Below the pieces are notes generated by a model that saw only the letters and a list, made by a program, of their open reading frames with translations, was not told where the DNA came from and searched no databases. The position numbers and the translations under genes are program-made. From assembly GCF_902859765.1 (NCBI RefSeq), contig NZ_CADIJV010000006.1:142555-206554 (forward strand): a stretch of 64,000 bases of DNA. The letters are read 5' to 3'. Positions 1-64,000 of this stretch are shown here, piece after piece. This DNA comes from Achromobacter pulmonis. GTDB lineage: Bacteria; Pseudomonadota; Gammaproteobacteria; Burkholderiales; Burkholderiaceae_B. Numbering within the stretch: position 1 is the first letter of the stretch; each line of letters starts with the position of its first letter.

Positions 1-39
1 GATTCGTTGCACCGCACGGACACCGAATACAATCGCGTC

Positions 40-1233
40 ATGACAGACAAGACTCTCGCTACCGATCCGGCCGTTCAATCGGCCGCCCCGGGCGCCAGCG
101 CCCCCGCATCGGCTCCGGCCGATGCCGTCAAGTCCCGTGCAGCCAAGCGGGGCAGTGGCCCGCTGCTGACCGCCCTCATCATCGTCATCCTGCTGGCCGT
201 GGGCCTGGGCTATGCCCTGTGGCTGCAACGCACCCAGTTCGTGAGCGCCGGCCGTGAGGTCGCGTCGCGCCTGGAGACGCTGACGACCGATGTGGCGCAG
301 GCGCGCAGGGACACCCGCGAGGCCCTGGCCCTGGCGCAGGCCCAGGCCGGCCGCCTGGCCGACCTCGAGCAAAGCGTGCGCGAGACCCAGAGCCAGTACA
401 ACGCCTTGCAACAGGCCTGGCAGAACTTCAACGACAGCGCCAGCGACGAGCTGCTGGCCAACGACGTCGAGCGCCTGCTGACCATCGGCAGCCAGCAACT
501 GCGGCTGGCCGGCAACGTCTCCAATGCCATTGTCGCGCTGGAGACGGCGCAATCGCGCCTGGCCCGCGCCGACCGTCCGCGTTTCTCCAGCCTGCAGCAA
601 GCGATCAATGGCGACCTGGACCGCCTGCGCGCCGTGTCGACGGTCGACATCCCCGCCCAATCGGCCCGCATCGAGCGTCTGACCGCGCTGGTCGGCAAGG
701 CGCCGCTGCTGGTGCCGGACGCCGCCGCGCCGGGCATCGCGCCCGCCGGCCAGACCCGTCCGGCCACGCCCGCGCCGGCGGCGGTCGATCCGCAGGCCGC
801 GCTGCCGGCCGATGCGCCCTGGTGGCAACGTTGGCGCGCCGAGGTGGCATCCTGGCCCGGTCGTGCCGGCGCGGCGCTGGCGCATGAGCTGGGGGGCCTG
901 ATCACCATCCAGCGCGTCGACGAACCGGCCGCGCTGCTGCTGTCGCCGGAACAGGCCGACCAGGTGCGTGGCACGCTGCGCCAGCGCCTGCTGACCGTGC
1001 AACTGGCCATGCTGATGCGCCAGCCCACGGTCTGGAAGAGCGAGCTCGACAACGTCGGCACCACGCTGGCCAAGTACTTCGACACTCGCTCTCCCGATAC
1101 CGTCGCGGCCCAAAACCTGGCGCGCGAACTGGCGCAAACCGACATCGCCGTGCGCATGCCCGACGTGTCCGACAGCCTGAACGCCGTGGCCGCGCTGCGC
1201 GCCGCCGGCTTCAAGACCAGCGAGCAGGACTAA
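40..1233 (+). CDS. hemX: HemX-like membrane protein (uroporphyrinogen-III C-methyltransferase homologue)
   Basis: The 397-residue protein matches the HemX family, usually encoded between hemD and hemY in proteobacterial haem loci. HemX is annotated as a uroporphyrinogen-III methyltransferase, but its true biochemical role is uncertain. An Ala/Pro-rich cytoplasmic N-terminus (about 1-40) precedes one transmembrane segment (about 41-62) and a Gln/Ala-rich probable coiled coil (about 70-135). The rest is a soluble domain. I chose the ATG at 40; an in-frame TTG at 7 would add 11 residues. The stop is 5 bp before hemY, so the two are surely cotranscribed, and upstream haem genes probably lie outside the window. 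Confidence 0.88.
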   Translation: MTDKTLATDPAVQSAAPGASAPASAPADAVKSRAAKRGSGPLLTALIIVILLAVGLGYALWLQRTQFVSAGREVASRLETLTTDVAQARRDTREALALAQAQAGRLADLEQSVRETQSQYNALQQAWQNFNDSASDELLANDVERLLTIGSQQLRLAGNVSNAIVALETAQSRLARADRPRFSSLQQAINGDLDRLRAVSTVDIPAQSARIERLTALVGKAPLLVPDAAAPGIAPAGQTRPATPAPAAVDPQAALPADAPWWQRWRAEVASWPGRAGAALAHELGGLITIQRVDEPAALLLSPEQADQVRGTLRQRLLTVQLAMLMRQPTVWKSELDNVGTTLAKYFDTRSPDTVAAQNLARELAQTDIAVRMPDVSDSLNAVAALRAAGFKTSEQD

Positions 1234-1238
1234 GGCCC

Positions 1239-2867
1239 ATGCGTACCTGGTTCTGGACTCTGCTGCTCGCCGTCATCGCCGTCACCCTGGCGGTGGTGCT
1301 GCGTTCCCATTCCGGCAATGTATTGCTGCTGGTCTGGCCATGGCGCATCTCGATGTCGCTGACGTTGGCCGTGCTGCTGATCGTGGCGGCATTCGTGGTG
1401 CTGTACGTGGGCCTGCGCCTGCTGGCCTGGCTGCTTGCCATTCCCGATCGTGTGCGCGCCTGGCGCGGCAAGCGGGCCCAGGCGCGCGATCACGAACTGC
1501 TCGAACGCGGCTGGATCGGCCTGCTCGAAGGCCGTTACTCGCACGCCGAGAAAGACCTGACGCGCCTGCTGGACCAGACCAAGGTGCAGACTCGCCGCGT
1601 GCTGGCCGCCCTGTCGGCCGCCCGCGCGGCGCATGGCCTGGGCGAATTCGATCGCCGTGACCGCCTGCTGGCCACCGCCCAGGAACAGGCGGGCGCCGAG
1701 CCCGGACTGGTGGAGGCCACCGCCACGGTCTCGGCCGATATGCTCCTCGACCAGGGCCACGCCGAGCGCGCGCTGGCGGTGCTGGCGCCATTGGCCGACG
1801 GCGGCGCGCGCCATCTGCACACCATGCGCTTGCTGCTGCGCGCGCATACCGCCCTGCGCCATGACGAACAGGTCTTCACGTTGGCCCGCGGCCTGTTGCG
1901 CCGCAATGCGCTGGCCCGTGGCGAAGGTGACCACCTGATCGACGTGGCGGGCGCGGCGCGGCTGCGCGCGGGCGCCGCCAACGGCGCCTGGCGCGCCGTC
2001 TGGAAGGATCTGAGGTCCGAGGAGCGCCTGCTGCCCGAGATCGCGCTGGCGGGCGCCGCCGCGTTCGAGGCGGCGGGCGAGGCCGGCGATGCGGCCAAGG
2101 TGCTCGAGGCGGCCATCGCCGTCAAGTTCAATCCCACCCTGGTGGCCGCCTATGCCCGTTGCGATGCCGAGCAGGTTTCGCGCCGTCTGGCCAAGGCCGA
2201 GACCTGGCTGCAACAGCGTCCCACCGACCCGGACCTGCTGACTGCGCTGGGCATGCTGTGCCTGAACGGCCAGCTGTGGGGCCAGGCCGAGCGCTATCTG
2301 CTGCGCAGCCTGTCGCGTCGCAATGATGCCCAGACCCATGCGCTGCTGGGCAGCCTGTACGATCGCCTCGACCGCCCGGCCGACGCCGTGCGCCATTGGC
2401 GCCTGGCAACCGCCGCCAGCATGGCATTGCCGGTGCTGGCCGCCGACGCGGCGCTGCCGGCCGCCGACACGGGTTCTGATCCCTATCGCCTGGATGCCGA
2501 AGGCGGCTATGCGGTGGGGCTGTCCGATGGCGATGCCGAGATCGGCGGCGACTATCCCTCCCTGCCACCGGCCGTGGCGGCGTCCGCCTCGGACTACGTG
2601 CTGGATCCGGATGCCCGCGTCAGCAAGGAACAGCAGGCGCGCGCGCTGGCGCCCGAAGAAGCCCCGCTGGCCGGAGGCACGTCCGACATCGACGAGTATT
2701 TCGACAGCGCGCCGATTCCCGCGGCGGCATTCGACAACCCCGTGCCCACCTATTCAACGGCCAGCAGCCCGGCCGCGCCCAAGCCGTCGGCGCCCGCGCC
2801 GGCCACGCCGGCCGCCGTGCCGGTGCCGACCACCAAACCGCCGTTCAAGGACGACGGTTCGCTTTGA
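1239..2867 (+). CDS. hemY: Haem biosynthesis-associated TPR protein HemY
   Basis: This 542-residue protein has the HemY layout: two N-terminal membrane segments (about 3-20 and 35-60, around an Arg/Trp-rich turn), then a long helical TPR-like region, then a low-complexity Pro/Ala tail over the last 100 residues. HemY proteins of this kind are inner-membrane TPR proteins linked to coproporphyrin/protohaem synthesis. They are unrelated to the protoporphyrinogen oxidase also named HemY in Bacillus. It follows hemX by 5 bp in the same operon. The acidic/Ala-Pro tail is longer than I would expect in enterobacterial HemY. Confidence 0.88.
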   Translation: MRTWFWTLLLAVIAVTLAVVLRSHSGNVLLLVWPWRISMSLTLAVLLIVAAFVVLYVGLRLLAWLLAIPDRVRAWRGKRAQARDHELLERGWIGLLEGRYSHAEKDLTRLLDQTKVQTRRVLAALSAARAAHGLGEFDRRDRLLATAQEQAGAEPGLVEATATVSADMLLDQGHAERALAVLAPLADGGARHLHTMRLLLRAHTALRHDEQVFTLARGLLRRNALARGEGDHLIDVAGAARLRAGAANGAWRAVWKDLRSEERLLPEIALAGAAAFEAAGEAGDAAKVLEAAIAVKFNPTLVAAYARCDAEQVSRRLAKAETWLQQRPTDPDLLTALGMLCLNGQLWGQAERYLLRSLSRRNDAQTHALLGSLYDRLDRPADAVRHWRLATAASMALPVLAADAALPAADTGSDPYRLDAEGGYAVGLSDGDAEIGGDYPSLPPAVAASASDYVLDPDARVSKEQQARALAPEEAPLAGGTSDIDEYFDSAPIPAAAFDNPVPTYSTASSPAAPKPSAPAPATPAAVPVPTTKPPFKDDGSL

Positions 2868-2896
2868 TCCTCTTTTCAGACTGACAAGGTTCAATC

Positions 2897-3427
2897 ATGA
2901 GTTATGACCGCGTGTCCCCCGGCAAGAAGCTGCCGGAAGACTTCAATGTCATCATCGAGATTCCCATGAACGCCGACCCGGTGAAGTATGAGGTCGACAA
3001 GGAATCGGGCGCGATCTTCGTCGACCGCTTCATGCTGACGGCCATGCACTATCCGTGCAACTACGGCTACATCCCGCAGACCCTGTCGGAAGACGGCGAC
3101 CCCGCCGACGTGCTGGTGCTGACCCCGTTCCCGATCCAGATCGGCGCCGTGGTGCGCTGCCGCGCCATCGGCGTGCTGGAAATGGATGACGAGTCGGGTG
3201 GCGACGCCAAGCTGCTGGCCGTGCCGATCGAGAAGCTGTATCCCCCGTACCGCAACATCAAGTCCTACGAAGACCTGCCGGCCGAAGACACGGCCCGCAT
3301 CCAGCACTTCTTCGAACACTACAAGGACCTGGAAAAGGGCAAGTGGGTCAAGGTCAAGGGCTGGAAGGGCGTCGACGCCGCCCACGAGGAAATCGTCAAG
3401 AGCGCCGAGCGCTACAACAAGGCCTGA
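2897..3427 (+). CDS. ppa: Inorganic pyrophosphatase
   Basis: A 176-residue family I soluble inorganic pyrophosphatase that hydrolyses PPi to two phosphates in the cytoplasm, using Mg2+. The signature DGDPADV lies at residues 66-72, and the conserved Tyr/Lys/Glu-rich core (for example [12 protein letters not shown] at 21-32) is present. Length is normal for the bacterial hexameric enzyme. It begins 29 bp after hemY and may be read from the same transcript. Its TGA stop directly abuts the stop of the convergent IclR gene inside a perfect 20-bp palindrome. Confidence 0.97.
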
Positions 3428-3437
3428 TCAGGCCTTG
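3418..3437. terminator. 20-bp perfect palindrome over two abutting stop codons
   Basis: The sequence CAAGGCCTGATCAGGCCTTG equals its own reverse complement. Its central TGATCA supplies TGA for ppa on the plus strand (3425-3427) and for the IclR gene on the minus strand (3428-3430). It may act as a bidirectional terminator or a roadblock for convergent transcription. There is no T-run on either side, so an intrinsic-terminator role is only a suggestion. Confidence 0.4.
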
Positions 3438-4267
3438 CCGCGCCGCGCCGGTGTCGCACCGGCGGGCGCTTTCTGGCGGCGCGGCCGCGACGGCATGATG
3501 CCGATCGCCGCCGCGCCGTTGTCTTGCAGGCCCTGCAGGTTCTGGGTGACCTGCGCCGCCGCGGCCTGGATGCGTTCCCGCAGCAGCGCCAGCCGCGCGG
3601 GCGGGGTGCGCGCCTGGGCGGCGATGAACACCAGGCTGCCCACCACCTTCTGGTCCGGCGTGAAGATCGCCGAGCCGATGCCCATCAATCCCGGATCGAC
3701 CTCGCCGTGCGACACGCACACGCCGGCCGCGCGCAACTGCTTGAGATTGGCGCGAAAGGCATCCCAGTCTTCGCCCAGCCCGGCCTCGCGGATTTCGCTG
3801 GCGTGCCACAGCATCAGGTTGCGCAGCTGGTAGGGCGGCAGGTTGGCCAGGATGGGCTTGGCGGTGGCGCCCCGGAACATCGGGAAGGGGCGGCCACGCG
3901 CGTAGCTCGACTCGATCGAGTGGTCGGTCCAGTAGCGGTCCACGCACATCACCTTGTCGCCGTAATAGCTGCACAGCATCAAGTTGGCGTTGAGCTCGTC
4001 GCCGGTGGCGCGCATCACCTCGCGCGCCGCGCGCATCAGCGGGTCGTGCTGGCGCAGGTGCCGGTCGAGCTCGATGATGCGTGAGCCGAGCACATAGGCG
4101 CCGCCCGCGGTGGGCGCCAGCAGGCCGCTCTCGGTCAGCGACTTGAGATAGCGGTAGGCCGTGGCGCGTGAGCAATCCAGATGCGCCATGACGTCCTCCT
4201 GGAACGCGGCGGTGGTGTCGTCGCGGAAGAGATCGAGAATGGACAACATGCGATCGGGAGTGCTCAT
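3428..4267 (-). CDS. IclR-family transcriptional regulator
   Basis: A 279-residue regulator with an N-terminal winged helix-turn-helix (about 8-55, recognition region around CSRATAYRYLKSLTESGLL) and a C-terminal IclR effector domain containing the family-typical segment GMPI-like 'FRGATAKPIL'. The ATG at 4267 is chosen because the HTH starts immediately after it; longer in-frame reading upstream is shadow of the SDR gene. It is the last gene of the minus-strand cupin/binding-protein/SDR group (14 bp after the SDR stop). It probably controls this catabolic cluster and the divergent transporter operon. The basic C-terminal tail is unusual for the family. Confidence 0.9.
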   Translation of the reverse strand: MSTPDRMLSILDLFRDDTTAAFQEDVMAHLDCSRATAYRYLKSLTESGLLAPTAGGAYVLGSRIIELDRHLRQHDPLMRAAREVMRATGDELNANLMLCSYYGDKVMCVDRYWTDHSIESSYARGRPFPMFRGATAKPILANLPPYQLRNLMLWHASEIREAGLGEDWDAFRANLKQLRAAGVCVSHGEVDPGLMGIGSAIFTPDQKVVGSLVFIAAQARTPPARLALLRERIQAAAAQVTQNLQGLQDNGAAAIGIMPSRPRRQKAPAGATPARRGKA

Positions 4268-4281
4268 TGCTGCTGACGCGC

Positions 4282-5046
4282 CTAGTGAATGTGGAAGCCG
4301 CCGTTGACGTCGACCACGATGCCGGTTGAGTAGGAGGACAGGTCCGAGGCCAGGAACAGAATGGCCCGCGCCACATCGGCCGGGGTGCCGAAGCGTTGCA
4401 GCGGAATGCCCTGTTTGAGTTCTTGCTCCCAATTTTCGCCGAATTTTCCCCGTGTCATGTCGGTCTCGATGATGCCGGGGGCGACGCAGTTGGCGCGCAC
4501 CCCGCGCGGCCCCAGTTCCCGCGCCAGCGCCTTGGTGAAACTGATCACCCCGCCCTTGGAGGCGGCATAGTGCGAGCCGCCCAGCAGCCCGCCGCCGCGC
4601 AGCGCCGCGGTCGAGCCCAGGTTGACGATGGCCGGGCCGCGGTCGCTCTCCAGCAGGCGTGGCAGGGCGGCGCGGGTGACGTTGTAGGTGCCGGTCAGGT
4701 TGACGTCGATCATGCGGCGGAACTCATCCTCGGGCAGTTCCCAGATGCGGGTGGCGGCGACGATGCCGGCGTTGTTCACCAGCACGTCAATGCCGCCAAG
4801 CGCCTGCGCCGCCAGGCCGACGGCCTGTTCGCAGGAGGCGGCGCTGGCGATATCGCAATACAGGTTGACGCGGCCATGGGCAAGGGTGGCGTCGCCGGTT
4901 TCGGCATAGTCGCGGTCCAGCACGGCAACGCTGGCGCCTTGCGCCAGGCATTGCGCCACGACGGCCGCGCCGATGCCACGGGGGTTGGCGCCCCCTGTGA
5001 CGACGGCCCGCTTGCCGGCCAGTAGTCCGAGCGGGCCGCCGCTCAT
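4282..5046 (-). CDS. Short-chain dehydrogenase/reductase
   Basis: A 254-residue classical SDR, expected to oxidise an alcohol or reduce a carbonyl with NAD(P). The Rossmann start TGGANPRGIG (residues 17-26) is a two-residue-longer variant of TGxxxGIG. The NNAG motif, the catalytic Ser in GSTAALRGG and the YAASK motif are all present. The start ATG overlaps the stop of the upstream binding-protein gene by 4 bp (ATGA), so translation is coupled. It is a second SDR within one cluster, the other being at 6953, which suggests two oxidation steps on the imported compound. The exact substrate cannot be named. Confidence 0.92.
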   Translation of the reverse strand: MSGGPLGLLAGKRAVVTGGANPRGIGAAVVAQCLAQGASVAVLDRDYAETGDATLAHGRVNLYCDIASAASCEQAVGLAAQALGGIDVLVNNAGIVAATRIWELPEDEFRRMIDVNLTGTYNVTRAALPRLLESDRGPAIVNLGSTAALRGGGLLGGSHYAASKGGVISFTKALARELGPRGVRANCVAPGIIETDMTRGKFGENWEQELKQGIPLQRFGTPADVARAILFLASDLSSYSTGIVVDVNGGFHIH

Positions 5047-6254
5047 CGTTTCACCAGCGCGCAGCCGCCCTGGTCCAGCGGGCGGAATGCCTGTTCGGCG
5101 GGGATCTTGCGCACCAGCTTGTAATAGTCCCAGTCGCGCTTGGATTCCGACGGCTTCTTCACCTGGAACAGGTACAGGTCGCGCATCACGCGGCCATCCT
5201 CTCGGATGCGGCCGTTCTCGGTCATGAAGTCGTTGATGGGCGTGTCGTGCATCTTTTTGAGCACCGCCTCGGAACCATCGGTGCCGGCGGCCTTGACCGC
5301 GTTCAGGTAGTGCATGGTGGCGCTGTAGTTGCTGGCCTGCACCATCGAAGGCATGCGGCCGGTGCGTTTGAAGAAGCGTTCGGACCATTGCCGCGCCTTG
5401 TCGTCCTGGTCCCAGTAGAACGGCTCCACCAGGTTCAGCCCCTGGGCGTATTCCAGCCCGACGCTGCGCACGTCGACGATGCTCATGAACAGGGCGGCGA
5501 CGCGCTGCTTGCTGCCCATGATGCCAAACTCGAAGGCCTGCTTGATGCTGTTGATGGTGTCGCCGCTGCCATTGGCCAGGCCGATCACCTGGGCCTTGGA
5601 GGCCTGCGCCTGCAGCAGGAAGGACGAGAAATCGGCGCTGGCGATGGGATGGCGCACACTGCCCACCACCTGGCCGCCGTGGGCCTTGACCACCGCCATG
5701 GCATCGCGTTCGAGCGAATGGCCGAAGGCGTAATCGGAGGTGATGAAGTACCAGCTCTTGCCGCCATCTTCCATCACGCCGTTGGCCACGCCGGTGGCGT
5801 AGGCGTAGGTGTCGTAGGTCCAGTGCATGCCGTTGGGCGAGCAGGCCTTGCCGGTCAGGTCGGCCGAGCCGGCGCTGGTGAAGATCACCACGCGCTTCAT
5901 CTGCCGGGTCAGGTCCTGCACGGCCAGGGCGATGGCCGAGTTGGGTACGTCCAGGATCAGGTCGACCTGGTCATTCTCGTACCAACGTCGGGCAATGGAC
6001 ACGCCGATGTCGACCTTGTTCTGGTGGTCGGCGGACACCACCTCGATCGGCTTGCCCAGCACCGTGCCGCCGAAATCCTCGACGGCCATTTTCACGGCCT
6101 CGACGCCGAACTTGCCGGACAAGTCGGCCATCATGCCGGACTGGTCGCCCAGCACGCCGATCTTGACGACGTCGTCCGATACCTGGGCCTGGGCCGACAG
6201 GGCTACCGCGCCCAGCGCGCAGGCGGCCAGGCAATGCTTGAAACGGATCTTCAT
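5043..6254 (-). CDS. Liv-type ABC transporter periplasmic substrate-binding protein
   Basis: A 403-residue type I periplasmic binding protein (Leu/Ile/Val-binding family). A signal peptide of about 23 residues ends in AQA before QVSDDVVKIGVLGDQSG, the usual start of the mature domain. It would capture the substrate for the LivG/LivF/LivHM-like machinery encoded divergently at 7743-11087. Members of this subfamily in betaproteobacteria often bind aromatic or short organic acids rather than amino acids, so the ligand is open. It lies between the cupin gene (79 bp upstream) and the SDR (4-bp overlap). Confidence 0.93.
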   Translation of the reverse strand: MKIRFKHCLAACALGAVALSAQAQVSDDVVKIGVLGDQSGMMADLSGKFGVEAVKMAVEDFGGTVLGKPIEVVSADHQNKVDIGVSIARRWYENDQVDLILDVPNSAIALAVQDLTRQMKRVVIFTSAGSADLTGKACSPNGMHWTYDTYAYATGVANGVMEDGGKSWYFITSDYAFGHSLERDAMAVVKAHGGQVVGSVRHPIASADFSSFLLQAQASKAQVIGLANGSGDTINSIKQAFEFGIMGSKQRVAALFMSIVDVRSVGLEYAQGLNLVEPFYWDQDDKARQWSERFFKRTGRMPSMVQASNYSATMHYLNAVKAAGTDGSEAVLKKMHDTPINDFMTENGRIREDGRVMRDLYLFQVKKPSESKRDWDYYKLVRKIPAEQAFRPLDQGGCALVKR

Positions 6255-6333
6255 GGTTTTGTCTCCTCGGGGGCTTATGTCTGGGCGCGCCGCCCTGTGC
6301 CGGACGGTCGCGCGGGTCTTGCCGGGGCGATGC

Positions 6334-6732
6334 CTATTCCAGCGTCTGGCCGGCGTAGGCGTCGATGAACAGATTGGGTTTCAGGAAGAAGCTCAGCACC
6401 AGCGCGCCATGCGGCGCGCGCGCCACATGGCGGTTGCCGCGCGGGCGCCAGACGTAGTCTCCGGCGCGCACTTCGCCTTCGGCGTCGACGATCGAGCCTT
6501 CCAGCACATAGGTCTGCTCGACCTCGACATGCTCATGCAGCGGCAACTCGGTGCCGGGTTGCCAGCGGAACAGGGCCGTCAGCAGTCCGGACTCCTTGTC
6601 CTGCATCAGCACCTTCATGTCGATGCCTTCGACCTGTGTGGGCTTCCAGGGCAGTTCGTCAACCTTCAGGAAGCGCGATGCCAGCGGCGGCAGCGCATTG
6701 GCCGCAGGGCAGCCAGGGGTTTCGAGGGCCAT
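6334..6732 (-). CDS. Cupin-domain protein
   Basis: A 132-residue single-domain cupin. The metal-binding set H66-x-H68-x3-E72 (in LHEHVEVEQ) and H102 (in GNRHVARA) is intact, so it probably binds Fe, Mn or Zn. It resembles ChrR-like cupins and small dioxygenase/isomerase cupins found with aromatic or keto-acid catabolic genes. It is the first gene of the minus-strand operon with the binding protein, SDR and IclR regulator. Enzymatic reaction unknown. Confidence 0.88.
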   Translation of the reverse strand: MALETPGCPAANALPPLASRFLKVDELPWKPTQVEGIDMKVLMQDKESGLLTALFRWQPGTELPLHEHVEVEQTYVLEGSIVDAEGEVRAGDYVWRPRGNRHVARAPHGALVLSFFLKPNLFIDAYAGQTLE

Positions 6733-6783
6733 GATGTCTCCTAGCCAAAACTCGTTATGGAAGAAAAGATAAAAATCTTGTTA

Positions 6784-6827
6784 TTGAGTGTTTAAAAAGA
6801 GTCGCGTATATTGAGATTTATGTCAAT
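6784..6827 (+). promoter_or_regulatory. Candidate sigma-70 promoter with overlapping operator for the SDR-ABC operon
   Basis: A -35-like TTGAGT (6784-6789) and -10-like TATATT (6807-6812) are separated by 17 bp in an AT-rich stretch between the divergent cupin and SDR genes. An inverted repeat ATTGA-N8-TCAAT (6810-6827) overlaps the -10 and expected start site. This is a plausible place for the local IclR regulator to bind; the binding is inference. Confidence 0.5.
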
Positions 6828-6952
6828 CACGTTTTCCCGCGATGAAAACGGAGCGACACGGGCCGGACCAGGGCGCCGCAATCTTCGGGATACCCCCCTT
6901 CCGAAAGCCGCGGCGCCGAGAGATCCGGTGCCTATAGAACAAGGAGACAAGC

Positions 6953-7732
6953 TTGAATCAGGACTATCTGGGCCAGACCTTCGGGTTGGCCGGGCGCACC
7001 GCGCTGGTGACGGGCGGCGCGCGCGGGCTGGGGTATGCGATCGCCGCCGGCCTGGGCCGGGCGGGCGCGCATGTGGTGATCAATGACCTGTCGCGGGACG
7101 CCTGCGACGCCGCCTGCGCCCAATTGGCCGCGGCCGGGATCGATGCGCGCAGCGCGGTGTTCGACGTGGCCGACGGCGCCGCCGTGGCCGAGGCCATTGC
7201 GCGGCTGCAGGCCGATGGCATCGCCATCGACGTGCTGGTCAGCAATGCCGGCAATCAGAACCGCAAGCCGGTGGTCGAGATGACGCCCGCCGAATGGCAG
7301 GCGTTGCAGAACGTCCACGTCAATGGCGCCTTCCATTGCGCCCGCGCGGTGCTGCCCGCCATGGCGGCGCGCGGCTTCGGCCGCATCGTGCTGATGTCGT
7401 CGGTCGCGGGCCAGGCCACCATGCCGAACATTGCTGCCTACGCCACCGCCAAGGGCGCGATCGCCGCGTTCACGCGCGCGCTGGCGGTCGAGTATGGCGG
7501 CCAGGGCGTCACCTGCAACGCGCTCGCGCCCGGGTTCGTGCGCACCGATTTCACCCAGGGGCTGCAGGACAATCCGCAGTTCCAGTCGTTCCTGGCGACG
7601 GCGGTGCCGGTGGGGCGCTGGGCCACGCCCGAGGACGTGGCGCCCGCCGTGGTGTACCTGGCCTCGCCCGGCGCCGCATTCGTCAACGGCCACGTGCTGG
7701 CGATCGACGGCGGCCTGTTGGCCCGCATGTAG
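6953..7732 (+). CDS. Short-chain dehydrogenase/reductase (gluconate 5-dehydrogenase-like)
   Basis: A 259-residue classical SDR with TGGARGLG at residues 20-27, SNAGNQN, the catalytic Ser in MSSVAGQ and YATAK. It resembles gluconate 5-dehydrogenase/3-oxoacyl-reductase-like SDRs, and cofactor preference is not certain. The start is TTG at 6953, supported by a strong AAGGAG at 6941-6946 spaced 6 bases away; no better ATG exists nearby. It opens the plus-strand operon, with the LivG-like ATPase 10 bp downstream. Confidence 0.92.
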   Translation: MNQDYLGQTFGLAGRTALVTGGARGLGYAIAAGLGRAGAHVVINDLSRDACDAACAQLAAAGIDARSAVFDVADGAAVAEAIARLQADGIAIDVLVSNAGNQNRKPVVEMTPAEWQALQNVHVNGAFHCARAVLPAMAARGFGRIVLMSSVAGQATMPNIAAYATAKGAIAAFTRALAVEYGGQGVTCNALAPGFVRTDFTQGLQDNPQFQSFLATAVPVGRWATPEDVAPAVVYLASPGAAFVNGHVLAIDGGLLARM

Positions 7733-7742
7733 GAGGACGGTC

Positions 7743-8503
7743 ATGAACACCCAAGCGGTTCTGTCCGCCCAGGGGCTGGTCAAGCGGTTCGGCGGCTTCA
7801 ACGCCGTCGACGGCGTGTCCCTGGCCCTGCGGGAAGGTTCCATTCATGCCTTGATCGGCCCCAACGGCGCCGGCAAGACCACCTGCTTCAACCTGCTGAC
7901 CAAGTTCCTGGCGCCCGACCAGGGCGTGATCCATTATCGCGGCCGCGACATCACCGCGCTGGCGCCGGAGCAGATCGCGCGCCTGGGCATCGTGCGCTCG
8001 TTCCAGATCTCGGCGGTGTTCCTGGGGCTGACCGTCTTGCAGAACATGCGCGTGGCGCTGATGCGCCAGCACGGCGATGGCATGCGCTTCTGGCGCAGCC
8101 GCCGCAGCGTCGATCGTCTTAACGACCAGGGCCTGGCCTTGCTGGAGGCGGTCGGCCTGGCTGACCTGGCCGACACCACGGCGGCCTTGCTGCCCTATGG
8201 CCGCAAGCGCGCGCTGGAGATTGCCATGACGCTGGCCCTGGAGCCCGATGTGATGCTGCTGGACGAGCCCATGGCCGGCCTGGGCCAGGAGGACGTGGCG
8301 CGCATCGCGGCGTTGATCCGCCGGGTCTCGGCCAACCGCAGCATCCTGATGGTGGAACACAATCTGTCGGTGGTGGCGGACCTGTCCGATTCCATCACGG
8401 TGCTGGCGCGCGGCGCGGTGCTGGCGCAGGGTGATTACGCCACCGTGTCGCGCGACGAGCGCGTCATCACCGCCTACATGGGCGCCGACGAGGGGGATGA
8501 CTG

Positions 8504-8504
<1 letters not shown>
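7743..8504 (+). CDS. Liv-type ABC transporter ATP-binding protein (LivG-like)
   Basis: A 253-residue ABC ATPase. Walker A GPNGAGKTT is at residues 39-47 and Walker B is VMLLDEPMAG, followed by the H-loop in MVEHNLSVV. The signature motif reads LPYGRKRALEIA in place of LSGGQ, a variant common in LivG-type subunits. A longer upstream reading in the same frame is shadow of the SDR, so ATG 7743 is taken. Its TGA shares one base with the ATG of the next ATPase gene. It energises import through the LivHM fusion at 9210. Confidence 0.95.
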
Positions 8505-9196
<692 letters not shown>

Positions 9197-9209
9197 AGGG
9201 GAGAATCCT

Positions 9210-11087
9210 GTGTTCGAAATTTTTGGCGTGCCATCTTCGGCACTGTTCGGCCAGCTCCTGCTCGGCCTGATCAACGGTTCGTTCTATGCCTTGCTCTCGA
9301 TCGGGCTGGCGGTGATTTTCGGCCTGTTGAACATCATCAACTTCGCCCACGGCGCGCAGTACACGGCGGGCGCCTTCCTGGCCTGGATGCTGTTGAACTA
9401 CCTGGGCGTGAACTATTGGGCCGCGTTGGTGCTGGTGCCGCTCATCATGGCGGCCTTCGCCATCGTGGTCGAGCGCGCGCTGATCTCGCGCACCTACCGC
9501 ATGGACCACCTCTACGGTCTGCTGCTGACCTTCGGCATCGCCTTGCTGATCGAGGGGGGGTTGCGCCAGGCCTACGGCGTGTCGGGGCTGCCTTACACCA
9601 TTCCCAAGGCATTGTCGGGCGGCATCAACCTGGGTTTCATGTTCCTGCCCTGGTACCGCGGCTGGGCGGTGGTGGTGTCGCTGGTGCTGTGCCTGGCGGT
9701 TTGGGTGCTGATCGAAAAGACCCGGGTCGGCGCGATGCTGCGCGCCGCCACCGAGAACCCGACCATCGTGCGTTCCTTTGGCATCAACGTGCCGCTGTTG
9801 ATCACGCTGACCTATGCGCTGGGCGTGGCGCTGGCCTCGGTGGCCGGGGTGATCGCCGCGCCCATCTACCAGGTCAGTCCGATGATGGGCTCGAACCTGG
9901 TGGTGGTGGTGTTCGCGGTGGTGGTGATCGGCGGCATGGGATCGATCATGGGGGCCATCGTCAGCGGTTTCGGGCTCGGCATCATCGAGGGGCTGACCAA
10001 GGTGTTCTATCCGGAGGCCGCCAATCTGGCGATCTTCCTCATCATGGTGCTGGTGCTGCTGTGCAAGCCGGCCGGCCTGTTCGGCAAGCCGCTGCAGGTG
10101 CAGAACGTACTGGCGGCCGAGGCCACGCGCGAGCCGGTGCAATTGGGCCGACGCGCCATGCGCGGGTGCATGGCGGGCCTGGCCGTGGTGGCGCTGGCCG
10201 CGCCCTGGTTCGTCTACCCCACGTTCCTGATGAAGGTACTGTGCTTCGCGCTGTTCGCCGCCGCGTTCAATCTGCTGGTGGGCTATGTCGGCCTGCTGTC
10301 ATTCGGTCACGCGGCCTTCTTCGGCGCGGCGGCGTACGCCACCGGCATCGTCATGAAGCTGCTGGGCGCCACGCCGGAGCTGGGCCTGCTGGCCGGGGTG
10401 CTGACCGGCGGCCTGCTGGGGCTGGCGTTCGGCGCCATCGCCATCCGCCGCCAGGGCATCTACTTCGCCATGATCACGCTGGCCCTGTCGCAGCTGGTGT
10501 ACTTCATCGCGGTACAGGCCGGCTTCACCGGGGGCGAGGACGGTCTGCAGAGCGTGCCGCGCGGCAAGCTGTTCGGCCTGTTCGACCTGGACAGCGTGAT
10601 GCCGATGTACTACTTCACGCTGGCGGTGTTCGCGTTGGGCTACGCCTTCGTGTTGCGGGTACTGAATTCGCCGTTCGGCGAGGTGATCCGCTCGGTGCGC
10701 GACAACGAGCAGCGCGCCCGGTCGCTGGGGTATTCGACCTCGCGCTACAAGCTGCTGGCCTTCACGTTATCGGCTGCGGTGGCGGGCCTGGCCGGCGGCT
10801 TGAAGGTCCTGGTATTCGGCGTGGCGTCGCTGACCGACGTGCACTGGCACGCCAACGGCGAGGTGGTGCTGATGGCGCTGCTGGGCGGCATCGGCACGGT
10901 GTTCGGGCCGCTGGCCGGCGCGTTCACCTTCGTGTCGCTGCAGAATTTCCTGGCGCCGCTCGGCTCCTGGGTGCTGATCGTGCAGGGCGCCATCTTCATC
11001 CTCTGCGTCTTGTTGTTCCGCGACGGCATCATGGGTCTGGTGTCGCGCGCCTGGCTGGCCATGGCCAGCGCGAAAAAGGAGTCGTGA
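9210..11087 (+). CDS. Fused Liv-type ABC permease (LivH-LivM in one chain)
   Basis: A 625-residue, highly hydrophobic protein containing both permease subunits of a Liv transporter. Residues about 1-295 are LivH-like (ALLSIGLAVIFGLLNIINFAHG near the N-terminus). Residues about 315-625 are LivM-like (LLSFGHAAFFGAAAYATG and the EAA-type loop VIRSVRDNEQRARSLGYS). In most systems these are two genes. GTG at 9210 is chosen, with AAGGGGAG at 9196-9203 upstream; an earlier in-frame ATG at 9117 lies inside livF and gives a non-membrane N-terminus. The stop overlaps the next gene by one base. Confidence 0.93.
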   Translation: MFEIFGVPSSALFGQLLLGLINGSFYALLSIGLAVIFGLLNIINFAHGAQYTAGAFLAWMLLNYLGVNYWAALVLVPLIMAAFAIVVERALISRTYRMDHLYGLLLTFGIALLIEGGLRQAYGVSGLPYTIPKALSGGINLGFMFLPWYRGWAVVVSLVLCLAVWVLIEKTRVGAMLRAATENPTIVRSFGINVPLLITLTYALGVALASVAGVIAAPIYQVSPMMGSNLVVVVFAVVVIGGMGSIMGAIVSGFGLGIIEGLTKVFYPEAANLAIFLIMVLVLLCKPAGLFGKPLQVQNVLAAEATREPVQLGRRAMRGCMAGLAVVALAAPWFVYPTFLMKVLCFALFAAAFNLLVGYVGLLSFGHAAFFGAAAYATGIVMKLLGATPELGLLAGVLTGGLLGLAFGAIAIRRQGIYFAMITLALSQLVYFIAVQAGFTGGEDGLQSVPRGKLFGLFDLDSVMPMYYFTLAVFALGYAFVLRVLNSPFGEVIRSVRDNEQRARSLGYSTSRYKLLAFTLSAAVAGLAGGLKVLVFGVASLTDVHWHANGEVVLMALLGGIGTVFGPLAGAFTFVSLQNFLAPLGSWVLIVQGAIFILCVLLFRDGIMGLVSRAWLAMASAKKES

Positions 11088-11389
11088 TGTTCCTGCATGT
11101 GGTGATGTTGCAACTCTCCGGCGCCGCCGATGCGCGCTTCCATGAGCGGGTGCAGGGCTACTGCGCCCGCATCCTGGCGGAGTGCGACGGGGTGGCGATC
11201 TACGCTTTCCGGCCCAATGCGGCCAGCCGTTCGGATGGCCTGACCCATGCCGTGGTGGCGGGCTTTCTTGACGCTGCCGCGCACGAGCGCTACCAGGTAT
11301 CGCCCGCGCACCAGGACATGAAAGCCTATATGGCCGGCTTCATCGAGCGCATCGTGGTGTACGACGGGGAAATCCCTACAAATCCCTGA
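11087..11389 (+). CDS. Dabb-domain (stress-responsive alpha/beta barrel) protein
   Basis: A 100-residue protein of the Dabb family, recognised by its N-terminal strand MFLHVVMLQL, the central helix and the SPAHQDMKAYM segment near the C-terminus. Dabb proteins are small dimeric ferredoxin-like folds; some are cyclases or decarboxylases, many unknown. The ATG overlaps the permease stop by one base (TGATG), so it belongs to the transport operon and likely acts on the imported compound. Confidence 0.85.
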   Translation: MFLHVVMLQLSGAADARFHERVQGYCARILAECDGVAIYAFRPNAASRSDGLTHAVVAGFLDAAAHERYQVSPAHQDMKAYMAGFIERIVVYDGEIPTNP

Positions 11390-11471
11390 ATATTCCCGTT
11401 TCCGGAAAGGGCTACACTCGCGAATGATTTTTTGCCACCGGACCGTTCCACCCGTCATAGGTTGATAGATC

Positions 11472-12167
11472 ATGGACTACGTATTGCCTCCCCAGCCGCA
11501 GACCGCGGTTCCCGTTGCCGGCAGCGCCGCATTGTTCCCGGTGCGCCGCGTCTACTGCGTCGGCCGCAACTATGCCGAGCACGCCAAGGAAATGGGTTTC
11601 ACCGGCCGTGAAGATCCGTTTTTCTTCTGCAAGCCCGCCGACGCGGTGCTGAGCGTGGCCGACGGCGAGACCGGCAAGATGCCTTACCCGCCCAAGACCT
11701 CCAACCTGCACTACGAAATGGAGCTGGTGGTGGTGCTGGGCAAGGGCGGCCGCGATATCCCGGTGGAACAGGCCAACGACTGCGTCTGGGGCTACGCCCT
11801 GGGCCTGGACATGACCCGCCGCGACCTGCAGGGCGAAATGAAGAAGCAGGGCCGTCCCTGGGAAGTGGGCAAGGCCTTCGACCTGTCGGCGCCGCTGGGC
11901 CCGATCCATCCGCGCAGCGTGGTCGGCACGCTCGACAAGGGCGCCATCTGGCTCGACGTCAACGGCCAGCGCAAGCAGGCCAGCGATATCTCGCAGATGA
12001 TCTGGAATGTGCCCGAGAGCATTGCCTACCTGTCGGGTCTGTTCGAGTTGCAACCCGGCGACATCATCTTCACCGGCACGCCCGAAGGCGTGGGCGCCGT
12101 GGTGCAGGGCGATGTCATCACCGGTGGGGTGGAAGGCCTGGGCGAACTTCGCGTCCAGATCGTTTAA
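11472..12167 (+). CDS. Fumarylacetoacetate hydrolase-family protein
   Basis: A 231-residue FAH-superfamily C-C hydrolase or decarboxylase. The family features seen are [13 protein letters not shown] at the start, the metal-binding Glu region [16 protein letters not shown] and the C-terminal [15 protein letters not shown]. Close relatives include fumarylpyruvate hydrolase (gentisate pathway) and acylpyruvases. It starts 82 bp after the Dabb gene and may be cotranscribed with, or serve the same catabolic route as, the Liv-type cluster. The specific substrate cannot be fixed. Confidence 0.9.
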
Positions 12168-12208
12168 AGTACGCCCGGGAACTGTTTCTTCACTTCAGGA
12201 GCGCCAGC

Positions 12209-12340
12209 ATGCGCAGCAAGATCGTGCTGACCGCCTTCGTCGTGTTCGGCTTCGTGCTCGCCGGTTGCAATACCGTGGCGGGCATGGGCAAGGACATGTC
12301 GCGGGCCGGCAACGCCATCACCAACGCCGCCGACAAGTAA
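12209..12340 (+). CDS. Entericidin A/B-family small lipoprotein
   Basis: A 43-residue lipoprotein with a Lys/Arg-containing N-terminus, a hydrophobic core and the lipobox LAGC (Cys20), followed by NTVAGMGKDMSRAGNAI. That is the entericidin pattern of a short amphipathic mature peptide. In E. coli, entericidins are small membrane lipoproteins forming an antidote/toxin pair; here only one copy is present, as in many betaproteobacteria. AGGAG at 12197-12201 lies 7 bases upstream of the ATG. A strong terminator follows 18 bp after the stop. Confidence 0.87.
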   Translation: MRSKIVLTAFVVFGFVLAGCNTVAGMGKDMSRAGNAITNAADK

Positions 12341-12358
12341 TCGTCCGGCCGAGGCAAT

Positions 12359-12394
12359 AAAAAACCCCTTGATCGCTCAAGGGGTTTTTCTTTG
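12359..12394. terminator. Intrinsic terminator, probably bidirectional
   Basis: A 12-bp stem (AAAACCCCTTGA / TCAAGGGGTTTT) with a 4-nt loop is flanked by A-run and T-run. It ends the entericidin transcript and faces the convergent phoH-like gene, so it can serve both strands. Confidence 0.85.
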
Positions 12395-12464
12395 GCGGGC
12401 CCGGCGTTACAGCGTTTCCCCTTTTGGGGCAGCTAGTCCGCGGCTGTGGGCGCGGCGTGGGGGC

Positions 12465-14162
12465 TCACAGTACATCCCCCGCGTAGTCGGCCAGGCGCGA
12501 GCGTTCGCCGCGTTGCAGGGTCACGTGGCCCGAATGCGGCCAACCCTTGAACCGGTCGACCACGTAGGTCAGGCCCGAGCTGCCCTCGGTCAGGTAAGGG
12601 GTGTCGATCTGGGCGATATTGCCCAGGCAGATCACCTTGGTGCCGGGACCGGCGCGCGTCACCAGCGTCTTCATCTGCTTGGGTGTCAGGTTCTGGGCCT
12701 CGTCGATGATCAGGTACTTGTTCAGGAAGGTGCGGCCGCGCATGAAGTTCAATGACTTGACCTTGATGCGCGAGCGAATCAGGTCCATGGTGGCGGCGCG
12801 CCCCCAATCGCCATTGCCTTCGCCTTCGCCCATGTTGAGCACGTCGAGGTTGTCTTCCAGCGCTCCCATCCAGGGCAGCATCTTTTCTTCCTCGGTGCCA
12901 GGCAGAAAGCCGATGTCTTCACCGACCGGCACCGTGACGCGGGTCATGATGATCTCGGTGTAGCGCTTGGTCTCCAGCACCTGGGTGATGCCGGCCGCCA
13001 GCGCCAGCAGCGTCTTGCCCGTGCCCGCCTGGCCCAGCAGCGACACGAAGTCGCATTCCGGATTCATCAGCAGGTTCATGGCGAAGTTCTGCTCGCGGTT
13101 GCGCGCGGTGATGCCCCAGACGTTGTTCTTGCCGTGGGTGTAGTCACGCAGCGTCGCCAGCACCGCCATCTTGCCGCTGACCTCGCGCACCTGGGCATAC
13201 AGGGGCATCTGGCCTTCGAAATAGACGAACTGGTTGACGACGAACTGCGAACACAGCGGCCCATGGATGCGGTAGAAGGTGGTGCCGCCCTGTTGCCAGG
13301 ATTCGACGTCCTTGCCGTGCTTGTTCCAGAAGTCCTCGGGCAACTGCATCACGCCCGAGTACATCAGGTCCGAGTCTTCCAGGACGTGGTCGTTGAAGTA
13401 GTCTTCGGCGGCCATGCCCAGGGCGCGCGCCTTCAGGCGCATGTTGATGTCCTTGGACACCAGCACCACCTCGCGCTGCGGGTATTTTTCCTGCAGGGCC
13501 CGCACCACGCCCAGGATCTGGTTGTCGGCCTTGCCCATGGGCAGGTCCGAGGGCAGGGTGCTGTGGATGGCGGTGGTCTGGAACATCAGGCGCCCGGTGG
13601 CGTCCTTGTTGCCCAGCTTGGCCAGTTCCAGGCCTTCGTCGAGCTGGGTCGCGTCCTGTACCAGCGCGTCGAGCGAGCGGCTGACCTGGCGGGCGTTGCG
13701 CGCCACTTCCGACATGCCCTTTTTCTGGTGGTCCAGTTCTTCGAGCGTCATCATCGGCAGGAAGATGTCGTGCTCTTCGAAGCGGAACAGCGAACTGGGG
13801 TCGTGCAGCAGCACGTTGGTGTCCAGCACGAACAGCTTGCGCGGCTCGTTCTGGGCGCGCGGCTTGGCACGCCTGGCCGGGGCCGCGGCGGTCTTGGCCG
13901 GGCGTGCCTGGGCGCGCGGCGCCGGCGCGGCGGGCGGCGGCGGAACCTGGCGGGCCGGGATCTGCGCCTTGCGGCCGGGGGCGGCCATGCCGTCGAGTTC
14001 GGGCTGCACCAGCAGTTCGTTCTCGTCGTCTTCGGCCAGGGCGGCCTGGGTGTTCGACCGCGCAGCGGCGGTCTTGGTCGTGCGGGCCTGCGCCCGGGCG
14101 TTATCGCCCGAGGGGAAGGTCAGGATGGCTGCGGGGCGGGTGGGCAACTTCGGAAGCGGCAT
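12465..14162 (-). CDS. PIN domain - PhoH ATPase fusion protein
   Basis: A 565-residue protein of the PhoH2/YlaK type. A basic Ala/Pro-rich leader (about 1-110) precedes a PIN ribonuclease domain starting LFVLDTNVLLHDP, with further acidic residues (EELD, SKDINMRLKA). A PhoH P-loop ATPase domain follows, with Walker A GQAGTGKT and Walker B YLIIDEAQN. Such proteins act as RNA helicase-nuclease hybrids in RNA metabolism. ATG 14162 is preceded by a GGAG. It lies downstream of, and in the same direction as, bcp and the Mth938-like gene. Confidence 0.93.
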   Translation of the reverse strand: MPLPKLPTRPAAILTFPSGDNARAQARTTKTAAARSNTQAALAEDDENELLVQPELDGMAAPGRKAQIPARQVPPPPAAPAPRAQARPAKTAAAPARRAKPRAQNEPRKLFVLDTNVLLHDPSSLFRFEEHDIFLPMMTLEELDHQKKGMSEVARNARQVSRSLDALVQDATQLDEGLELAKLGNKDATGRLMFQTTAIHSTLPSDLPMGKADNQILGVVRALQEKYPQREVVLVSKDINMRLKARALGMAAEDYFNDHVLEDSDLMYSGVMQLPEDFWNKHGKDVESWQQGGTTFYRIHGPLCSQFVVNQFVYFEGQMPLYAQVREVSGKMAVLATLRDYTHGKNNVWGITARNREQNFAMNLLMNPECDFVSLLGQAGTGKTLLALAAGITQVLETKRYTEIIMTRVTVPVGEDIGFLPGTEEEKMLPWMGALEDNLDVLNMGEGEGNGDWGRAATMDLIRSRIKVKSLNFMRGRTFLNKYLIIDEAQNLTPKQMKTLVTRAGPGTKVICLGNIAQIDTPYLTEGSSGLTYVVDRFKGWPHSGHVTLQRGERSRLADYAGDVL

Positions 14163-14220
14163 ATGCGTCACTCTCCAGTATGGGCCGGCTATGGCACCTG
14201 ACGGGTATTTCTGTGCACGG

Positions 14221-14688
14221 CTAACCGATGCTCTTGGCGGCCTGCAGGACTTCCTTGGCATGGCCCGGGACCTTCACCCCGCGCCACTCCTGCACCAGCA
14301 CGCCATAAGCGTCGATCAGAAAGGTGCTGCGCTCGATGCCGCGCACCTGCTTGCCGTACATGTTCTTCTGCTTGATGACGCCGTACAGATTGCACACGGT
14401 TTCGTCGGCGTCGGAGATGAGAGGGAAAGGAAGCTCGTACTTGGCCTTGAAATTCTCGTGCGACTTCAGCGAATCGCGCGAGATCCCGACCACCACGGCG
14501 CTGGCCGACAGGAAGTCGGCATGCAGGTCGCGGAAATCCTGGCTTTCGGTGGTGCAGCCAGGGGTGTTGTCCTTGGGGTAGAAATACAGGATCACGGCGC
14601 GACCCTGGCATTGCTCCAGGCTGATCGGCCCGATCGTGCTTTCAGCGGTGAACAGCGGGGCGGGCTTGCCGATGATGGGCATCATCAT
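14221..14688 (-). CDS. bcp: Thioredoxin-dependent peroxiredoxin (Bcp/PrxQ type)
   Basis: A 155-residue peroxiredoxin that reduces hydrogen and organic peroxides. The peroxidatic Cys45 lies in YPKDNTPGCTTESQ. E. coli Bcp has a resolving Cys five residues later, but here position 50 is Gln, so this protein uses another Cys (C27 or the one in ETVCNLYG) or works as a 1-Cys enzyme. The start is the first of three tandem ATGs and overlaps the upstream gene's stop by 4 bp. An operon with the Mth938-like gene is therefore likely. Confidence 0.93.
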   Translation of the reverse strand: MMMPIIGKPAPLFTAESTIGPISLEQCQGRAVILYFYPKDNTPGCTTESQDFRDLHADFLSASAVVVGISRDSLKSHENFKAKYELPFPLISDADETVCNLYGVIKQKNMYGKQVRGIERSTFLIDAYGVLVQEWRGVKVPGHAKEVLQAAKSIG

Positions 14689-15146
14689 GTCTGGGGTTCT
14701 CCGTTGGGGGGGATGAGGGCGACGACGACGCGCCGGCCCTCCGCCATCAGGATGTTGTAGGTGCGGGAGGCGGCGTGGGTGTCCATGATTTCCACGCCGA
14801 TGCCCGCCGCCAACAGGGGACGCAGCACATCGGGACGCAGGAATTGCTGGCGGGCGCCCGTGCCCACCAGCAGCACTTCGGGCGCATTGGCCGGGCGGCT
14901 GGGGGTGGCTTCGGGTTCGTCCAGGAAAGCCAGCGGATCGCGCACGGGTTCGGACAAGCCGGCCGCCTGGCGCAAGAGGGTGGGGGTGATGTCGGCCGGC
15001 GACTGAACGGGCCAATGGGTCACTTCGCCTTCGGGGCCAAAAGCGACCGAGGAGGAAAAACGTACCTGGTTGACCTCGATATAGCCATCACCATAAGCGG
15101 TGACGGTGTTCAGGGCGGCCGTCGCAGGATCGGTATGCAGCTTCAA
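14685..15146 (-). CDS. Mth938-like domain protein (DUF498)
   Basis: A 153-residue protein of the Mth938/Xcc1710-like family, related to the mitochondrial complex I assembly factor NDUFAF3. Diagnostic stretches are the N-terminal ITAYGDGYIEVNQVRFSSSV-like region and LLVGTGARQQFL followed by GVEIMDTHAASRTYNILMAEGRRVVVALIP. Function in bacteria is not defined. It is coupled by a 4-bp overlap to bcp downstream and probably opens this minus-strand operon. Confidence 0.85.
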   Translation of the reverse strand: MKLHTDPATAALNTVTAYGDGYIEVNQVRFSSSVAFGPEGEVTHWPVQSPADITPTLLRQAAGLSEPVRDPLAFLDEPEATPSRPANAPEVLLVGTGARQQFLRPDVLRPLLAAGIGVEIMDTHAASRTYNILMAEGRRVVVALIPPNGEPQT

Positions 15147-15380
15147 TAAATACTCCGGCTTTATGGTTCCGATAATAGCGCATCAGGATGGCGGCATGTT
15201 GCACGGTTTCCACTGCGAAAATGGGGGCTTTTCCGTCCAATTTGCCGCCCAGGCGTCCTTGCGCTAGATTACAGGGTTTTGCTGCGCCGCAAACGTGTGC
15301 CGGCGCGGCTGTTGAGCCCGTTTCCCCTTCGCGCTGTCGCGCCCTGGATTTTTGCCCCTTCGCCCCTAAGGATTCCCATC

Positions 15381-16565
15381 ATGAGGAAGTTCTCTCGCAT
15401 TGAGCGTTTGCCCCCGTACGTTTTCAACATTACCGGCGAGCTCAAGATGGCAGCCCGTCGGCGCGGCGAAGACATCATCGACATGTCCATGGGCAATCCC
15501 GACGGCCCCACGCCCAAGCACATCGTCGACAAGATGGTCGAGGCCACCATCCGCCCGACCACCCATGGCTATTCGGTGTCCAAGGGAATTCCGCGCCTGC
15601 GCAAGGCCATCTGCGACTGGTACCAGCGCCGCTATGCGGTCGAGTTCGACCCGGATTCCGAAGCCATCGTCACCATCGGTTCCAAGGAAGGCCTGGCGCA
15701 CCTGATGCTGGCCACCCTGGACCGCGGCGACACCGTGCTGGTGCCCAACCCCAGCTATCCGATCCACATCTATGGCGCAGTCATCGCCGGCGCCAACATC
15801 CGTTCGGTGCGCATGACGCCGGGAGTGGACTTCTTCGAGGAACTCGAGCGCGCCGTGCGCGAGTCGATCCCGAAGCCCAAGATGATGGTGCTGGGCTTCC
15901 CCAGCAACCCGACGGCCCAGTGCGTCGACCTGTCGTTCTTCGAGCGTGTGGTGGCCCTGGCCAAGGAACACGACATCCTGGTGGTGCACGACCTGGCCTA
16001 CGCCGACATCACCTTCGACGGCTATGTGGCGCCCTCGATCATGCAGGTGCCCGGCGCGCGCGATGTCGCGGTCGAGTTCTTCACCATGAGCAAGAGCTAC
16101 AACATGGCGGGCTGGCGCATCGGCTACATGGTCGGCAACCGCGAGCTGGTCGGCGCGCTGGCGCGCATCAAGAGTTATCACGACTACGGTACGTTCACGC
16201 CGATCCAGGTGGCTTCCATCGCCGCCCTGGACGGCCCGCAGGATTGCGTGAGCGAGATCGTGGCGCAGTACCAAAGCCGCCGCGACGTGCTCGCGCGCGG
16301 CCTGCATGAAGCAGGTTGGAATGTGGAAATTCCCAAGGCGTCCATGTACATCTGGGCGCAGATCCCCGAACCCTACCGGGCGATGGGCTCTTTGGAGTTT
16401 GCCAAGCGTGTCCTGTCGGATGCGAAAGTGGCCGTGTCCCCCGGGATCGGCTTCGGCGAGTATGGCGACGAATATGTGCGCTTCGCTCTTATCGAAAACG
16501 AGCAGCGCACCCGCCAGGCGGTGCGCGGCATCAAGGATATGTTCCGCAAGGACGGCTTGCTGTAA
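15381..16565 (+). CDS. alaC: Alanine aminotransferase-type PLP enzyme (AlaC)
   Basis: A 394-residue class I/II fold-type I aminotransferase, most like AlaC (glutamate-pyruvate aminotransferase). The start [41 protein letters not shown] is typical of the family as a whole. The PLP-lysine motif [19 protein letters not shown] is present. The ATG at 15381 matches the family start; the longer frame upstream has no family similarity. It lies directly before hom and thrC on the same strand, separated from hom by a hairpin repeat. Confidence 0.9.
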
Positions 16566-16567
16566 GT

Positions 16568-16604
16568 CCCCCCGAAGCGCTGCGCGCTTCCCCCTCAGAG
16601 GGGC
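16568..16604. repeat. Intergenic palindromic repeat, copy 1 (alaC-hom)
   Basis: A perfect hairpin GAAGCGC-TGC-GCGCTTC (16574-16590) is followed by CCCCTC-A-GAGGGG. The same two-part element occurs between hom and thrC (18068-18105). A GC-rich inverted-repeat stretch continues to about 16660. It looks like a REP-type intergenic element of this lineage. Confidence 0.6.
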
Positions 16605-16744
16605 ATGCCTGCGGACCGGCGGAGCCGGATCCGCGGCATCCCGCTCGGGGAGGGCGCCCGTGGACTGTATGTAGCCGTTATTGCGTGAGTGTTTGGAGAA
16701 ATGAAATGAATTCCCCTCAACGCCCGCCCGCCGAGGGCGCCGCG

Positions 16745-18049
16745 ATGAATCCCATGAAAGTGGGCTTGCTCGGCCTGGGCGTGGTCGGTGGCGGCACCTG
16801 GACGGTGCTGTCGCGCAATGCGGAAGAGATCGCGCGCCGCGCCGGTCGCCGCATCGAAGTGACCCGCGCCGCCGTGCGCGACGTGCCCAAGGCGCGCGCC
16901 CGCGTCGGCGACACGCTGCCGGTGGATACCGACGTGCACGCGCTGGTGCGCGATCCCGAGATCGACATCGTGGTCGAGTTGATCGGCGGCGACACCCTGG
17001 CGCGCGAGCTGGTGCTGGAAGCCATCGCCAACGGCAAGCACGTGGTCACCGCCAACAAGGCGCTGCTGGCCAAGCACGGCAACGAGATCTTCGCCGCGGC
17101 ATCCGAGCGCGGCGTGATGGTGGCGTTCGAGGCCGCCGTCGCCGGTGGCATTCCCATCATCAAGGCGATCCGTGAAGGCCTGACCGCCAACCGCATCCAG
17201 TGGGTCGCCGGCATCATCAACGGCACCACCAATTTCATCTTGTCCGAGATGCGCTCGCGCGGCCTGCCATTCGCCGACGTGTTGGCCGAAGCCCAGCGCC
17301 TGGGCTACGCCGAAGCCGATCCCACCTTCGACGTGGAAGGCGTCGACGCCGCGCACAAGCTGACGCTGCTGGCTTCGCTGGCCTTCGGTGTGCCGGTGCA
17401 GTTCGACCGCGCCTACATCGAAGGCATTTCGCAACTGGCGGCCGAGGACATCGAGCATGCCGAGCGCCTGGGCTACCGCATCAAGCTGCTGGGCATCACC
17501 AAGCGCCGTGCCGATGGCATCGAGCTGCGCGTGCACCCGGCGCTGGTGCCGGCCGAGCGCCTGCTGGCCAATGTCGAGGGCGCGATGAACGCGGTGCTGG
17601 TCAAGGGCGACGCGGTCGGCCCGACACTCTATTACGGCCAGGGCGCCGGCGAAGAGCCGACCGCTTCGGCGGTGGTGGCGGATCTGGTCGACGTGACCCG
17701 CCTGCATACCGCGGATCCTGGCAACCGCGTGCCGCACCTGGCGTTCCAGCCGGACGCCATGGCCGACACGCCGATCCTGCCGATCGAGCAGGTCAGCACC
17801 TCCTATTACCTGCGCCTGCGCGTGGACGACCAGCCGGGCGTGCTGGCCGACATCGCGCGCCTGCTGGCCGATCGCTCGATCTCGATCGGCTCGATGATCC
17901 AGCAGCCTTCGCATATCGGCGGCGCCGACATCATCTTCCTGACGCACGAGGCGGTGGAAGGCAACGTCAACCAGGCCATCGAGCACATCGAGACCTTGCC
18001 GTTCGTGCGCTCCAAGGTCACGCGCCTGCGCGTGGAGCACTTGCTATGA
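16745..18049 (+). CDS. hom: Homoserine dehydrogenase
   Basis: A 434-residue NAD(P)-dependent homoserine dehydrogenase that converts aspartate semialdehyde to homoserine. The nucleotide-binding GLLGLGVVGGGTW is at residues 7-19. The homoserine dehydrogenase core (AVAGGIPIIKAIREGLTANRI, INGTTNFIL) follows, and a C-terminal ACT domain (about 350-434) likely mediates threonine feedback. ATG 16745 gives a standard-length protein. An ATG at 16706 with a better GGAGA would add 13 residues and cannot be excluded. It is followed by thrC, making a Thr synthesis group. Confidence 0.95.
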   Translation: MNPMKVGLLGLGVVGGGTWTVLSRNAEEIARRAGRRIEVTRAAVRDVPKARARVGDTLPVDTDVHALVRDPEIDIVVELIGGDTLARELVLEAIANGKHVVTANKALLAKHGNEIFAAASERGVMVAFEAAVAGGIPIIKAIREGLTANRIQWVAGIINGTTNFILSEMRSRGLPFADVLAEAQRLGYAEADPTFDVEGVDAAHKLTLLASLAFGVPVQFDRAYIEGISQLAAEDIEHAERLGYRIKLLGITKRRADGIELRVHPALVPAERLLANVEGAMNAVLVKGDAVGPTLYYGQGAGEEPTASAVVADLVDVTRLHTADPGNRVPHLAFQPDAMADTPILPIEQVSTSYYLRLRVDDQPGVLADIARLLADRSISIGSMIQQPSHIGGADIIFLTHEAVEGNVNQAIEHIETLPFVRSKVTRLRVEHLL

Positions 18050-18067
18050 AGCCCCAGGGTGAGCCCT

Positions 18068-18105
18068 TCCCCGAAGCGCCTGCGGCGCTTCCCCTCAAGG
18101 GGGCG
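18068..18105. repeat. Intergenic palindromic repeat, copy 2 (hom-thrC)
   Basis: A hairpin GAAGCGCC-TGC-GGCGCTTC (18073-18091) is followed by CCCTCAAGGGGG. It matches copy 1 at 16568 with compensating changes that keep the stem, as expected for a structured repeat. Confidence 0.6.
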
Positions 18106-18154
18106 CTCGCGGCGGCCTGGCTGTGCGGGCGCAGTGCATTGTGGAGTCAATGAC

Positions 18155-19564
18155 ATGAAATACATTTCTACACGGGGGGGCATGGCGCCCCAGCCGTTTT
18201 CGGACATCCTGCTCGAAGGGCTGGCGCCGGACGGCGGCCTGGCCGTGCCGGAACAGCTGCCGCAGATCTCGGCCGAGACGCTCGAATCGTGGCGCGGCCT
18301 GCCGTATGCCGACCTGGCGTTCGAAGTGCTGTCGCGCTTTGCCACCGACATCCCGGCCGAGGACCTGCGCCGCCTGACCCGCGCCGCCTACACCTCGCAG
18401 ATCTTCAACAGCGAAGACATCGTCCCGCTGCGTCCGCTGAACGACGGCCTGTCGCTGCTGGGCCTGTCCGAAGGCCCGACGCTGGCTTTCAAAGACATGG
18501 CGATGCAGTTCCTCGGGCAGGTGTTCGAGTACGTGCTGGCCAAGCGCGGCACCACGCTCAACATCGTTGGCGCTACCTCGGGCGATACCGGCTCGGCGGC
18601 CGAGTATGCGCTGCGCGGCAAGCGTGGCGTGGCCGTGTTCATGTTGTCGCCGCACGGCCGCATGAGCGCGTTCCAGCGCGCCCAGATGTATTCGCTGCAG
18701 GACGAGAACATCCACAACATCGCCGTGCGCGGCGTGTTCGACGAGGCGCAGGACATCGTCAAGGCGCTGGCCGGCGACCTGGCCTTCAAGGCCAAGTACC
18801 GCCTGGGCGCGGTCAATTCGATCAACTGGGCGCGCATCGCCGCCCAGGTGGTGTACTACTTCCACGGCTGGCTGCGCGCCACCGACAAGCCGGGCCAGCA
18901 GGTTTCGTTCACGGTGCCCTCGGGCAACTTCGGCAATATCCTGTCGGGCCACATCGCCCGCGGCATGGGCCTGCCAGTGCGCCGTCTGGTGCTGGCCACC
19001 AACGAGAACAACGTGCTGGAGGAATTCTTCCGCACCGGCATCTACCGTCCGCGTCCGGCCGAGCAGACCTACGCCACCTCCAGCCCGTCGATGGACATCT
19101 CGCGCGCCTCGAACTTCGAGCGCTTCGTGTTCGACCTGGTGGGTCGCGACGCCGACCGCGTCAAGGCGCTGTGGGCCGACATGGCGCGCGACGGTTTCTT
19201 CGATCTGTCGGCGCTCGAGCCGCAATTCGAGGCGCAGTATGGCTTCGTCTCGGGCGCCAGTTCGCACGAGGACCGCCTGGCTACGATCCGCTCGCTCTAT
19301 GACCAGACCGGCGTGCTGGTCGATCCGCACACCGCCGACGGCGTCAAGGTCGCGCGCGAGCATGTCGAGCCCGGCGTGCCCATGCTCGTGCTGGAAACCG
19401 CCTTGCCGGCCAAGTTCTCGGAAACCATCGAGGCCGCGTTGGGCCGCCCGGCCACGCCGCCGGGCAACCTGGCCAACCTGGAATCGCTGCCGCAACGCGT
19501 CGAAGTCATGGATTGCGATGCCGCCGCGGTGCGCCGCTACATCGAGGCCCACGCCAAGGTGTAA
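18155..19564 (+). CDS. thrC: Threonine synthase
   Basis: A 469-residue PLP-dependent threonine synthase that converts O-phosphohomoserine to threonine. Family marks include the N-terminal KYISTRGG and PDGGLAVPE, the PLP-lysine region PTLAFKDMAMQFLG and GATSGDTGSAAEYAL. VPSGNFGNILSGHIARGMGLP is also present. Length fits the long (fold with N-terminal extension) class of Gram-negative enzymes. The ATG at 18155 follows GGAG at 18143-18146. A clear intrinsic terminator lies 27 bp after the stop, closing the alaC-hom-thrC group. Confidence 0.97.
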   Translation: MKYISTRGGMAPQPFSDILLEGLAPDGGLAVPEQLPQISAETLESWRGLPYADLAFEVLSRFATDIPAEDLRRLTRAAYTSQIFNSEDIVPLRPLNDGLSLLGLSEGPTLAFKDMAMQFLGQVFEYVLAKRGTTLNIVGATSGDTGSAAEYALRGKRGVAVFMLSPHGRMSAFQRAQMYSLQDENIHNIAVRGVFDEAQDIVKALAGDLAFKAKYRLGAVNSINWARIAAQVVYYFHGWLRATDKPGQQVSFTVPSGNFGNILSGHIARGMGLPVRRLVLATNENNVLEEFFRTGIYRPRPAEQTYATSSPSMDISRASNFERFVFDLVGRDADRVKALWADMARDGFFDLSALEPQFEAQYGFVSGASSHEDRLATIRSLYDQTGVLVDPHTADGVKVAREHVEPGVPMLVLETALPAKFSETIEAALGRPATPPGNLANLESLPQRVEVMDCDAAAVRRYIEAHAKV

Positions 19565-19591
19565 AGGCAGCTTGCGGTTGTATGGGGTTGC

Positions 19592-19626
19592 AACCCCTCG
19601 CCGGTGTGAACCGCGAGGGGTTTTTT
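19592..19626 (+). terminator. Intrinsic terminator after thrC
   Basis: A stem AACCCCTCG / CGAGGGGTT is extended inward by CGGT / ACCG across one unpaired base, and is followed by TTTTTT. It is a standard Rho-independent terminator. Confidence 0.85.
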
Positions 19627-19718
19627 ACGTTCTTACGCATTTTGGCCACATGCGGTCACTTCTTCCGGGCTGGCATCCGATACAGTGAATTCACCATTCA
19701 CACTCGGAGAACACGCCC

Positions 19719-19940
19719 ATGAATCTGAAGACCATGACGTTGGCCCTGGTGGTGACCGGAGTAGGGGTGCTGGCCGGATGCTCGTCGCCCTCGGTTATTC
19801 AGCAACGCGACGGAACCTCGACGGTGACGCCCGACGAGCCTACCTACGACAAGCAGTCCGGCATGTACGAGTATGACAAGGACGGCAAGAAGGTCCAGAT
19901 CAACAAGGACGATGTGAAGTCGATCGAAGAGGTCAAGTAA
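19719..19940 (+). CDS. YgdI/YgdR-family small lipoprotein
   Basis: A 73-residue lipoprotein. The signal peptide carries lipobox LAGC (Cys21), and the mature part has the SH3-like pattern of YgdI/YgdR: a stretch with DGTSTVTPDEPTYDKQSGMYEYDKDGKKVQINKDDVKSIEEV read in pieces as paired beta strands. Function unknown; such proteins are outer-membrane anchored in enterics. It has its own transcript between two terminators (19592 and 19962). Confidence 0.88.
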   Translation: MNLKTMTLALVVTGVGVLAGCSSPSVIQQRDGTSTVTPDEPTYDKQSGMYEYDKDGKKVQINKDDVKSIEEVK

Positions 19941-19961
19941 CCCTTCGCCAGACCACCATGA

Positions 19962-19990
19962 AAAACCCCGGCCGAGGCCGGGGTTTTTTG
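19962..19990. terminator. Intrinsic terminator, probably bidirectional
   Basis: A stem AAAACCCCGGC / GCCGGGGTTTT with a short GAG-containing loop and T6 on the plus strand, A-run on the other. It serves the lipoprotein gene and the convergent fbp. Confidence 0.85.
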
Positions 19991-20003
19991 CTGGGCACGC
20001 GGC

Positions 20004-21023
20004 TTACTTGCCCGCATCCTCGGCGTGGTAGCGGCCCACGCGCTCGACTTCGTTCTTCGAGCCCAGGATCACGCTGACGCGCTGGTGCAGCTTTTCCGGC
20101 TGGATGTCCAGGATGCGCTGGGTGCCGTTGATCGCCGCGCCGCCGGCCTGCTCGATGAGCAAGCTCATGGGGTTGGCTTCGTACATCAGGCGCAGCTTGC
20201 CGGCCTTGCCCGGCTCGCGCGCGTCCCACGGGTACATGAAGATGCCGCCGCGGGTCAGGATACGATGCACGTCGGCCACCATCGAGGCGATCCAACGCAT
20301 GTTGTAGTCCTTGCCCAGGGGACCGGTGGCGCCGGCCAGGCAGTCGTCGATGTAGCGCTTGACCGGGGCGGCCCAGTGGCGCATGTTCGACATGTTGATG
20401 GCGAATTCCTTGGTGTCCTCGGGCACGCGGATGTTCTCGTGGGTCAGCACCCACGAACCCATTTCACGGTCCAGCGTGAAGCCCACCACGCCGTTGCCGA
20501 TGGTCAGCACCAGCATGGTCTGCGGGCCGTAGACGGCGTAGCCGGCCACCACCTGCTTGTTGCCCGGCTGCAGGAAATCGGCCTCGCAGACGGGCGCGCC
20601 CGACACATTGTGGGGCGCATGCAGCACCGAGAAGATGGTGCCGATCGACACGTTCACGTCGATGTTCGACGAGCCGTCCAGCGGATCGAACAGCAGCAGG
20701 TATTCGCCCTTGGGATAGCGGTTCGGAATCAGGTGGATGGTCTCCATCTCTTCCGACGCCATGGCCGCCAGGTGGCCGCCCCATTCGTTGGCTTCCAGCA
20801 GGATCTCGTTGGACAGCACGTCCAGCTTCTTCTGCACTTCGCCCTGCACGTTCTCGCTTTCGAGGCTGCCCAGCACGCCGCCGAGCGCGCCCTTGCTAAC
20901 CGCGTGGCTGATCGCCTTGCAGGCGCGCGCCACGACTTCGATGAGCAGCCGCACTTCGGGGGCCAGGGCCTGCGCGGAGCGCTGCTGCTCCACCAGGTAT
21001 TGGGTAAGTGTTTTACGTTTCAA
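20004..21023 (-). CDS. fbp: Class 1 fructose-1,6-bisphosphatase
   Basis: A 339-residue FBPase that dephosphorylates fructose-1,6-bisphosphate in gluconeogenesis. Family landmarks are the N-terminal TLTQYL, the metal-site motif [20 protein letters not shown], and the C-terminal [18 protein letters not shown]. It begins 10 bp after the pepN stop on the same strand, so pepN-fbp form an operon. Confidence 0.97.
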
Positions 21024-21033
21024 AAGGTTCTCC

Positions 21034-23739
21034 CTATGCTGCGAATTCTAATGCCTTGGACACGATTTCCTGCACGTTGCGCGACAGCCCTTCGTGGGCG
21101 CGCACCTGCTGCAGGGCTTGCTGCATGGGGCCGCGCAAGGCCGGCACGTAGCGTGACCAGTTGTCCAGCGCGCGCGCCAGGCGCGCGGCGATTTCCGGAT
21201 TGAGCGCGTCCAGCGCCAATACCTGGTCGGCCCAGAAGGCGTAGCCGGATCCGTCCGGATGGTGCATGCCGCGGGCGTTGTTCAGACAGAACTGGAAAAT
21301 CAATGCCCGCGCCCGGTTCGGATTGCGCAGCGTGAACGCCGGGTGCGTCATCAGTTCGCGCGCCGTCTGCACCGTCGTGTAGCGCGCCGCCGCCTGCAGC
21401 GCGAACCACTTGTCCACCACCAGCGCGTTGTCGCGCCATTTGTCGTAGAACGCCGCCAGCGCCTGCTGCGGGAACTCGCCCTGGCCGTAGTTGATCAGGG
21501 CCGACAGCGCCGCCATGCTGTCGGTCATGTTGCCGGCGTGCTCGTACTGCTGCTCGGCCAGACGCTGCGCCTCGTGCTCGCCGGCGGCCATAAGGTGGCT
21601 GAGCGCCAGGTTCTTCAGGGCGCGCTTGCCGGCCGGTACCGGCGCGGGGCTGTACGCGCCCGGCGTCTGGTTGTCATCGAAGGCCTGGCGGAATTCCACC
21701 GCGAGTTGGCGGCCCAGTTCGGCGCGCAGGAAGTCGCGCGCCACCGCCAGCGCCGGCGGATCGATGGCCAGCATGCGTTCGGCCAGGGTCTTTTCCGACG
21801 GCAGCGCCAGGGCGCGCGCGCGGTAGGCGGCATCCAGCGCCGGGTCGGTCAGCAGCGCGCGCCAGGCGGCGATGAAGGCCGGGTCGGCGTGCAGTGTGCG
21901 GCCTGCCTGGCGGGCCTCGGCCAGCGCCAGGATCTGGCGGGTGGCCAGTTCCTGGCCGGCTTCCCAGCGCGCGAACGGGTTGCCGTCGTGCGCCGACAGC
22001 AGCGCCAGTTCTGCGTCGGTCCAGTCGTAATCGACGATCACGGGCGCGGAAAAATCGCGCAACAGCGACGGCACTGGCATCTCGTCGATGTCGTCGAAAT
22101 GCCATTGCTGGCTCTGGGTCGTCAGTTCCAGCAGCGCGGTGTCCTGGACCGCGCCGTCGTGGCGCAGAGGCAGGGCGCGGCCTTGGCGGTCGAGCAGGCC
22201 GATGGCGAAGGGAATGTGGTACGGCGCCTTGACGAAGCCGGCGGGGGCCTTCTTCTCGACGCCGACCGGCAAGCATTCCTGCGACAGGGTCACGGTGCAG
22301 CGGCGCGCGGCGGCGTCGTGCGTCAGCTTGACCGTCACGCGCGGCGTGCCGGCCTGACGGTACCAGTTGCGGAACACGGACAGGTCGCGGCCCGGGTGCT
22401 GGCGCGTATAGACCGATTCCATGGCGGCGACGAAGTCGTCGCAAGTCACGGCCTGGCCGTCGTGGCGGCGGAAATACTCGTCCATGCCGGCGCGGAAACC
22501 GGCTTCGCCCAGCAGCGTGTGCTGCATGCGGATGACCTCGGCGCCCTTCTCGTACACCGTGGCGGTGTAGAAGTTGCCGATTTCCTGGTAGCTGTCGGGG
22601 CGGATCGGGTGGGCCATCGGGCCCGCGTCCTCGGGGAACTGCGCCGCGCGCAGCGTCACCACGTCGTCGATGCGCTTGACCGCGCGGGCGCTGGCCGCGG
22701 CGGTATCGTCCATACCTTGCGCCATCATGTCGGCGCTGAATTCCTGGTCGCGGAACACCGTCAGGCCTTCCTTCAGGCTCAACTGGAACCAGTCGCGGCA
22801 GGTGACGCGGTTGCCGGTCCAGTTGTGGAAATATTCGTGGCCGATGACCGATTCGATGCCCTCGTAATTGGCGTCCGTGGCGGTATCCGCGTCGGCCAGC
22901 ACATAGGCGGCATTGAAGATGTTCAGGCCCTTGTTCTCCATTGCGCCCATGTTGAAGTCATGGACGGCCACCACCATGAAGCGGTCCAGGTCGAGTTCCA
23001 GGCCGAAGCGGGTCTCGTCCCAGCGCAGCGCGCGCACCAGGGAGTCCAGCGCCCATTCGGTCTTGGTCTCGGCGCCCGGGTCGCTATACACCTGCAACAG
23101 CACGTCGCGGCCGCTGGCTGTCTTGACGGTGGTTTCGCGGTGGGTCAGGTTGCCGCCCACCAGGGCGAACAGGTAGCAGGGCTTGGGGAACGGGTCTTCC
23201 CATTCGACTTCGTTGCGGCCGTCGGGCAACTGGCGCGAGGCGACCAGGTTGCCGTTGGACAGCAGCACCGGGTAGGCTGGTTCGGCGCGCAGGGTCACGC
23301 GATAGCGCGACATGACATCCGGGCGATCGGCGAACCAGGTGATGCGGCGAAAGCCCTCGGCCTCGCATTGGGTGAAGAAATTGCCGCCCGATACATACAG
23401 GCCCATCAGGGTCGAATTGGCGGCCGGTTTGCAGCGGCTGACGATCTCCACGGAGGCTTCGGCGGGCAGGCCGTACAGCGCCAGGCTCTGTTCGGACAGG
23501 TGGTAGCGGTCGGCCGGCAGGGCCTGGCCGTCCACGCCTACCGAGACGAGTTCCAGTTCTTCGCCGTCCAGCACCAGGGCGGCGTCGGCGCTGGCGTCGG
23601 TCTTGCGCCGCACCTGCATGACGCAACGCACCTCGGTGCTGTCCGGCGCCAGGTCGAAGGTCAGGCAGACGTGTGGAATGTCGTAGGGGTAGGGCTGGTA
23701 ATCCTTGCGATATACGGTAACGGGCGTGTCTGTGCGCAT
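21034..23739 (-). CDS. pepN: Aminopeptidase N (M1 alanyl aminopeptidase)
   Basis: A 901-residue M1 zinc metallopeptidase. The exopeptidase motif GAMENKGLN and the zinc motif [17 protein letters not shown]...[13 protein letters not shown] (HExxH-x18-E) are intact. The ATG at 23739 begins [22 protein letters not shown], the usual PepN start; the longer in-frame reading is upstream noise. Cytoplasmic, broad-specificity peptide degradation. Transcribed before fbp. Several long antisense open frames across it are codon-bias shadows. Confidence 0.97.
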
Positions 23740-23889
23740 GGGATTGCAGTCCTGTATGAACGAGAGTCCTATTGTAGTGGTTGGGCCGTGCCACGCCGAC
23801 GCGGCCGGACGCGGCGGGCGTAAACTTTCGGCGGCCCATGTGGTCAAAGCTCAGTATGATGGGCGCCGTCGCGCAATGAGGAGTTGCAT

Positions 23890-24528
23890 ATGTTTCGTTC
23901 TTCCCCGCTCAATGCCGGCCGCTGGGCCGCCGTGCTGGCCGTTTTGGGGGCGCTTGTGCTGAGCGGATGCGCCACGCCCTCGGTCTCGGCGCGTGTCACC
24001 TCGTTCCAGCAATGGCCCACCGGCGTCGAAGGCCAGACCTACCAATTCGTGCCGGCCGATCCTTCGCAGGCCAATAATCTCGAATACCAGTCCTACCAGG
24101 ATATGGTCCGCGCGGGTATCGGCGCGACCGGGCTGGTGGAAGCGCGCGCCGGCACCAAGGCCCGTTTCGATGTTTCCTTTCGCTATGGCACGACCCAGAC
24201 CCAGGTGATGGTGCGGCGGCCCTATGACCCGTATTTCAACGGTGGCTACGGTTATGGCGGCTTCTATGGTCCGCGGCCCTGGGGCGGATACTACGGTTAT
24301 TGGGGGCCGGAATGGGTCGACGTTCCGGTCGTGGCCCAGCGCAATACGCTCACCCTGCAGATCCACGACAATCAGCGCGGCGGGGCGGAGGTCTATCGTT
24401 CCAGCGCCTACATTCTCAGCGAGCAGGACAATTTCATGCGCATGATGCCCTTCCTGGTGCGGGCAATATTTGACAATTTCCCGGGAAATAATGGCGCTGA
24501 ACGTGAAATCCAGTTTCCGTTGCAGTGA
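23890..24528 (+). CDS. DUF4136-family lipoprotein
   Basis: A 212-residue lipoprotein with lipobox LSGC (Cys27) and a DUF4136 domain. An unusual Gly/Tyr-rich stretch (about residues 115-145, NGGYGYGGFYGPRPWGG then YYGYWGPEW) sits in the middle. Function unknown; location outer membrane or periplasm. GAGGAG lies 7 bases before the ATG at 23890, and a TTG at 23884 is a less likely start. It diverges from pepN. Confidence 0.87.
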   Translation: MFRSSPLNAGRWAAVLAVLGALVLSGCATPSVSARVTSFQQWPTGVEGQTYQFVPADPSQANNLEYQSYQDMVRAGIGATGLVEARAGTKARFDVSFRYGTTQTQVMVRRPYDPYFNGGYGYGGFYGPRPWGGYYGYWGPEWVDVPVVAQRNTLTLQIHDNQRGGAEVYRSSAYILSEQDNFMRMMPFLVRAIFDNFPGNNGAEREIQFPLQ

Positions 24529-24560
24529 ATTTTGCAGCCTTGCGCTGCAATCCTAAAATA

Positions 24561-24592
24561 AAAAAAGCGCACCATATTGGTGCGCTTTTTAT
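24561..24592. terminator. Intrinsic terminator, probably bidirectional
   Basis: A 13-bp stem AAAAAGCGCACCA / TGGTGCGCTTTTT with a TAT loop. It is positioned between the convergent DUF4136 and H-NS genes and has the A/T runs needed for both. Confidence 0.88.
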
Positions 24593-24614
24593 CTTTCTTA
24601 CTGAAAAATAGCTT

Positions 24615-24995
24615 TTATTCCTTGATCAGAAAACTGTCGCGCGTGGCGCCAGCGGCTTCTTCCGCGGCGAGCCAGCGCGGCGCCTTGCCGCGACCGCTCC
24701 AGGTTTCGCCGGTTTGGGGGTGGCGGTACTTGGGCGCCACAGCGCGCTTGACGGCGTTGGCGGGGCGGGCGGCGGCACCGGCCTTGCGGCGGCCACCTGC
24801 GGCGCGGACGGGTTTGCCGGCGCCATAGGCGGCGGCAATCTCTTCTGGGGTGATGTCGTATTCGCGCATGGAAGTGATGATCGAAGCGATCACCGGCTTA
24901 CGGCGCTTGGTCTGTAGGACTTCAGCCTTCTTTTGGAGCTTGTTGATTTCCTTTTCGATCTTTGCTTGCAGAGCTGCGTAGGTTTCTCGGGCCAT
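24615..24995 (-). CDS. H-NS family nucleoid-associated protein
   Basis: A 126-residue H-NS-like DNA-binding protein, of the kind called BpH3 in Bordetella. An N-terminal coiled-coil oligomerisation region (about 1-50, KIEKEINKLQKKAEVLQ) is joined by an Ala/Arg/Lys-rich linker to the C-terminal domain YRHPQTGETWSGRGKAPRWL. It binds AT-rich DNA and silences foreign genes. AGGAATA precedes the ATG. The upstream region to 25787 is AT-richer than its surroundings, which fits autoregulation (inference). Confidence 0.93.
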   Translation of the reverse strand: MARETYAALQAKIEKEINKLQKKAEVLQTKRRKPVIASIITSMREYDITPEEIAAAYGAGKPVRAAGGRRKAGAAARPANAVKRAVAPKYRHPQTGETWSGRGKAPRWLAAEEAAGATRDSFLIKE

Positions 24996-25787
24996 GGTTA
25001 TTCCTGATTATGGAACTGCTTTAATCGCCGGCGGAGTTATGTTTATTTGTTGTGCCTCGCATAATACAGAAATTACCGCCCGCTTGCCGCGGTTCGGGAC
25101 TAATTACTTTGTATCAAAACCGCCGGAGAGTCTTTAGGCACGCGGGTTCGCGCCATGAACAAGTTTTGGGAAGGATATTCCCAAATTTGGGACTAATTGA
25201 AACAAGGCTTGCTTTGGTTCATAGAACGGACGAATGCCGGGAATGTTTGTCTGATTTATAGGTCTTTGTTTCATGAAGTGAGCGGATGGCGGGCAGATCG
25301 AGAATTTTCAGCCCTAAGTCAGGACATTTTCCAGCAAGGCGGCAACGCATGGCGGGATTTATCGAAACTCGCGCCAAGAGGTCGGATGACCTGGGTCGGG
25401 CGCGTATTGCAGCGGTTTGCCTGGCTATGCGTATTTTCATTCCCACCCTTCGAGAATGTTATGCCGGCTTGCTTTCCCACATGTGAGGACCGGCTCGGGG
25501 CCTTGTTGCAGGCTTCGTTATTGCAGGCTTCGCTATTTTTGTTGTCGAGTTGTATGACAAGTTTGCGGCCGGGGGGCGAAGTAAGACAGCGGGGGTGGAT
25601 GGATATGCGCGGCGGAACAGCCGTATTTTGTCGCGCGCGCCGCTTTTAGTTTGGGACCAGTCCCCAATTGGTTAACTTGCTAGTAAATATGTGCGGCGCG
25701 CGACGTCGTGCCCGTGTCGGCGGTACGATATAGCCTTGAGCGTCATGACAGCCGCGTGACCCCGCCGGCGCGCCCCAACAGAGTCCT
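24996..25787. other. Long intergenic region between hns-like gene and tldD
   Basis: About 790 bp with no convincing gene. It is less GC-rich than flanking DNA and open frames in it lack third-position GC bias. A short direct repeat (TTGCAGGCTTCG twice, about 25505-25535) is the only repeat noticed. It likely holds the divergent promoters of the H-NS-like gene and tldD; a small RNA is possible but not shown. Confidence 0.5.
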
Positions 25788-27248
25788 ATGAAAATCATCG
25801 ATCCCGCTATTGCATCCCTGGCCACCGCCAAATCGCTGTTGCTCGACCCCTGGGGGCTGACCGAGGCCGACATGGCGCGCGCGCTCGGCGAAATCTTCAC
25901 CCACAAGGTCGACTACGCCGATCTGTATTTCCAGTACACCCGCAGCGAAGGCTGGAGCCTGGAAGAGGGCATCGTCAAGACGGGCAGCTTTTCCATCAGC
26001 CAGGGAGTCGGTGTGCGGGCCGTGAGCGGCGAGAAAACCGCGTTTGCCTATTCCGATTCCCTGTCGCCCGAGGCCCTGCTGTCCTCGGCCCACGCGGTGC
26101 GCGGCATCGCCCGCCGCGGTGCCGGCAAGGTCAAGGTGGCAGCGCAGGTCGAGGCCGAAATCGGCCGCAGCCTGTATGCCGACATCGATCCGGTGGCGAC
26201 ACTGACCGCCCCCGAGAAGGTCGCGCTGCTCGAGCGCATCGAGCGCATGGCGCGGGCCCGCGACCCGCATGTGATCCAGGTCATGGCCGGCCTGGGCGCA
26301 GAGTACGACGTGGTGCTGGTGGCCGGCAGCGATGGCCGCCTGGCCGCTGACGTGCGGCCCTTGGTGCGCCTGTCGCTGACCGTGATCGCCGAGCGCAATG
26401 GCCGGCGCGAGATGGGCCATGCCGGCGGCGGCGGCCGCCTGGGGCTGGCGTATTTCACCGACGAAATGCTGCAGGGCTACGTCGAGCGCGCGGTGCACGA
26501 AGCCATGGTCAATCTCGAGGCCCGTCCGGCGCCGGCTGGCGAAATGACCGTGGTGCTCGGGTCGGGTTGGCCCGGCATCCTGCTGCATGAAGCGGTGGGC
26601 CACGGTCTGGAGGGCGATTTCAACCGCAAGGGATCGAGCGTGTTCTCGGGCCGCATCGGCGAGCGCGTCGCCTCCAAGGGCGTGACCGTGGTTGACGATG
26701 GCACCATTCCGGACCGCCGCGGCTCGCTCAATATCGACGACGAAGGCAACGCCACCCAGCGCAACGTGCTGATCGAAGATGGCATCCTGCGCGGCTACAT
26801 GCAGGACACCCTGAATGCCCGCCTGATGAAGACGGCGGCCACCGGCAACGGCCGCCGCGAATCGTTCGCGCACCTGCCGATGCCGCGCATGACCAACACC
26901 TACATGCTGGCTGGCGACAAGGCGCCCGAGGAGATCATCGCATCCGTCAAGCGCGGCCTGTACGCGGCCAACTTCGGCGGCGGCCAGGTCGACATCACCA
27001 ACGGCAAGTTCGTGTTCTCAGCCTCCGAGGCCTACATGATCGAGGACGGCAAGGTGACGTATCCGGTCAAGGGGGCCACGCTGATCGGCAACGGCCCAGA
27101 CGCCATGACCCGCGTCACCATGATCGGCGACGACCTGAAGCTGGATTCGGGCGTGGGCACGTGTGGCAAGGATGGCCAGAGCGTGCCGGTTGGCGTGGGC
27201 ATGCCCACGGTCCGCATGGAAGGCCTGACCGTGGGCGGCACCGCCTGA
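25788..27248 (+). CDS. tldD: Metalloprotease TldD
   Basis: A 486-residue TldD subunit of the TldD/TldE (PmbA) zinc protease, which degrades unfolded peptides and matures some peptide antibiotics. The HExxxH metal motif [12 protein letters not shown] is present, as is the C-terminal [14 protein letters not shown]...[21 protein letters not shown] pattern. The partner gene pmbA is not in the window, as is common. Confidence 0.96.
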
Positions 27249-27313
27249 CGCACCCGCCACGACTGCCCCGCGACCGGTCGGCGGGGGAGCGCTACGCCGC
27301 ATTGAAAACCGGC

Positions 27314-27342
27314 GTGACGGTCCGAAAAAATTGTGCTAGAGT
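27314..27342 (+). promoter_or_regulatory. Candidate promoter of the aroG leader transcript
   Basis: An extended -10 TGCTAGAGT (27334-27342) lies 17 bp after a -35-like GTGACG (27314-27319). The start site would fall only a few bases before the leader ATG at 27351, so the leader peptide may be translated from a very short or absent 5' UTR. Weak consensus match. Confidence 0.4.
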
Positions 27343-27350
27343 CTTTTTCC

Positions 27351-27434
27351 ATGAAATTTGCGTCCCCCGCCTTTTACTTTTACTTTTATGGTTTTCTGAA
27401 GCCGCTGGCGGAGGAAGGGACGCGCTCAATCTGA
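27351..27434 (+). CDS. Phe/Tyr-rich leader peptide of the aroG attenuator
   Basis: A 27-codon open frame, ATG to TGA, encodes a peptide with FYFYFYGF at residues 8-15, that is seven Phe/Tyr codons out of eight. It sits right before a terminator and the DAHP synthase gene. This is the layout of leader peptides such as PheL, where ribosome stalling at scarce charged tRNA-Phe or tRNA-Tyr prevents termination. No strong Shine-Dalgarno is visible. The call rests on residue content and RNA architecture, not on homology. Confidence 0.8.
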   Translation: MKFASPAFYFYFYGFLKPLAEEGTRSI

Positions 27435-27487
27435 AGTTTGGAAAGAATCCCCCCAAAAAAGCCGCCAGCGAACTGGCGGCTTTTTTT
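27403..27487 (+). promoter_or_regulatory. aroG transcription attenuator (antiterminator/terminator pair)
   Basis: The terminator stem is GCCGCCAG / CTGGCGGC (27461-27480) with a CGAA loop and seven T after it. The segment CGCTGGCGG at 27403-27411, inside the leader frame just after the Phe/Tyr run, is a perfect 9-nt complement of the terminator's 5' arm (27462-27470). Pairing of the two would form an antiterminator. A ribosome stalled on the Phe/Tyr codons would leave it free; one that reaches the stop would favour termination. Confidence 0.8.
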
Positions 27488-27551
27488 GTGCCGTCAGCTT
27501 GAGGAACACCCCGGGACCGATCCCGGTGGCGGGAAACCCAGGAGCAGTACC

Positions 27552-28625
27552 GTGTCACACAATACCGACGACCTTCGCATCCGAGAAATCAAAGAGCTGA
27601 ATCCGCCCGCGCACGTGATGCGCGAATTCGCCTGCACCCAGCAGGCCTCCGACACCGTGTTCGCTGCCCGGCAGTCGATGCACCGCATCCTGCATGGCAT
27701 GGACGACCGCATGATCGTCGTGATCGGCCCGTGTTCGATTCACGATACCCGCGCGGCGATCGAATATGCGAAGCGGCTCAAGCCGGTGCGCGACCGCCTG
27801 AGCGCGGACCTGGAAATCGTCATGCGCGTGTATTTCGAGAAACCGCGCACCACGGTCGGCTGGAAGGGGCTGATCAACGACCCGGACCTGGACGGCAGCT
27901 TCGACATCAACAAAGGGGTGCGCGTGGCGCGCGAACTGCTGTTGGACATCAACAGCCTGGGCCTGCCGGCAGGGTGCGAGTTCCTCGACATGATTACGCC
28001 GCAGTACATTGCGGACCTGGTGTCCTGGGGGGCGATCGGGGCGCGCACGACGGAAAGCCAAGTGCATCGCGAACTGGCATCCGGCCTGTCGTGTCCGGTG
28101 GGTTTCAAGAATGGCACGGATGGCAATGTGAAGATCGCGGTCGACGCGATCAAGGCGGCCTCGCAGCCGCACCATTTCCTGTCGGTGACCAAGGGCGGAC
28201 ATTCGGCCATCGTCTCGACGGCCGGCAACGAGGACTGTCACGTCATCCTGCGCGGCGGCAAGACGCCGAACTACGACGCCGCCAGTGTCGATGCCGCCTG
28301 CCAGGACATGGCCAAGGCTGGCCTGGCGCAGCGCATCATGATCGATGCCAGCCACGCCAACAGCAGCAAGAAGCCCGAGAACCAGCCGCTGGTGATCGAG
28401 GACGTGGCGCGCCAGATGGAAGCCGGCGACGCGCGGCTGGTTGGTGTGATGGTCGAAAGCCACTTGCTGGGCGGCCGCCAGGACATGGTGCCGGGCACGC
28501 CCCTGGTGTACGGCCAGAGCATCACCGATGGCTGCATCGACTGGGATGCTTCGGTGGCCGTGCTCGAACGCCTGGCGCACGCCGTGCGGGAGCGCCGCCG
28601 CGTCGCGCTGACCTCCGGCAAGTGA
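27552..28625 (+). CDS. aroG: 3-deoxy-7-phosphoheptulonate (DAHP) synthase, class I
   Basis: A 357-residue class I AroG/AroF/AroH-type DAHP synthase that condenses PEP and erythrose-4-phosphate, the first step of aromatic amino-acid synthesis. Diagnostic stretches are IGPCSIHD, RVYFEKPRTTVGWKGLINDPDLDGSFDINKG read in parts, GARTTESQVHRELASG and DASHANSSK. The start is GTG at 27552 with AGGAG at 27540-27544. Longer in-frame readings run back through the terminator and are not real. Expression appears governed by the Phe/Tyr attenuator just upstream, besides any allosteric control. Confidence 0.96.
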   Translation: MSHNTDDLRIREIKELNPPAHVMREFACTQQASDTVFAARQSMHRILHGMDDRMIVVIGPCSIHDTRAAIEYAKRLKPVRDRLSADLEIVMRVYFEKPRTTVGWKGLINDPDLDGSFDINKGVRVARELLLDINSLGLPAGCEFLDMITPQYIADLVSWGAIGARTTESQVHRELASGLSCPVGFKNGTDGNVKIAVDAIKAASQPHHFLSVTKGGHSAIVSTAGNEDCHVILRGGKTPNYDAASVDAACQDMAKAGLAQRIMIDASHANSSKKPENQPLVIEDVARQMEAGDARLVGVMVESHLLGGRQDMVPGTPLVYGQSITDGCIDWDASVAVLERLAHAVRERRRVALTSGK

Positions 28626-28723
28626 GCCGGACGGGCCGCAAGCCGTCCGCACGGGCGGTTTGCGGTGCAGCATGGCGGGCGGCGTAGAATAATCGGATTA
28701 CCCAATCCGAGAATCCGCTGATC

Positions 28724-30133
28724 ATGAACGCTCCCTTGCACGCTGAATCGCTGCGCCGCGCGGTGCCGGCCGCCTGTCTCGAGGCCTTGCGCGCCCGCTT
28801 TGGCGATCGTTTCTCCGAATCCTCCGCGGTGCGCGAGCACCATGGCCGCGACGAATCGCCATATCCGGCGATGCTGCCCGACGCCGTGGTCTTCGCCCAG
28901 AGCACCGAAGAGGTCGCCGAAGTCGCCAGGCTGTGCAACGAACACCGCGTACCGCTGATTCCCTATGGCGCGGGGTCATCGCTGGAAGGTCACATCCTGG
29001 CGATCCAGGGCGGCATCAGCCTGGATCTGTCGCAGATGAACAAGGTGCTGGCGGTCAACGCCGAAGACCTGACCGCCACCGTGCAGGCTGGCGTGCTGCG
29101 CAAGCAGCTCAATGAAGAGATCCGCAGCACCGGCCTGTTCTTCCCGATCGATCCGGGCGCCGATGCCAGCCTCGGCGGCATGGCCGCCACGCGCGCCTCC
29201 GGCACCAACGCCGTGCGCTACGGCACCATGCGCGAGAACGTCATGTCGCTGACCGTGGTCACCGCCGACGGCCGCATCGTGCGCACTGCCGGCCGCGCCC
29301 GCAAGTCGTCGGCCGGCTACGACCTGACCCGCATCTTCGTCGGCAGCGAAGGCACGCTCGGCATCATCACCGAGGTCACCGTGCGCCTGTACCCGCAGCC
29401 CGAGGCCGTGTCGGCGGCGGTCTGCAACTTCCCCACGCTGGACGCCGCAGTGCAGAGCGTGATCGAAATCATCCAGATGGGCGTGCCGGTCGCCCGCGTC
29501 GAGTTCATGGACGCGGCCAGCGTGCGCGCCGTCAACCTGCATAGCAAGCTGACGCTGCGCGAGACGCCGCTGCTGGTGTTCGAATTCCACGGCAGCCCGG
29601 CGGGCGTGCAGGAGCAGGCCGAGACCGTTCAGGCCATCACCGCCGAGCACGGCGGCATGGACTTCGAATGGGCCGAGCGTCCCGAGGACCGCAGCCGCCT
29701 CTGGACCGCGCGTCACAATGCCTATTTTGCCGGCCTGCAACTGCGCCCGGGCTGCCGCGCCAGCACCACCGACGTCTGCGTGCCGATCTCGCGCCTGGCT
29801 GACTGCGTGCGCGAGACTGTCGAGGAACTGGACCGGGCCAGCTTCCCATACACCATCGTCGGCCATGTGGGCGACGGCAACTTCCACGTGCTGATGCTGC
29901 TGGATGCCGACAACGAGCGCGAATGGCAGGAATCCGAGACCATCAATCACAACCTGGTGCGCCGCGCGATCGCCGCCGATGGTACCTGCACGGGCGAGCA
30001 TGGCGTTGGCCTGCACAAGATGCAGTTCATGGCCGAAGAGCATGGCGATGACGCCCTCGACCTGATGCGCAGCCTCAAGCATGCGTTCGATCCCAATAAC
30101 ATCCTCAACCCGGGCAAGATCGTGTCCTGGTAA
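28724..30133 (+). CDS. FAD-binding oxidoreductase (D-lactate/glycolate dehydrogenase type)
   Basis: A 469-residue FAD-linked oxidase. The N-terminal PCMH FAD-binding domain includes IPYGAGSSLEGH, GADASLGGMAATRASGTNAVRYGT and FVGSEGTLGIITEVTVRLYP. The C-terminal FAD-oxidase cap domain includes IVGHVGDGNFH, TGEHGVGLHK and the terminal FDPNNILNPGKI. It resembles respiratory D-lactate dehydrogenases (Dld2/LDHD type) and GlcD. It lies between aroG and glcDEF but ends in its own terminator, so it is probably a separate unit. Substrate: a D-2-hydroxy acid, exact one unknown. Confidence 0.93.
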   Translation: MNAPLHAESLRRAVPAACLEALRARFGDRFSESSAVREHHGRDESPYPAMLPDAVVFAQSTEEVAEVARLCNEHRVPLIPYGAGSSLEGHILAIQGGISLDLSQMNKVLAVNAEDLTATVQAGVLRKQLNEEIRSTGLFFPIDPGADASLGGMAATRASGTNAVRYGTMRENVMSLTVVTADGRIVRTAGRARKSSAGYDLTRIFVGSEGTLGIITEVTVRLYPQPEAVSAAVCNFPTLDAAVQSVIEIIQMGVPVARVEFMDAASVRAVNLHSKLTLRETPLLVFEFHGSPAGVQEQAETVQAITAEHGGMDFEWAERPEDRSRLWTARHNAYFAGLQLRPGCRASTTDVCVPISRLADCVRETVEELDRASFPYTIVGHVGDGNFHVLMLLDADNEREWQESETINHNLVRRAIAADGTCTGEHGVGLHKMQFMAEEHGDDALDLMRSLKHAFDPNNILNPGKIVSW

Positions 30134-30156
30134 GTCGCCGTCAGGGCGCACGGAAG

Positions 30157-30187
30157 AGGCCGGTGGGGCAACCCACCGGCCTTTTTC
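30157..30187 (+). terminator. Intrinsic terminator after the FAD-linked dehydrogenase
   Basis: An 11-bp perfect stem AGGCCGGTGGG / CCCACCGGCCT with loop GCAA, followed by TTTTC. Confidence 0.85.
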
Positions 30188-30402
30188 GTCGGCGCGTCGC
30201 GCGGCCCGCGGTCGCGGTTGACAATCATTCTCAAGCGATGGGAATGGGCTGGCCGCCCGGCCCAGCGCGTGCCGGTGCCCTCCGTTCACCCGATGCTTTA
30301 CGGCTGGTTACGTCTGCGGCACCGCGCGGCCGTTGGATGTACGCAAGGATGCGGGTAAATCCCGGCCTGCGTCCAGCCTGCGGTCGCGCTATTGTTGCGC
30401 TC

Positions 30403-31902
30403 ATGAATTCACTGGTCGAAACCGGCCTGGCACAAGTGCAGGCGCCTTATTCGTTGCAGCAACTCGTCGAGGCGTTGGCGGCCGCGCTGCCGTCGCATTG
30501 CGTGCTGTTTCGTGAAGAGGATACCCGTCCGTACGAGTGCGACGGGTTGTCGCTGTACCGCGCCTTGCCCGCCGTGGTGGTGCTGCCCGAGACCGAGGAG
30601 CAGGTACAGGCGGTCATGCGGATCTGCAAGCGCTTCAACGCGCCGCTGGTGGCGCGCGGCGCCGGCACCGGCCTGTCGGGCGGCGCCATGCCGCACAGCC
30701 AAGGCGTGCTGCTGGGCCTGTCCAAATTCAATCGCATCAAGCATATCGACCTGGCCAGCGCCACCGCGGTGGTCGAGCCGGGTGTGCGCAATCTGGCCAT
30801 TTCGGAAGCCGCGGCCCCCTACGGGCTGTATTACGCGCCCGATCCGTCGAGCCAGATCGCCTGTTCGATCGGCGGCAACGTCGCCGAGAACTCGGGGGGC
30901 GTGCATTGCCTGAAGTACGGCTTGACGGTGCACAACGTGCTGCGCGTGCGGATGATCACGATCGATGGCGAGGTGGTGGAGCTCGGCTCCGAGGCGCCGG
31001 ACGCGCCGGGGCTGGATCTGCTGTCGGTGTTCATCGGTTCCGAAGGCATGCTGGGCGTGGTGACCGAAGTGACGGTCAAGCTGATTCCCAAGCCGGCCTG
31101 CGCGCAGGTGGTGATGGCGAGCTTTGCCAGCGTCGAGGCCGCGGGCAATGCGGTGACGCAGGTGATCGCGGACGGCATCATTCCCGCCGGCCTGGAGATG
31201 ATGGACCGGCGCGCGACGCACATGGTCGAACCCTTTGTGCGCGCCGGCTACGACATGGACGCGCAAGCCATCCTGCTGTGCGAGTCGGATGGCACGCCCG
31301 AGGAAGTGGCGCACGAGATCGCGCGCATGGAAGCTATCTTCCGCGCGGCCGGCGCCACCCGCTGCCAGGTGTCGGCGTCGGAAGCCGAACGGCTCAAATT
31401 CTGGGCGGGGCGCAAGAATGCGTTTCCCGCCGCCGGGCGCGTGTCGCCCGATTACTACTGCATGGACGGCACGATTCCGCGCCGTCATCTGGCCCGGGTG
31501 CTGGGCGCCATCGAGCAAATGGAAGACGAGTTTGGCCTGCGTTGCGCCAACGTGTTCCATGCGGGCGACGGCAACCTGCATCCGCTGATCCTGTTCGATT
31601 CGAATAAACCGGACGAAGTGGAACGCGCCGAGAAATTCGGCGCGGCCATCCTCGAACTGTGCGTGCAGGTAGGAGGAACCGTGACTGGAGAGCACGGTGT
31701 GGGAATGGAGAAAATAAATCAAATGTGCGTGCAATTCTCTCGCGAAGAACTCGACGCGTTCCTGGCGGTCAAGCGGGCATTCGATCCGCCGTGCCTGCTC
31801 AATCCCGAAAAGGTCATACCTACGCTGGCCCGTTGCGCGGAATACGGCAAGATGCACGTACACGCGGGCGAGCTGCGCTTCCCGGATCTCGCTCGCTTCT
31901 AG
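30403..31902 (+). CDS. glcD: Glycolate oxidase subunit GlcD
   Basis: A 499-residue FAD-linked catalytic subunit of glycolate oxidase, which converts glycolate to glyoxylate at the membrane. It has VARGAGTGLSGGAMP, IACSIGGNVAENSGGVHCLKYG (read in parts) and FIGSEGMLGVVTEVTVKL. The C-terminal motifs are NVFHAGDGNLHPLILFD and TVTGEHGVGMEK. The ATG at 30403 is selected; the frame upstream is non-coding. The operon glcD-glcE-glcF is tightly packed (12 and 5 bp gaps). Confidence 0.95.
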   Translation: MNSLVETGLAQVQAPYSLQQLVEALAAALPSHCVLFREEDTRPYECDGLSLYRALPAVVVLPETEEQVQAVMRICKRFNAPLVARGAGTGLSGGAMPHSQGVLLGLSKFNRIKHIDLASATAVVEPGVRNLAISEAAAPYGLYYAPDPSSQIACSIGGNVAENSGGVHCLKYGLTVHNVLRVRMITIDGEVVELGSEAPDAPGLDLLSVFIGSEGMLGVVTEVTVKLIPKPACAQVVMASFASVEAAGNAVTQVIADGIIPAGLEMMDRRATHMVEPFVRAGYDMDAQAILLCESDGTPEEVAHEIARMEAIFRAAGATRCQVSASEAERLKFWAGRKNAFPAAGRVSPDYYCMDGTIPRRHLARVLGAIEQMEDEFGLRCANVFHAGDGNLHPLILFDSNKPDEVERAEKFGAAILELCVQVGGTVTGEHGVGMEKINQMCVQFSREELDAFLAVKRAFDPPCLLNPEKVIPTLARCAEYGKMHVHAGELRFPDLARF

Positions 31903-31914
31903 GACGTCTCCCCT

Positions 31915-33018
31915 ATGGACTTCGTCCTGTCGGAATTGTGCGACCAGGTCATGACGGCCCGCGCCGGTCACAAGCCGCTGTTCGTCATGGGCGGCGGCAG
32001 CAAGGCGTTCTATGGCAACTATCGGCCGGTGACGCCGCAGGATGGCCATTGCCTGCTGGATATGACTCCGTATCGCGGCATTGTCAGCTATCACCCGTCG
32101 GAACTGGTGGTGACGGTGCGGGCCGGTACGCCCTTGGCCGAACTGGAAGCGGCGCTCGCCGAGCGCGGCCAGATGCTGGCTTTCGAGCCGCCGCATTTCT
32201 CTCCCGCCGCCACCGTTGGCGGCTGCGTGGCCGCGGGCCTGTCGGGGCCGCGCCGCATGAGCGCGGGGGCGTTGCGCGATTTCGTGCTGGGCGCGCAACT
32301 GCTGGATTCGGATGGGCGAGTGCTGTCGTTCGGCGGCGAGGTCATGAAGAACGTGGCCGGCTATGACGTCTCGCGCCTGCTGGCGGGCTCGCACGGCATC
32401 TTCGGCGCCATACTGGAAGTGTCGCTGAAGGTCGTTCCCCGGCCGCAGGAGGAACTGACGCTGGCGCTGCCGGCGACGCAGGCGCAGGCCTTGGCCAGCT
32501 TTGCCCTGTGGCGCGGCAAACCCCTGCCGATCTCGGCCACCAGTTGGGCGGGCACCGCCGGCCAGGAAGGCCTGATGCATGTACGCCTGTCCGGCGCGCC
32601 CCCCGCCATTGCCAGCGCGCGGCAGGTGATTGGCGGCGATGCGCTGGCGCCCGAGGCGGCCGAGTCCTGGTGGGCCGGATTGCGCGAACAGACCCACGCT
32701 TTTTTTGCGCCGGGCCAGCCTGTGTGGCGCCTGGCCTTGCCGCCAACCGCGGCCGCGCTGGGCAGCGGGCAGGCCCTGGTGGAGTGGGGCGGTAGCCAGC
32801 GCTGGCTATCGGGCCCGCAGGATGCGGCCGAACTGCGCGAACTGGCGCAGCGGTTGGGCGGGCACGCGACGCTGTTCCGTCCGGCCGGCATCAGGCCGCC
32901 GGCCGATGGCGTGTTCCATCCGCTGTCGCCGGGCGTGGCGTTGATCACGCGCCGTCTCAAGCAAGAACTCGATCCGGCCGGGCTGTTCAACCCGGGCCGG
33001 TTGGTCCTGGAGCTATAG
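31915..33018 (+). CDS. glcE: Glycolate oxidase FAD-binding subunit GlcE
   Basis: A 367-residue GlcE. It has a single PCMH-type FAD domain near the N-terminus (MGGGSKAFYGNYRP, VTVRAGTPLAELEAALAERGQMLAFEPPHF in parts, GGCVAAGLSGPRR, LLAGSHGIFGAILEVSLKV) and a degenerate cap domain ending in ELDPAGLFNPGRL. Required with GlcD and GlcF for activity. Confidence 0.94.
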   Translation: MDFVLSELCDQVMTARAGHKPLFVMGGGSKAFYGNYRPVTPQDGHCLLDMTPYRGIVSYHPSELVVTVRAGTPLAELEAALAERGQMLAFEPPHFSPAATVGGCVAAGLSGPRRMSAGALRDFVLGAQLLDSDGRVLSFGGEVMKNVAGYDVSRLLAGSHGIFGAILEVSLKVVPRPQEELTLALPATQAQALASFALWRGKPLPISATSWAGTAGQEGLMHVRLSGAPPAIASARQVIGGDALAPEAAESWWAGLREQTHAFFAPGQPVWRLALPPTAAALGSGQALVEWGGSQRWLSGPQDAAELRELAQRLGGHATLFRPAGIRPPADGVFHPLSPGVALITRRLKQELDPAGLFNPGRLVLEL

Positions 33019-33023
33019 GCATC

Positions 33024-34253
33024 ATGCAAACCAATCTCGCGGCCTGGGCCCGCGATACCGATCTGGGCAATGAGGCCGATGCGATCCTGCGGCGCTGCGT
33101 GCATTGCGGCTTCTGCACGGCGACCTGTCCCACATACCAGGTGCTGGGCGATGAACTCGACAGTCCGCGCGGCCGCATTTACCTGATCAAGCAGGTGCTG
33201 GAAGGCGCCGAACCGACCCGCTCGACCCAGCAGCATTTGGACCGATGCCTGACTTGCCGCAATTGCGAAACCACCTGCCCGTCAGGCGTGCAATATGGCC
33301 ACTTGGTGGATATCGGCCGCCAGGTCGTCGAAGAACGGGTGCCGCGCCCCTGGGCCGAGAAGGCCAAGCGCAAGATGTTGCGCCGGGCCATGCTGTCGCC
33401 GCTGTTCGGGCCCGCCATGCGGGTGGGGCAGGCGGTACGCGGCGCCTTGCCGGAAGCGCTCCGGCGCAAGGTGCCGCAGCGTCGTCCCGTCGGCGCCTTG
33501 CCGCCGGTGGCGGGACATGCGCGGCAGGTGCTGATGCTGGCTGGCTGCGTGCAGCCGTCGATGATGCCGACGATCGATGCCGCCACCATCCGGGTATTGG
33601 ACGCCATCGGCATCGGCGCGCGCATCGCGCCGGGCGCGGGTTGCTGCGGCGCGGCCAGTTTCCATCTGGACGCGCAGGCGGCGGCGCTCGACCAGATGCG
33701 CGCCAATATCGATGCCTGGTGGCCATTGGTGCAGGATGGCGCGATCGAGGCCATCGTCATGAATGCATCGGGTTGCGGCGCCATGGTCAAGGAATATGCG
33801 CATCACCTGCGCCATGACCCGGCCTATGCCCAGCGCGCCGCGGACATCGTGGCGCGGGTCAAGGACGTGGCGGAGATCGTCGCGCCGCATGCGGGACAAC
33901 TGCGCGCCCGGTTGGCCGACAAGGGCACGCGGGCGGCGTTTCATCCGCCCTGCACGCTGCAACATTGGCAGGGGCTGCGGCCGTTGTCCGAGCAATTGCT
34001 GGTCGACCTGGGCTTCGCGCTGCAGCCGTTCGCCGAGCCGCACCTGTGCTGCGGCTCGGCGGGCGCGTATTCGGTGCTGAACCCCGAGATCGCGCTGGCG
34101 CTGCGCGACCGCAAGCTGAGCGCCATCGCGCCGGGCGCGCCGGACGTGATCCTGTCAGCCAATATCGGCTGCATCGGTCATTTGCAGAGCGGTACCAGCA
34201 CGCCGGTGCGGCACTGGATCGAAGTGGTGGACGAGCGGCTGGCTGCCCCCTAG
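33024..34253 (+). CDS. glcF: Glycolate oxidase iron-sulfur subunit GlcF
   Basis: A 409-residue electron-transfer subunit. Two 4Fe-4S motifs lie in the first 90 residues (CVHCGFCTATCP and CLTCRNCETTCP). Two cysteine-rich CCG domains follow (GAGCCGAASFHLD and HLCCGSAGAYS). It passes electrons from GlcD/GlcE to the respiratory chain. Last gene of glcDEF; its end faces pntB across a long palindrome. Confidence 0.96.
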   Translation: MQTNLAAWARDTDLGNEADAILRRCVHCGFCTATCPTYQVLGDELDSPRGRIYLIKQVLEGAEPTRSTQQHLDRCLTCRNCETTCPSGVQYGHLVDIGRQVVEERVPRPWAEKAKRKMLRRAMLSPLFGPAMRVGQAVRGALPEALRRKVPQRRPVGALPPVAGHARQVLMLAGCVQPSMMPTIDAATIRVLDAIGIGARIAPGAGCCGAASFHLDAQAAALDQMRANIDAWWPLVQDGAIEAIVMNASGCGAMVKEYAHHLRHDPAYAQRAADIVARVKDVAEIVAPHAGQLRARLADKGTRAAFHPPCTLQHWQGLRPLSEQLLVDLGFALQPFAEPHLCCGSAGAYSVLNPEIALALRDRKLSAIAPGAPDVILSANIGCIGHLQSGTSTPVRHWIEVVDERLAAP

Positions 34254-34301
34254 TGGGCAACGGCGTCAGGCCCGTCGGGCGCGCCGGCGCATCGCGGGCA
34301 T

Positions 34302-34329
34302 GCCCCGCGAGGCCCGGGCCTCGCGGGGC
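34302..34329. terminator. 28-bp perfect palindrome between glcF and pntB
   Basis: The arms GCCCCGCGAGGCCC and GGGCCTCGCGGGGC are exact reverse complements with no spacer. Placed between convergent operons, it probably acts as a shared transcription barrier, although no T-run follows on either side. Confidence 0.5.
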
Positions 34330-34336
34330 TGGCGCC

Positions 34337-35772
<1,436 letters not shown>

Positions 35773-35776
<4 letters not shown>

Positions 35777-36090
35777 TTCGCATCCTCCTTGGCCGCCTTC
35801 TTTTCCTTCTTCTTGAACATCTCCAGCATGCGTCGCGTGACCAGAAAGCCGCCGAACACGTTGACCGCGGCCAGCGCCACGGCAAACACGCCCATGCCGC
35901 GCGCCAATCCGCCTTCGGTCAAAGCCGCTGCCAGCATGGCGCCGACGATGATGATGGCCGAGATCGCGTTGGTCACCGCCATCAGCGGGGTGTGCAGCGC
36001 GGGGGTGACGTTCCAGACCACGTGGTAGCCGACGTAGATCGCCAGCACGAAGATGATGAGATTCATCAGGGTAGGGTTGATCGCTTCCAT
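35773..36090 (-). CDS. pntAb: NAD(P) transhydrogenase subunit alpha, membrane part
   Basis: A 105-residue subunit with three hydrophobic helices (LIIFVLAIYVGYHVVW, IIVGAMLAAAL, VFAVALAAVNVFGGFLV) and a Lys-rich C-terminus. It corresponds to the membrane tail of E. coli PntA, split off here as in Rhodospirillum-type enzymes. It lies 4 bp after pntAa and overlaps pntB by 4 bp. Confidence 0.95.
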
Positions 36091-36094
36091 GCCT

Positions 36095-37213
36095 TTAGCT
36101 CCCGCGCGTCACAATGCCGCCTTCGCATACCAGGCAGGCCGCCACGATTTCATCGTCGCGCTGGATTGCCAGCGCGCCGTCCGCATTGATGATGAGTTTC
36201 AGGAAGTCGAGGACGTTGCGGGCGTAGAGCGCCGACGCGTCGGTCGCCACCAGGCCGGGCAGGTTGGTCAGCCCCACCAGGGTCACGCCGTGCTTCTCGA
36301 CCACCTTGCCTTTCTCGGACAGCGGGCAGTTGCCGCCGCGCTCGACCGCCAGGTCCACCAGCACCGAGCCGGGCTTCATGGCCGCGACGGTCTCGGCCGA
36401 CACCAGCGTGGGCGCGGGGCGGCCGGGGATGAGGGCGGTGGTGATGACGATGTCGGCCTGCTTGCAGCGTTCCGACACCAGCGCCGCCTGCCGCGCCATC
36501 CAGGCCGGCGGCATGGGGCGCGCGTAGCCGCCCACGCCTTGGGCGATCTCGCGTTCTTCGTCGGTCTCGAACGGCACGTCGATGAACTTGGCGCCGAGCG
36601 ATTCGACCTGCTCGCGCGCGGCGGGCCGCACGTCGGAGGCCTCGACCACCGCGCCCAGGCGCTTGGCCGTGGCGATGGCCTGCAGGCCGGCGACGCCGGT
36701 GCCCAGCACCACGGCGCGCGCGGCCTTGAGCGTGCCGGCGGCGGTCATCATCATGGGGATCAGGCGGCCGTAGTGGTGGGCCGCCAACAGCACCGCCTTG
36801 TAGCCGGCCAGGTTGGCCTGCGACGACAGCACGTCCAGGCTCTGGGCGCGCGTGATGCGGGGCGCGGCTTCCAGCGCGAAGCCGGTCAGGCCGGCGGCGG
36901 CCATCTGCGCCAGGCCGTCGGCGTCGAACGGGTCGAGCATGCCGATGACCACCGCGCCGGCTTTCATCTGCGGCAGTTCGGACGCGGAGGGGGCGCGAAC
37001 CTTCATGACCAGCTCCGCCCCGAGCGCCTCCTGGGCGCTGCCGAGCGTCGCGCCCGCGGCCTCGTAGGCCTCATCCAGATAGCGTGCCGCGCTGCCTGCG
37101 CCACGCTCCACGACAACGGTGTGTTTGCCGCCTACGTACTTCTTGACGGTTTCCGGTGTTGCTGCGACACGGGTTTCCCCGTCTCGGGTTTCCTTTGGTA
37201 TCCCGATGTGCAT
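36095..37213 (-). CDS. pntAa: NAD(P) transhydrogenase subunit alpha, NAD-binding part
   Basis: A 372-residue NAD(H)-binding domain I subunit, beginning MHIGIPKETRDGETRVAATP as in alanine dehydrogenase/PntA proteins. It has the Rossmann motif VVLGTGVAGLQAIATAKRLGA and the segment VVGMLDPF-like IGMLDPFDADG. First gene of the pntAa-pntAb-pntB operon. Confidence 0.97.
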   Translation of the reverse strand: MHIGIPKETRDGETRVAATPETVKKYVGGKHTVVVERGAGSAARYLDEAYEAAGATLGSAQEALGAELVMKVRAPSASELPQMKAGAVVIGMLDPFDADGLAQMAAAGLTGFALEAAPRITRAQSLDVLSSQANLAGYKAVLLAAHHYGRLIPMMMTAAGTLKAARAVVLGTGVAGLQAIATAKRLGAVVEASDVRPAAREQVESLGAKFIDVPFETDEEREIAQGVGGYARPMPPAWMARQAALVSERCKQADIVITTALIPGRPAPTLVSAETVAAMKPGSVLVDLAVERGGNCPLSEKGKVVEKHGVTLVGLTNLPGLVATDASALYARNVLDFLKLIINADGALAIQRDDEIVAACLVCEGGIVTRGS

Positions 37214-37285
37214 CGACGCCTCTCCTCAGAAGGTTCGCCGTAGTTATAACGGATATACGCCCGGGACAGGAGTTTCCACGCCGCC

Positions 37286-37320
37286 CAAAAGAAAGCCCCA
37301 TGGGGTTAACCATGGGGCTT
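37286..37320 (-). terminator. Intrinsic terminator for the hutG-like gene
   Basis: An 11-bp stem AAGCCCCATGG / CCATGGGGCTT (37293-37303 and 37310-37320) with a 6-nt loop, followed on the minus strand by TTTCTTTT. It also separates this gene from the pntAa promoter region. Confidence 0.75.
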
Positions 37321-37395
37321 GGGGCTTGCGCCCCGGTCACACCGGCCAGACTGACAACGGACTGCTGGCCGGCACTGGCGCGCAGGCGTCCGGCG

Positions 37396-38271
37396 TCAGG
37401 CCGTCTGCGCGCGAGTCCAGTCGATCAGCGCGGCGGTCAGGTCGCGCAGGTCGGCTTTGAGGCGGCCGTAGTTGGCCGATGGACGCAGGCTGACCTCGTC
37501 CATGTAGAGCTTGCGGTTGATCTCGATCTGCAGGCTGTGGCGGCCTTGTTCGGGGCGGCCGAAGGCGCGCACCAGTTCGACACCCTTGTAGGGATCGTTC
37601 ACCGTCACGTCGTAGCCGCGTTCGCGCAGCCAGGCCGCGACGAATTCCCGGAATGCCGGATCGCTGGTGCTGCCGTCGCGGTCGCCCAGCACGAAGTCCG
37701 GGTGGACCAGGCCGGGGCGGTCGGTGGCGTAGGCGCCGGCGACGCTGGGCATGGAGTGGCAGTTGATGTGCCAGACCTTGCCGAACTTCTGGTGGGCGCT
37801 GTCGAGCACCTGGCCGAGCGCCGCATGGTACGGCTTCCAGCAGGCCTCGATGCGGTGCGTCACTTCTTCGACGCTCAGCTTGCGGTCGTACAGCGGCGTG
37901 CCGTCGTCCAGCATGCGCCAGATCAGGCCCTTGCCCAGCTTGACCTTGGGCGAGGCGTTGACCGCGCCGGGCCACGACTGCTCCAGCAGCAACTCGTCGA
38001 TTTCATCGGGGGCGCGATTGGCATCGATGTAGGCGCGCGGAAAGCTCGCGGCGACCATGGGCACGCCCATGTCGATGGCGTCGCCCCACAGATCGTCAAC
38101 CCAGGTGTCCTCGGCCGTGCGCAGTGCGCCGAAATCCACCGCGGGCGCGAAGTCGGGCGGATAGGTGGTGCCGCTGTGCGGGGAGTCCAGCACGAGCGGG
38201 GCCGAAGGCGCCGAGTTCGGGTATTGCAGCGGAAGGTCGAGCCGGTAGGACAGGGGTTGGGTGATTCGCAT
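37396..38271 (-). CDS. hutG: N-formylglutamate amidohydrolase
   Basis: A 291-residue zinc-type N-formylglutamate deformylase family member, expected to release formate from N-formylglutamate in histidine degradation. Family features are LVLDSPHSGTTYPPDF near residue 30, YIDANRAPDEIDE, INCHSMPS and LQIEINRKLYMDE. Unlike most hut systems, no hutHUI genes are adjacent, so the histidine-pathway role is by family only. Confidence 0.88.
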   Translation of the reverse strand: MRITQPLSYRLDLPLQYPNSAPSAPLVLDSPHSGTTYPPDFAPAVDFGALRTAEDTWVDDLWGDAIDMGVPMVAASFPRAYIDANRAPDEIDELLLEQSWPGAVNASPKVKLGKGLIWRMLDDGTPLYDRKLSVEEVTHRIEACWKPYHAALGQVLDSAHQKFGKVWHINCHSMPSVAGAYATDRPGLVHPDFVLGDRDGSTSDPAFREFVAAWLRERGYDVTVNDPYKGVELVRAFGRPEQGRHSLQIEINRKLYMDEVSLRPSANYGRLKADLRDLTAALIDWTRAQTA

Positions 38272-38341
38272 ATGGGGGTGTTGCGTTCGTGAATCGGAGC
38301 CCCCCGCGCGCCGCGCGGGCGCGGCGGGGGTCGAAGATCGC

Positions 38342-39331
38342 TTAGTCGATCTTCACGTTGGCTTCTTTGGCGATGCGCTTGTTCTTGGCGATTTCAGCCG
38401 AGATCTGCTTGGCGAACGCTTCCGGCGTGTTGGCGGCGGGTTCGGCGCCCAGCGCTTGCAGGCGCGACTTGACGTCGGCTTCGGCGCTGACCTTCTGCAC
38501 GGCGGCGTTCAGCTTGGCCAGGATCGGCGCCGGCAGCTTGGCCGGGGCGACCAGGCCGAACCACGAGGCGTCGTTGACGGCAGGCAGGCCGACTTCGGCG
38601 AACGTGGGCACGTTCGGCAGGCTGGCCACGCGCTTGGGAGCGGCCACGGCCATGGCGATCAGGCGGCCGGACTGTACGTGCGGCAGGGTCGAGGGCAGGT
38701 TGTCGTACATGACATCGACTTGGCCGGCCAGCGCGTCGTTCAGCGCCGGGCCCACGCCGCGGTACGGCACGTGCATCAGGTCGGTGCCCGACGCCATCTT
38801 GAACAGTTCGCCCATCATGTGCGAGACCGAGCCGTTGCCGGCCGAGGCGTACGTCAGCTTGCCCGGCTGGCTCTTGGCCAGCTTGATGAACTCGGCCATG
38901 TCCTTGGCCTGCACCTTCGGGTTGATGGTCATGATGTTCGGCACGGCGGCCAGGTTCGAGATCGGCGTGAAGTCCTTCTCGCCATCGAACGGCAGGTTCG
39001 GATAGATGGCCGGGTTGATGCCGTGCGTGCTGACGGTGGCGATGCCCAGGGTGTAGCCGTCCGGCGCGCTGCTGGCGACGAAGGCGCTGCCGATCGAGCC
39101 GCCGGCGCCGCCGCGGTTTTCCACCACGACGGTCTGGCCCAGTTCCTTGCCCAGCTTGTCGGCGAACAGGCGGCCGACGATGTCGGTGGTGCCTCCCGGC
39201 GGGAACGGCACGATCAGGCGGATCGGCTTGCTCGGATAGGCGTCGTCGGCATGGGCGATGCCCGAGGTCAGCGGCGTGGTCAGCGTCGCGACGGCGACGC
39301 AAAGACCCAGGACTACATTACGGCGTTGCAT
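38342..39331 (-). CDS. Bug/TctC-family tripartite tricarboxylate transporter binding protein
   Basis: A 329-residue periplasmic solute receptor of the Bug (TctC) family, hugely expanded in Bordetella and relatives. After a signal peptide (cleaved near AHA/DD), the mature protein starts YPSKPIRLIVPFPPGGTTDIVGR, the family hallmark. Usual ligands are carboxylates. No tctAB membrane genes are nearby, so it is an orphan receptor. ATG 39331 with upstream AGGGGA gives a proper signal peptide; longer reading does not. It diverges from a LysR regulator. Confidence 0.95.
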   Translation of the reverse strand: MQRRNVVLGLCVAVATLTTPLTSGIAHADDAYPSKPIRLIVPFPPGGTTDIVGRLFADKLGKELGQTVVVENRGGAGGSIGSAFVASSAPDGYTLGIATVSTHGINPAIYPNLPFDGEKDFTPISNLAAVPNIMTINPKVQAKDMAEFIKLAKSQPGKLTYASAGNGSVSHMMGELFKMASGTDLMHVPYRGVGPALNDALAGQVDVMYDNLPSTLPHVQSGRLIAMAVAAPKRVASLPNVPTFAEVGLPAVNDASWFGLVAPAKLPAPILAKLNAAVQKVSAEADVKSRLQALGAEPAANTPEAFAKQISAEIAKNKRIAKEANVKID

Positions 39332-39520
39332 GAATTCCCCTATGAATTGAAACGCGGATGCGCAAAAGGCAGACGCAAACAGGCAGATTCTTTCTTGCAA
39401 GGCCAGTTTGCACAAACGAAAGTTTCTCCTTAAGCTATGACTTTTTTTCATGCCTCTTTTGCGGCGAAGTTTCATTATGTAACTTCAGGCCCGTCGAACC
39501 CGGCATCGAGGCCCGCTTCC

Positions 39521-40441
39521 ATGAGACGCTTCTGTCCTTCACTCACCGACCTGCAGGCCTTCGAAGTGGCCGCCAGGCACAGCAGTTTCACCCGCGCCGC
39601 GCAGGAGCTGTGCGTGACGCAGGGCGCGGTGAGTAAGCAAGTGAAACACCTGGAGGAGTTCGTCGGCGTCGAACTATTCCTGCGCATCAGGCAAGGCCTG
39701 GTCCTGACCGAGGCCGGCCGTGGCTACCTGACCAAGATTCAGGCCGGGTTGGGCCAGATCGAGGCGGCCACGGTCGAGCTGATCGCGCATCAGGGGCAGG
39801 GGGGCACTCTCAACCTGACCTGCATGCCGACCTTTGGCGCGCGCTGGCTGATCCCGCGCCTGACCGCCTTCATGCGGTTGCGCCCGGACATCCATGTGGA
39901 ATTCCTGCCGCACCGCCAGGGCTACGATTTTTCGTCGCCCGAACTGGACGCCGCGGTCCGTTTCGGCGAAGGCATCTGGCCGGGCAGCGGCGCCGATTAC
40001 ATCGTCGGCCGCGAGATCCTGCCGGTCTGCAGCCCGCGCCTGATCCCGGGGGGCTGTAGCACGCCGGCGGACCTGCTGGCCTACCCCCTGCTGCACCACA
40101 CTTCGGCCCTGGAAGGCTGGCGCGACTGGTTCGAGCAGGCTGGCTGCGATACCCGGCGCAGCCTGGAAGGCGCGCGTTTCGACCAGTACGCGCTGCTGTC
40201 GCAGGCGGCCGCGGCTGGTTTCGGCGTGGCGCTGATCCCGCGCTGCCTGATCGAGGACGAACTGCGTGACGGCAAGCTGATGGTGGCGATCCAGTTGCCG
40301 ATCCGCGCGCGCATGGGCTATTACCTGTGCTATCCCGACCAGAAGGCCAACCTGCCCACCTTGCAGGCATTCCGGACCTGGTTGATGGAGGTCTCGCGGG
40401 CGGCCGAGCCGCAACCCGAGGCAGAGGCCAGCCCGCAGTAA
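39521..40441 (+). CDS. LysR-family transcriptional regulator (GcvA-like)
   Basis: A 306-residue LysR regulator. The N-terminal winged HTH contains LTDLQAFEVAARHSSFTRAAQELCVTQGAVSKQVKHLE (in parts), and the C-terminal substrate domain is GcvA-like. It is divergent from the Bug binding-protein gene, which it probably controls. ATG 39521 places the HTH at residue 5; an ATG at 39437 would add 28 poorly conserved residues. Starts 12 bp ahead of mnmA are only by proximity of its 3' end. Confidence 0.92.
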   Translation: MRRFCPSLTDLQAFEVAARHSSFTRAAQELCVTQGAVSKQVKHLEEFVGVELFLRIRQGLVLTEAGRGYLTKIQAGLGQIEAATVELIAHQGQGGTLNLTCMPTFGARWLIPRLTAFMRLRPDIHVEFLPHRQGYDFSSPELDAAVRFGEGIWPGSGADYIVGREILPVCSPRLIPGGCSTPADLLAYPLLHHTSALEGWRDWFEQAGCDTRRSLEGARFDQYALLSQAAAAGFGVALIPRCLIEDELRDGKLMVAIQLPIRARMGYYLCYPDQKANLPTLQAFRTWLMEVSRAAEPQPEAEASPQ

Positions 40442-40453
40442 AATGGCGCAATC

Positions 40454-41572
40454 ATGAGTCAAAAATCCACCAAGAAGGGCCGCGTTGTCGTCGGCATGTC
40501 CGGCGGGGTCGATTCTTCGGTCACCGCCTGGCTGCTCAAGCAGCAAGGCTATGAGGTCGTCGGCCTGTTCATGAAGAACTGGGAAGACGACGACGATTCC
40601 GAATACTGCTCCACCCGGCAGGACCTGCTGGACGCGGCCAGCGTGGCCGACCTGGTCGGCGTCGAATTCGAATATGTCAATTTCGCCGCCGAATACAAGG
40701 ACCGCGTATTCGCCGAGTTCCTGCGCGAGTACTCGGCCGGCCGCACGCCCAACCCCGACGTGCTGTGCAATGCCGAAATCAAGTTCAAGGCGTTCCTCGA
40801 TCACGCCATGGCGCTGGGCGCCGAGCACATCGCCACCGGCCACTATGCCCGCGTGCGCGAAGTGTCGGCCGAAGGGGGCGGTTCGCGCTTCGAATTGCTC
40901 AAAGCGCTGGACGGTTCCAAGGACCAGAGCTATTTCCTGCATCGCCTGAACCAGGCGCAACTGTCGCGCACCCTGTTCCCGCTAGGGGAGATCCACAAGA
41001 CCGAGGTGCGGCGCATCGCGCACGAGATCGGCCTGCACAACGCCGCCAAGAAGGACTCCACCGGCATCTGCTTCATTGGCGAGCGGCCGTTCCGCGAGTT
41101 CCTCAATCGCTACCTGCCGACCGAGCCGGGCCCGATCCTGACGCCCGAAGGGCAACAGGTCGGGCGCCACGAGGGCCTGTCTTTCTACACGCTGGGCCAG
41201 CGTAAGGGTCTGGGCGTGGGCGGCGTGAAAGGCCGCCAGCGCGATGACGGCACGGCCGAGGCCTGGTACGTGGCGCGCAAGGACCTCGAACGCAACGTGC
41301 TCTATGTGGTGCAGGGGCATGACCATCCCTGGCTGCTGTCCGGCTCGCTGCGGGCGCAGGACGCCAGTTGGGTCGCGGGGCAGGCGCCGGCCGCCGGGAT
41401 GTACGGCGCCAAGACGCGCTACCGTCAGGCCGACGCGGCCTGCCGGCTCGGCGATGCCACCGACGCGGGCTTCGCGCTCGACTTCACCGAGGCGCAATGG
41501 GCGGTCACGCCCGGGCAGTCGGCGGTGCTCTACGATGGCGACGTCTGCCTGGGCGGCGGCATCATCGTCTAG
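40454..41572 (+). CDS. mnmA: tRNA-specific 2-thiouridylase MnmA
   Basis: A 372-residue MnmA, which thiolates U34 of Lys, Glu and Gln tRNAs using ATP and a sulfur relay. The PP-loop [16 protein letters not shown] is near residue 15, the first catalytic Cys is in [12 protein letters not shown] and the second in [12 protein letters not shown]. Length normal. Followed by a GC-rich hairpin. Confidence 0.97.
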
Positions 41573-41632
41573 GGGCGGTTCGCCCGGCAAGACGCCTTCG
41601 GGCGGGCCGCGCTACCGATAGCCGTGCCAGCC

Positions 41633-41663
41633 AGGCCCCGCGGGCATCGCGTCCGCGGGGCCT
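41633..41663 (+). terminator. GC-rich hairpin after mnmA
   Basis: A perfect 11-bp stem AGGCCCCGCGG / CCGCGGGGCCT with a 9-nt loop. No U-tract follows, so intrinsic termination would be weak. Confidence 0.5.
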
Positions 41664-41708
41664 GATTCATGAAAAAGCGGCACAAAAGCCGGCAACGAGG
41701 AGAGGGAA

Positions 41709-42527
41709 GTGGACGTAACGATGGTGGTTTGCCTGCTGGCGCTGGGTGCGCTGGCAGGCTTCGCGGCGGGCTTGCTGGGGATCGGCGGTGGCATGCTGCT
41801 GGTGCCGTTCCTGACGATGCTGTTCACCTGGCAGGGCATGCCGGCCGACCTGGTGGTGCACGCCGCCATCGCCACGTCGATGACCTCGATCCTGTTCACC
41901 TCGATTTCCAGCGTGCGCGCGCACCAGCAGAAGGGCACGATCAAGTGGCGCATTGTCTGGGCCATGGCGCCCGGCATCATCCTCGGCGGCCTGTTGTCCG
42001 GGGGCGCGGTGTTCGCGGCGCTGAGCACTTTGTGGCTGTCGCTGTTCTTCGCGCTGTTCGTCGGCTATTCCGGCTGGAACATGCTGCGCAACAAAAAGCC
42101 CAAGCCCAGCCGCCAGATGCCGGGCGTCCTGGGCACCAGCGCGGCCGGGGCCGGCATTGGGTTCCTGTCGGGGTTGGTGGGGGCGGGCGGAGGCTTCCTG
42201 TCGGTGCCGTTCATGGTCTGGTGCAACGTCGCGCTGCACAACGCGGTGTCGACCTCGGCGGCGCTCGGCTTTCCCATCGCGCTGGCCAACAGCATCGGCT
42301 ACGTGGTCTCGGGGTTGAACGAAGGCGCCACGCGGCCCGGCATGTTGGGCTACATCTATTGGCCGGCCCTGCTGGCATTGGTGTGCGTCAGCGTCCTGAC
42401 CGCGCCGCTGGGCGCGCGCATGGCGCACCGGCTGCCGGTGCAGACGCTCAAGCGCGTGTTTGCCTGCCTGTTGTTCGCGCTGTCGGCTTACATGCTCTTC
42501 AAGGCGGCGCAGGCAGTGCTGGCCTGA
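41709..42527 (+). CDS. TauE/SafE-family membrane protein
   Basis: A 272-residue integral membrane protein with eight or so helices and the repeated family motif (GFAAGLLGIGGGMLLVPFL near residue 18 and GFLSGLVGAGGGFLSVPFM in the second half). These proteins are putative exporters or importers of sulfite, sulfonates or other anions. The start is GTG 41709, with GAGGAG at 41696-41701; ATG 41721 lacks a ribosome site. Confidence 0.9.
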   Translation: MDVTMVVCLLALGALAGFAAGLLGIGGGMLLVPFLTMLFTWQGMPADLVVHAAIATSMTSILFTSISSVRAHQQKGTIKWRIVWAMAPGIILGGLLSGGAVFAALSTLWLSLFFALFVGYSGWNMLRNKKPKPSRQMPGVLGTSAAGAGIGFLSGLVGAGGGFLSVPFMVWCNVALHNAVSTSAALGFPIALANSIGYVVSGLNEGATRPGMLGYIYWPALLALVCVSVLTAPLGARMAHRLPVQTLKRVFACLLFALSAYMLFKAAQAVLA

Positions 42528-42540
42528 GCCGGAAGCGAAA

Positions 42541-42561
42541 CCGGCCGCGCGAGGCGGCCGG
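42541..42561. terminator. Short hairpin between convergent TauE and GST genes
   Basis: An 8-bp stem CCGGCCGC / GCGGCCGG with a 5-nt loop lies between two convergent stop codons. No T-run. Confidence 0.4.
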
Positions 42562-42587
42562 AGCGGGATCCGGGGTGCCGGAACGCC

Positions 42588-43199
42588 TCAGGCCGTCTTG
42601 GGAACGGTGTCCAGGAACGATTGGCGCTGCGACAGCTTGTCGTACAGGCGCGCCAGATTGGCGTGGTCGGCGCGCCAGTCCAGTTCGGCGAAGCGCAGGT
42701 CGAGGTAGCCCAGGGCACAGCCCACGGCAATGTCGGCCAGGCTGTAGTTGATGCCCATGCAATGGGCGTTCTCTCCCAGGCTCTTGTTCATGGCATCCAG
42801 GCTGGCGTGGATCTTGCCGTATTGGCGCTCGATCCATTCCGGACTGCGCTGCGCCTCCGGGCGCTGCTTTTCCTTGACGATGGTGACGCAGGCGTCCAGC
42901 ACGCCATCGGCGATGGCTTCCCAGCACTTGACGGCCGCGCGGTCGCGGCCCGGCTGCGGAATCAGGCGGGCGACGGGCGACAAGGTGTCCAGGTATTCGA
43001 CGATAACGCGCGAGTCGAACAGGGCGCCGCCATCTTCCATGACCAGGCAGGGCACTTTGCCCAGCGGGTTGTACGTTTGGATCTGCGTGTCGGCGGACCA
43101 GACGTTTTCGAGTTCAAGCCGATAATCCAGCTTTTTCTCGGCCATGACGATACGCACCTTGCGCACGTATGGACTGGTAAGCGAGCCGATCAGTTTCAT
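42588..43199 (-). CDS. Glutathione S-transferase family protein
   Basis: A 203-residue GST. The N-terminal thioredoxin-like domain begins MKLIGSLTSPYVRKVRIVMAEK, with the cis-Pro region LGKVPCLVMEDG and the Glu/Ser glutathione site FDSRVIVEYLD. The C-terminal helical domain has the N-capping motif YSLADIAVGCALGYL. It resembles YibF. The ATG at 43199 is clear; the gene is divergent from purB. Confidence 0.92.
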   Translation of the reverse strand: MKLIGSLTSPYVRKVRIVMAEKKLDYRLELENVWSADTQIQTYNPLGKVPCLVMEDGGALFDSRVIVEYLDTLSPVARLIPQPGRDRAAVKCWEAIADGVLDACVTIVKEKQRPEAQRSPEWIERQYGKIHASLDAMNKSLGENAHCMGINYSLADIAVGCALGYLDLRFAELDWRADHANLARLYDKLSQRQSFLDTVPKTA

Positions 43200-43249
43200 G
43201 GATTCACAAGCGGAGTCGGAAAGCGGCCGAAGTATAGCAGGCCGCATGA

Positions 43250-44737
<1,488 letters not shown>

Positions 44738-44793
44738 TCGCCTTGCCGCGCGCGCTGCGCGCGGCATTCTTGTCGTACTTACGGGAGATTGCA

Positions 44794-45252
44794 ATGAAGA
44801 AGTTGTCCACGCTCGCCGCGCTGGCCTGTATGACCGTCGGGTCGCTGCTGGCGACCTCGGCCCAGGCGCAGTTCGCCAAGCCCGAAGATGCCATCAAGTA
44901 CCGCCAGTCGGCACTGACGCTGATGGCATCGCACTTCGGCCGCATGGTGCCGGTGGTCAAGGGCCAGGCGCCCTACGACGCGGCCCAGATCAAGGCCAAC
45001 GTCGAGGTGCTCAAGACCTTGTCGGCGCTACCGTGGACGGCTTTTGGCGCGGGGACCGAAGGCGGTGACGCGCGTCCGGAAATCTGGAGCGATGCGGCCG
45101 GCTTCAAGCAGAAGCAGCAGGCGTTCCAGGACAATATCGTCAAGCTGTCGGCCGCCGCGGATGCCGGCGACCTCGACAAGCTGCGCGCCGCTTTCGGCGA
45201 CGTGGGCGCGAGCTGCAAGGCCTGCCACGACAGCTATCGCAAGAAGAAGTAA
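44794..45252 (+). CDS. Cytochrome c'
   Basis: A 152-residue periplasmic class II c-type cytochrome. The signal peptide ends in AQA before QFAKPEDAIKYRQSALTLMASHF, and the haem motif CKACH lies near the C-terminus as in cytochrome c' four-helix bundles. Roles proposed for the family are NO binding or electron transfer. It is followed by a convergent cytochrome b561-type gene that could be its redox partner. Confidence 0.94.
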   Translation: MKKLSTLAALACMTVGSLLATSAQAQFAKPEDAIKYRQSALTLMASHFGRMVPVVKGQAPYDAAQIKANVEVLKTLSALPWTAFGAGTEGGDARPEIWSDAAGFKQKQQAFQDNIVKLSAAADAGDLDKLRAAFGDVGASCKACHDSYRKKK

Positions 45253-45275
45253 GCCGGCCCACGCGCGGGACATGC

Positions 45276-45310
45276 AAAAAAGCCCTTCAGGATCGCTGAG
45301 GGGCTTTTTC
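45276..45310. terminator. Intrinsic terminator after cytochrome c'
   Basis: A stem AAAAAGCCCTTCAG / CTGAGGGGCTTTTT (one G-T/C mismatch-like position) with loop GATCG and T/A runs on both sides. Confidence 0.8.
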
Positions 45311-45344
45311 ATTGGGCGCCCGCGCGGCTGCGGTCGCTGCCGGG

Positions 45345-46037
45345 CTATGAGAATGACATGTCGGCCGCGATCTCGAGCGAGCGGATCCAAAGCACCAGCC
45401 CGGTGACACAGGCGCCCAGCAGCAGCGCGCGCAGCCACACCGCCAGTCCGTCCTGTGTTGGCACGGTGCCCGGCGGCACGTCCTTCGGATCGACGTTGCC
45501 GGTGATGATGGCGCGCACCAGGCGCTTGCGGCGCACCAGGGCGTACCAGGCCACGGCCAGCAGGTGCAGGGCTACCAGGCCGATGATGACCCATTCATTG
45601 AGCTTGTGCCATGAGGTCAGCAGGCTGGCGGTGGATTCACTCACATGGCCGAACAACGGCCCCTGCGTCATGATGTCGTCGGTGGTGAACAGGCCGCTGA
45701 CGGCTTGGAAACCGATCACCAGCAGCAGCGCCAGCACCGATAGCGCGCCCAGCGGATTATGCCCGGCGGGCGCGGCCGCGCCTTTGAGGTAACGGGCTAC
45801 CGCGAGCGGGCCGCGCACGAATTGGGTGAAGCGCGCGTAGCGCGGACCGATGAGGCCCCACAGCACGCGGAAGATGATCAGGCCGAGCGCGGCACAGCCA
45901 AAGCGCACGTGCCAGTCCATGTACAGGCCGCCGAGTTTCACGCTGACAAAGGCGCCGACGATGCAGACCACCAGCGCCCAATGAAACAGGCGGGTAGGAA
46001 GGTCCCAGATGCGGATGGCTAGGCGATTGTTTTGCAT
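45345..46037 (-). CDS. Cytochrome b561-type membrane protein
   Basis: A 230-residue di-haem b-type cytochrome with four or five membrane helices and candidate haem-ligand His residues in RLFHWALV, DWHVRFG, SWHKLNEW and ALHLLAV. It belongs to the Ni,Fe-hydrogenase cytochrome b/thiosulfate-reductase b family and commonly sits next to cytochrome c' genes, suggesting that it passes electrons between quinol and the periplasmic cytochrome. Confidence 0.92.
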   Translation of the reverse strand: MQNNRLAIRIWDLPTRLFHWALVVCIVGAFVSVKLGGLYMDWHVRFGCAALGLIIFRVLWGLIGPRYARFTQFVRGPLAVARYLKGAAAPAGHNPLGALSVLALLLVIGFQAVSGLFTTDDIMTQGPLFGHVSESTASLLTSWHKLNEWVIIGLVALHLLAVAWYALVRRKRLVRAIITGNVDPKDVPPGTVPTQDGLAVWLRALLLGACVTGLVLWIRSLEIAADMSFS

Positions 46038-46089
46038 GGTGAGGGCGGCGTGACTGCGTTGCCCGCGACTTTATCACGCACAAATGAAG

Positions 46090-46113
46090 CCGCCACGGCG
46101 CGGGCCGTGGCGG
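46090..46113. terminator. GC-rich hairpin between 46136 gene and cytochrome b gene
   Basis: A perfect 10-bp stem CCGCCACGGC / GCCGTGGCGG with loop GCGG, directly downstream of the hypothetical gene at 46136 on the minus strand. Confidence 0.45.
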
Positions 46114-46135
46114 TGGGGTGGCAAGGAGCCGGGGC

Positions 46136-46417
46136 TCAGCGAGCGGCGCGACGCACCGGCTCGATGCGATGCACGTGCTCGTGACGGAAGCGGATACGCT
46201 GGCCGGGGACCTTCTGCGCGGCGTTTCCGCAGGGCACGACTTCCGTGGTGTAGGTGGTCGTGCCATCGATCGGCGCATTGAAGATGACGGTCGCGCGGAT
46301 GGCCGGGCCATGCGCCGGTTGCAGGTAAACGATGTCGCCGATGTGAATCGGCATGTCGTCCAGCTTGGTGTGGGCAGGGCGTCGGATCAGGTCCGAGGTG
46401 GTGAAACGAGTATTCAT
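46136..46417 (-). CDS. Hypothetical protein, 93 residues
   Basis: Not recognised. The 93-residue product has a basic C-terminus and a central beta-rich part (HIGDIVYLQPAHGPAIRATVIF), perhaps a small barrel. AGAGA lies upstream of the ATG, codon use fits neighbours, and a hairpin follows the stop, all supporting a real gene. No signal peptide. Confidence 0.6.
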   Translation of the reverse strand: MNTRFTTSDLIRRPAHTKLDDMPIHIGDIVYLQPAHGPAIRATVIFNAPIDGTTTYTTEVVPCGNAAQKVPGQRIRFRHEHVHRIEPVRRAAR

Positions 46418-47273
46418 GATGTGTTCTCTTTCAAGTTCTTGTTATGGAATTGCCGTGTCGTGCTTGCCGCGAATTCGGGGCGGGGGCGTTGCCGCTCCTC
46501 GCGCCGCGTCCTCGCGCCGGGTCATGCATGACACTAACGCATATCCGCCACCAGTCCTTTGCGCATTCTCATGGTTTGCGGTCGCGCCGGACGGGGTGCG
46601 GGGTGCGGCCCCCGGGTCTGGACCTGGGGTTCGCTGCCGGGACCGCCGGCCATCAGTGTCTGGCGGCGGCCTGGCGGGCGATGGCGTGGCAATGCCATCG
46701 CGGATTCAGGGCGGTGAATCGTCGCCGGGTCTGCGTTCTTGGGGTTGTCTGTCGCAGAACCGTACGAAAACCCGGCCCGTAAAGGCTATTCAAGGAAATC
46801 CCGCGCCTGTGCGATACCGCGAGCGTGGGAAGCTAATCCTGTCTGTCCGGGCAAGGTCTGAACCTTGAACCCCGGCGGGGAGCATGTCGTTGTCTCGGCG
46901 CTTGCTTTTTTGCTTTTCATGCCACCGCGTGTTTCATCACGCATCTGGCTGGCGCCTGGCAGCCGTTGATTTGCTGGCTGCCATTTGATTGATATTTGAT
47001 TGATGTTTGACCGCCTGAGGCCACGGCAGGGGAGTATTGCTGTCGTGTATCGCTGCCTTTGCGGTTTGCCTACCCGGTTTTCCCACGCGTTCTTATTGGG
47101 TGCGTAGTCTGGTATGGCAGGCTTAACCAAAAATTATACGGCCAGGATGGCGATCCTGCAAGGGTTTTGTTTGTCCCGAGCTTAAATCCGCATACGGCCG
47201 GCACGCTTGCCTTGCGGTGGATCCCCATCGCGCGGGGTGGTGGGCCCCGCGATGGGCGCCTGCGACGGCAGGT
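46418..47273. other. Long non-coding stretch upstream of the 46136 gene
   Basis: About 850 bp without a convincing gene on either strand. Part of it (46980-47200) is distinctly less GC-rich and contains the near repeat TTGATTGATATTTGATTGATG. Nothing recognisable as a structured RNA was found by eye. Confidence 0.45.
47224..47256 (-). terminator. Hairpin after the 47274 gene
   Basis: A 9-bp outer stem CCCATCGCG / CGCGATGGG with G/C-rich inner pairing, placed just downstream of the minus-strand hypothetical gene. No U-tract. Confidence 0.35.
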
Positions 47274-47633
47274 TCAATGGGTGGCCGGGCGGGCCTGGCG
47301 CTGGGCTTCGATGATCAGCGCTTCCAGTCGCGGCGACATGCGCAGGGCCACTTGCGCGGCGGTCGAGCCGTCGGGGCGGGTGTCGGTTTCCAGCGCCAGT
47401 TCGATGCGCTCGCCGTCGAAGGCTTCCGGCGCGGCCTGGATGTCGACATAGCGTTGCAGCAACGCGTCGACAGCCTTCTGCGCGTCGGCCAGGGCTTCAT
47501 CGCCCAGATGGCCGGGGCGCAGATACTGGTTGGCCACGCGCGCCAGGTCGTCCATGAAAAACAACAGGGCGGCCGCGCCGCGGCAATCGGGATGGGCAAA
47601 GCCCCAGGTGTCGGAAGAAGCGTCTTGGGTCAT
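47274..47633 (-). CDS. Hypothetical protein, 119 residues
   Basis: Not recognised. The 119-residue acidic, Ala-rich, mainly helical protein has no signal peptide, membrane helix or known motif. Codon bias resembles true genes here and it is divergent from the GNAT gene. Its ribosome site is weak. Confidence 0.6.
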   Translation of the reverse strand: MTQDASSDTWGFAHPDCRGAAALLFFMDDLARVANQYLRPGHLGDEALADAQKAVDALLQRYVDIQAAPEAFDGERIELALETDTRPDGSTAAQVALRMSPRLEALIIEAQRQARPATH

Positions 47634-47706
47634 TCGTTGGCAAGCTGGGAAAGTTGACAGGGGCCGCTGCCGGCCGGCATCCCGGCATTTTAGGGGCTAT
47701 GGGCCC

Positions 47707-47716
47707 GGGGGGGGGG
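47707..47716. repeat. Homopolymeric G10 tract
   Basis: Ten consecutive G lie in the intergenic region between the divergent 47274 and GNAT genes, about 48 bp before the GNAT ATG. Tracts of this kind can vary in length by slipped-strand mispairing. Confidence 0.6.
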
Positions 47717-47764
47717 CTGCGGGCGCCGCCTGTTGCCGTTCCGCTTGGGGCATACTGGGCCCCC

Positions 47765-48277
47765 ATGATAAGACTCGCACGCCCGGCCGACCTGGCCTTC
47801 CTGCCCGATATCGAACGTTCCGCCGCCGCGCGCTTCCTGGGGACGCCCATGGCCTGGGTCGCCGCGTGCGAGCCTGTGCCGCAGGCCGAACTGGCGCGCG
47901 CGACCGCTGCCCGCCAGCTGTGGGTGGCGGCTGGGGACGACGATCGGCCGGCGGGGTTCGCCCTGGCGCGGCCAATGGACGATGATCTGTACCTGGCGGA
48001 AATGTCGGTCACCCTGGCCATGCAGGGGCGCGGCCTGGGGCGCGACTTGCTGCGGACAGTGATCGCGCACGCGCGTGGCGCAGGCATTTATCGAGGCGTG
48101 GTGTTGACCACGGATCGCGAATTGCCGTGGAATGCGCCTTTCTATCGGCGGCAGGGCTTTGCCGAGGTGCCTGCGCCGCAACTGGCGCCGGGCTTGCGGG
48201 CCCGTCTCCAGGCCGAGGCCGCCGCCGGGTTCGACCCCGCGCGGCGCTGTGCCATGCGCCTGGCGCTGCCGGCGTGA
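47765..48277 (+). CDS. GNAT-family N-acetyltransferase
   Basis: A 170-residue acetyltransferase using acetyl-CoA. The GNAT core begins MIRLARPADLAFLPDIERSAA, and the acetyl-CoA pyrophosphate loop region is VTLAMQGRGLGRDLLRTVIAHA (Q/RxxGxG/A form QGRGLG). A later strand is NAPFYRRQGFAEV. Substrate unknown. ATG 47765 starts the first beta strand; upstream in-frame reading crosses the G10 tract. Confidence 0.9.
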   Translation: MIRLARPADLAFLPDIERSAAARFLGTPMAWVAACEPVPQAELARATAARQLWVAAGDDDRPAGFALARPMDDDLYLAEMSVTLAMQGRGLGRDLLRTVIAHARGAGIYRGVVLTTDRELPWNAPFYRRQGFAEVPAPQLAPGLRARLQAEAAAGFDPARRCAMRLALPA

Positions 48278-48430
48278 GCCGTGGCGCTGGCGCCTGTGTC
48301 ATATCGATTCGATGGCAACAAAATCCGGCGGTTGGCGGCGGCTTGCGCCGGCTCCGGGATAATCTTCAGGGAAGGCGTCGGCCATCGGCCGGGGTGCCTG
48401 GCGCAATGTTTCACGCGAAGGGGAAAGGGC

Positions 48431-49135
48431 ATGGCTCTGCTGCGGATCTGCCTGGCCGGCCTGGCGGCGGCTTCGGTGTTGGCACTGGCGGCTTGCGGCA
48501 ATCGCGAACCCCAGGAGCGGGCCGCGTTCATCGGTCTGTTGCAACACCGTATCGCGGCGGGCGCGCTGGTGCCGATTGGCGCGCTCAGCGAGGCCGAGAA
48601 AAGCGCGGTGGGCCGTTACGATGATGCCTACGCGGTGATCGCCGATTTCCAGGCCGCCCTGGCCCAGGCGGCAACCCCGCTGCTGCCGATCCTGGCGGCC
48701 GAGCGCATTCAATCGGCGCAGGACATCATGCAGCGGCGCGAGGCGCTGGCGGCGGCGCGCAAGACGCTGGCCCATAGTGCCGGCATGTTGCAGGAGGCCA
48801 AGGCCCGCGCCGACGAGGCGCGCGGCGCGCTGGAACTGGCGCCGGATCTTGCCCCGATCTACGACGGCGTATATGACGAGGCGGTCACGGCGCCGGCGGC
48901 CGAATTGATGGACGCCGCCGCGCGCCTGGATGCGATCGCGCGTGACGCGCTGGACGTCGCCGACCTCATGGCCGCCAACCCGGCCGGCATCACGCTCGAG
49001 CAAGGGCAGGCCAAGGTCGCCACCCCTTCGCTGCAGCAGCGGCTCAATGCGCTGCTGCAGCAGTTGAATGCGCAGTCGGAGGCGCTGGAACAGGCGCGCG
49101 CGGTCGTGTCGCGCCTGGCGGCGGCCGCGCGCTGA
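48431..49135 (+). CDS. DUF3053-family lipoprotein
   Basis: A 234-residue lipoprotein with lipobox LAAC (Cys22), then GNREPQERAAFIGLLQ, which is the DUF3053 (E. coli YiaF-like) start. The mature part is Ala-rich and helical. Function unknown. AAGGGG precedes ATG 48431; an ATG at 48281 would put the signal peptide internally and is rejected. Confidence 0.87.
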   Translation: MALLRICLAGLAAASVLALAACGNREPQERAAFIGLLQHRIAAGALVPIGALSEAEKSAVGRYDDAYAVIADFQAALAQAATPLLPILAAERIQSAQDIMQRREALAAARKTLAHSAGMLQEAKARADEARGALELAPDLAPIYDGVYDEAVTAPAAELMDAAARLDAIARDALDVADLMAANPAGITLEQGQAKVATPSLQQRLNALLQQLNAQSEALEQARAVVSRLAAAAR

Positions 49136-49204
49136 GTGTGCCTGGGCGCGGCGCCGCTTTGTACAATGCAGGTCTCGCGGCGCACGCCGCGCCTTGGACG
49201 GAAC

Positions 49205-50332
49205 ATGAGCCAATCTTCCAGCTTGCACTACCGTACCTTTCTGCTTCTCCTGATCGCCGCTTCCGTGGCTTTCGGCTGGCTGCTATGGCCCTTCTATGGC
49301 GCGGTGTTCTGGGGCGCGATTCTCGCCATCCTGTTCGCGCCGCTGCAGCGCCGCCTGGTGCGGCGCATCGGCGGCCGGCGCAATCTCGCGGCATTGATCA
49401 CGCTGACGCTGGTATTGCTGCTGGTGATCCTGCCGCTTGTGGTCATCAGCGGCTCGCTGGTGCGCGAAGGCGCCAATCTGTACCAGAACATCAAGTCCGG
49501 GCAGGTCAACTTCGGCGCCTATTTCCAGCAGGCCATGGAGGCGCTGCCGCCGTCGGTGCACGATCTGCTGGCACGGTTCGATCTGGCCGATATCCCGAGC
49601 TTGCAGGAAAAGCTCAGCGCCGGCGCGATGCAGGCGAGCCAGTTTCTGGCAACGCAGGCGCTGAGCATTGGTCAGGACACTTTCCAGTTCGTGATCAGCT
49701 TCGGCATCATGCTGTACCTGCTGTTCTTCCTGCTGCGCGATGGACCGCAGCTGGGCCTGCGCATCAAGCGCGCCATGCCGCTGAGCGACACGCACAAGCA
49801 TCACCTGTTCCGTAAGTTCACGACGGTGGTGCGCGCCACGGTCAAGGGCAACATCGCGGTGGCGGCGTCGCAAGGAGCGCTGGGCGGCATCATTTTTTCC
49901 ATCCTGGGTATCCAGGGCGCGCTGCTGTGGGGCGTCATCATGGGTTTCCTGTCGCTCTTGCCCGCGGTTGGCGCGGGCTTGATCTGGGCGCCCGTGGCGA
50001 TCTATTTCCTGCTGACCGGCGCGACCATCAAGGGCGTGGTGCTTATCGCGTTCGGCGTGTTGGTGATCGGCATGGTCGACAACGTGTTGCGGCCGATCCT
50101 GGTGGGCAAGGACACCAAGATGCCCGACTATGTGGTGCTGATTTCGACCCTGGGCGGCATGGCGCTGTTCGGCCTGAACGGTTTCGTCATCGGCCCGTTG
50201 ATTGCGGCACTGTTCATGGCCTGCTGGGATCTGTTTTCGCCGCCCGATGAAATTCCCGTGGCGCCGCCGGGCCCGGCAGCCGTCACGCCGGTCGAGCCGT
50301 CGTCCGAGGCGTCATCCTCCAAGGCCGATTGA
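49205..50332 (+). CDS. AI-2E-family transporter
   Basis: A 375-residue membrane protein of the AI-2E transporter superfamily (PerM/YdiK-like). Two N-terminal helix hairpins (RTFLLLLIAASVAFGWLLW, FWGAILAILFAPLQRRL) are followed by a cytoplasmic/periplasmic helical segment and four to five more helices (GALGGIIFSILGIQGALLWGV and on). Many members are Na+/H+ antiporters and not autoinducer exporters, so the transported species is open. Confidence 0.92.
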   Translation: MSQSSSLHYRTFLLLLIAASVAFGWLLWPFYGAVFWGAILAILFAPLQRRLVRRIGGRRNLAALITLTLVLLLVILPLVVISGSLVREGANLYQNIKSGQVNFGAYFQQAMEALPPSVHDLLARFDLADIPSLQEKLSAGAMQASQFLATQALSIGQDTFQFVISFGIMLYLLFFLLRDGPQLGLRIKRAMPLSDTHKHHLFRKFTTVVRATVKGNIAVAASQGALGGIIFSILGIQGALLWGVIMGFLSLLPAVGAGLIWAPVAIYFLLTGATIKGVVLIAFGVLVIGMVDNVLRPILVGKDTKMPDYVVLISTLGGMALFGLNGFVIGPLIAALFMACWDLFSPPDEIPVAPPGPAAVTPVEPSSEASSSKAD

Positions 50333-50499
50333 GGCGGCGGCCACGGGACCGGCGCGGCCTGTTCTCGGTCAAGGCGGCGTCAGCGCGGCGGGTGTAAGGT
50401 GGAAGGGCATCGGCTCGCGAGGGCCGGCGTCCTGGGTCCGCGGCGTTGCCGGCCTGTGCCGGCCGCGCCGCTCAATTTCCTTATGAGGAGCACGTCGGA

Positions 50500-50721
50500 A
50501 TGGACTGGAAACTGCACAAGTCAGGCTGGATCGAAGAGCGCAACTTCGACATCGAATTCGCGGAAACGCCAGAGGGCTACCATGCGCGGGTGCGCGTTTT
50601 CGGTTTTCCCGTGCTGGAGGACACCAAGCACGTGTTTCCGAACGAGGCGCTGGCCGAGAAGGGTGCGCTGACGCTGCTCAAGAGCCAGTTCGCCGGCACG
50701 CCGGACCTGGAACGCCAATAG
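50500..50721 (+). CDS. Conserved small protein, 73 residues
   Basis: Not recognised by family. The 73-residue product starts MDWKLHKSGWIEERNFDIEF and is compact and mixed alpha/beta. GAGGAG lies about 10 bases upstream of the ATG. It is the last clearly chromosomal gene before the prophage-like island, so the island's left boundary lies between here and 50805. Confidence 0.72.
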   Translation: MDWKLHKSGWIEERNFDIEFAETPEGYHARVRVFGFPVLEDTKHVFPNEALAEKGALTLLKSQFAGTPDLERQ

Positions 50722-50804
50722 CGTGAACGCTGGTTCCCCCCGGCCAGTTCATCCGTTGCCGGACCCGGCACCGCCGTGGCGGGCGGAACGAAGGGGCTAG
50801 GGGG

Positions 50805-51566
50805 TTAGAAGTCCTCGCTGCGCCAGACCTTCAGTACCCGGCCGAAGACCTCGAAATCCATGCCTTCGGTGATGTCCCAGGCATCGTATTTGGTGTTTTC
50901 GGACTTGGCCCGCACCACCAGCCCGGATGCGGTGGGAATGCGCTGCAGCCGCTTGATGAAGCCTTCGCTGCCGACGCGAAAGAAATAGATGGCGTCGTAT
51001 TCAACCGCCTGCACGCCACGGTCCACGATCAGGGGATCGCCGGGATTGAACATGGGGCGCATGGAGTCGCCGAATCCCGTGACGATGCACAGGTTCTTCG
51101 AGGACGAAAAGCCCCGGACGTTCTTCTGCAGCCATTCGGGACTGACGCTCCAGCTCTGGATGACGCCGGGCTGGTCGCGCAGTTCCAGCCCGTTGCCCAT
51201 CGCGCCTCCGGTATCGAACTGGGCAATGCGCACATTGCCGTGAGTGGCGCCGCCGAGCCGCGCGGGCGGAACGGAAACGAGTCCCCCCTGCGGGGTGTCG
51301 GCCATGAGGTCCGCAGAGCATTCGCGCCACAACTCGGGGTGGGGCAGGTCCATCCAGTGGGCGGCCTGGCCCAGGGCCACGGAAAGCCTGGCGGCCAGCG
51401 CGTCGCCGACGCGGCGCGGGTTCTTGTCCCGCTTGCCTTGGAAACCCTGGAGTATCTGGTCGAGGTACTTGCGGCTGACGCCGGCGCGTTCGGCCAGGCG
51501 TTCCACGCCGCCGGCGTCGTACACGGCGTACCTGAGGTTGTTCAGTCGTATCGAGCGGATGTCCAT
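50805..51566 (-). CDS. LexA/CI-like S24-family repressor
   Basis: A 253-residue phage-type repressor. The N-terminal helix-turn-helix (about 8-60) contains GGVERLAERAGVSRKYLDQILQGFQGK read in parts. The C-terminal S24 peptidase domain has the catalytic Ser in GFGDSMRPMFNPGDPLIVD and the Lys in GFIKRLQRI. Such repressors self-cleave on RecA activation, so SOS induction of the island is expected. It is divergent from the 51865 gene, and operator-like repeats start one base beyond its own start codon, implying autoregulation. Confidence 0.93.
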   Translation of the reverse strand: MDIRSIRLNNLRYAVYDAGGVERLAERAGVSRKYLDQILQGFQGKRDKNPRRVGDALAARLSVALGQAAHWMDLPHPELWRECSADLMADTPQGGLVSVPPARLGGATHGNVRIAQFDTGGAMGNGLELRDQPGVIQSWSVSPEWLQKNVRGFSSSKNLCIVTGFGDSMRPMFNPGDPLIVDRGVQAVEYDAIYFFRVGSEGFIKRLQRIPTASGLVVRAKSENTKYDAWDITEGMDFEVFGRVLKVWRSEDF

Positions 51567-51592
51567 GGTAGCGATCGTAGCAATCCGCTACC
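51567..51592. promoter_or_regulatory. Operator-like inverted repeat, site 1
   Basis: GGTAGCG (51567-51573) and CGCTACC (51586-51592) form an inverted repeat immediately upstream of the repressor ATG, suited to autorepression. It shares the GTAGCGA half-site with sites 2 and 3. Confidence 0.6.
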
Positions 51593-51616
51593 CGGAAGTA
51601 CAGCAGCGATTCGCTG

Positions 51617-51645
51617 TTGATTTTTTGGTAGCGACTAGCTACCAT
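51617..51645 (+). promoter_or_regulatory. Rightward promoter with embedded operator, site 2
   Basis: TTGATT (51617-51622) and TACCAT (51640-51645) are spaced 17 bp. The inverted repeat TGGTAGCGACTAGCTACCA (51626-51644) fills the spacer and covers the -10, so bound repressor would block transcription to the right. Confidence 0.6.
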
Positions 51646-51755
51646 GATTCCTGTCCCCAAGATAGTCGTGCCAACCGCAGCCCTCACCGGTCGGGGTGGT
51701 ACCGGGGGCTCATCCCGCCGGTCGTGGCCAGGGCCTCCGGCAACCAGTCCCTAGT

Positions 51756-51773
51756 TCGCTACCGCAGTAGCGA
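51756..51773. promoter_or_regulatory. Operator-like inverted repeat, site 3
   Basis: TCGCTAC-CGCA-GTAGCGA is a 7-bp-armed inverted repeat sharing the GTAGCGA half-site with sites 1 and 2, about 90 bp before the 51865 gene. Confidence 0.55.
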
Positions 51774-51864
51774 TTCGCCACGGCCGGCAAGCGGGATGAC
51801 GACGAACCGCAGGCTTGGAACAAGGAAAAAGCATGGATAAGCATCTTGTCCGGGGGGCATCCCG

Positions 51865-52203
51865 ATGAAATATGCAACCGAGGTATTGGATCTGATGGCG
51901 GCTGCGCCAGGACGTCCCTGGCGCATGGCCGAGCTGGTGCGCGGCGCATCCGGTGCGCGCGACCTGACGCGGCGTGAACGCAACGCGATGCGACAGGCGA
52001 TCCTGCGGGTGCTCGAAACCCTGCACGAAGGCGGCCAGGTGGCGCGCATCGAGCATGCGCGCAATTCGCTCAGCTATGTCTGGAGCGACGTGCGACACGG
52101 TGGGATTGCCTGCGCGCCTGATGCCGCGAGACAATGCATCCATGTCGTCGCGCCCGCCGCCGACCCGCCAAATTGCCAAAGCATTGCAGCACTGCTGCGC
52201 TGA
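51865..52203 (+). CDS. Small winged-helix-like protein, candidate island regulator
   Basis: A 112-residue protein not matched to a named family. The helix pattern MKYATEVLDLMAAAPGRPWRM, AELVRGASG, the long helix NAMRQAILRVLETLHEGGQVARIEHA and the strand LSYVWS looks like a winged helix-turn-helix. Its position, divergent from the repressor and under the operator-controlled promoter, suits an activator or antirepressor of the tail operon. Its C-terminal part and terminator are duplicated downstream (52380-52607). Confidence 0.7.
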   Translation: MKYATEVLDLMAAAPGRPWRMAELVRGASGARDLTRRERNAMRQAILRVLETLHEGGQVARIEHARNSLSYVWSDVRHGGIACAPDAARQCIHVVAPAADPPNCQSIAALLR

Positions 52204-52228
52204 AGCAGCAGAACATAATGGAACATGA

Positions 52229-52254
52229 AGGCCCGCCCAGCGCGGGCCTTTTTT
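52229..52254 (+). terminator. Intrinsic terminator 1 of the island
   Basis: A stem AGGCCCGC / GCGGGCCT with a 5-nt loop and TTTTTT, 26 bp after the 51865 gene stop. Confidence 0.88.
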
Positions 52255-52260
52255 ATGAGA

Positions 52261-52379
52261 GGGTACGTTTCGTTAGAAGGTGCTTTTCGTGAGGAGGTAC
52301 TTTTCGTGAGGAGGTACTTTTCGTGAGGAGGTACTTTTCGTTAGAAGGTGCGCTTCATGAGAAGGCGCTTTTCATGAGT
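52261..52379. repeat. Seven tandem copies of a 17-bp repeat
   Basis: The unit AGGTACTTTTCGTGAGG occurs as seven head-to-tail copies starting at 52261, 52278, 52295, 52312, 52329, 52346 and 52363. Units 3 and 4 are identical and the outer ones diverge (for example ...CGTTAGA, ...CATGAGA). The 17-bp period is not a multiple of three, so it is not a protein repeat. Confidence 0.9.
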
Positions 52380-52544
52380 GCGCTCGGCTCACGCGCCAGC
52401 ACGGCGCGCCCGGTGCGACATGTCGGGATTGCTTCGGCGGTGGATCTTGCGCAACAATTCATTCATGCCGTCGCGGTTCTCTCCGAAGACCTTCCCAGGC
52501 ACCGGGGAACGGACTGGAAGCCGCCGCCAACGAGCACGCAATAA
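52380..52544 (+). pseudogene. Truncated duplicate of the 51865 gene
   Basis: This frame encodes RHVGIASAVDLAQQFIHAV..., which aligns with RHGGIACAPDAARQCIHVV of the 51865 product. The N-terminal two-thirds are missing and are replaced by the 17-bp repeats. Open reading could begin at a GTG within the repeats (52323), but the winged-helix part is gone, so I treat it as a remnant. Confidence 0.6.
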
Positions 52545-52568
52545 CCCGCACGCATCAACAAGCAAACC

Positions 52569-52595
52569 AGGCCCGCCGAAAGCGGGCCTTTTTTA
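52569..52595 (+). terminator. Intrinsic terminator 2 of the island
   Basis: A stem AGGCCCGC / GCGGGCCT with TTTTTT. It is the duplicate of terminator 1, including the following ATGAGAGGGTACG. Confidence 0.87.
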
Positions 52596-52685
52596 TGAGA
52601 GGGTACGTGTGCCCGGCCGACAGGCCGGATGGCGGATGAATCGCCTGATGCACATATCTTTCGTGTTCTTTGATGTTTCCCGGAC

Positions 52686-52711
52686 AGGCTCGCCACAGGC
52701 GGGCCTTTTTT
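52686..52711 (+). terminator. Intrinsic terminator 3 of the island
   Basis: A stem AGGCTCGCC / GGCGGGCCT (one mismatch) with loop ACA, followed by six T. Confidence 0.8.
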
Positions 52712-52716
52712 GTTTG

Positions 52717-52749
52717 CGCGCCCCGCGTTCTCTTCGAGAGCGCGGGGCG
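52717..52749 (+). terminator. Hairpin 4 of the island, possible terminator
   Basis: Outer arms GCCCCGCG / CGCGGGGC enclose TTCTCTTCGAGAG with its own short TCTC/GAGA pairing, and GTTTC follows. It is a long stable stem with a weak U-tract. Confidence 0.5.
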
Positions 52750-53020
52750 TTTCATTTGGCGCCGCCCGCGAGGCGGGGCCCAGCGGCCTGCCGCCTCGCC
52801 TTTGCCTGCATGAGCGGACCTGTCTCCCGTCCGCGGTGACCAGCAAGGGCTTGAGGCGGCAGCCCGGTGGGCGACAGCCGGAACCCGCCGCATATCGGCC
52901 GCACGCAACACGCAACGCGGCATGGCGCCCTGTGCGCACCAAAGTCGGCGATCCGCCTCCAGGCAGCTGGATTCCCCCAAAACCGCCTTCGGGCATCTCA
53001 ACACGACAAAGGAGCTACGC

Positions 53021-53614
53021 ATGGCGAACAGTTCGGCCACTGGCGGCTACCTGGCGCCGATCGCTATTTCTCCGCCCCTGGAGGATGCCGAACTCGAGGC
53101 GCTGTTCCAAGGGTTCATCGCCGGCGTGTCCGGCCTGCCCCTGGACCTGGTTCGTACGCGCTGGCTTGCCGCCGGCGTGGAACCGCCCGCGCAGACCGAG
53201 ACCTGGTGCCTGATGGACATCCGGTCGCAAACCGCGGACGCCGGTCCGGTCATCACGCATGACCCGGCCGGAGAAGGATCTGATTCATACGTTCGGCACG
53301 AAGACACCGAGGTGCTTTGCTCGATGTTCGGCCCCCGGGCGCTGCGCCATGCGGCGCAGCTGCGCGATGGCGCCGCCGTGCCGCAGAACCGCGAAGCCTT
53401 GCTGGCGCAAGGCATGGCGGTCAGCGGCATCGGGCCGATCATGGCCATGCACGAACTCGTGAATCAGCAGTGGATACGGCAGTTCGACATGACCCTGCGT
53501 TTCAAGCGCCGGATCATGCGCAGCTATCCGGTCCTGAATCTTCTGTCGGCGCAAGTCACGACGCATGCCGCGTCGCTGGCCCCGACGGACAACACCAACC
53601 ACCTTGCAGATTAA
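53021..53614 (+). CDS. Phage neck/tail completion protein (LIC_12616-like)
   Basis: A 197-residue protein of the type placed just before DUF3383 sheath genes in myovirus-like prophages (LIC_12616 family, neck terminator-like). It starts [47 protein letters not shown] lies 8 bases before the ATG. In these phages it caps the head-proximal tail end or joins tail to neck. It is the first gene of the tail operon and has no head gene before it. Confidence 0.8.
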
Positions 53615-53624
53615 GGGATTTACC

Positions 53625-55100
53625 ATGGCTAATGGATTGCCGGTATCACGCCTGATCAACGTCACGATCAATATGTCGCCGCTCGCGGCGCAGGGCGCGA
53701 GCCTGAACACGGCGCTGCTGTTGGGATCGTCCGCGATCATCGACACCGGCGAGCGCATGCGCTCCTATGGTGGCATCGATGCCGTCGCCGCCGATTTCGG
53801 CACCGCCGCGCCGGAGTACCGCGCGGCCTTGCTCTACTTCCAGCAGACGCCCCAGCCTTCGCAGCTGTACATCGGCCGCTGGGCCAAGGGCGCCACCTCG
53901 GCCACGCTGCGCGGCGCCGTGCTGTCGGCCGCCGAGAAGCAGATGGCGGCCTGGACCGCGGTGACCGCGGGCGCCTTCACGCTGTCGGTCGACGGTACCG
54001 CCAAGACGGTCAACGGCCTGGACTTCTCCGGCGCCACCAACCTGAACGGCGTCGCCACGATCATCTCGACGGCCCTGGTTTCGGCGTCGGTGCAGTGGAA
54101 CGGGGCGCAGTTCGTGGTCACCTCCAACACCTCGGGCGCCACGTCGACGCTGGGCTACGCCTCGGCCGCCGGCGCCGGCACCGACATTTCGTCGATGCTG
54201 GGCCTGACCGCGGACAAGGCCTCGGCGCCGGTCGCCGGCATGGCGGCCGAAACGCCGGAGGACGCCGTGTCGCTGTTCCTGGACCGCTTCGCCAACAAGT
54301 TCCTGGGCGTGGCCTTCGCCGATGCCGACGTCACCGACGCGCAGCACCTGGCCGTGGCCGGCCTGATCGAAGCCGATCAGCGCCACCTGTATGGCGTGTC
54401 GACCCAGGCGCCGCAGGTGCTGGACCCGACCAACCAGGACGACATCGCCAGCCAGTTGAAGGCGTTGAAGTACAAGTACTCGATCGTGCAGTTCTCCAGC
54501 GCCAGTCCCTTTGCGGTGGCTTCGCTGCTGGGCCGCATGCTGACGGTGAATTTCAACGCCAACAACACCACCATCACGCTGATGTACAAGCAGGAGCCCG
54601 GCATCGTCGCCGAGACCCTGACCAGCAGCCAGGCCGACACGCTGGCGGCCAAGAACTGCAATGTGTTCGTCAACTACGACAACGACACGGCCATCATCCA
54701 GTACGGCGTGACGCCCAGCGGCATCTTCATCGACTCGGTCTACAACGCGATCTGGTTCCGCAACCGGGTCCAGACCGACGTCTACAACCTGCTGTACACC
54801 AGCCCCACCAAGGTGCCGCAGACCGACGCCGGCAACCAGTTGATCGCTTCGGTGATCGAGGCCGCGTGCGAGGCCGCCGTCAACAACGGCTACCTGGCCC
54901 CGGGCGTGTGGAATTCGGCCGGCTTCGGCGCTCTCAAGCAGGGCGACACGCTGGCCAAGGGCTACTACGTCTACGCGCCGGCCATCGCCACGCAGTCGCA
55001 GGCCGACCGCGAGGCGCGCAAGGCCGTGCCGTTCCAGGTCGCCGCCAAGGAAGCCGGCGCCATCCATACCGTCGACGTTCTGGTCACGGTCAACCGCTAA
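53625..55100 (+). CDS. Contractile tail sheath protein (DUF3383)
   Basis: A 491-residue DUF3383 protein, the sheath subunit that contracts to drive the tube. Recognisable parts are [15 protein letters not shown] at the start, [29 protein letters not shown] in parts, and the C-terminal [22 protein letters not shown]. It has the length expected of sheath proteins in this phage type. Followed after 13 bp by the tube gene, as in contractile tail operons. Confidence 0.9.
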
Positions 55101-55113
55101 ACAGGAGTAGCAG

Positions 55114-55554
55114 ATGTCTACCTATTCGTTCGCTGATATCAGCGCCAGTCTCGTGGGCCCGGGCGGGGCGATTTCCCTGGGCTCCGGCTCGGGCGTGGCC
55201 GATGAAGGCATCGCCATCGCCGCCAAGGGTGAAAAAAGCGCCATGACGGTGGGTGCCGATGGTGAAGTCATGCACACGCTGCGGGCCGACAAGAGCGGCA
55301 CCGTGACGCTGAGCTACCTGAAGACTTCGCCGGTCAACGCCCAGCTGCAGGCCCTGTACGACGCCCAGTCGCTGGACAGCCGTCTCTGGGGCAAGAACCT
55401 CATCACCATCACCAACCCGGCTACCGGCGACGTGACGGCCTGCCGTTCGTGCGCGTTCAGCAAAAAGCCCGATCTGACCTACAAGAAGGACGGCGACGTG
55501 GTGAAGTGGACGTTCGACGCCGCGAAGATCGACACGATCCTGGGAATCTACTAA
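55114..55554 (+). CDS. Tail tube protein (DUF3277)
   Basis: A 146-residue DUF3277 protein forming the inner tube. It begins MSTYSFADISASLVGPGGAISLGSGSG and contains the strand pattern GEVMHTLRADKSGTVTLSYLKTSPVN (in parts) seen in these tube proteins. AGGAGTAG lies upstream of the ATG. Confidence 0.9.
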   Translation: MSTYSFADISASLVGPGGAISLGSGSGVADEGIAIAAKGEKSAMTVGADGEVMHTLRADKSGTVTLSYLKTSPVNAQLQALYDAQSLDSRLWGKNLITITNPATGDVTACRSCAFSKKPDLTYKKDGDVVKWTFDAAKIDTILGIY

Positions 55555-55557
55555 GCC

Positions 55558-56007
55558 ATGGCACAGGAACTTGATCTGAACGGCCACCGGTACTCCATCG
55601 GGAAACTGAGCGCCAAGCAACAGTTCCACGTGTCGCGCCGCATCGCTCCGATCGTTCCTACGCTGATCCCCGTGTTCGTCCGCCTCGCGGCGGGCGGGCG
55701 CGGGATCACCGAGGATCCGGGCGGCATGGCCGATGTCCTGCAGCCGCTGGCCGATGGCCTGGCGGCGATGAAGGACGAGGACGCCGACTACGTGCTGGAC
55801 ACCTGCATGCAGGCGGTGCAACGCCGGCAGGAGCATGGCTGGACGGCCATCTGGTCGGCCAGCCAGCACGTGCCGATGTTCCAGGACATCGACCTGTCGG
55901 TCATGTTGCCACTGGCTCTGCGCGTCATCGTCGGAAGTCTCGGGCCTTTTATACAAGGGCTGCTTACCAGCCAGAGCGGCAGCCCAGAGGCGACACAGGC
56001 TGGCTGA
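55558..56007 (+). CDS. Tail assembly chaperone, short form
   Basis: A 149-residue protein between tube and tape measure, the place of the tail assembly chaperone (lambda gpG analogue). It starts MAQELDLNGHRYSIGKLSAKQQFHVSRRIAPI and ends at TGA 56005-56007. In the same mRNA the -1 frame continues open past this stop to 56192. A run CCTTTTA at 55945-55951 is a possible slip point for a long form. Confidence 0.88.
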   Translation: MAQELDLNGHRYSIGKLSAKQQFHVSRRIAPIVPTLIPVFVRLAAGGRGITEDPGGMADVLQPLADGLAAMKDEDADYVLDTCMQAVQRRQEHGWTAIWSASQHVPMFQDIDLSVMLPLALRVIVGSLGPFIQGLLTSQSGSPEATQAG

Positions 56008-56192
56008 AGAGCCTGCCCGGTGGCGAGGATTGGTTGCTGGCGCCCGTCCTCGAGGGGCTCTGCAAGTACGAGTCCCTCAAGGACGGCTCCCTGGACCTGG
56101 CCGACATCGCGCTCCTGAACGACGCGCTGTCGGTCCGGGCAGACAACAAGGCGGAAGCGTACCGCCGCCACATGGCAGAAAAAAATGGCTAA
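55950..56192 (+). CDS. Tail assembly chaperone -1 frame extension (DUF6889-like)
   Basis: An open frame without ATG or GTG until its last seven codons, in the -1 frame relative to the chaperone. It encodes GWLKSLPGGEDWLLAPVLEGLCKYESLKDGSLDLADIALLNDAL in pieces, which matches the small DUF6889-type segment seen after chaperone genes. Either it is made as a fusion by -1 slippage near TTTTA (55947-55951), or as a separate protein from a TTG at 56034. Its stop overlaps the tape measure start (56185). Confidence 0.65.
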   Translation, partial: YTRAAYQPERQPRGDTGWLKSLPGGEDWLLAPVLEGLCKYESLKDGSLDLADIALLNDALSVRADNKAEAYRRHMAEKNG

Positions 56193-57861
56193 TACAACAA
56201 TCATGCCCATCGACCTGTCGGGGTTGATGGGCCCATTCAAGATCGACAAAGACGATCTGAATGACCTCAAGAAGACCATCGGCGACTCGCGCAAACAGAG
56301 CCTGTCCGATGCGCTGGCGGTGTTCGCCGGACGGGCGAAGAGTGTGGTCGACTTTGCCGAGAACAAGATCGCTCAGTTCGAGCAGGGCTATTTCGCCGCC
56401 AAGCTGGGCGGCACCACGGGCCGCGACATGCGGGCGCTGGAAGCGGTGGCGCAGGACTTCGGCCTTTCCGTCGGGGCGATGCGCGACGGCGTCCAGGCAC
56501 TGCACCGCAACGCGCGCGACGATCCCGCCACGGCTGCCCTGCTGGAAAAGCTGCACATCACGTCGAACGATGGCGCCGGCGGCCAGCGTAACAGCGCCGA
56601 CCTGATGCTGGCGTTGAGCGACGTGCTCAAGGGCATGGACCCGAACCAGGCCCGCGAGACGGGCAAGGGTCTGGGGCTGGAAGCCGACGTCATGGAGGCG
56701 CTGCGCAATCCCGAATTCGGTCAACGCCTTTCCGTGCAGCGCGACGCCGAGGAAAACAGCAGGATCGAGGCGGCTGGCGAGCGCGCCCACCAGTTGATGA
56801 CGACCGTGCGTCAGTTGAGTGGCTCCGTCGACGCGATGTTCGCGCAGGCGCTATTGACCATGGGGCCGAAGCTGCAGCAGACGCTCGATGGCATCGCGGC
56901 CTGGTTCAAGGAGAACGGCGAGACGGCGGGCACGCGGCTGGGCGAGGTCGGCAATTTCGTCCTGTCGCTGATGTCGCTGCTGGGACCGGTGGTCAGCGTG
57001 ATGACCTGGCTGGATGACGTCACCGGCGGGTTGAGTTCCCAGGTCATGTTGCTGGTGGGCGGATTCCTGATGCTGGGCGGCGGCGGCGTGGTGAGCGCCC
57101 TGGTGGGGCTGGTGTCGAAGTTCGATGGCCTGCGGTCGCTCGTGCGCAGGCTGGGCCCCAGCCTGGGTTCCATGGCCAGCACCATCGGCGGCCACGTGCG
57201 AAACGCCTGGTCGGCAACCAGCGGCTTCGTGCGCGGGGTATTCGGCAGGATGACGGCATTTGGCCGCGCGGCCGTGACGCAGCTCGGCGGCATGGCGGGC
57301 GCGGCCTGGTCCTGGCTGGGCAACATGGCGGCGCGCGGCGGCGCCCTGGTGGTTGACGGGGTCAAGGCGGCGGGGCAGACCGCGCTGCAGTGGGGCAAGT
57401 CCTTGTGGGAGAGCGCAGGCTCGTGGATCGGCCGTATCGCCGATGGCGCCAAGTCCGTGATCCGTAGCGTGGCGAGTTCGCCGACGGCCGTGGGCGCGGG
57501 GCTGCTCTTATACCCCAGGTCGTTGGGCGATGGCACGTTGAAAGGGCGGGAGGGCACGCCGGGCTTTCCGGCCGAACAACCCGTACCGCGGTTGAACCCG
57601 CCCGACACCGGTATCCGGCCCGAGCACATGGATGGCGTCCAGGTCGAGCCGTGGCGCTATTACCCCTCCGGCTTCGCCACCGACGCGGCCGCGGGCGCCG
57701 CATTGGTGCCGCCCGCGGCCGCGCCGGTTTCCATCAATGCCACCACGACTATCCACGTCAATGGATCGACCGATCCGAGAGCGACCGGAGAAGCCGTGGC
57801 CAATCAACAAAGCCGGGTCAACGCAGACCTGACGCGCAACCTGCAGGGATCTTATGGCTGA
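56185..57861 (+). CDS. Tail tape measure protein
   Basis: A 558-residue, mainly helical protein with Gly-rich hydrophobic segments in the middle (about 270-325, FVLSLMSLLGPVVSVMTWL and VMLLVGGFLMLGGGGVVSALVGLV) and a Pro/Ala-rich C-terminus. Position directly after the chaperone and its length mark it as tape measure. By the usual rule of about 0.15 nm per residue, the tail would be near 80 nm. It overlaps both neighbours by 8 bp. Confidence 0.88.
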   Translation: MANTTIMPIDLSGLMGPFKIDKDDLNDLKKTIGDSRKQSLSDALAVFAGRAKSVVDFAENKIAQFEQGYFAAKLGGTTGRDMRALEAVAQDFGLSVGAMRDGVQALHRNARDDPATAALLEKLHITSNDGAGGQRNSADLMLALSDVLKGMDPNQARETGKGLGLEADVMEALRNPEFGQRLSVQRDAEENSRIEAAGERAHQLMTTVRQLSGSVDAMFAQALLTMGPKLQQTLDGIAAWFKENGETAGTRLGEVGNFVLSLMSLLGPVVSVMTWLDDVTGGLSSQVMLLVGGFLMLGGGGVVSALVGLVSKFDGLRSLVRRLGPSLGSMASTIGGHVRNAWSATSGFVRGVFGRMTAFGRAAVTQLGGMAGAAWSWLGNMAARGGALVVDGVKAAGQTALQWGKSLWESAGSWIGRIADGAKSVIRSVASSPTAVGAGLLLYPRSLGDGTLKGREGTPGFPAEQPVPRLNPPDTGIRPEHMDGVQVEPWRYYPSGFATDAAAGAALVPPAAAPVSINATTTIHVNGSTDPRATGEAVANQQSRVNADLTRNLQGSYG

Positions 57862-58453
57862 CTTGAAAATCGCGGGCGCCGACATGATCGGCCTGCTGTC
57901 CAAGAAAATCGGCGACATCGTGGTGGAAGCGACCCTGAGCGAGTCTCATGACGACGCGCTCAAGATCACCAGCCACCCGGTGGAGTCGGGCCCGTATGGC
58001 AAATCGGCGATCAGCGATCATGCGTTCAAGCAACCGCTGTCGCTGACCCTGAAGTGCGCCTGGAGCAACGCCTCGTACGAGGCGTTGGCGGGCGCGCAGG
58101 CCAAGGATGTCGCCAATGGCAAGGCCGCGGCCGACGACTACGCGACCGCCATCTATTCCCAGTTGCTCAGCCTGCAGGAATCGCGCGAGCCGGTGACCGT
58201 GGTTACCAGCCGCCGGCGCTACAGCGACATGTTGATCGAGAAGATCTCGGTCGAGACCAGCAGGAACTCCTTGGGCGCCGTGTTCGCGACGGTGATGTTG
58301 CGCGAAGTGGTCGTGGTGCAGACCCGCAGCACATCGCTGCCGCCGTACGCGGACCAGAAAGAGAAAGAGAAGACCGCGGACAAGCAGAGCCTGGGCGCAA
58401 AAACCCCCCGGCCCGCGACGCCTTTCGGCGGCGGGTCGCTGTATTGGACATAG
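57854..58453 (+). CDS. Dit-like/baseplate protein
   Basis: A 199-residue protein with VVEATLSESHDDALKITSHPVESGPYGKSAISDHAF (in parts) near the start, typical of the Dit-like baseplate protein following the tape measure in this phage group. The last 40 residues are Lys/Glu then Pro-rich. It begins 8 bp inside the tape measure gene. It would help anchor the tube to the baseplate. Confidence 0.8.
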   Translation: MADLKIAGADMIGLLSKKIGDIVVEATLSESHDDALKITSHPVESGPYGKSAISDHAFKQPLSLTLKCAWSNASYEALAGAQAKDVANGKAAADDYATAIYSQLLSLQESREPVTVVTSRRRYSDMLIEKISVETSRNSLGAVFATVMLREVVVVQTRSTSLPPYADQKEKEKTADKQSLGAKTPRPATPFGGGSLYWT

Positions 58454-58462
58454 GAGATACGC

Positions 58463-58762
58463 ATGAACTACTTCGAGATACCCGTGTCGCCGATTCCGCA
58501 GGTGTTCGCGATATCGCTGGGCGGCGACGACTATCGGTTGACCTTGCAGTATCGCGACGGCTGGATCCTGGACGTGGCCGATGATCTCGGCCAGGCGCTG
58601 GTATCCGGCATCCCGCTGGTGACGGGCCTGAACCTGCTGGGACAGTATCGACACCTCGGATTCACCGGGGGGCTGCGGGTGACGGGGGCGGAATCGCCCG
58701 ACGATGCGCCGACGTTCACCGACCTGGGCCGTGGCGCCAAGCTCTACTGGGTGGCGGACTGA
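58463..58762 (+). CDS. Baseplate plug-like protein
   Basis: A 99-residue protein, MNYFEIPVSPIPQVFAISLGGDDYRLTLQYRD, resembling the small plug proteins (Pam3 gp18-like/gp31-like) found between Dit-like and hub genes. It ends 1 bp before the hub gene start. Confidence 0.78.
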   Translation: MNYFEIPVSPIPQVFAISLGGDDYRLTLQYRDGWILDVADDLGQALVSGIPLVTGLNLLGQYRHLGFTGGLRVTGAESPDDAPTFTDLGRGAKLYWVAD

Positions 58763-58763
58763 C

Positions 58764-59792
58764 ATGGCCGGGACCACGACAATGGAACCGATCGCCGTGT
58801 ATGGCGATCCGGTGGACGACGACGAAGGCGTGCGCCAGTGGGGCAGGAAGGTGTCTCTGATCGTTGGCGACGAAGAGGCCATCGACCTGTCGGCGCTGAG
58901 CTTCAGCTTCTCCATCAAGCGCAACGACGCCAAGTCGCCCAATACCGCCACCATCAAGGTGACGAATGCCAGCCGCGAAACCGCCAGCATGGTCCAGCGC
59001 GAGTTCACCCGTGTGGTGCTGCAGGCCGGCTATGAGGGCAATTACGGCGTGATCTTCCATGGCAACGTGGTGCGCGCCAAATGGGGCGGCTCGGGCGATA
59101 CCGAGACGACGCTGGAAATCACGGCGGCGGACGGTGACAAGGCCTACAACTTCGCGGTGGTCAACGCCACCCTGCCCAAGGGCAGCAGCCGCGCCGACAA
59201 AGTTCGGTTGCTGTGCTCGGCCATGAATCCCTATGGCGTCAGGCAGGGCTACGCCCCCGACCTGGGCGGCAAGAAAGCGATCCGCGGGGCGGTGATGTCC
59301 GGCATGGTGCGCGACTACCTGCAGGATGTCTGCGGCAGCGCCAACACGCTGTGGAGCATCCAGGACGGCAAGGTGGTGGTCGTGCCCGAAACCGCCTACG
59401 TACCGGGTTCGGTGCCAGTTGTGTCCCACGACACAGGCCTGGTCGGCATGCCCGAGCAGGTCGAGAAGGGCATCAAGATCCGCATGTTGCTGAACCCCAG
59501 CATCCGCGTGGGCGGCCTGATCAATCTGGACAACAGCCGCATCGCCGAATACGGCTTCGAGGATCGGACCCAGAGCAAGGACGCGGCCGAGATCGACCGC
59601 AGCGAACAGCGCCGTATCAGCAGCGACGGCTACTACTACGTGATGGAAGTCGAGCATCGCGGCCATACCCGCGACAACGAATGGTACACGGAGGCCCTCT
59701 GCCTGGCCACCGATGCCACGCTGTATCCGGGCGACCTGGGACGGGCGGGCACGCAGGACGATGCGGCCAAGCCGGCCAGTGTCGTCAAGTAG
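58764..59792 (+). CDS. Baseplate hub protein
   Basis: A 342-residue hub-type protein (gp27/gpD-like fold expected). It has FSIKRNDAKSPNTATIKVTN, GVIFHGNVVRAKWGGSGDTETTLEITAADGD (in parts) and RISSDGYYYVMEVEHRGHTRDNEWYTEALC toward the end. It links tube to spike. ATG 58764 is chosen; an ATG at 58782 would remove six residues. Confidence 0.82.
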   Translation: MAGTTTMEPIAVYGDPVDDDEGVRQWGRKVSLIVGDEEAIDLSALSFSFSIKRNDAKSPNTATIKVTNASRETASMVQREFTRVVLQAGYEGNYGVIFHGNVVRAKWGGSGDTETTLEITAADGDKAYNFAVVNATLPKGSSRADKVRLLCSAMNPYGVRQGYAPDLGGKKAIRGAVMSGMVRDYLQDVCGSANTLWSIQDGKVVVVPETAYVPGSVPVVSHDTGLVGMPEQVEKGIKIRMLLNPSIRVGGLINLDNSRIAEYGFEDRTQSKDAAEIDRSEQRRISSDGYYYVMEVEHRGHTRDNEWYTEALCLATDATLYPGDLGRAGTQDDAAKPASVVK

Positions 59793-59826
59793 CGGGCCGT
59801 CCGGCTTCATTTCAGCAGGATGATTC

Positions 59827-60570
59827 ATGAACCGACTAGAGAACTTGAACGATCCGGGAACCGCGATCGGCGCCGCGCTGCGTGGCGCGTTGGCACAGAC
59901 CTGGACCGCCATGCCGGCCATCATCGGTGAGTTCGATCCGGTGGCAATGACATGCACCGCGCAACCGGCCATCCGGGCGCGCGTCACCGCACCCGATGGG
60001 CAGCAGTACAGCAAGGCGTTGCCGCTGCTGGTGGACTGCCCCGTGTATTTTCCGTCGGGCGGCAATTGCACGCTGACGTTTCCGGTGGCGCCGGGCGACG
60101 AATGCCTGGTGGTGTTTGCATCGCGCTGCATCGATGCCTGGTGGCAATCGGGGAAGGTCCAGGACCAGGCCGAGGTGCGGATGCATGACCTGTCCGACGG
60201 CTTTGTCTATGTAGGGGTGCGATCGCAGCCGCGGGTACTGCCCGCGGTCAGCACGACCACGACCCAACTGCGCAGCGACGATGGCTCGACCTTTCTGGAA
60301 CTGGATCCGGCCGCCGGCAAGGTGAAGATCGTGGCGCCGGGCGGCTTCGAGGTGGTGGCGCCGGTGTCCGAGTTTTCCGGACAGGTGCTGGTCAACGGCC
60401 TGTTGCGCTACCTGGCCGGCCTGGTCGGCAGCGGCGGCCAGGGCGACACCGCCCAGATCAGCGGGGTATTGAATGTGATCGGCCAGATCCTGGCCAACGG
60501 CAAGCGGGTGGACGATACCCACACCCATATCGCCCAGGGCGCCAACGCGGTGACCACGCCGCCCAACTGA
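59827..60570 (+). CDS. Gp138-type membrane-puncturing spike protein
   Basis: A 247-residue central spike with an N-terminal OB-like domain (FDPVAMTCTAQPAIRARV, VYFPSGGNCTLTFPVAPGDECLVVF) and a triple-stranded beta-helix-like middle. The C-terminus DDTHTHIAQGANAVTTPPN carries the HxH apex motif that holds an iron ion in spike tips. It pierces the outer membrane of the target cell when the sheath contracts. Confidence 0.87.
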   Translation: MNRLENLNDPGTAIGAALRGALAQTWTAMPAIIGEFDPVAMTCTAQPAIRARVTAPDGQQYSKALPLLVDCPVYFPSGGNCTLTFPVAPGDECLVVFASRCIDAWWQSGKVQDQAEVRMHDLSDGFVYVGVRSQPRVLPAVSTTTTQLRSDDGSTFLELDPAAGKVKIVAPGGFEVVAPVSEFSGQVLVNGLLRYLAGLVGSGGQGDTAQISGVLNVIGQILANGKRVDDTHTHIAQGANAVTTPPN

Positions 60571-60578
60571 GGATTCCT

Positions 60579-60932
60579 ATGCGTTATCGAAAACTGGACG
60601 CCGCTGGCGACTATGCATTTGGCTCGTCACGGGCCGACTTCCACCGCGACACGGCCGAGACCGTGGCGCAGGCCGTCAAGACGCGGCTGATGCTGGCGCG
60701 CGGCGAATGGTTCCTGGACGTGACCGAAGGCACGCCCTGGAACGGCGAGGTGCTGGGCAAGCAGCCCAGGGCCGGCTACGACTGGGCCATACGCCAGCGC
60801 ATTCTGGGCACGGCCGGTGTGACCGGCCTGGCCGAGTATTCGAGCCGGCTTGACCCGGATACCCGTGGCTTGAGCGTGACGGCTTCCATTTCAACCCTTT
60901 ACGGCACGGCCCTTGTGCAGGCGGCATTATGA
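60579..60932 (+). CDS. Baseplate wedge protein (gp25/W/gp46-like)
   Basis: A 117-residue protein with AQAVKTRLMLARGEWFLDVTEGTPW and RILGTAGVTGL, the pattern of the gp25/gpW-like wedge component of contractile baseplates. Its stop overlaps the J-like gene start by 4 bp (ATGA), fixing their coupling. Confidence 0.86.
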   Translation: MRYRKLDAAGDYAFGSSRADFHRDTAETVAQAVKTRLMLARGEWFLDVTEGTPWNGEVLGKQPRAGYDWAIRQRILGTAGVTGLAEYSSRLDPDTRGLSVTASISTLYGTALVQAAL

Positions 60933-62110
60933 CGATTCTTTCCACGGCCCCGGTCATCGACGCCGCGGGCATACGCGCACCGAGCTACGGCGAGGTGCTG
61001 GAGTATTTCAAGCAGCAGTACCGTGGCATCTACGGCGCGGATACGTATCTGGAGGCGGACAGCCAGGACGGTCAATTGCTGGCCGTGTTCGCCCTGGCCA
61101 TCCATGAGGCCAACACGGCGGCGATCAAGGTGTACAACGCGTTCTCGCCCGCCACCGCTGCCGATGCGGCGCTGTCGAACAACGTCAAGATCAACGGCCT
61201 GGCTCGCGGCGTGGCGACACGCTCGTCGGTGGACCTGCGTATCGTGGGGCAGGGCGGCGTCACCATCGTCGATGGCGTGGCCACCGATGCCAACCGCGGA
61301 CGCTGGCAATTGCCGCCCAGCGTGACCATCCCGCCGGGTGGCGAGATCACTGTCACGGCGCTGAGCCAGACGCTGGGCGCGGTGACGGCGGCGGCCGGCA
61401 GTATCAACCAGATCGGCACGCCGACGCTGGGCTGGCAGTCCGTCGAGAATCCGGCCGCCGCGACGCCGGGGGCACCGGTCGAGAGCGATGCTGCCCTGCG
61501 GGTGCGGCAGGCCATATCGGTGGCTCTGCCATCGCGCAGCGTGCTGGAAGGCACCATCGGCGCGGTGGCATCGGTGCCGGGCGTGTTGCGCCACGCTGCC
61601 TTCGAGAACGATACGCCGGTGGCCGATGCTCATGGCCTGCCGCCTCACAGCATCGCCCTGGTAGTCGATGGCGGCGACGCGGCGCGGATCGCACAGGCGA
61701 TCGCCGCCAAGAAGACGCCCGGAACCGGCACGCACGGTACCACCACGGTGGTGGTGACGGACATCTACGGCATTGCGCATCTGATCCGCTTTTTCCGGCC
61801 CACCCTTGTGCCGCTCTCGGTGGCGGTGCAGATGCGTGCGTTGCCGGGCTACACCACGGCTATCGGGCAGGCGGTGCGGCAGGCGATCGCCGACTACATC
61901 AATGCTGTGGCCATCGGCGGCGGCGCCAGCGCCTCTGTGGAATGGGCCGACGCCATCTCGGCGGCAAACGGCGTGCCGGGCAATGGCACGTTCAAGATCA
62001 CCGGCCTGACCCTGCGCGGTCCGGCCGGCAACGGCGCGCCGGATGTGGCGCTGGCCTTCAATGAAGCCGCCGCGGCGATGCCGGACGACGTGACGCTCAC
62101 GGTGACCTGA
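60929..62110 (+). CDS. Baseplate J-like wedge protein
   Basis: A 393-residue baseplate J/gp47-like protein. Typical parts are ADTYLEADSQDGQLLAVFALAIHEANTAA (in parts), GATPGAPVESDAALRVR and GHATENDTP-like VLRHAAFENDTPV. It forms the wedge dimer that opens during sheath contraction. Confidence 0.9.
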   Translation: MTILSTAPVIDAAGIRAPSYGEVLEYFKQQYRGIYGADTYLEADSQDGQLLAVFALAIHEANTAAIKVYNAFSPATAADAALSNNVKINGLARGVATRSSVDLRIVGQGGVTIVDGVATDANRGRWQLPPSVTIPPGGEITVTALSQTLGAVTAAAGSINQIGTPTLGWQSVENPAAATPGAPVESDAALRVRQAISVALPSRSVLEGTIGAVASVPGVLRHAAFENDTPVADAHGLPPHSIALVVDGGDAARIAQAIAAKKTPGTGTHGTTTVVVTDIYGIAHLIRFFRPTLVPLSVAVQMRALPGYTTAIGQAVRQAIADYINAVAIGGGASASVEWADAISAANGVPGNGTFKITGLTLRGPAGNGAPDVALAFNEAAAAMPDDVTLTVT

Positions 62111-62111
62111 C

Positions 62112-62777
62112 ATGGCCAACTCTGACGACTACATCGCGCGGCTATCCGCGTACCACCGCGCCAAGCCCCGTTTCAGCGCCACCGTTGCCGCCCTGTGCGG
62201 CGCGGCGGCGGGCGTGCGCGAACTGTACGGCGGCATGCCGGCGGCTTTTGACCTGGACCGCGCCATTGGCGCGCAGTTGGACGCCGTGGGGCATTGGGTG
62301 GGACTCGACCGCAAGGTCAGTACACCGATCGCCAATGTCTATTTCTCGCACGACATCGACGGCCTGGGCTTCGACCAGGGCGTGTGGCAAGGCCCCTTCG
62401 ATCCGGACAGCGGCCTGACCGAGCTGGACGACGATACCTACCGGCTGTTGTTGCGCGCCAAGATCGGCGCCAACCACTGGGACGGCACGCTGGAGGCCTC
62501 GGCCGCCATCCTGGACCGCATCTTCGGCGGCGGCACCCACGTGTTCATTCAGGACAACGGCGACATGTCGGTTGACATCGGTGTCGCCGGCACGCCGCCG
62601 TCTGCGTTGTTCCTGGCACTGCTGACGGGCGGGTACATCCCGCTCAAACCGCAGGGCGTACGCATCAGTTATTACGTCATCCCCTCGCAAGAGGGGCCTC
62701 TGTTCGGTTTTGACGTTCAAAACCAATACATCTCGGGGTTCGACGGCGGACTCTGGGGTTCGCTTTTTGCCGGTTGA
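62112..62777 (+). CDS. DUF2612 baseplate/tail protein
   Basis: A 221-residue DUF2612 protein, occupying the place of gpI between J and fibre. It has DRAIGAQLDAVGHWVGLDRKV and LDDDTYRLLLRAKIGANHWDGT. It probably connects the fibre to the wedge. AUG starts 1 bp after the J-like stop. Confidence 0.88.
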   Translation: MANSDDYIARLSAYHRAKPRFSATVAALCGAAAGVRELYGGMPAAFDLDRAIGAQLDAVGHWVGLDRKVSTPIANVYFSHDIDGLGFDQGVWQGPFDPDSGLTELDDDTYRLLLRAKIGANHWDGTLEASAAILDRIFGGGTHVFIQDNGDMSVDIGVAGTPPSALFLALLTGGYIPLKPQGVRISYYVIPSQEGPLFGFDVQNQYISGFDGGLWGSLFAG

Positions 62778-62791
62778 ATAAGGACAAATCC

Positions 62792-63778
62792 GTGGCTATC
62801 AATCAAATTCTTCCTTTCGGCACCGTGCCCGGCGCCAACGTGCTCGCTCCCGCCGACTATCAGGCCCTGGCCGCCCGGCTGGCCGGTTTCTCGGCCGGCA
62901 TGGCCAAATCCAGGGAACTCAACACCGTCTGGCGCCAGGCGTCCTTCGTGGCCGCCATGATCGGCCAGTACATCGCCGACAAGGCCGGCCAGGACGTGCT
63001 GGACAACGGCGACCTGGCGGCGCTGCAGGAGCAATTCGTGGCGGCGCTGGCGGCATCGCCTGCGCTGACGGGTACTCCGACGGCGCCGACGCCGGCAGCC
63101 AGCGACCAAAGCACCCGCATTGCGACGACCGCATTCGTGGCGGGCAACTTTCCCCGCATCTATTCGATCAGCGCGCTGCCGACGCAGGATGTGGGGCCCA
63201 TCATCGTGGCGGAGTGCGCGGAAGTGTGGAACTGGGTTTCCGGACAGTATTTCACTGGCTACCGTTCGCCGTTATGCGGCCGCCCCTTGGATGGCCATAC
63301 CAATCTGCCGCTGGCCAGTGAAGTCGATGCCACCGGCGGGCTGTTGTCGAAGGCCGATTACGCCGCGCTGTGGGGCTATGCGCAGGAGCAGGGGCTGGTA
63401 AAGACAGAGGCCCTGTGGTCGGCGAACCGCGGCAGTCACTGGTTCTCGGACTATTCGGCAACGCAGTTCCGGGTGCCGGATCTGCGCGATATGTTCCGTC
63501 GATTTACCGGAACTGACGCTGACACTGCAAATGCAAGGTCACTGGCGAGCCACCAGGCTGATGCCCTGCAGGGGCATGGGCATGACCTTTGGTATCCCTT
63601 CACCGGGACGACTTCTGGTGGCGGTTCCCTGACTGTCTCGTTGTCGACAAACCCCGCCTCCGGAATATCGATGAATTACGCATCAGGGATCCTTAGAGAT
63701 GGTGGGCGCGGTACGCCCCGCGTCGCCACGGAGACCCGCCCTGCGAATACCGCTTACCCCCCGCGCATTCACGTATGA
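62792..63778 (+). CDS. Tail fibre protein
   Basis: A 328-residue fibre. The N-terminal part is a baseplate attachment region, followed by TPTAPTPAASDQSTRIATTAFV, a repeat unit common in fibres. The tail-collar-like C-terminal part has FRVPDLRDMFRRFTG, and the end is ATETRPANTAYPPRIHV. GTG 62792 with AAGGA at 62780-62784 is preferred over TTG 62774, which overlaps the DUF2612 stop. The last 85 residues, from DTANAR on, are replaceable by the opposite-strand copy (63781-64000). Confidence 0.88.
   Translation: MAINQILPFGTVPGANVLAPADYQALAARLAGFSAGMAKSRELNTVWRQASFVAAMIGQYIADKAGQDVLDNGDLAALQEQFVAALAASPALTGTPTAPTPAASDQSTRIATTAFVAGNFPRIYSISALPTQDVGPIIVAECAEVWNWVSGQYFTGYRSPLCGRPLDGHTNLPLASEVDATGGLLSKADYAALWGYAQEQGLVKTEALWSANRGSHWFSDYSATQFRVPDLRDMFRRFTGTDADTANARSLASHQADALQGHGHDLWYPFTGTTSGGGSLTVSLSTNPASGISMNYASGILRDGGRGTPRVATETRPANTAYPPRIHV
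63523..63534 (+). repeat. Inverted repeat, left copy (candidate inversion site)
   Basis: CACTGCAAATGC here is found again in inverted orientation at 63989-64000, where the window ends, so the true repeat may be longer. Both copies fall in the same codon frame (ACT GCA AAT GC) of the two fibre ends. Confidence 0.7.
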
Positions 63779-63780
63779 AA

Positions 63781-64000
63781 TTAGGCATGAATTCGTGGGG
63801 GATAGGCGACGTTGCGCGGACGCGTTTCGGCGGTGCCGGCGTCGGGGAACAGGCTGTCCATCTGGGATATGCCCTGCGACTCTCCGCCAGGCAGCGCATA
63901 GGTGGCAGCGTCCGAGTCCGTTCCAATAATTCGCCAGGTCTTGCTCTTGACCCGTACCTGCGCGGCCTGCCTGCTGCCGAGCACTCTCGCATTTGCAGTG
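63781..64000 (-). CDS. Alternative tail fibre C-terminus on the opposite strand (partial)
   Basis: A 72-codon stretch, open to the window edge, ends AETRPRNVAYPPRIHA just like the plus-strand fibre's ATETRPANTAYPPRIHV. It begins (reading from the edge) TANARVLGSRQAAQV against TANARSLASHQADAL. The middle part differs fully. Two base pairs separate its stop from the plus-strand stop. It looks like a silent fibre end that becomes expressed after inversion; if not, it is a remnant of a second fibre gene. Confidence 0.75.
   Translation of the reverse strand, partial: TANARVLGSRQAAQVRVKSKTWRIIGTDSDAATYALPGGESQGISQMDSLFPDAGTAETRPRNVAYPPRIHA
63989..64000 (-). repeat. Inverted repeat, right copy (candidate inversion site)
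   Basis: The reverse complement reads CACTGCAAATGC, identical to 63523-63534. The copy is cut by the window end. Confidence 0.7.

Follow-up and report, generated by a model that had tools for sequence, protein, structure and literature searches.

A candidate tail-fibre-tip shufflon beside a tyrosine recombinase in a putative R-type tailocin island of Achromobacter

Introduction

Tailocins are mostly described as narrow, fixed-target weapons. Several systems are known in which the C-terminal end of a binding protein is exchanged by DNA inversion, among them two that use a tyrosine recombinase. Rin, in the accessible part of its description, is a tyrosine-recombinase shufflon of receptor-binding proteins in Bifidobacterium prophages (PMC6109161). 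For Rci, the enzyme of the R64 shufflon, the available part of Katalinic et al. 2025 reports an extra C-terminal domain in Rci and 14 homologues, which is thought to mediate the cooperative binding underlying inversion-only action (PMC11852207). Prophage tail-fibre inversions have been reported in four species of Proteobacteria, according to the accessible part of a further study (PMC5903667). Achromobacter is mentioned in the text of neither PMC11852207 nor PMC5903667, and the former also contains no mention of tail or phage. A literature search for tailocin and shufflon together, with subscription journals mostly outside its reach, returned nothing. For Achromobacter, the accessible portions of the texts examined held a plasmid pilV case as the only shufflon and, in the one text on tailocins, a general remark.

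Here we describe a locus of Achromobacter that, judging from its sequence, is very probably a shufflon of tail-fibre tips flipped by an adjacent tyrosine recombinase and located in an R-type tailocin island.

Results

The fibre gene, its alternative ends and the 12-bp site

The window, meaning the whole 64,000-nucleotide stretch analysed, corresponds to positions 142555-206554 of contig C6 (206,554 bases), which ends at window base 64000, exactly at a site. Near this edge lies a tail fibre gene (62792..63778, plus strand; phrog_11303 and phrog_1858, tail fibre) comprising a constant part of 244 residues and, as assembled, variable end A. Comparison with relatives showed conservation up to TANAR and variability beyond it. 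End A (63524..63778, plus strand, 84 residues) is fused to the fibre at a putative crossover site S1, CACTGCAAATGC, located by sequence match at 63523..63534 on the plus strand and read T-A-N-A. Convergent with it is a silent variable end B of 72 residues (63781..63999, minus strand), which begins in the second candidate site S2 (63989..64000, minus strand); contig C6 stops on the last base of S2. A structure prediction for the fibre gave an uninformative model, with a mean pLDDT of 31.6 and every residue at or below 50.

The geometry described for this segment in the earlier note was reproduced in full. The minus-strand open frame stops at 63781, two bases from the stop of the fibre gene (62792-63778), and the C-termini are near-identical (RPANTAYPPRIHV in the fibre gene, RPRNVAYPPRIHA in the minus-strand frame). 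The inverted repeat CACTGCAAATGC at 63523-63534 and 63989-64000 is perfect, exactly 12 nt long and placed in the T-A-N-A frame on both sides. When the segment 63523-64000 was flipped computationally, the 84-residue end was exchanged for the 72-residue end and the frame stayed open, giving a 316-residue fibre with end B. Exact copies of CACTGCAAATGC occur five times in the whole assembly (5,673,430 bases), on contigs C6, C20 and C59. Since all five copies lie at two fibre cassettes and the same 12-mer written backwards had no match in the 5.67-Mb assembly, the site is not a chance match.

Continuation on a second contig and two junctions in one assembly

Contig C59 (12,144 bases, locus L008) opens with the exact reverse complement of window positions 63633-63523, a stretch of 111 bases, and departs from the window sequence directly after the site, into another flank. 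The site copy on C59 lies at L008:100-111 and is followed by a silent fibre end C (L008:122-343, minus strand; C-terminus RPVNTAYYPRLHV), with a third site S3 at about L008 333-344 (minus strand) that carries one change (CACTGCAAATGT). Beyond it are a fibre-assembly-like protein (L008:372-722, plus strand; phrog_105, E 9.4e-8), a tyrosine recombinase of 340 residues (L008:741-1760, minus strand; PF00589), two conserved phage proteins of unassigned function (phrog_1024 and phrog_3108), an Rz-like spanin (L008:2908-3183; phrog_1026) and, from about 3524, host genes. Over C6 and C59 together, the sites are oriented plus (S1), minus (S2) and minus (S3), and ends A, B and C are all open in the frame of the site up to the conserved C-terminus. 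In the window's genome the host flanks of the island are split over the two contigs, and the synteny of these flanks indicates that C6 and C59 belong together.

Within a single assembly, the start of end A is therefore found in two contexts: on C6 it is joined to the fibre, and on C59 it is connected via the site to end C. When the assembly was searched for the fibre and the two ends, no additional copy of end A or B came up, and the constant part of the fibre was present only on C6 and C20, apart from a weak 33-nt match on C27. Because a single-copy chromosome cannot carry both end-A junctions, both orientations appear to have been present in the sequenced culture. The likeliest reading of the two contigs is a mixed culture, in which one state has A at the fibre with B and C silent and the other has B at the fibre with A and C silent. 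That end A is duplicated, giving rise to the two junctions, is a weaker alternative. Repeats of 12 bp are by themselves too short to break short-read assemblies or to drive homologous recombination.

It is extremely unlikely that this arrangement reflects two or more separate or degenerate fibre genes that happen to lie face to face and do not switch. Broken ends do occur in some relatives, and complete genomes can show one state only, which would both suit such an explanation; however, upstream of end B there is no second fibre start, the sign that the earlier note had named as refuting, and C59 carries end C and the assembly gene there. The confinement of the constant part to C6 and C20, the two neighbours of end A and the exact inversions between near-identical contigs of relatives described below likewise speak against it.

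The earlier note had attributed the inversion to a serine recombinase of the Gin/Cin type acting on two alternative ends, and neither the enzyme class nor the number of ends was borne out. A two-state switch by a Gin/Cin/Hin-type serine recombinase, as in Mu, P1 and carotovoricin, would have a comparable anatomy of convergent fibre ends inside inverted repeats, yet its probability here is close to nil: the serine invertase family PF00239 had no match in the whole assembly, while the same search was positive in 10 of the 14 control genomes, the adjoining gene encodes a tyrosine recombinase, and the locus has at least three ends, as in a multi-end shufflon. Past position 64000, C59 supplied a third site and a recombinase; the recombinase is not of the Gin/Hin type, and the repeat is no longer than 12 nt.

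Natural inversions among relatives

We made eight pairwise comparisons of near or related contigs for their cassette state, and the state differed in four of them (L203 with L202, L165 and L184; L168 with L213). The clearest case is provided by L203 and L202, from two metagenomes. Their left flanks agree at 99.97% over 2,876 bp and their right flanks at 99.8% over 533 bp, whereas the intervening 474 bp, from the first to the second site, are exactly inverted at 100% identity; such exact flips come from metagenome contigs of relatives, a source other than the window's strain. L165 is in the same state as L202 and differs from L203. L184 shares its left flank with L203 (99.66%) and has the fourth end at the fibre. 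In the comparison of L168, the contig of L082, with L213, the flank is 99.85% identical over 4,041 bp, and the fourth end of L168 is the fibre end in L213; both fibres are tailocin-type by their N-terminal motif.

In the remaining comparisons, the cassette state of L109 and L084 (98.9% identical) was the same. L220 and L077 are contigs from a single genome record set; 91 bp of one end are common to both, and their flanks differ. The pairs L192/L175 and L195/L160 compare different elements. L225 carries the fibre flank on both sides of a two-end segment and looks as a join of both states would. In L088 (A. insuavis LMG 26845; identical with L042), the same fibre end was observed at the first and the last position (8362 and 9582 of the reversed locus), perhaps reflecting a mixed-state assembly instead of a true duplicate.

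Taken together, the two alternative junctions in one assembly and the flipped natural pairs in relatives strongly support DNA inversion as the process that swaps the fibre ends, as the earlier note had proposed.

The adjacent tyrosine recombinase

The recombinase beside the cassette on C59 matches PF00589 in Pfam with an E-value of 3.9e-17, and its best PHROG match is the integrase family phrog_1. Across all 20 aligned homologues (48-96% identical), R166, K191, H266, R269 and Y300 are invariant; we take these to be the catalytic R, K, H, R and Y by the residue names customary for tyrosine recombinases. At position 291, the place of the second catalytic His, 11 of the 20 homologues, including the closest ones, have Asn and the nine more distant ones have His, with the same site in both groups.

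Compared with Rci of an IncI1-type plasmid (L101), to which it is 38% identical, the cassette recombinase has 40 residues behind the catalytic Tyr versus 113, and the alignment with L101 Rci showed that an Rci-like extra C-terminal domain is absent. The enzyme matched 2,273 plasmid records and 61 records of a phage collection, all at less than 60% identity, and a PDB sequence search at E 0.001 gave no match.

A related recombinase was found past the first site in 28 of the 31 viral loci with at least 2.5 kb of sequence there, mostly within 4 kb. Three loci with the same first site (L167, L193 and L222) had no recombinase match in the 3.3 to 6.4 kb past it, and may depend on an enzyme acting in trans or on one too unlike for detection. 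Conversely, the recombinases of L054 (51%) and L057 (36%) had no cassette of site CACTGCAAATGC nearby when up to one mismatch was allowed, and L053, L055 and L056 are recombinase fragments. In Pseudomonas phage Tr60_Ab31, one gene lies between the site-specific recombinase gene and the fibre gene, and in stretches of Paraburkholderia terrae, P. luteola and Burkholderia BgVeeders33 a recombinase gene stands without an annotated fibre beside it. In G002, the enzyme is 69% identical and both sites read CACTGCTAATGC, suggesting that site and enzyme can change together.

From its position and conserved residues, we infer that the adjacent tyrosine recombinase performs the inversion. The gene could instead be the integrase of the element, with homologous recombination moving the ends, and its best match to an integrase family is in line with this. 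Such a division of roles is nevertheless very unlikely, as homologous recombination would need more than the 12 bp on which the breakpoints lie, and a related enzyme lies near most cassettes with the same site. In addition, the C20 element described below carries, some 43 kb away from its cassette recombinase, a further tyrosine recombinase gene; this distant gene is likely the prophage integrase, which argues against an integrase role for the cassette recombinase copy on C20.

We presume that only inversions occur. In L070 as many as six tandem direct ends persist, which suggests that deletion is rare in this system even without the Rci C-terminal domain.

The tailocin island and its chromosomal place

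The genes upstream of the fibre form a contractile-tail cluster on the plus strand. A conserved tail-cluster protein of unassigned function (52952..53614; phrog_1973) is followed by the tail sheath (DUF3383; 53583..55100; PF11863, 3.1e-153, and phrog_205 tail sheath, 1.5e-126) and by a probable tail tube (55114..55554), assigned from its position behind the sheath and matching phrog_280, a virion structural protein of the head and packaging category. Next come a tail assembly chaperone (55558..56007; phrog_1688, 3.8e-36), the tape measure protein (56185..57861; phrog_2276, 1.5e-17), a tail protein (57854..58453; phrog_817) and a virion structural protein (58463..58762; phrog_349, head and packaging in PHROGs). 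The baseplate genes comprise a hub (58722..59792; phrog_196, 2.5e-72), a possible gpV-like spike whose match is weak (59827..60570; TIGR01644, 1.1e-6, 28.4 bits against a cut-off of 46.75) and which has no PHROG match, a wedge (60579..60932; phrog_120, 3e-26) and a baseplate J protein (60929..62110; PF04865, 3e-10). A DUF2612 protein (62112..62777; PF11041, 2.2e-55; phrog_587, structural, head and packaging in PHROGs) directly precedes the fibre.

An S24-peptidase repressor of the LexA/CI-like type (50805..51566, minus strand; Pfam Peptidase_S24, 1.2e-14) likely controls the island; its counterpart in the G027 island matches the phrog_4 repressor. Lysis functions are represented by the Rz-like spanin alone.

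Both host flanks were present in 14 of the 14 genomes searched, and in four of these (G000, which is the window's genome, G002, G007 and G027) the island occupies the identical chromosomal site. About 18.8 to 21.2 kb, including the recombinase, separate the flanks in G002, G007 and G027, and the scanned part of the G027 island has the same repressor and tail genes. In G005, G016, G030 and G032 the flanks are only 0.5 to 0.64 kb apart, corresponding to an empty site. The six remaining genomes (G009, G013, G017, G018, G021 and G022) hold 2.2 to 2.6 kb of other content between the flanks.

The proteins scanned between the host flanks had no match to terminase, portal or capsid families. Since contractile-tail, baseplate and fibre genes thus lie between host genes without these families, the island is by its anatomy an R-type tailocin of Achromobacter. 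One could also see in it a part or remnant of a prophage whose tails serve infection, given that related cassettes occur in prophages and that three window proteins match head-and-packaging PHROGs (phrog_280, phrog_349 and phrog_587). We consider this unlikely: the three proteins lie within the tail and baseplate order, do not belong to the terminase, portal or capsid families and, by their place, can be taken as tail parts; the lack of terminase, portal and capsid matches extends to the scanned part of the G027 island; and four genomes carry the island at one chromosomal site that stands empty in four others. For an R-type tailocin, switching of the fibre ends would most likely change which strains are killed.

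A family of related cassettes

Among 41 loci and 72 IMG/VR stretches, intact cassettes had 2 to 9 ends, with nine in L222; ends from the 72 stretches were filtered to those starting T-A-N. Removal of six endless loci, in the sense that they held no fibre end, and of entries repeating a contig or genome left 85 cassettes; as the near-identical L172/L073, L165/L202/L203, L082/L213 and L084/L109 were retained, the counts are not fully independent. These 85 cassettes, 27 of which are single-ended and mostly shortened contigs, yielded 172 complete ends, which fell into 106 families when grouped at 60% identity. Twenty-eight of the 106 families recurred in at least two cassettes, and 15 of the 28 were seen at the fibre as well as in silent positions. 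In the variable core, the median aligned identity within a cassette was 37% (239 pairs).

In an alignment of 93 distinct sites, the 12 bp are nearly invariant. The outer flank before them varies with the place of the site in the cassette: CGCTGA precedes first sites, the tail of the preceding end stands before middle sites and TTTG before most last sites. In 51 of the 56 cassettes with at least two ends including a minus one, plus ends precede minus ends around one site-free hinge. Of the five that deviate, four are contigs truncated at a site, leaving L207 as a true exception. This locus (L207:2768-4606) also contains a site-like repeat with a changed start, CGCTGCAAATGC.

With the plus-then-minus layout, each inversion swaps the tails of two stacks. 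In simulation, three ends, as found here, gave four reachable states with all three ends expressible, and the simulated case of seven ends gave 1,440 reachable states. Decayed ends with an early or lost stop were seen in L051, L066 and L043, in the first two at the fibre itself.

The exact first-site 20-mer was found in 17 of 43 Achromobacter genomes. An order-wide sample of 399 genomes, of which 396 were outside the genus, contained it once, in the window's own genome, and a separate scan revealed a three-end cassette in Bordetella pseudohinzii.

A second cassette and tips common to tailocin and prophages

The window's genome carries a second, two-end cassette on contig C20 (L009:12278-15257) with its own recombinase, 94% identical to that on C59. 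The same 12-bp site is present there within a longer inverted repeat, of about 36 bp, and the cassette sits in a prophage with terminase and portal. The same tip families occur in tailocin-type and phage-type cassettes, which were told apart only by the N-terminal motif of the fibre; in one example, the tip is 93% identical at the nucleotide level versus 80% for the constant part. Among 76 pairs, 17 had tips whose identity exceeded that of the constant part by 10 points or more; the other 59 did not.

Given identical sites and enzymes that are 94% alike, the enzymes might act on each other's cassettes. A wider reading, in which tailocin and prophages share one invertase and site system, the enzymes cross-act, tips are traded across the genus and inversion-only action is achieved without the Rci C-terminal domain, is a possibility that we advance tentatively, with the balance somewhat against it.

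Contig breaks at sites

Contigs of other Achromobacter drafts also part at sites. In G015 (inferred to be A. ruhlandii LMG 1866), contigs C41 and C10 overlap by exactly 111 bases and diverge at a site; G006 (A. kerstersii LMG 3441) and G008 (A. deleyi LMG 3458) have contigs that stop at a site, and in A. piechaudii NBRC 102461 one contig begins at a site. Overall, a break at a site affects four of nine full-length loci from named drafts, or five of ten when the window's genome is counted.

In IMG/VR, the first-site 20-mer was located at 73 places in 72 stretches. The contig ended past the first site within 20 nt in 8 of the 73, within 150 nt in 19 and within 250 nt in 23, versus one end within 250 nt on the opposite side; as fibres sit near the ends of tail clusters, the two sides form an imperfect control, and the telling part of these counts is the pile-up of contig ends at 0-7 nt past the first site. 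A shufflon would offer a reason for the frequent assembly breaks at the fibre locus in Achromobacter.

Discussion

The locus combines features of a shufflon: at least three sites in both orientations, ends in frame with one constant gene and inversions seen in relatives. With the Rci type it shares a tyrosine recombinase with catalytic residues adjoining the cassette, and it lacks the Rci C-terminal domain. In the mechanism that we propose, one fibre gene with a constant 244-residue part would be followed by several alternative C-terminal ends, each opening with the same 12-bp site in the same frame. The tyrosine recombinase would pair sites of opposite orientation and invert the DNA between them, fusing another end to the fibre. 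A single cell would then make one fibre type and a population several, and the switch would alter the killing spectrum of the tailocin.

If this is true, the cells of one culture could aim their killing particle at different targets, so that a clone would make mixed killing specificities, of which a genome sequence shows one of several. This raises the questions of how frequently switching takes place, whether it responds to any cue and how producers spare their siblings. How deletion is avoided by shufflon enzymes is a further question, for which the compact enzyme and its 12-bp site form a natural counterpart to Rci.

Among inversion systems built on a serine enzyme, carotovoricin is the one that also concerns a tailocin. 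Its invertase, Ein, is a serine invertase of the Gin/Hin type, whereas the genome studied here has no serine recombinase match. What is shared, in the accessible part of the source, is a tailocin that changes the C-terminus of its fibre by DNA inversion, there through Ein (PMC13195805). Min of p15B, Gin of Mu and Cin of P1 likewise invert phage tail-fibre ends, with several ends in the case of Min, as far as the available part of the text describes them (PMC6109161); these are serine recombinases, in contrast to the tyrosine recombinase here. The Proteobacterial prophages resemble our case in that inversions of the fibre region were detected from sequence data, again according to the accessible part of the study (PMC5903667).

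In its layout and presumed working, the locus most closely resembles Rin, and the R64 shufflon is also alike. As described in the available part of PMC6109161, Rin has a tyrosine recombinase beside the constant part of a receptor-binding protein and several variable C-terminal ends, a short asymmetric repeat before each end (11 bp versus 12 bp here), mixed arrangements in the sequence data and a recombinase apart from the integrase. Judged from the same part of that source, the differences are that Rin serves a receptor-binding protein of Bifidobacterium prophages, whereas the present system is found with the fibre of a contractile tailocin and in Achromobacter prophages, and that its site has another sequence; the likeness is one of layout. 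In R64, as far as the accessible text of PMC11852207 goes, Rci inverts several adhesin C-terminal ends between short asymmetric sfx sites with a variable outer flank. Its target is PilV in place of a tail fibre, and the Achromobacter cassettes differ from it in having one site per end and the plus-then-minus order around a site-free hinge. Rci moreover carries behind its Tyr the C-terminal domain that the cassette recombinase lacks. What appears to be new is thus a tyrosine-recombinase shufflon in a tailocin whose site and tip families are common with prophages of the same genus, set apart from R64 and Rin by its recombinase without the Rci C-terminal domain, by its site and by its use in tailocins and prophages.
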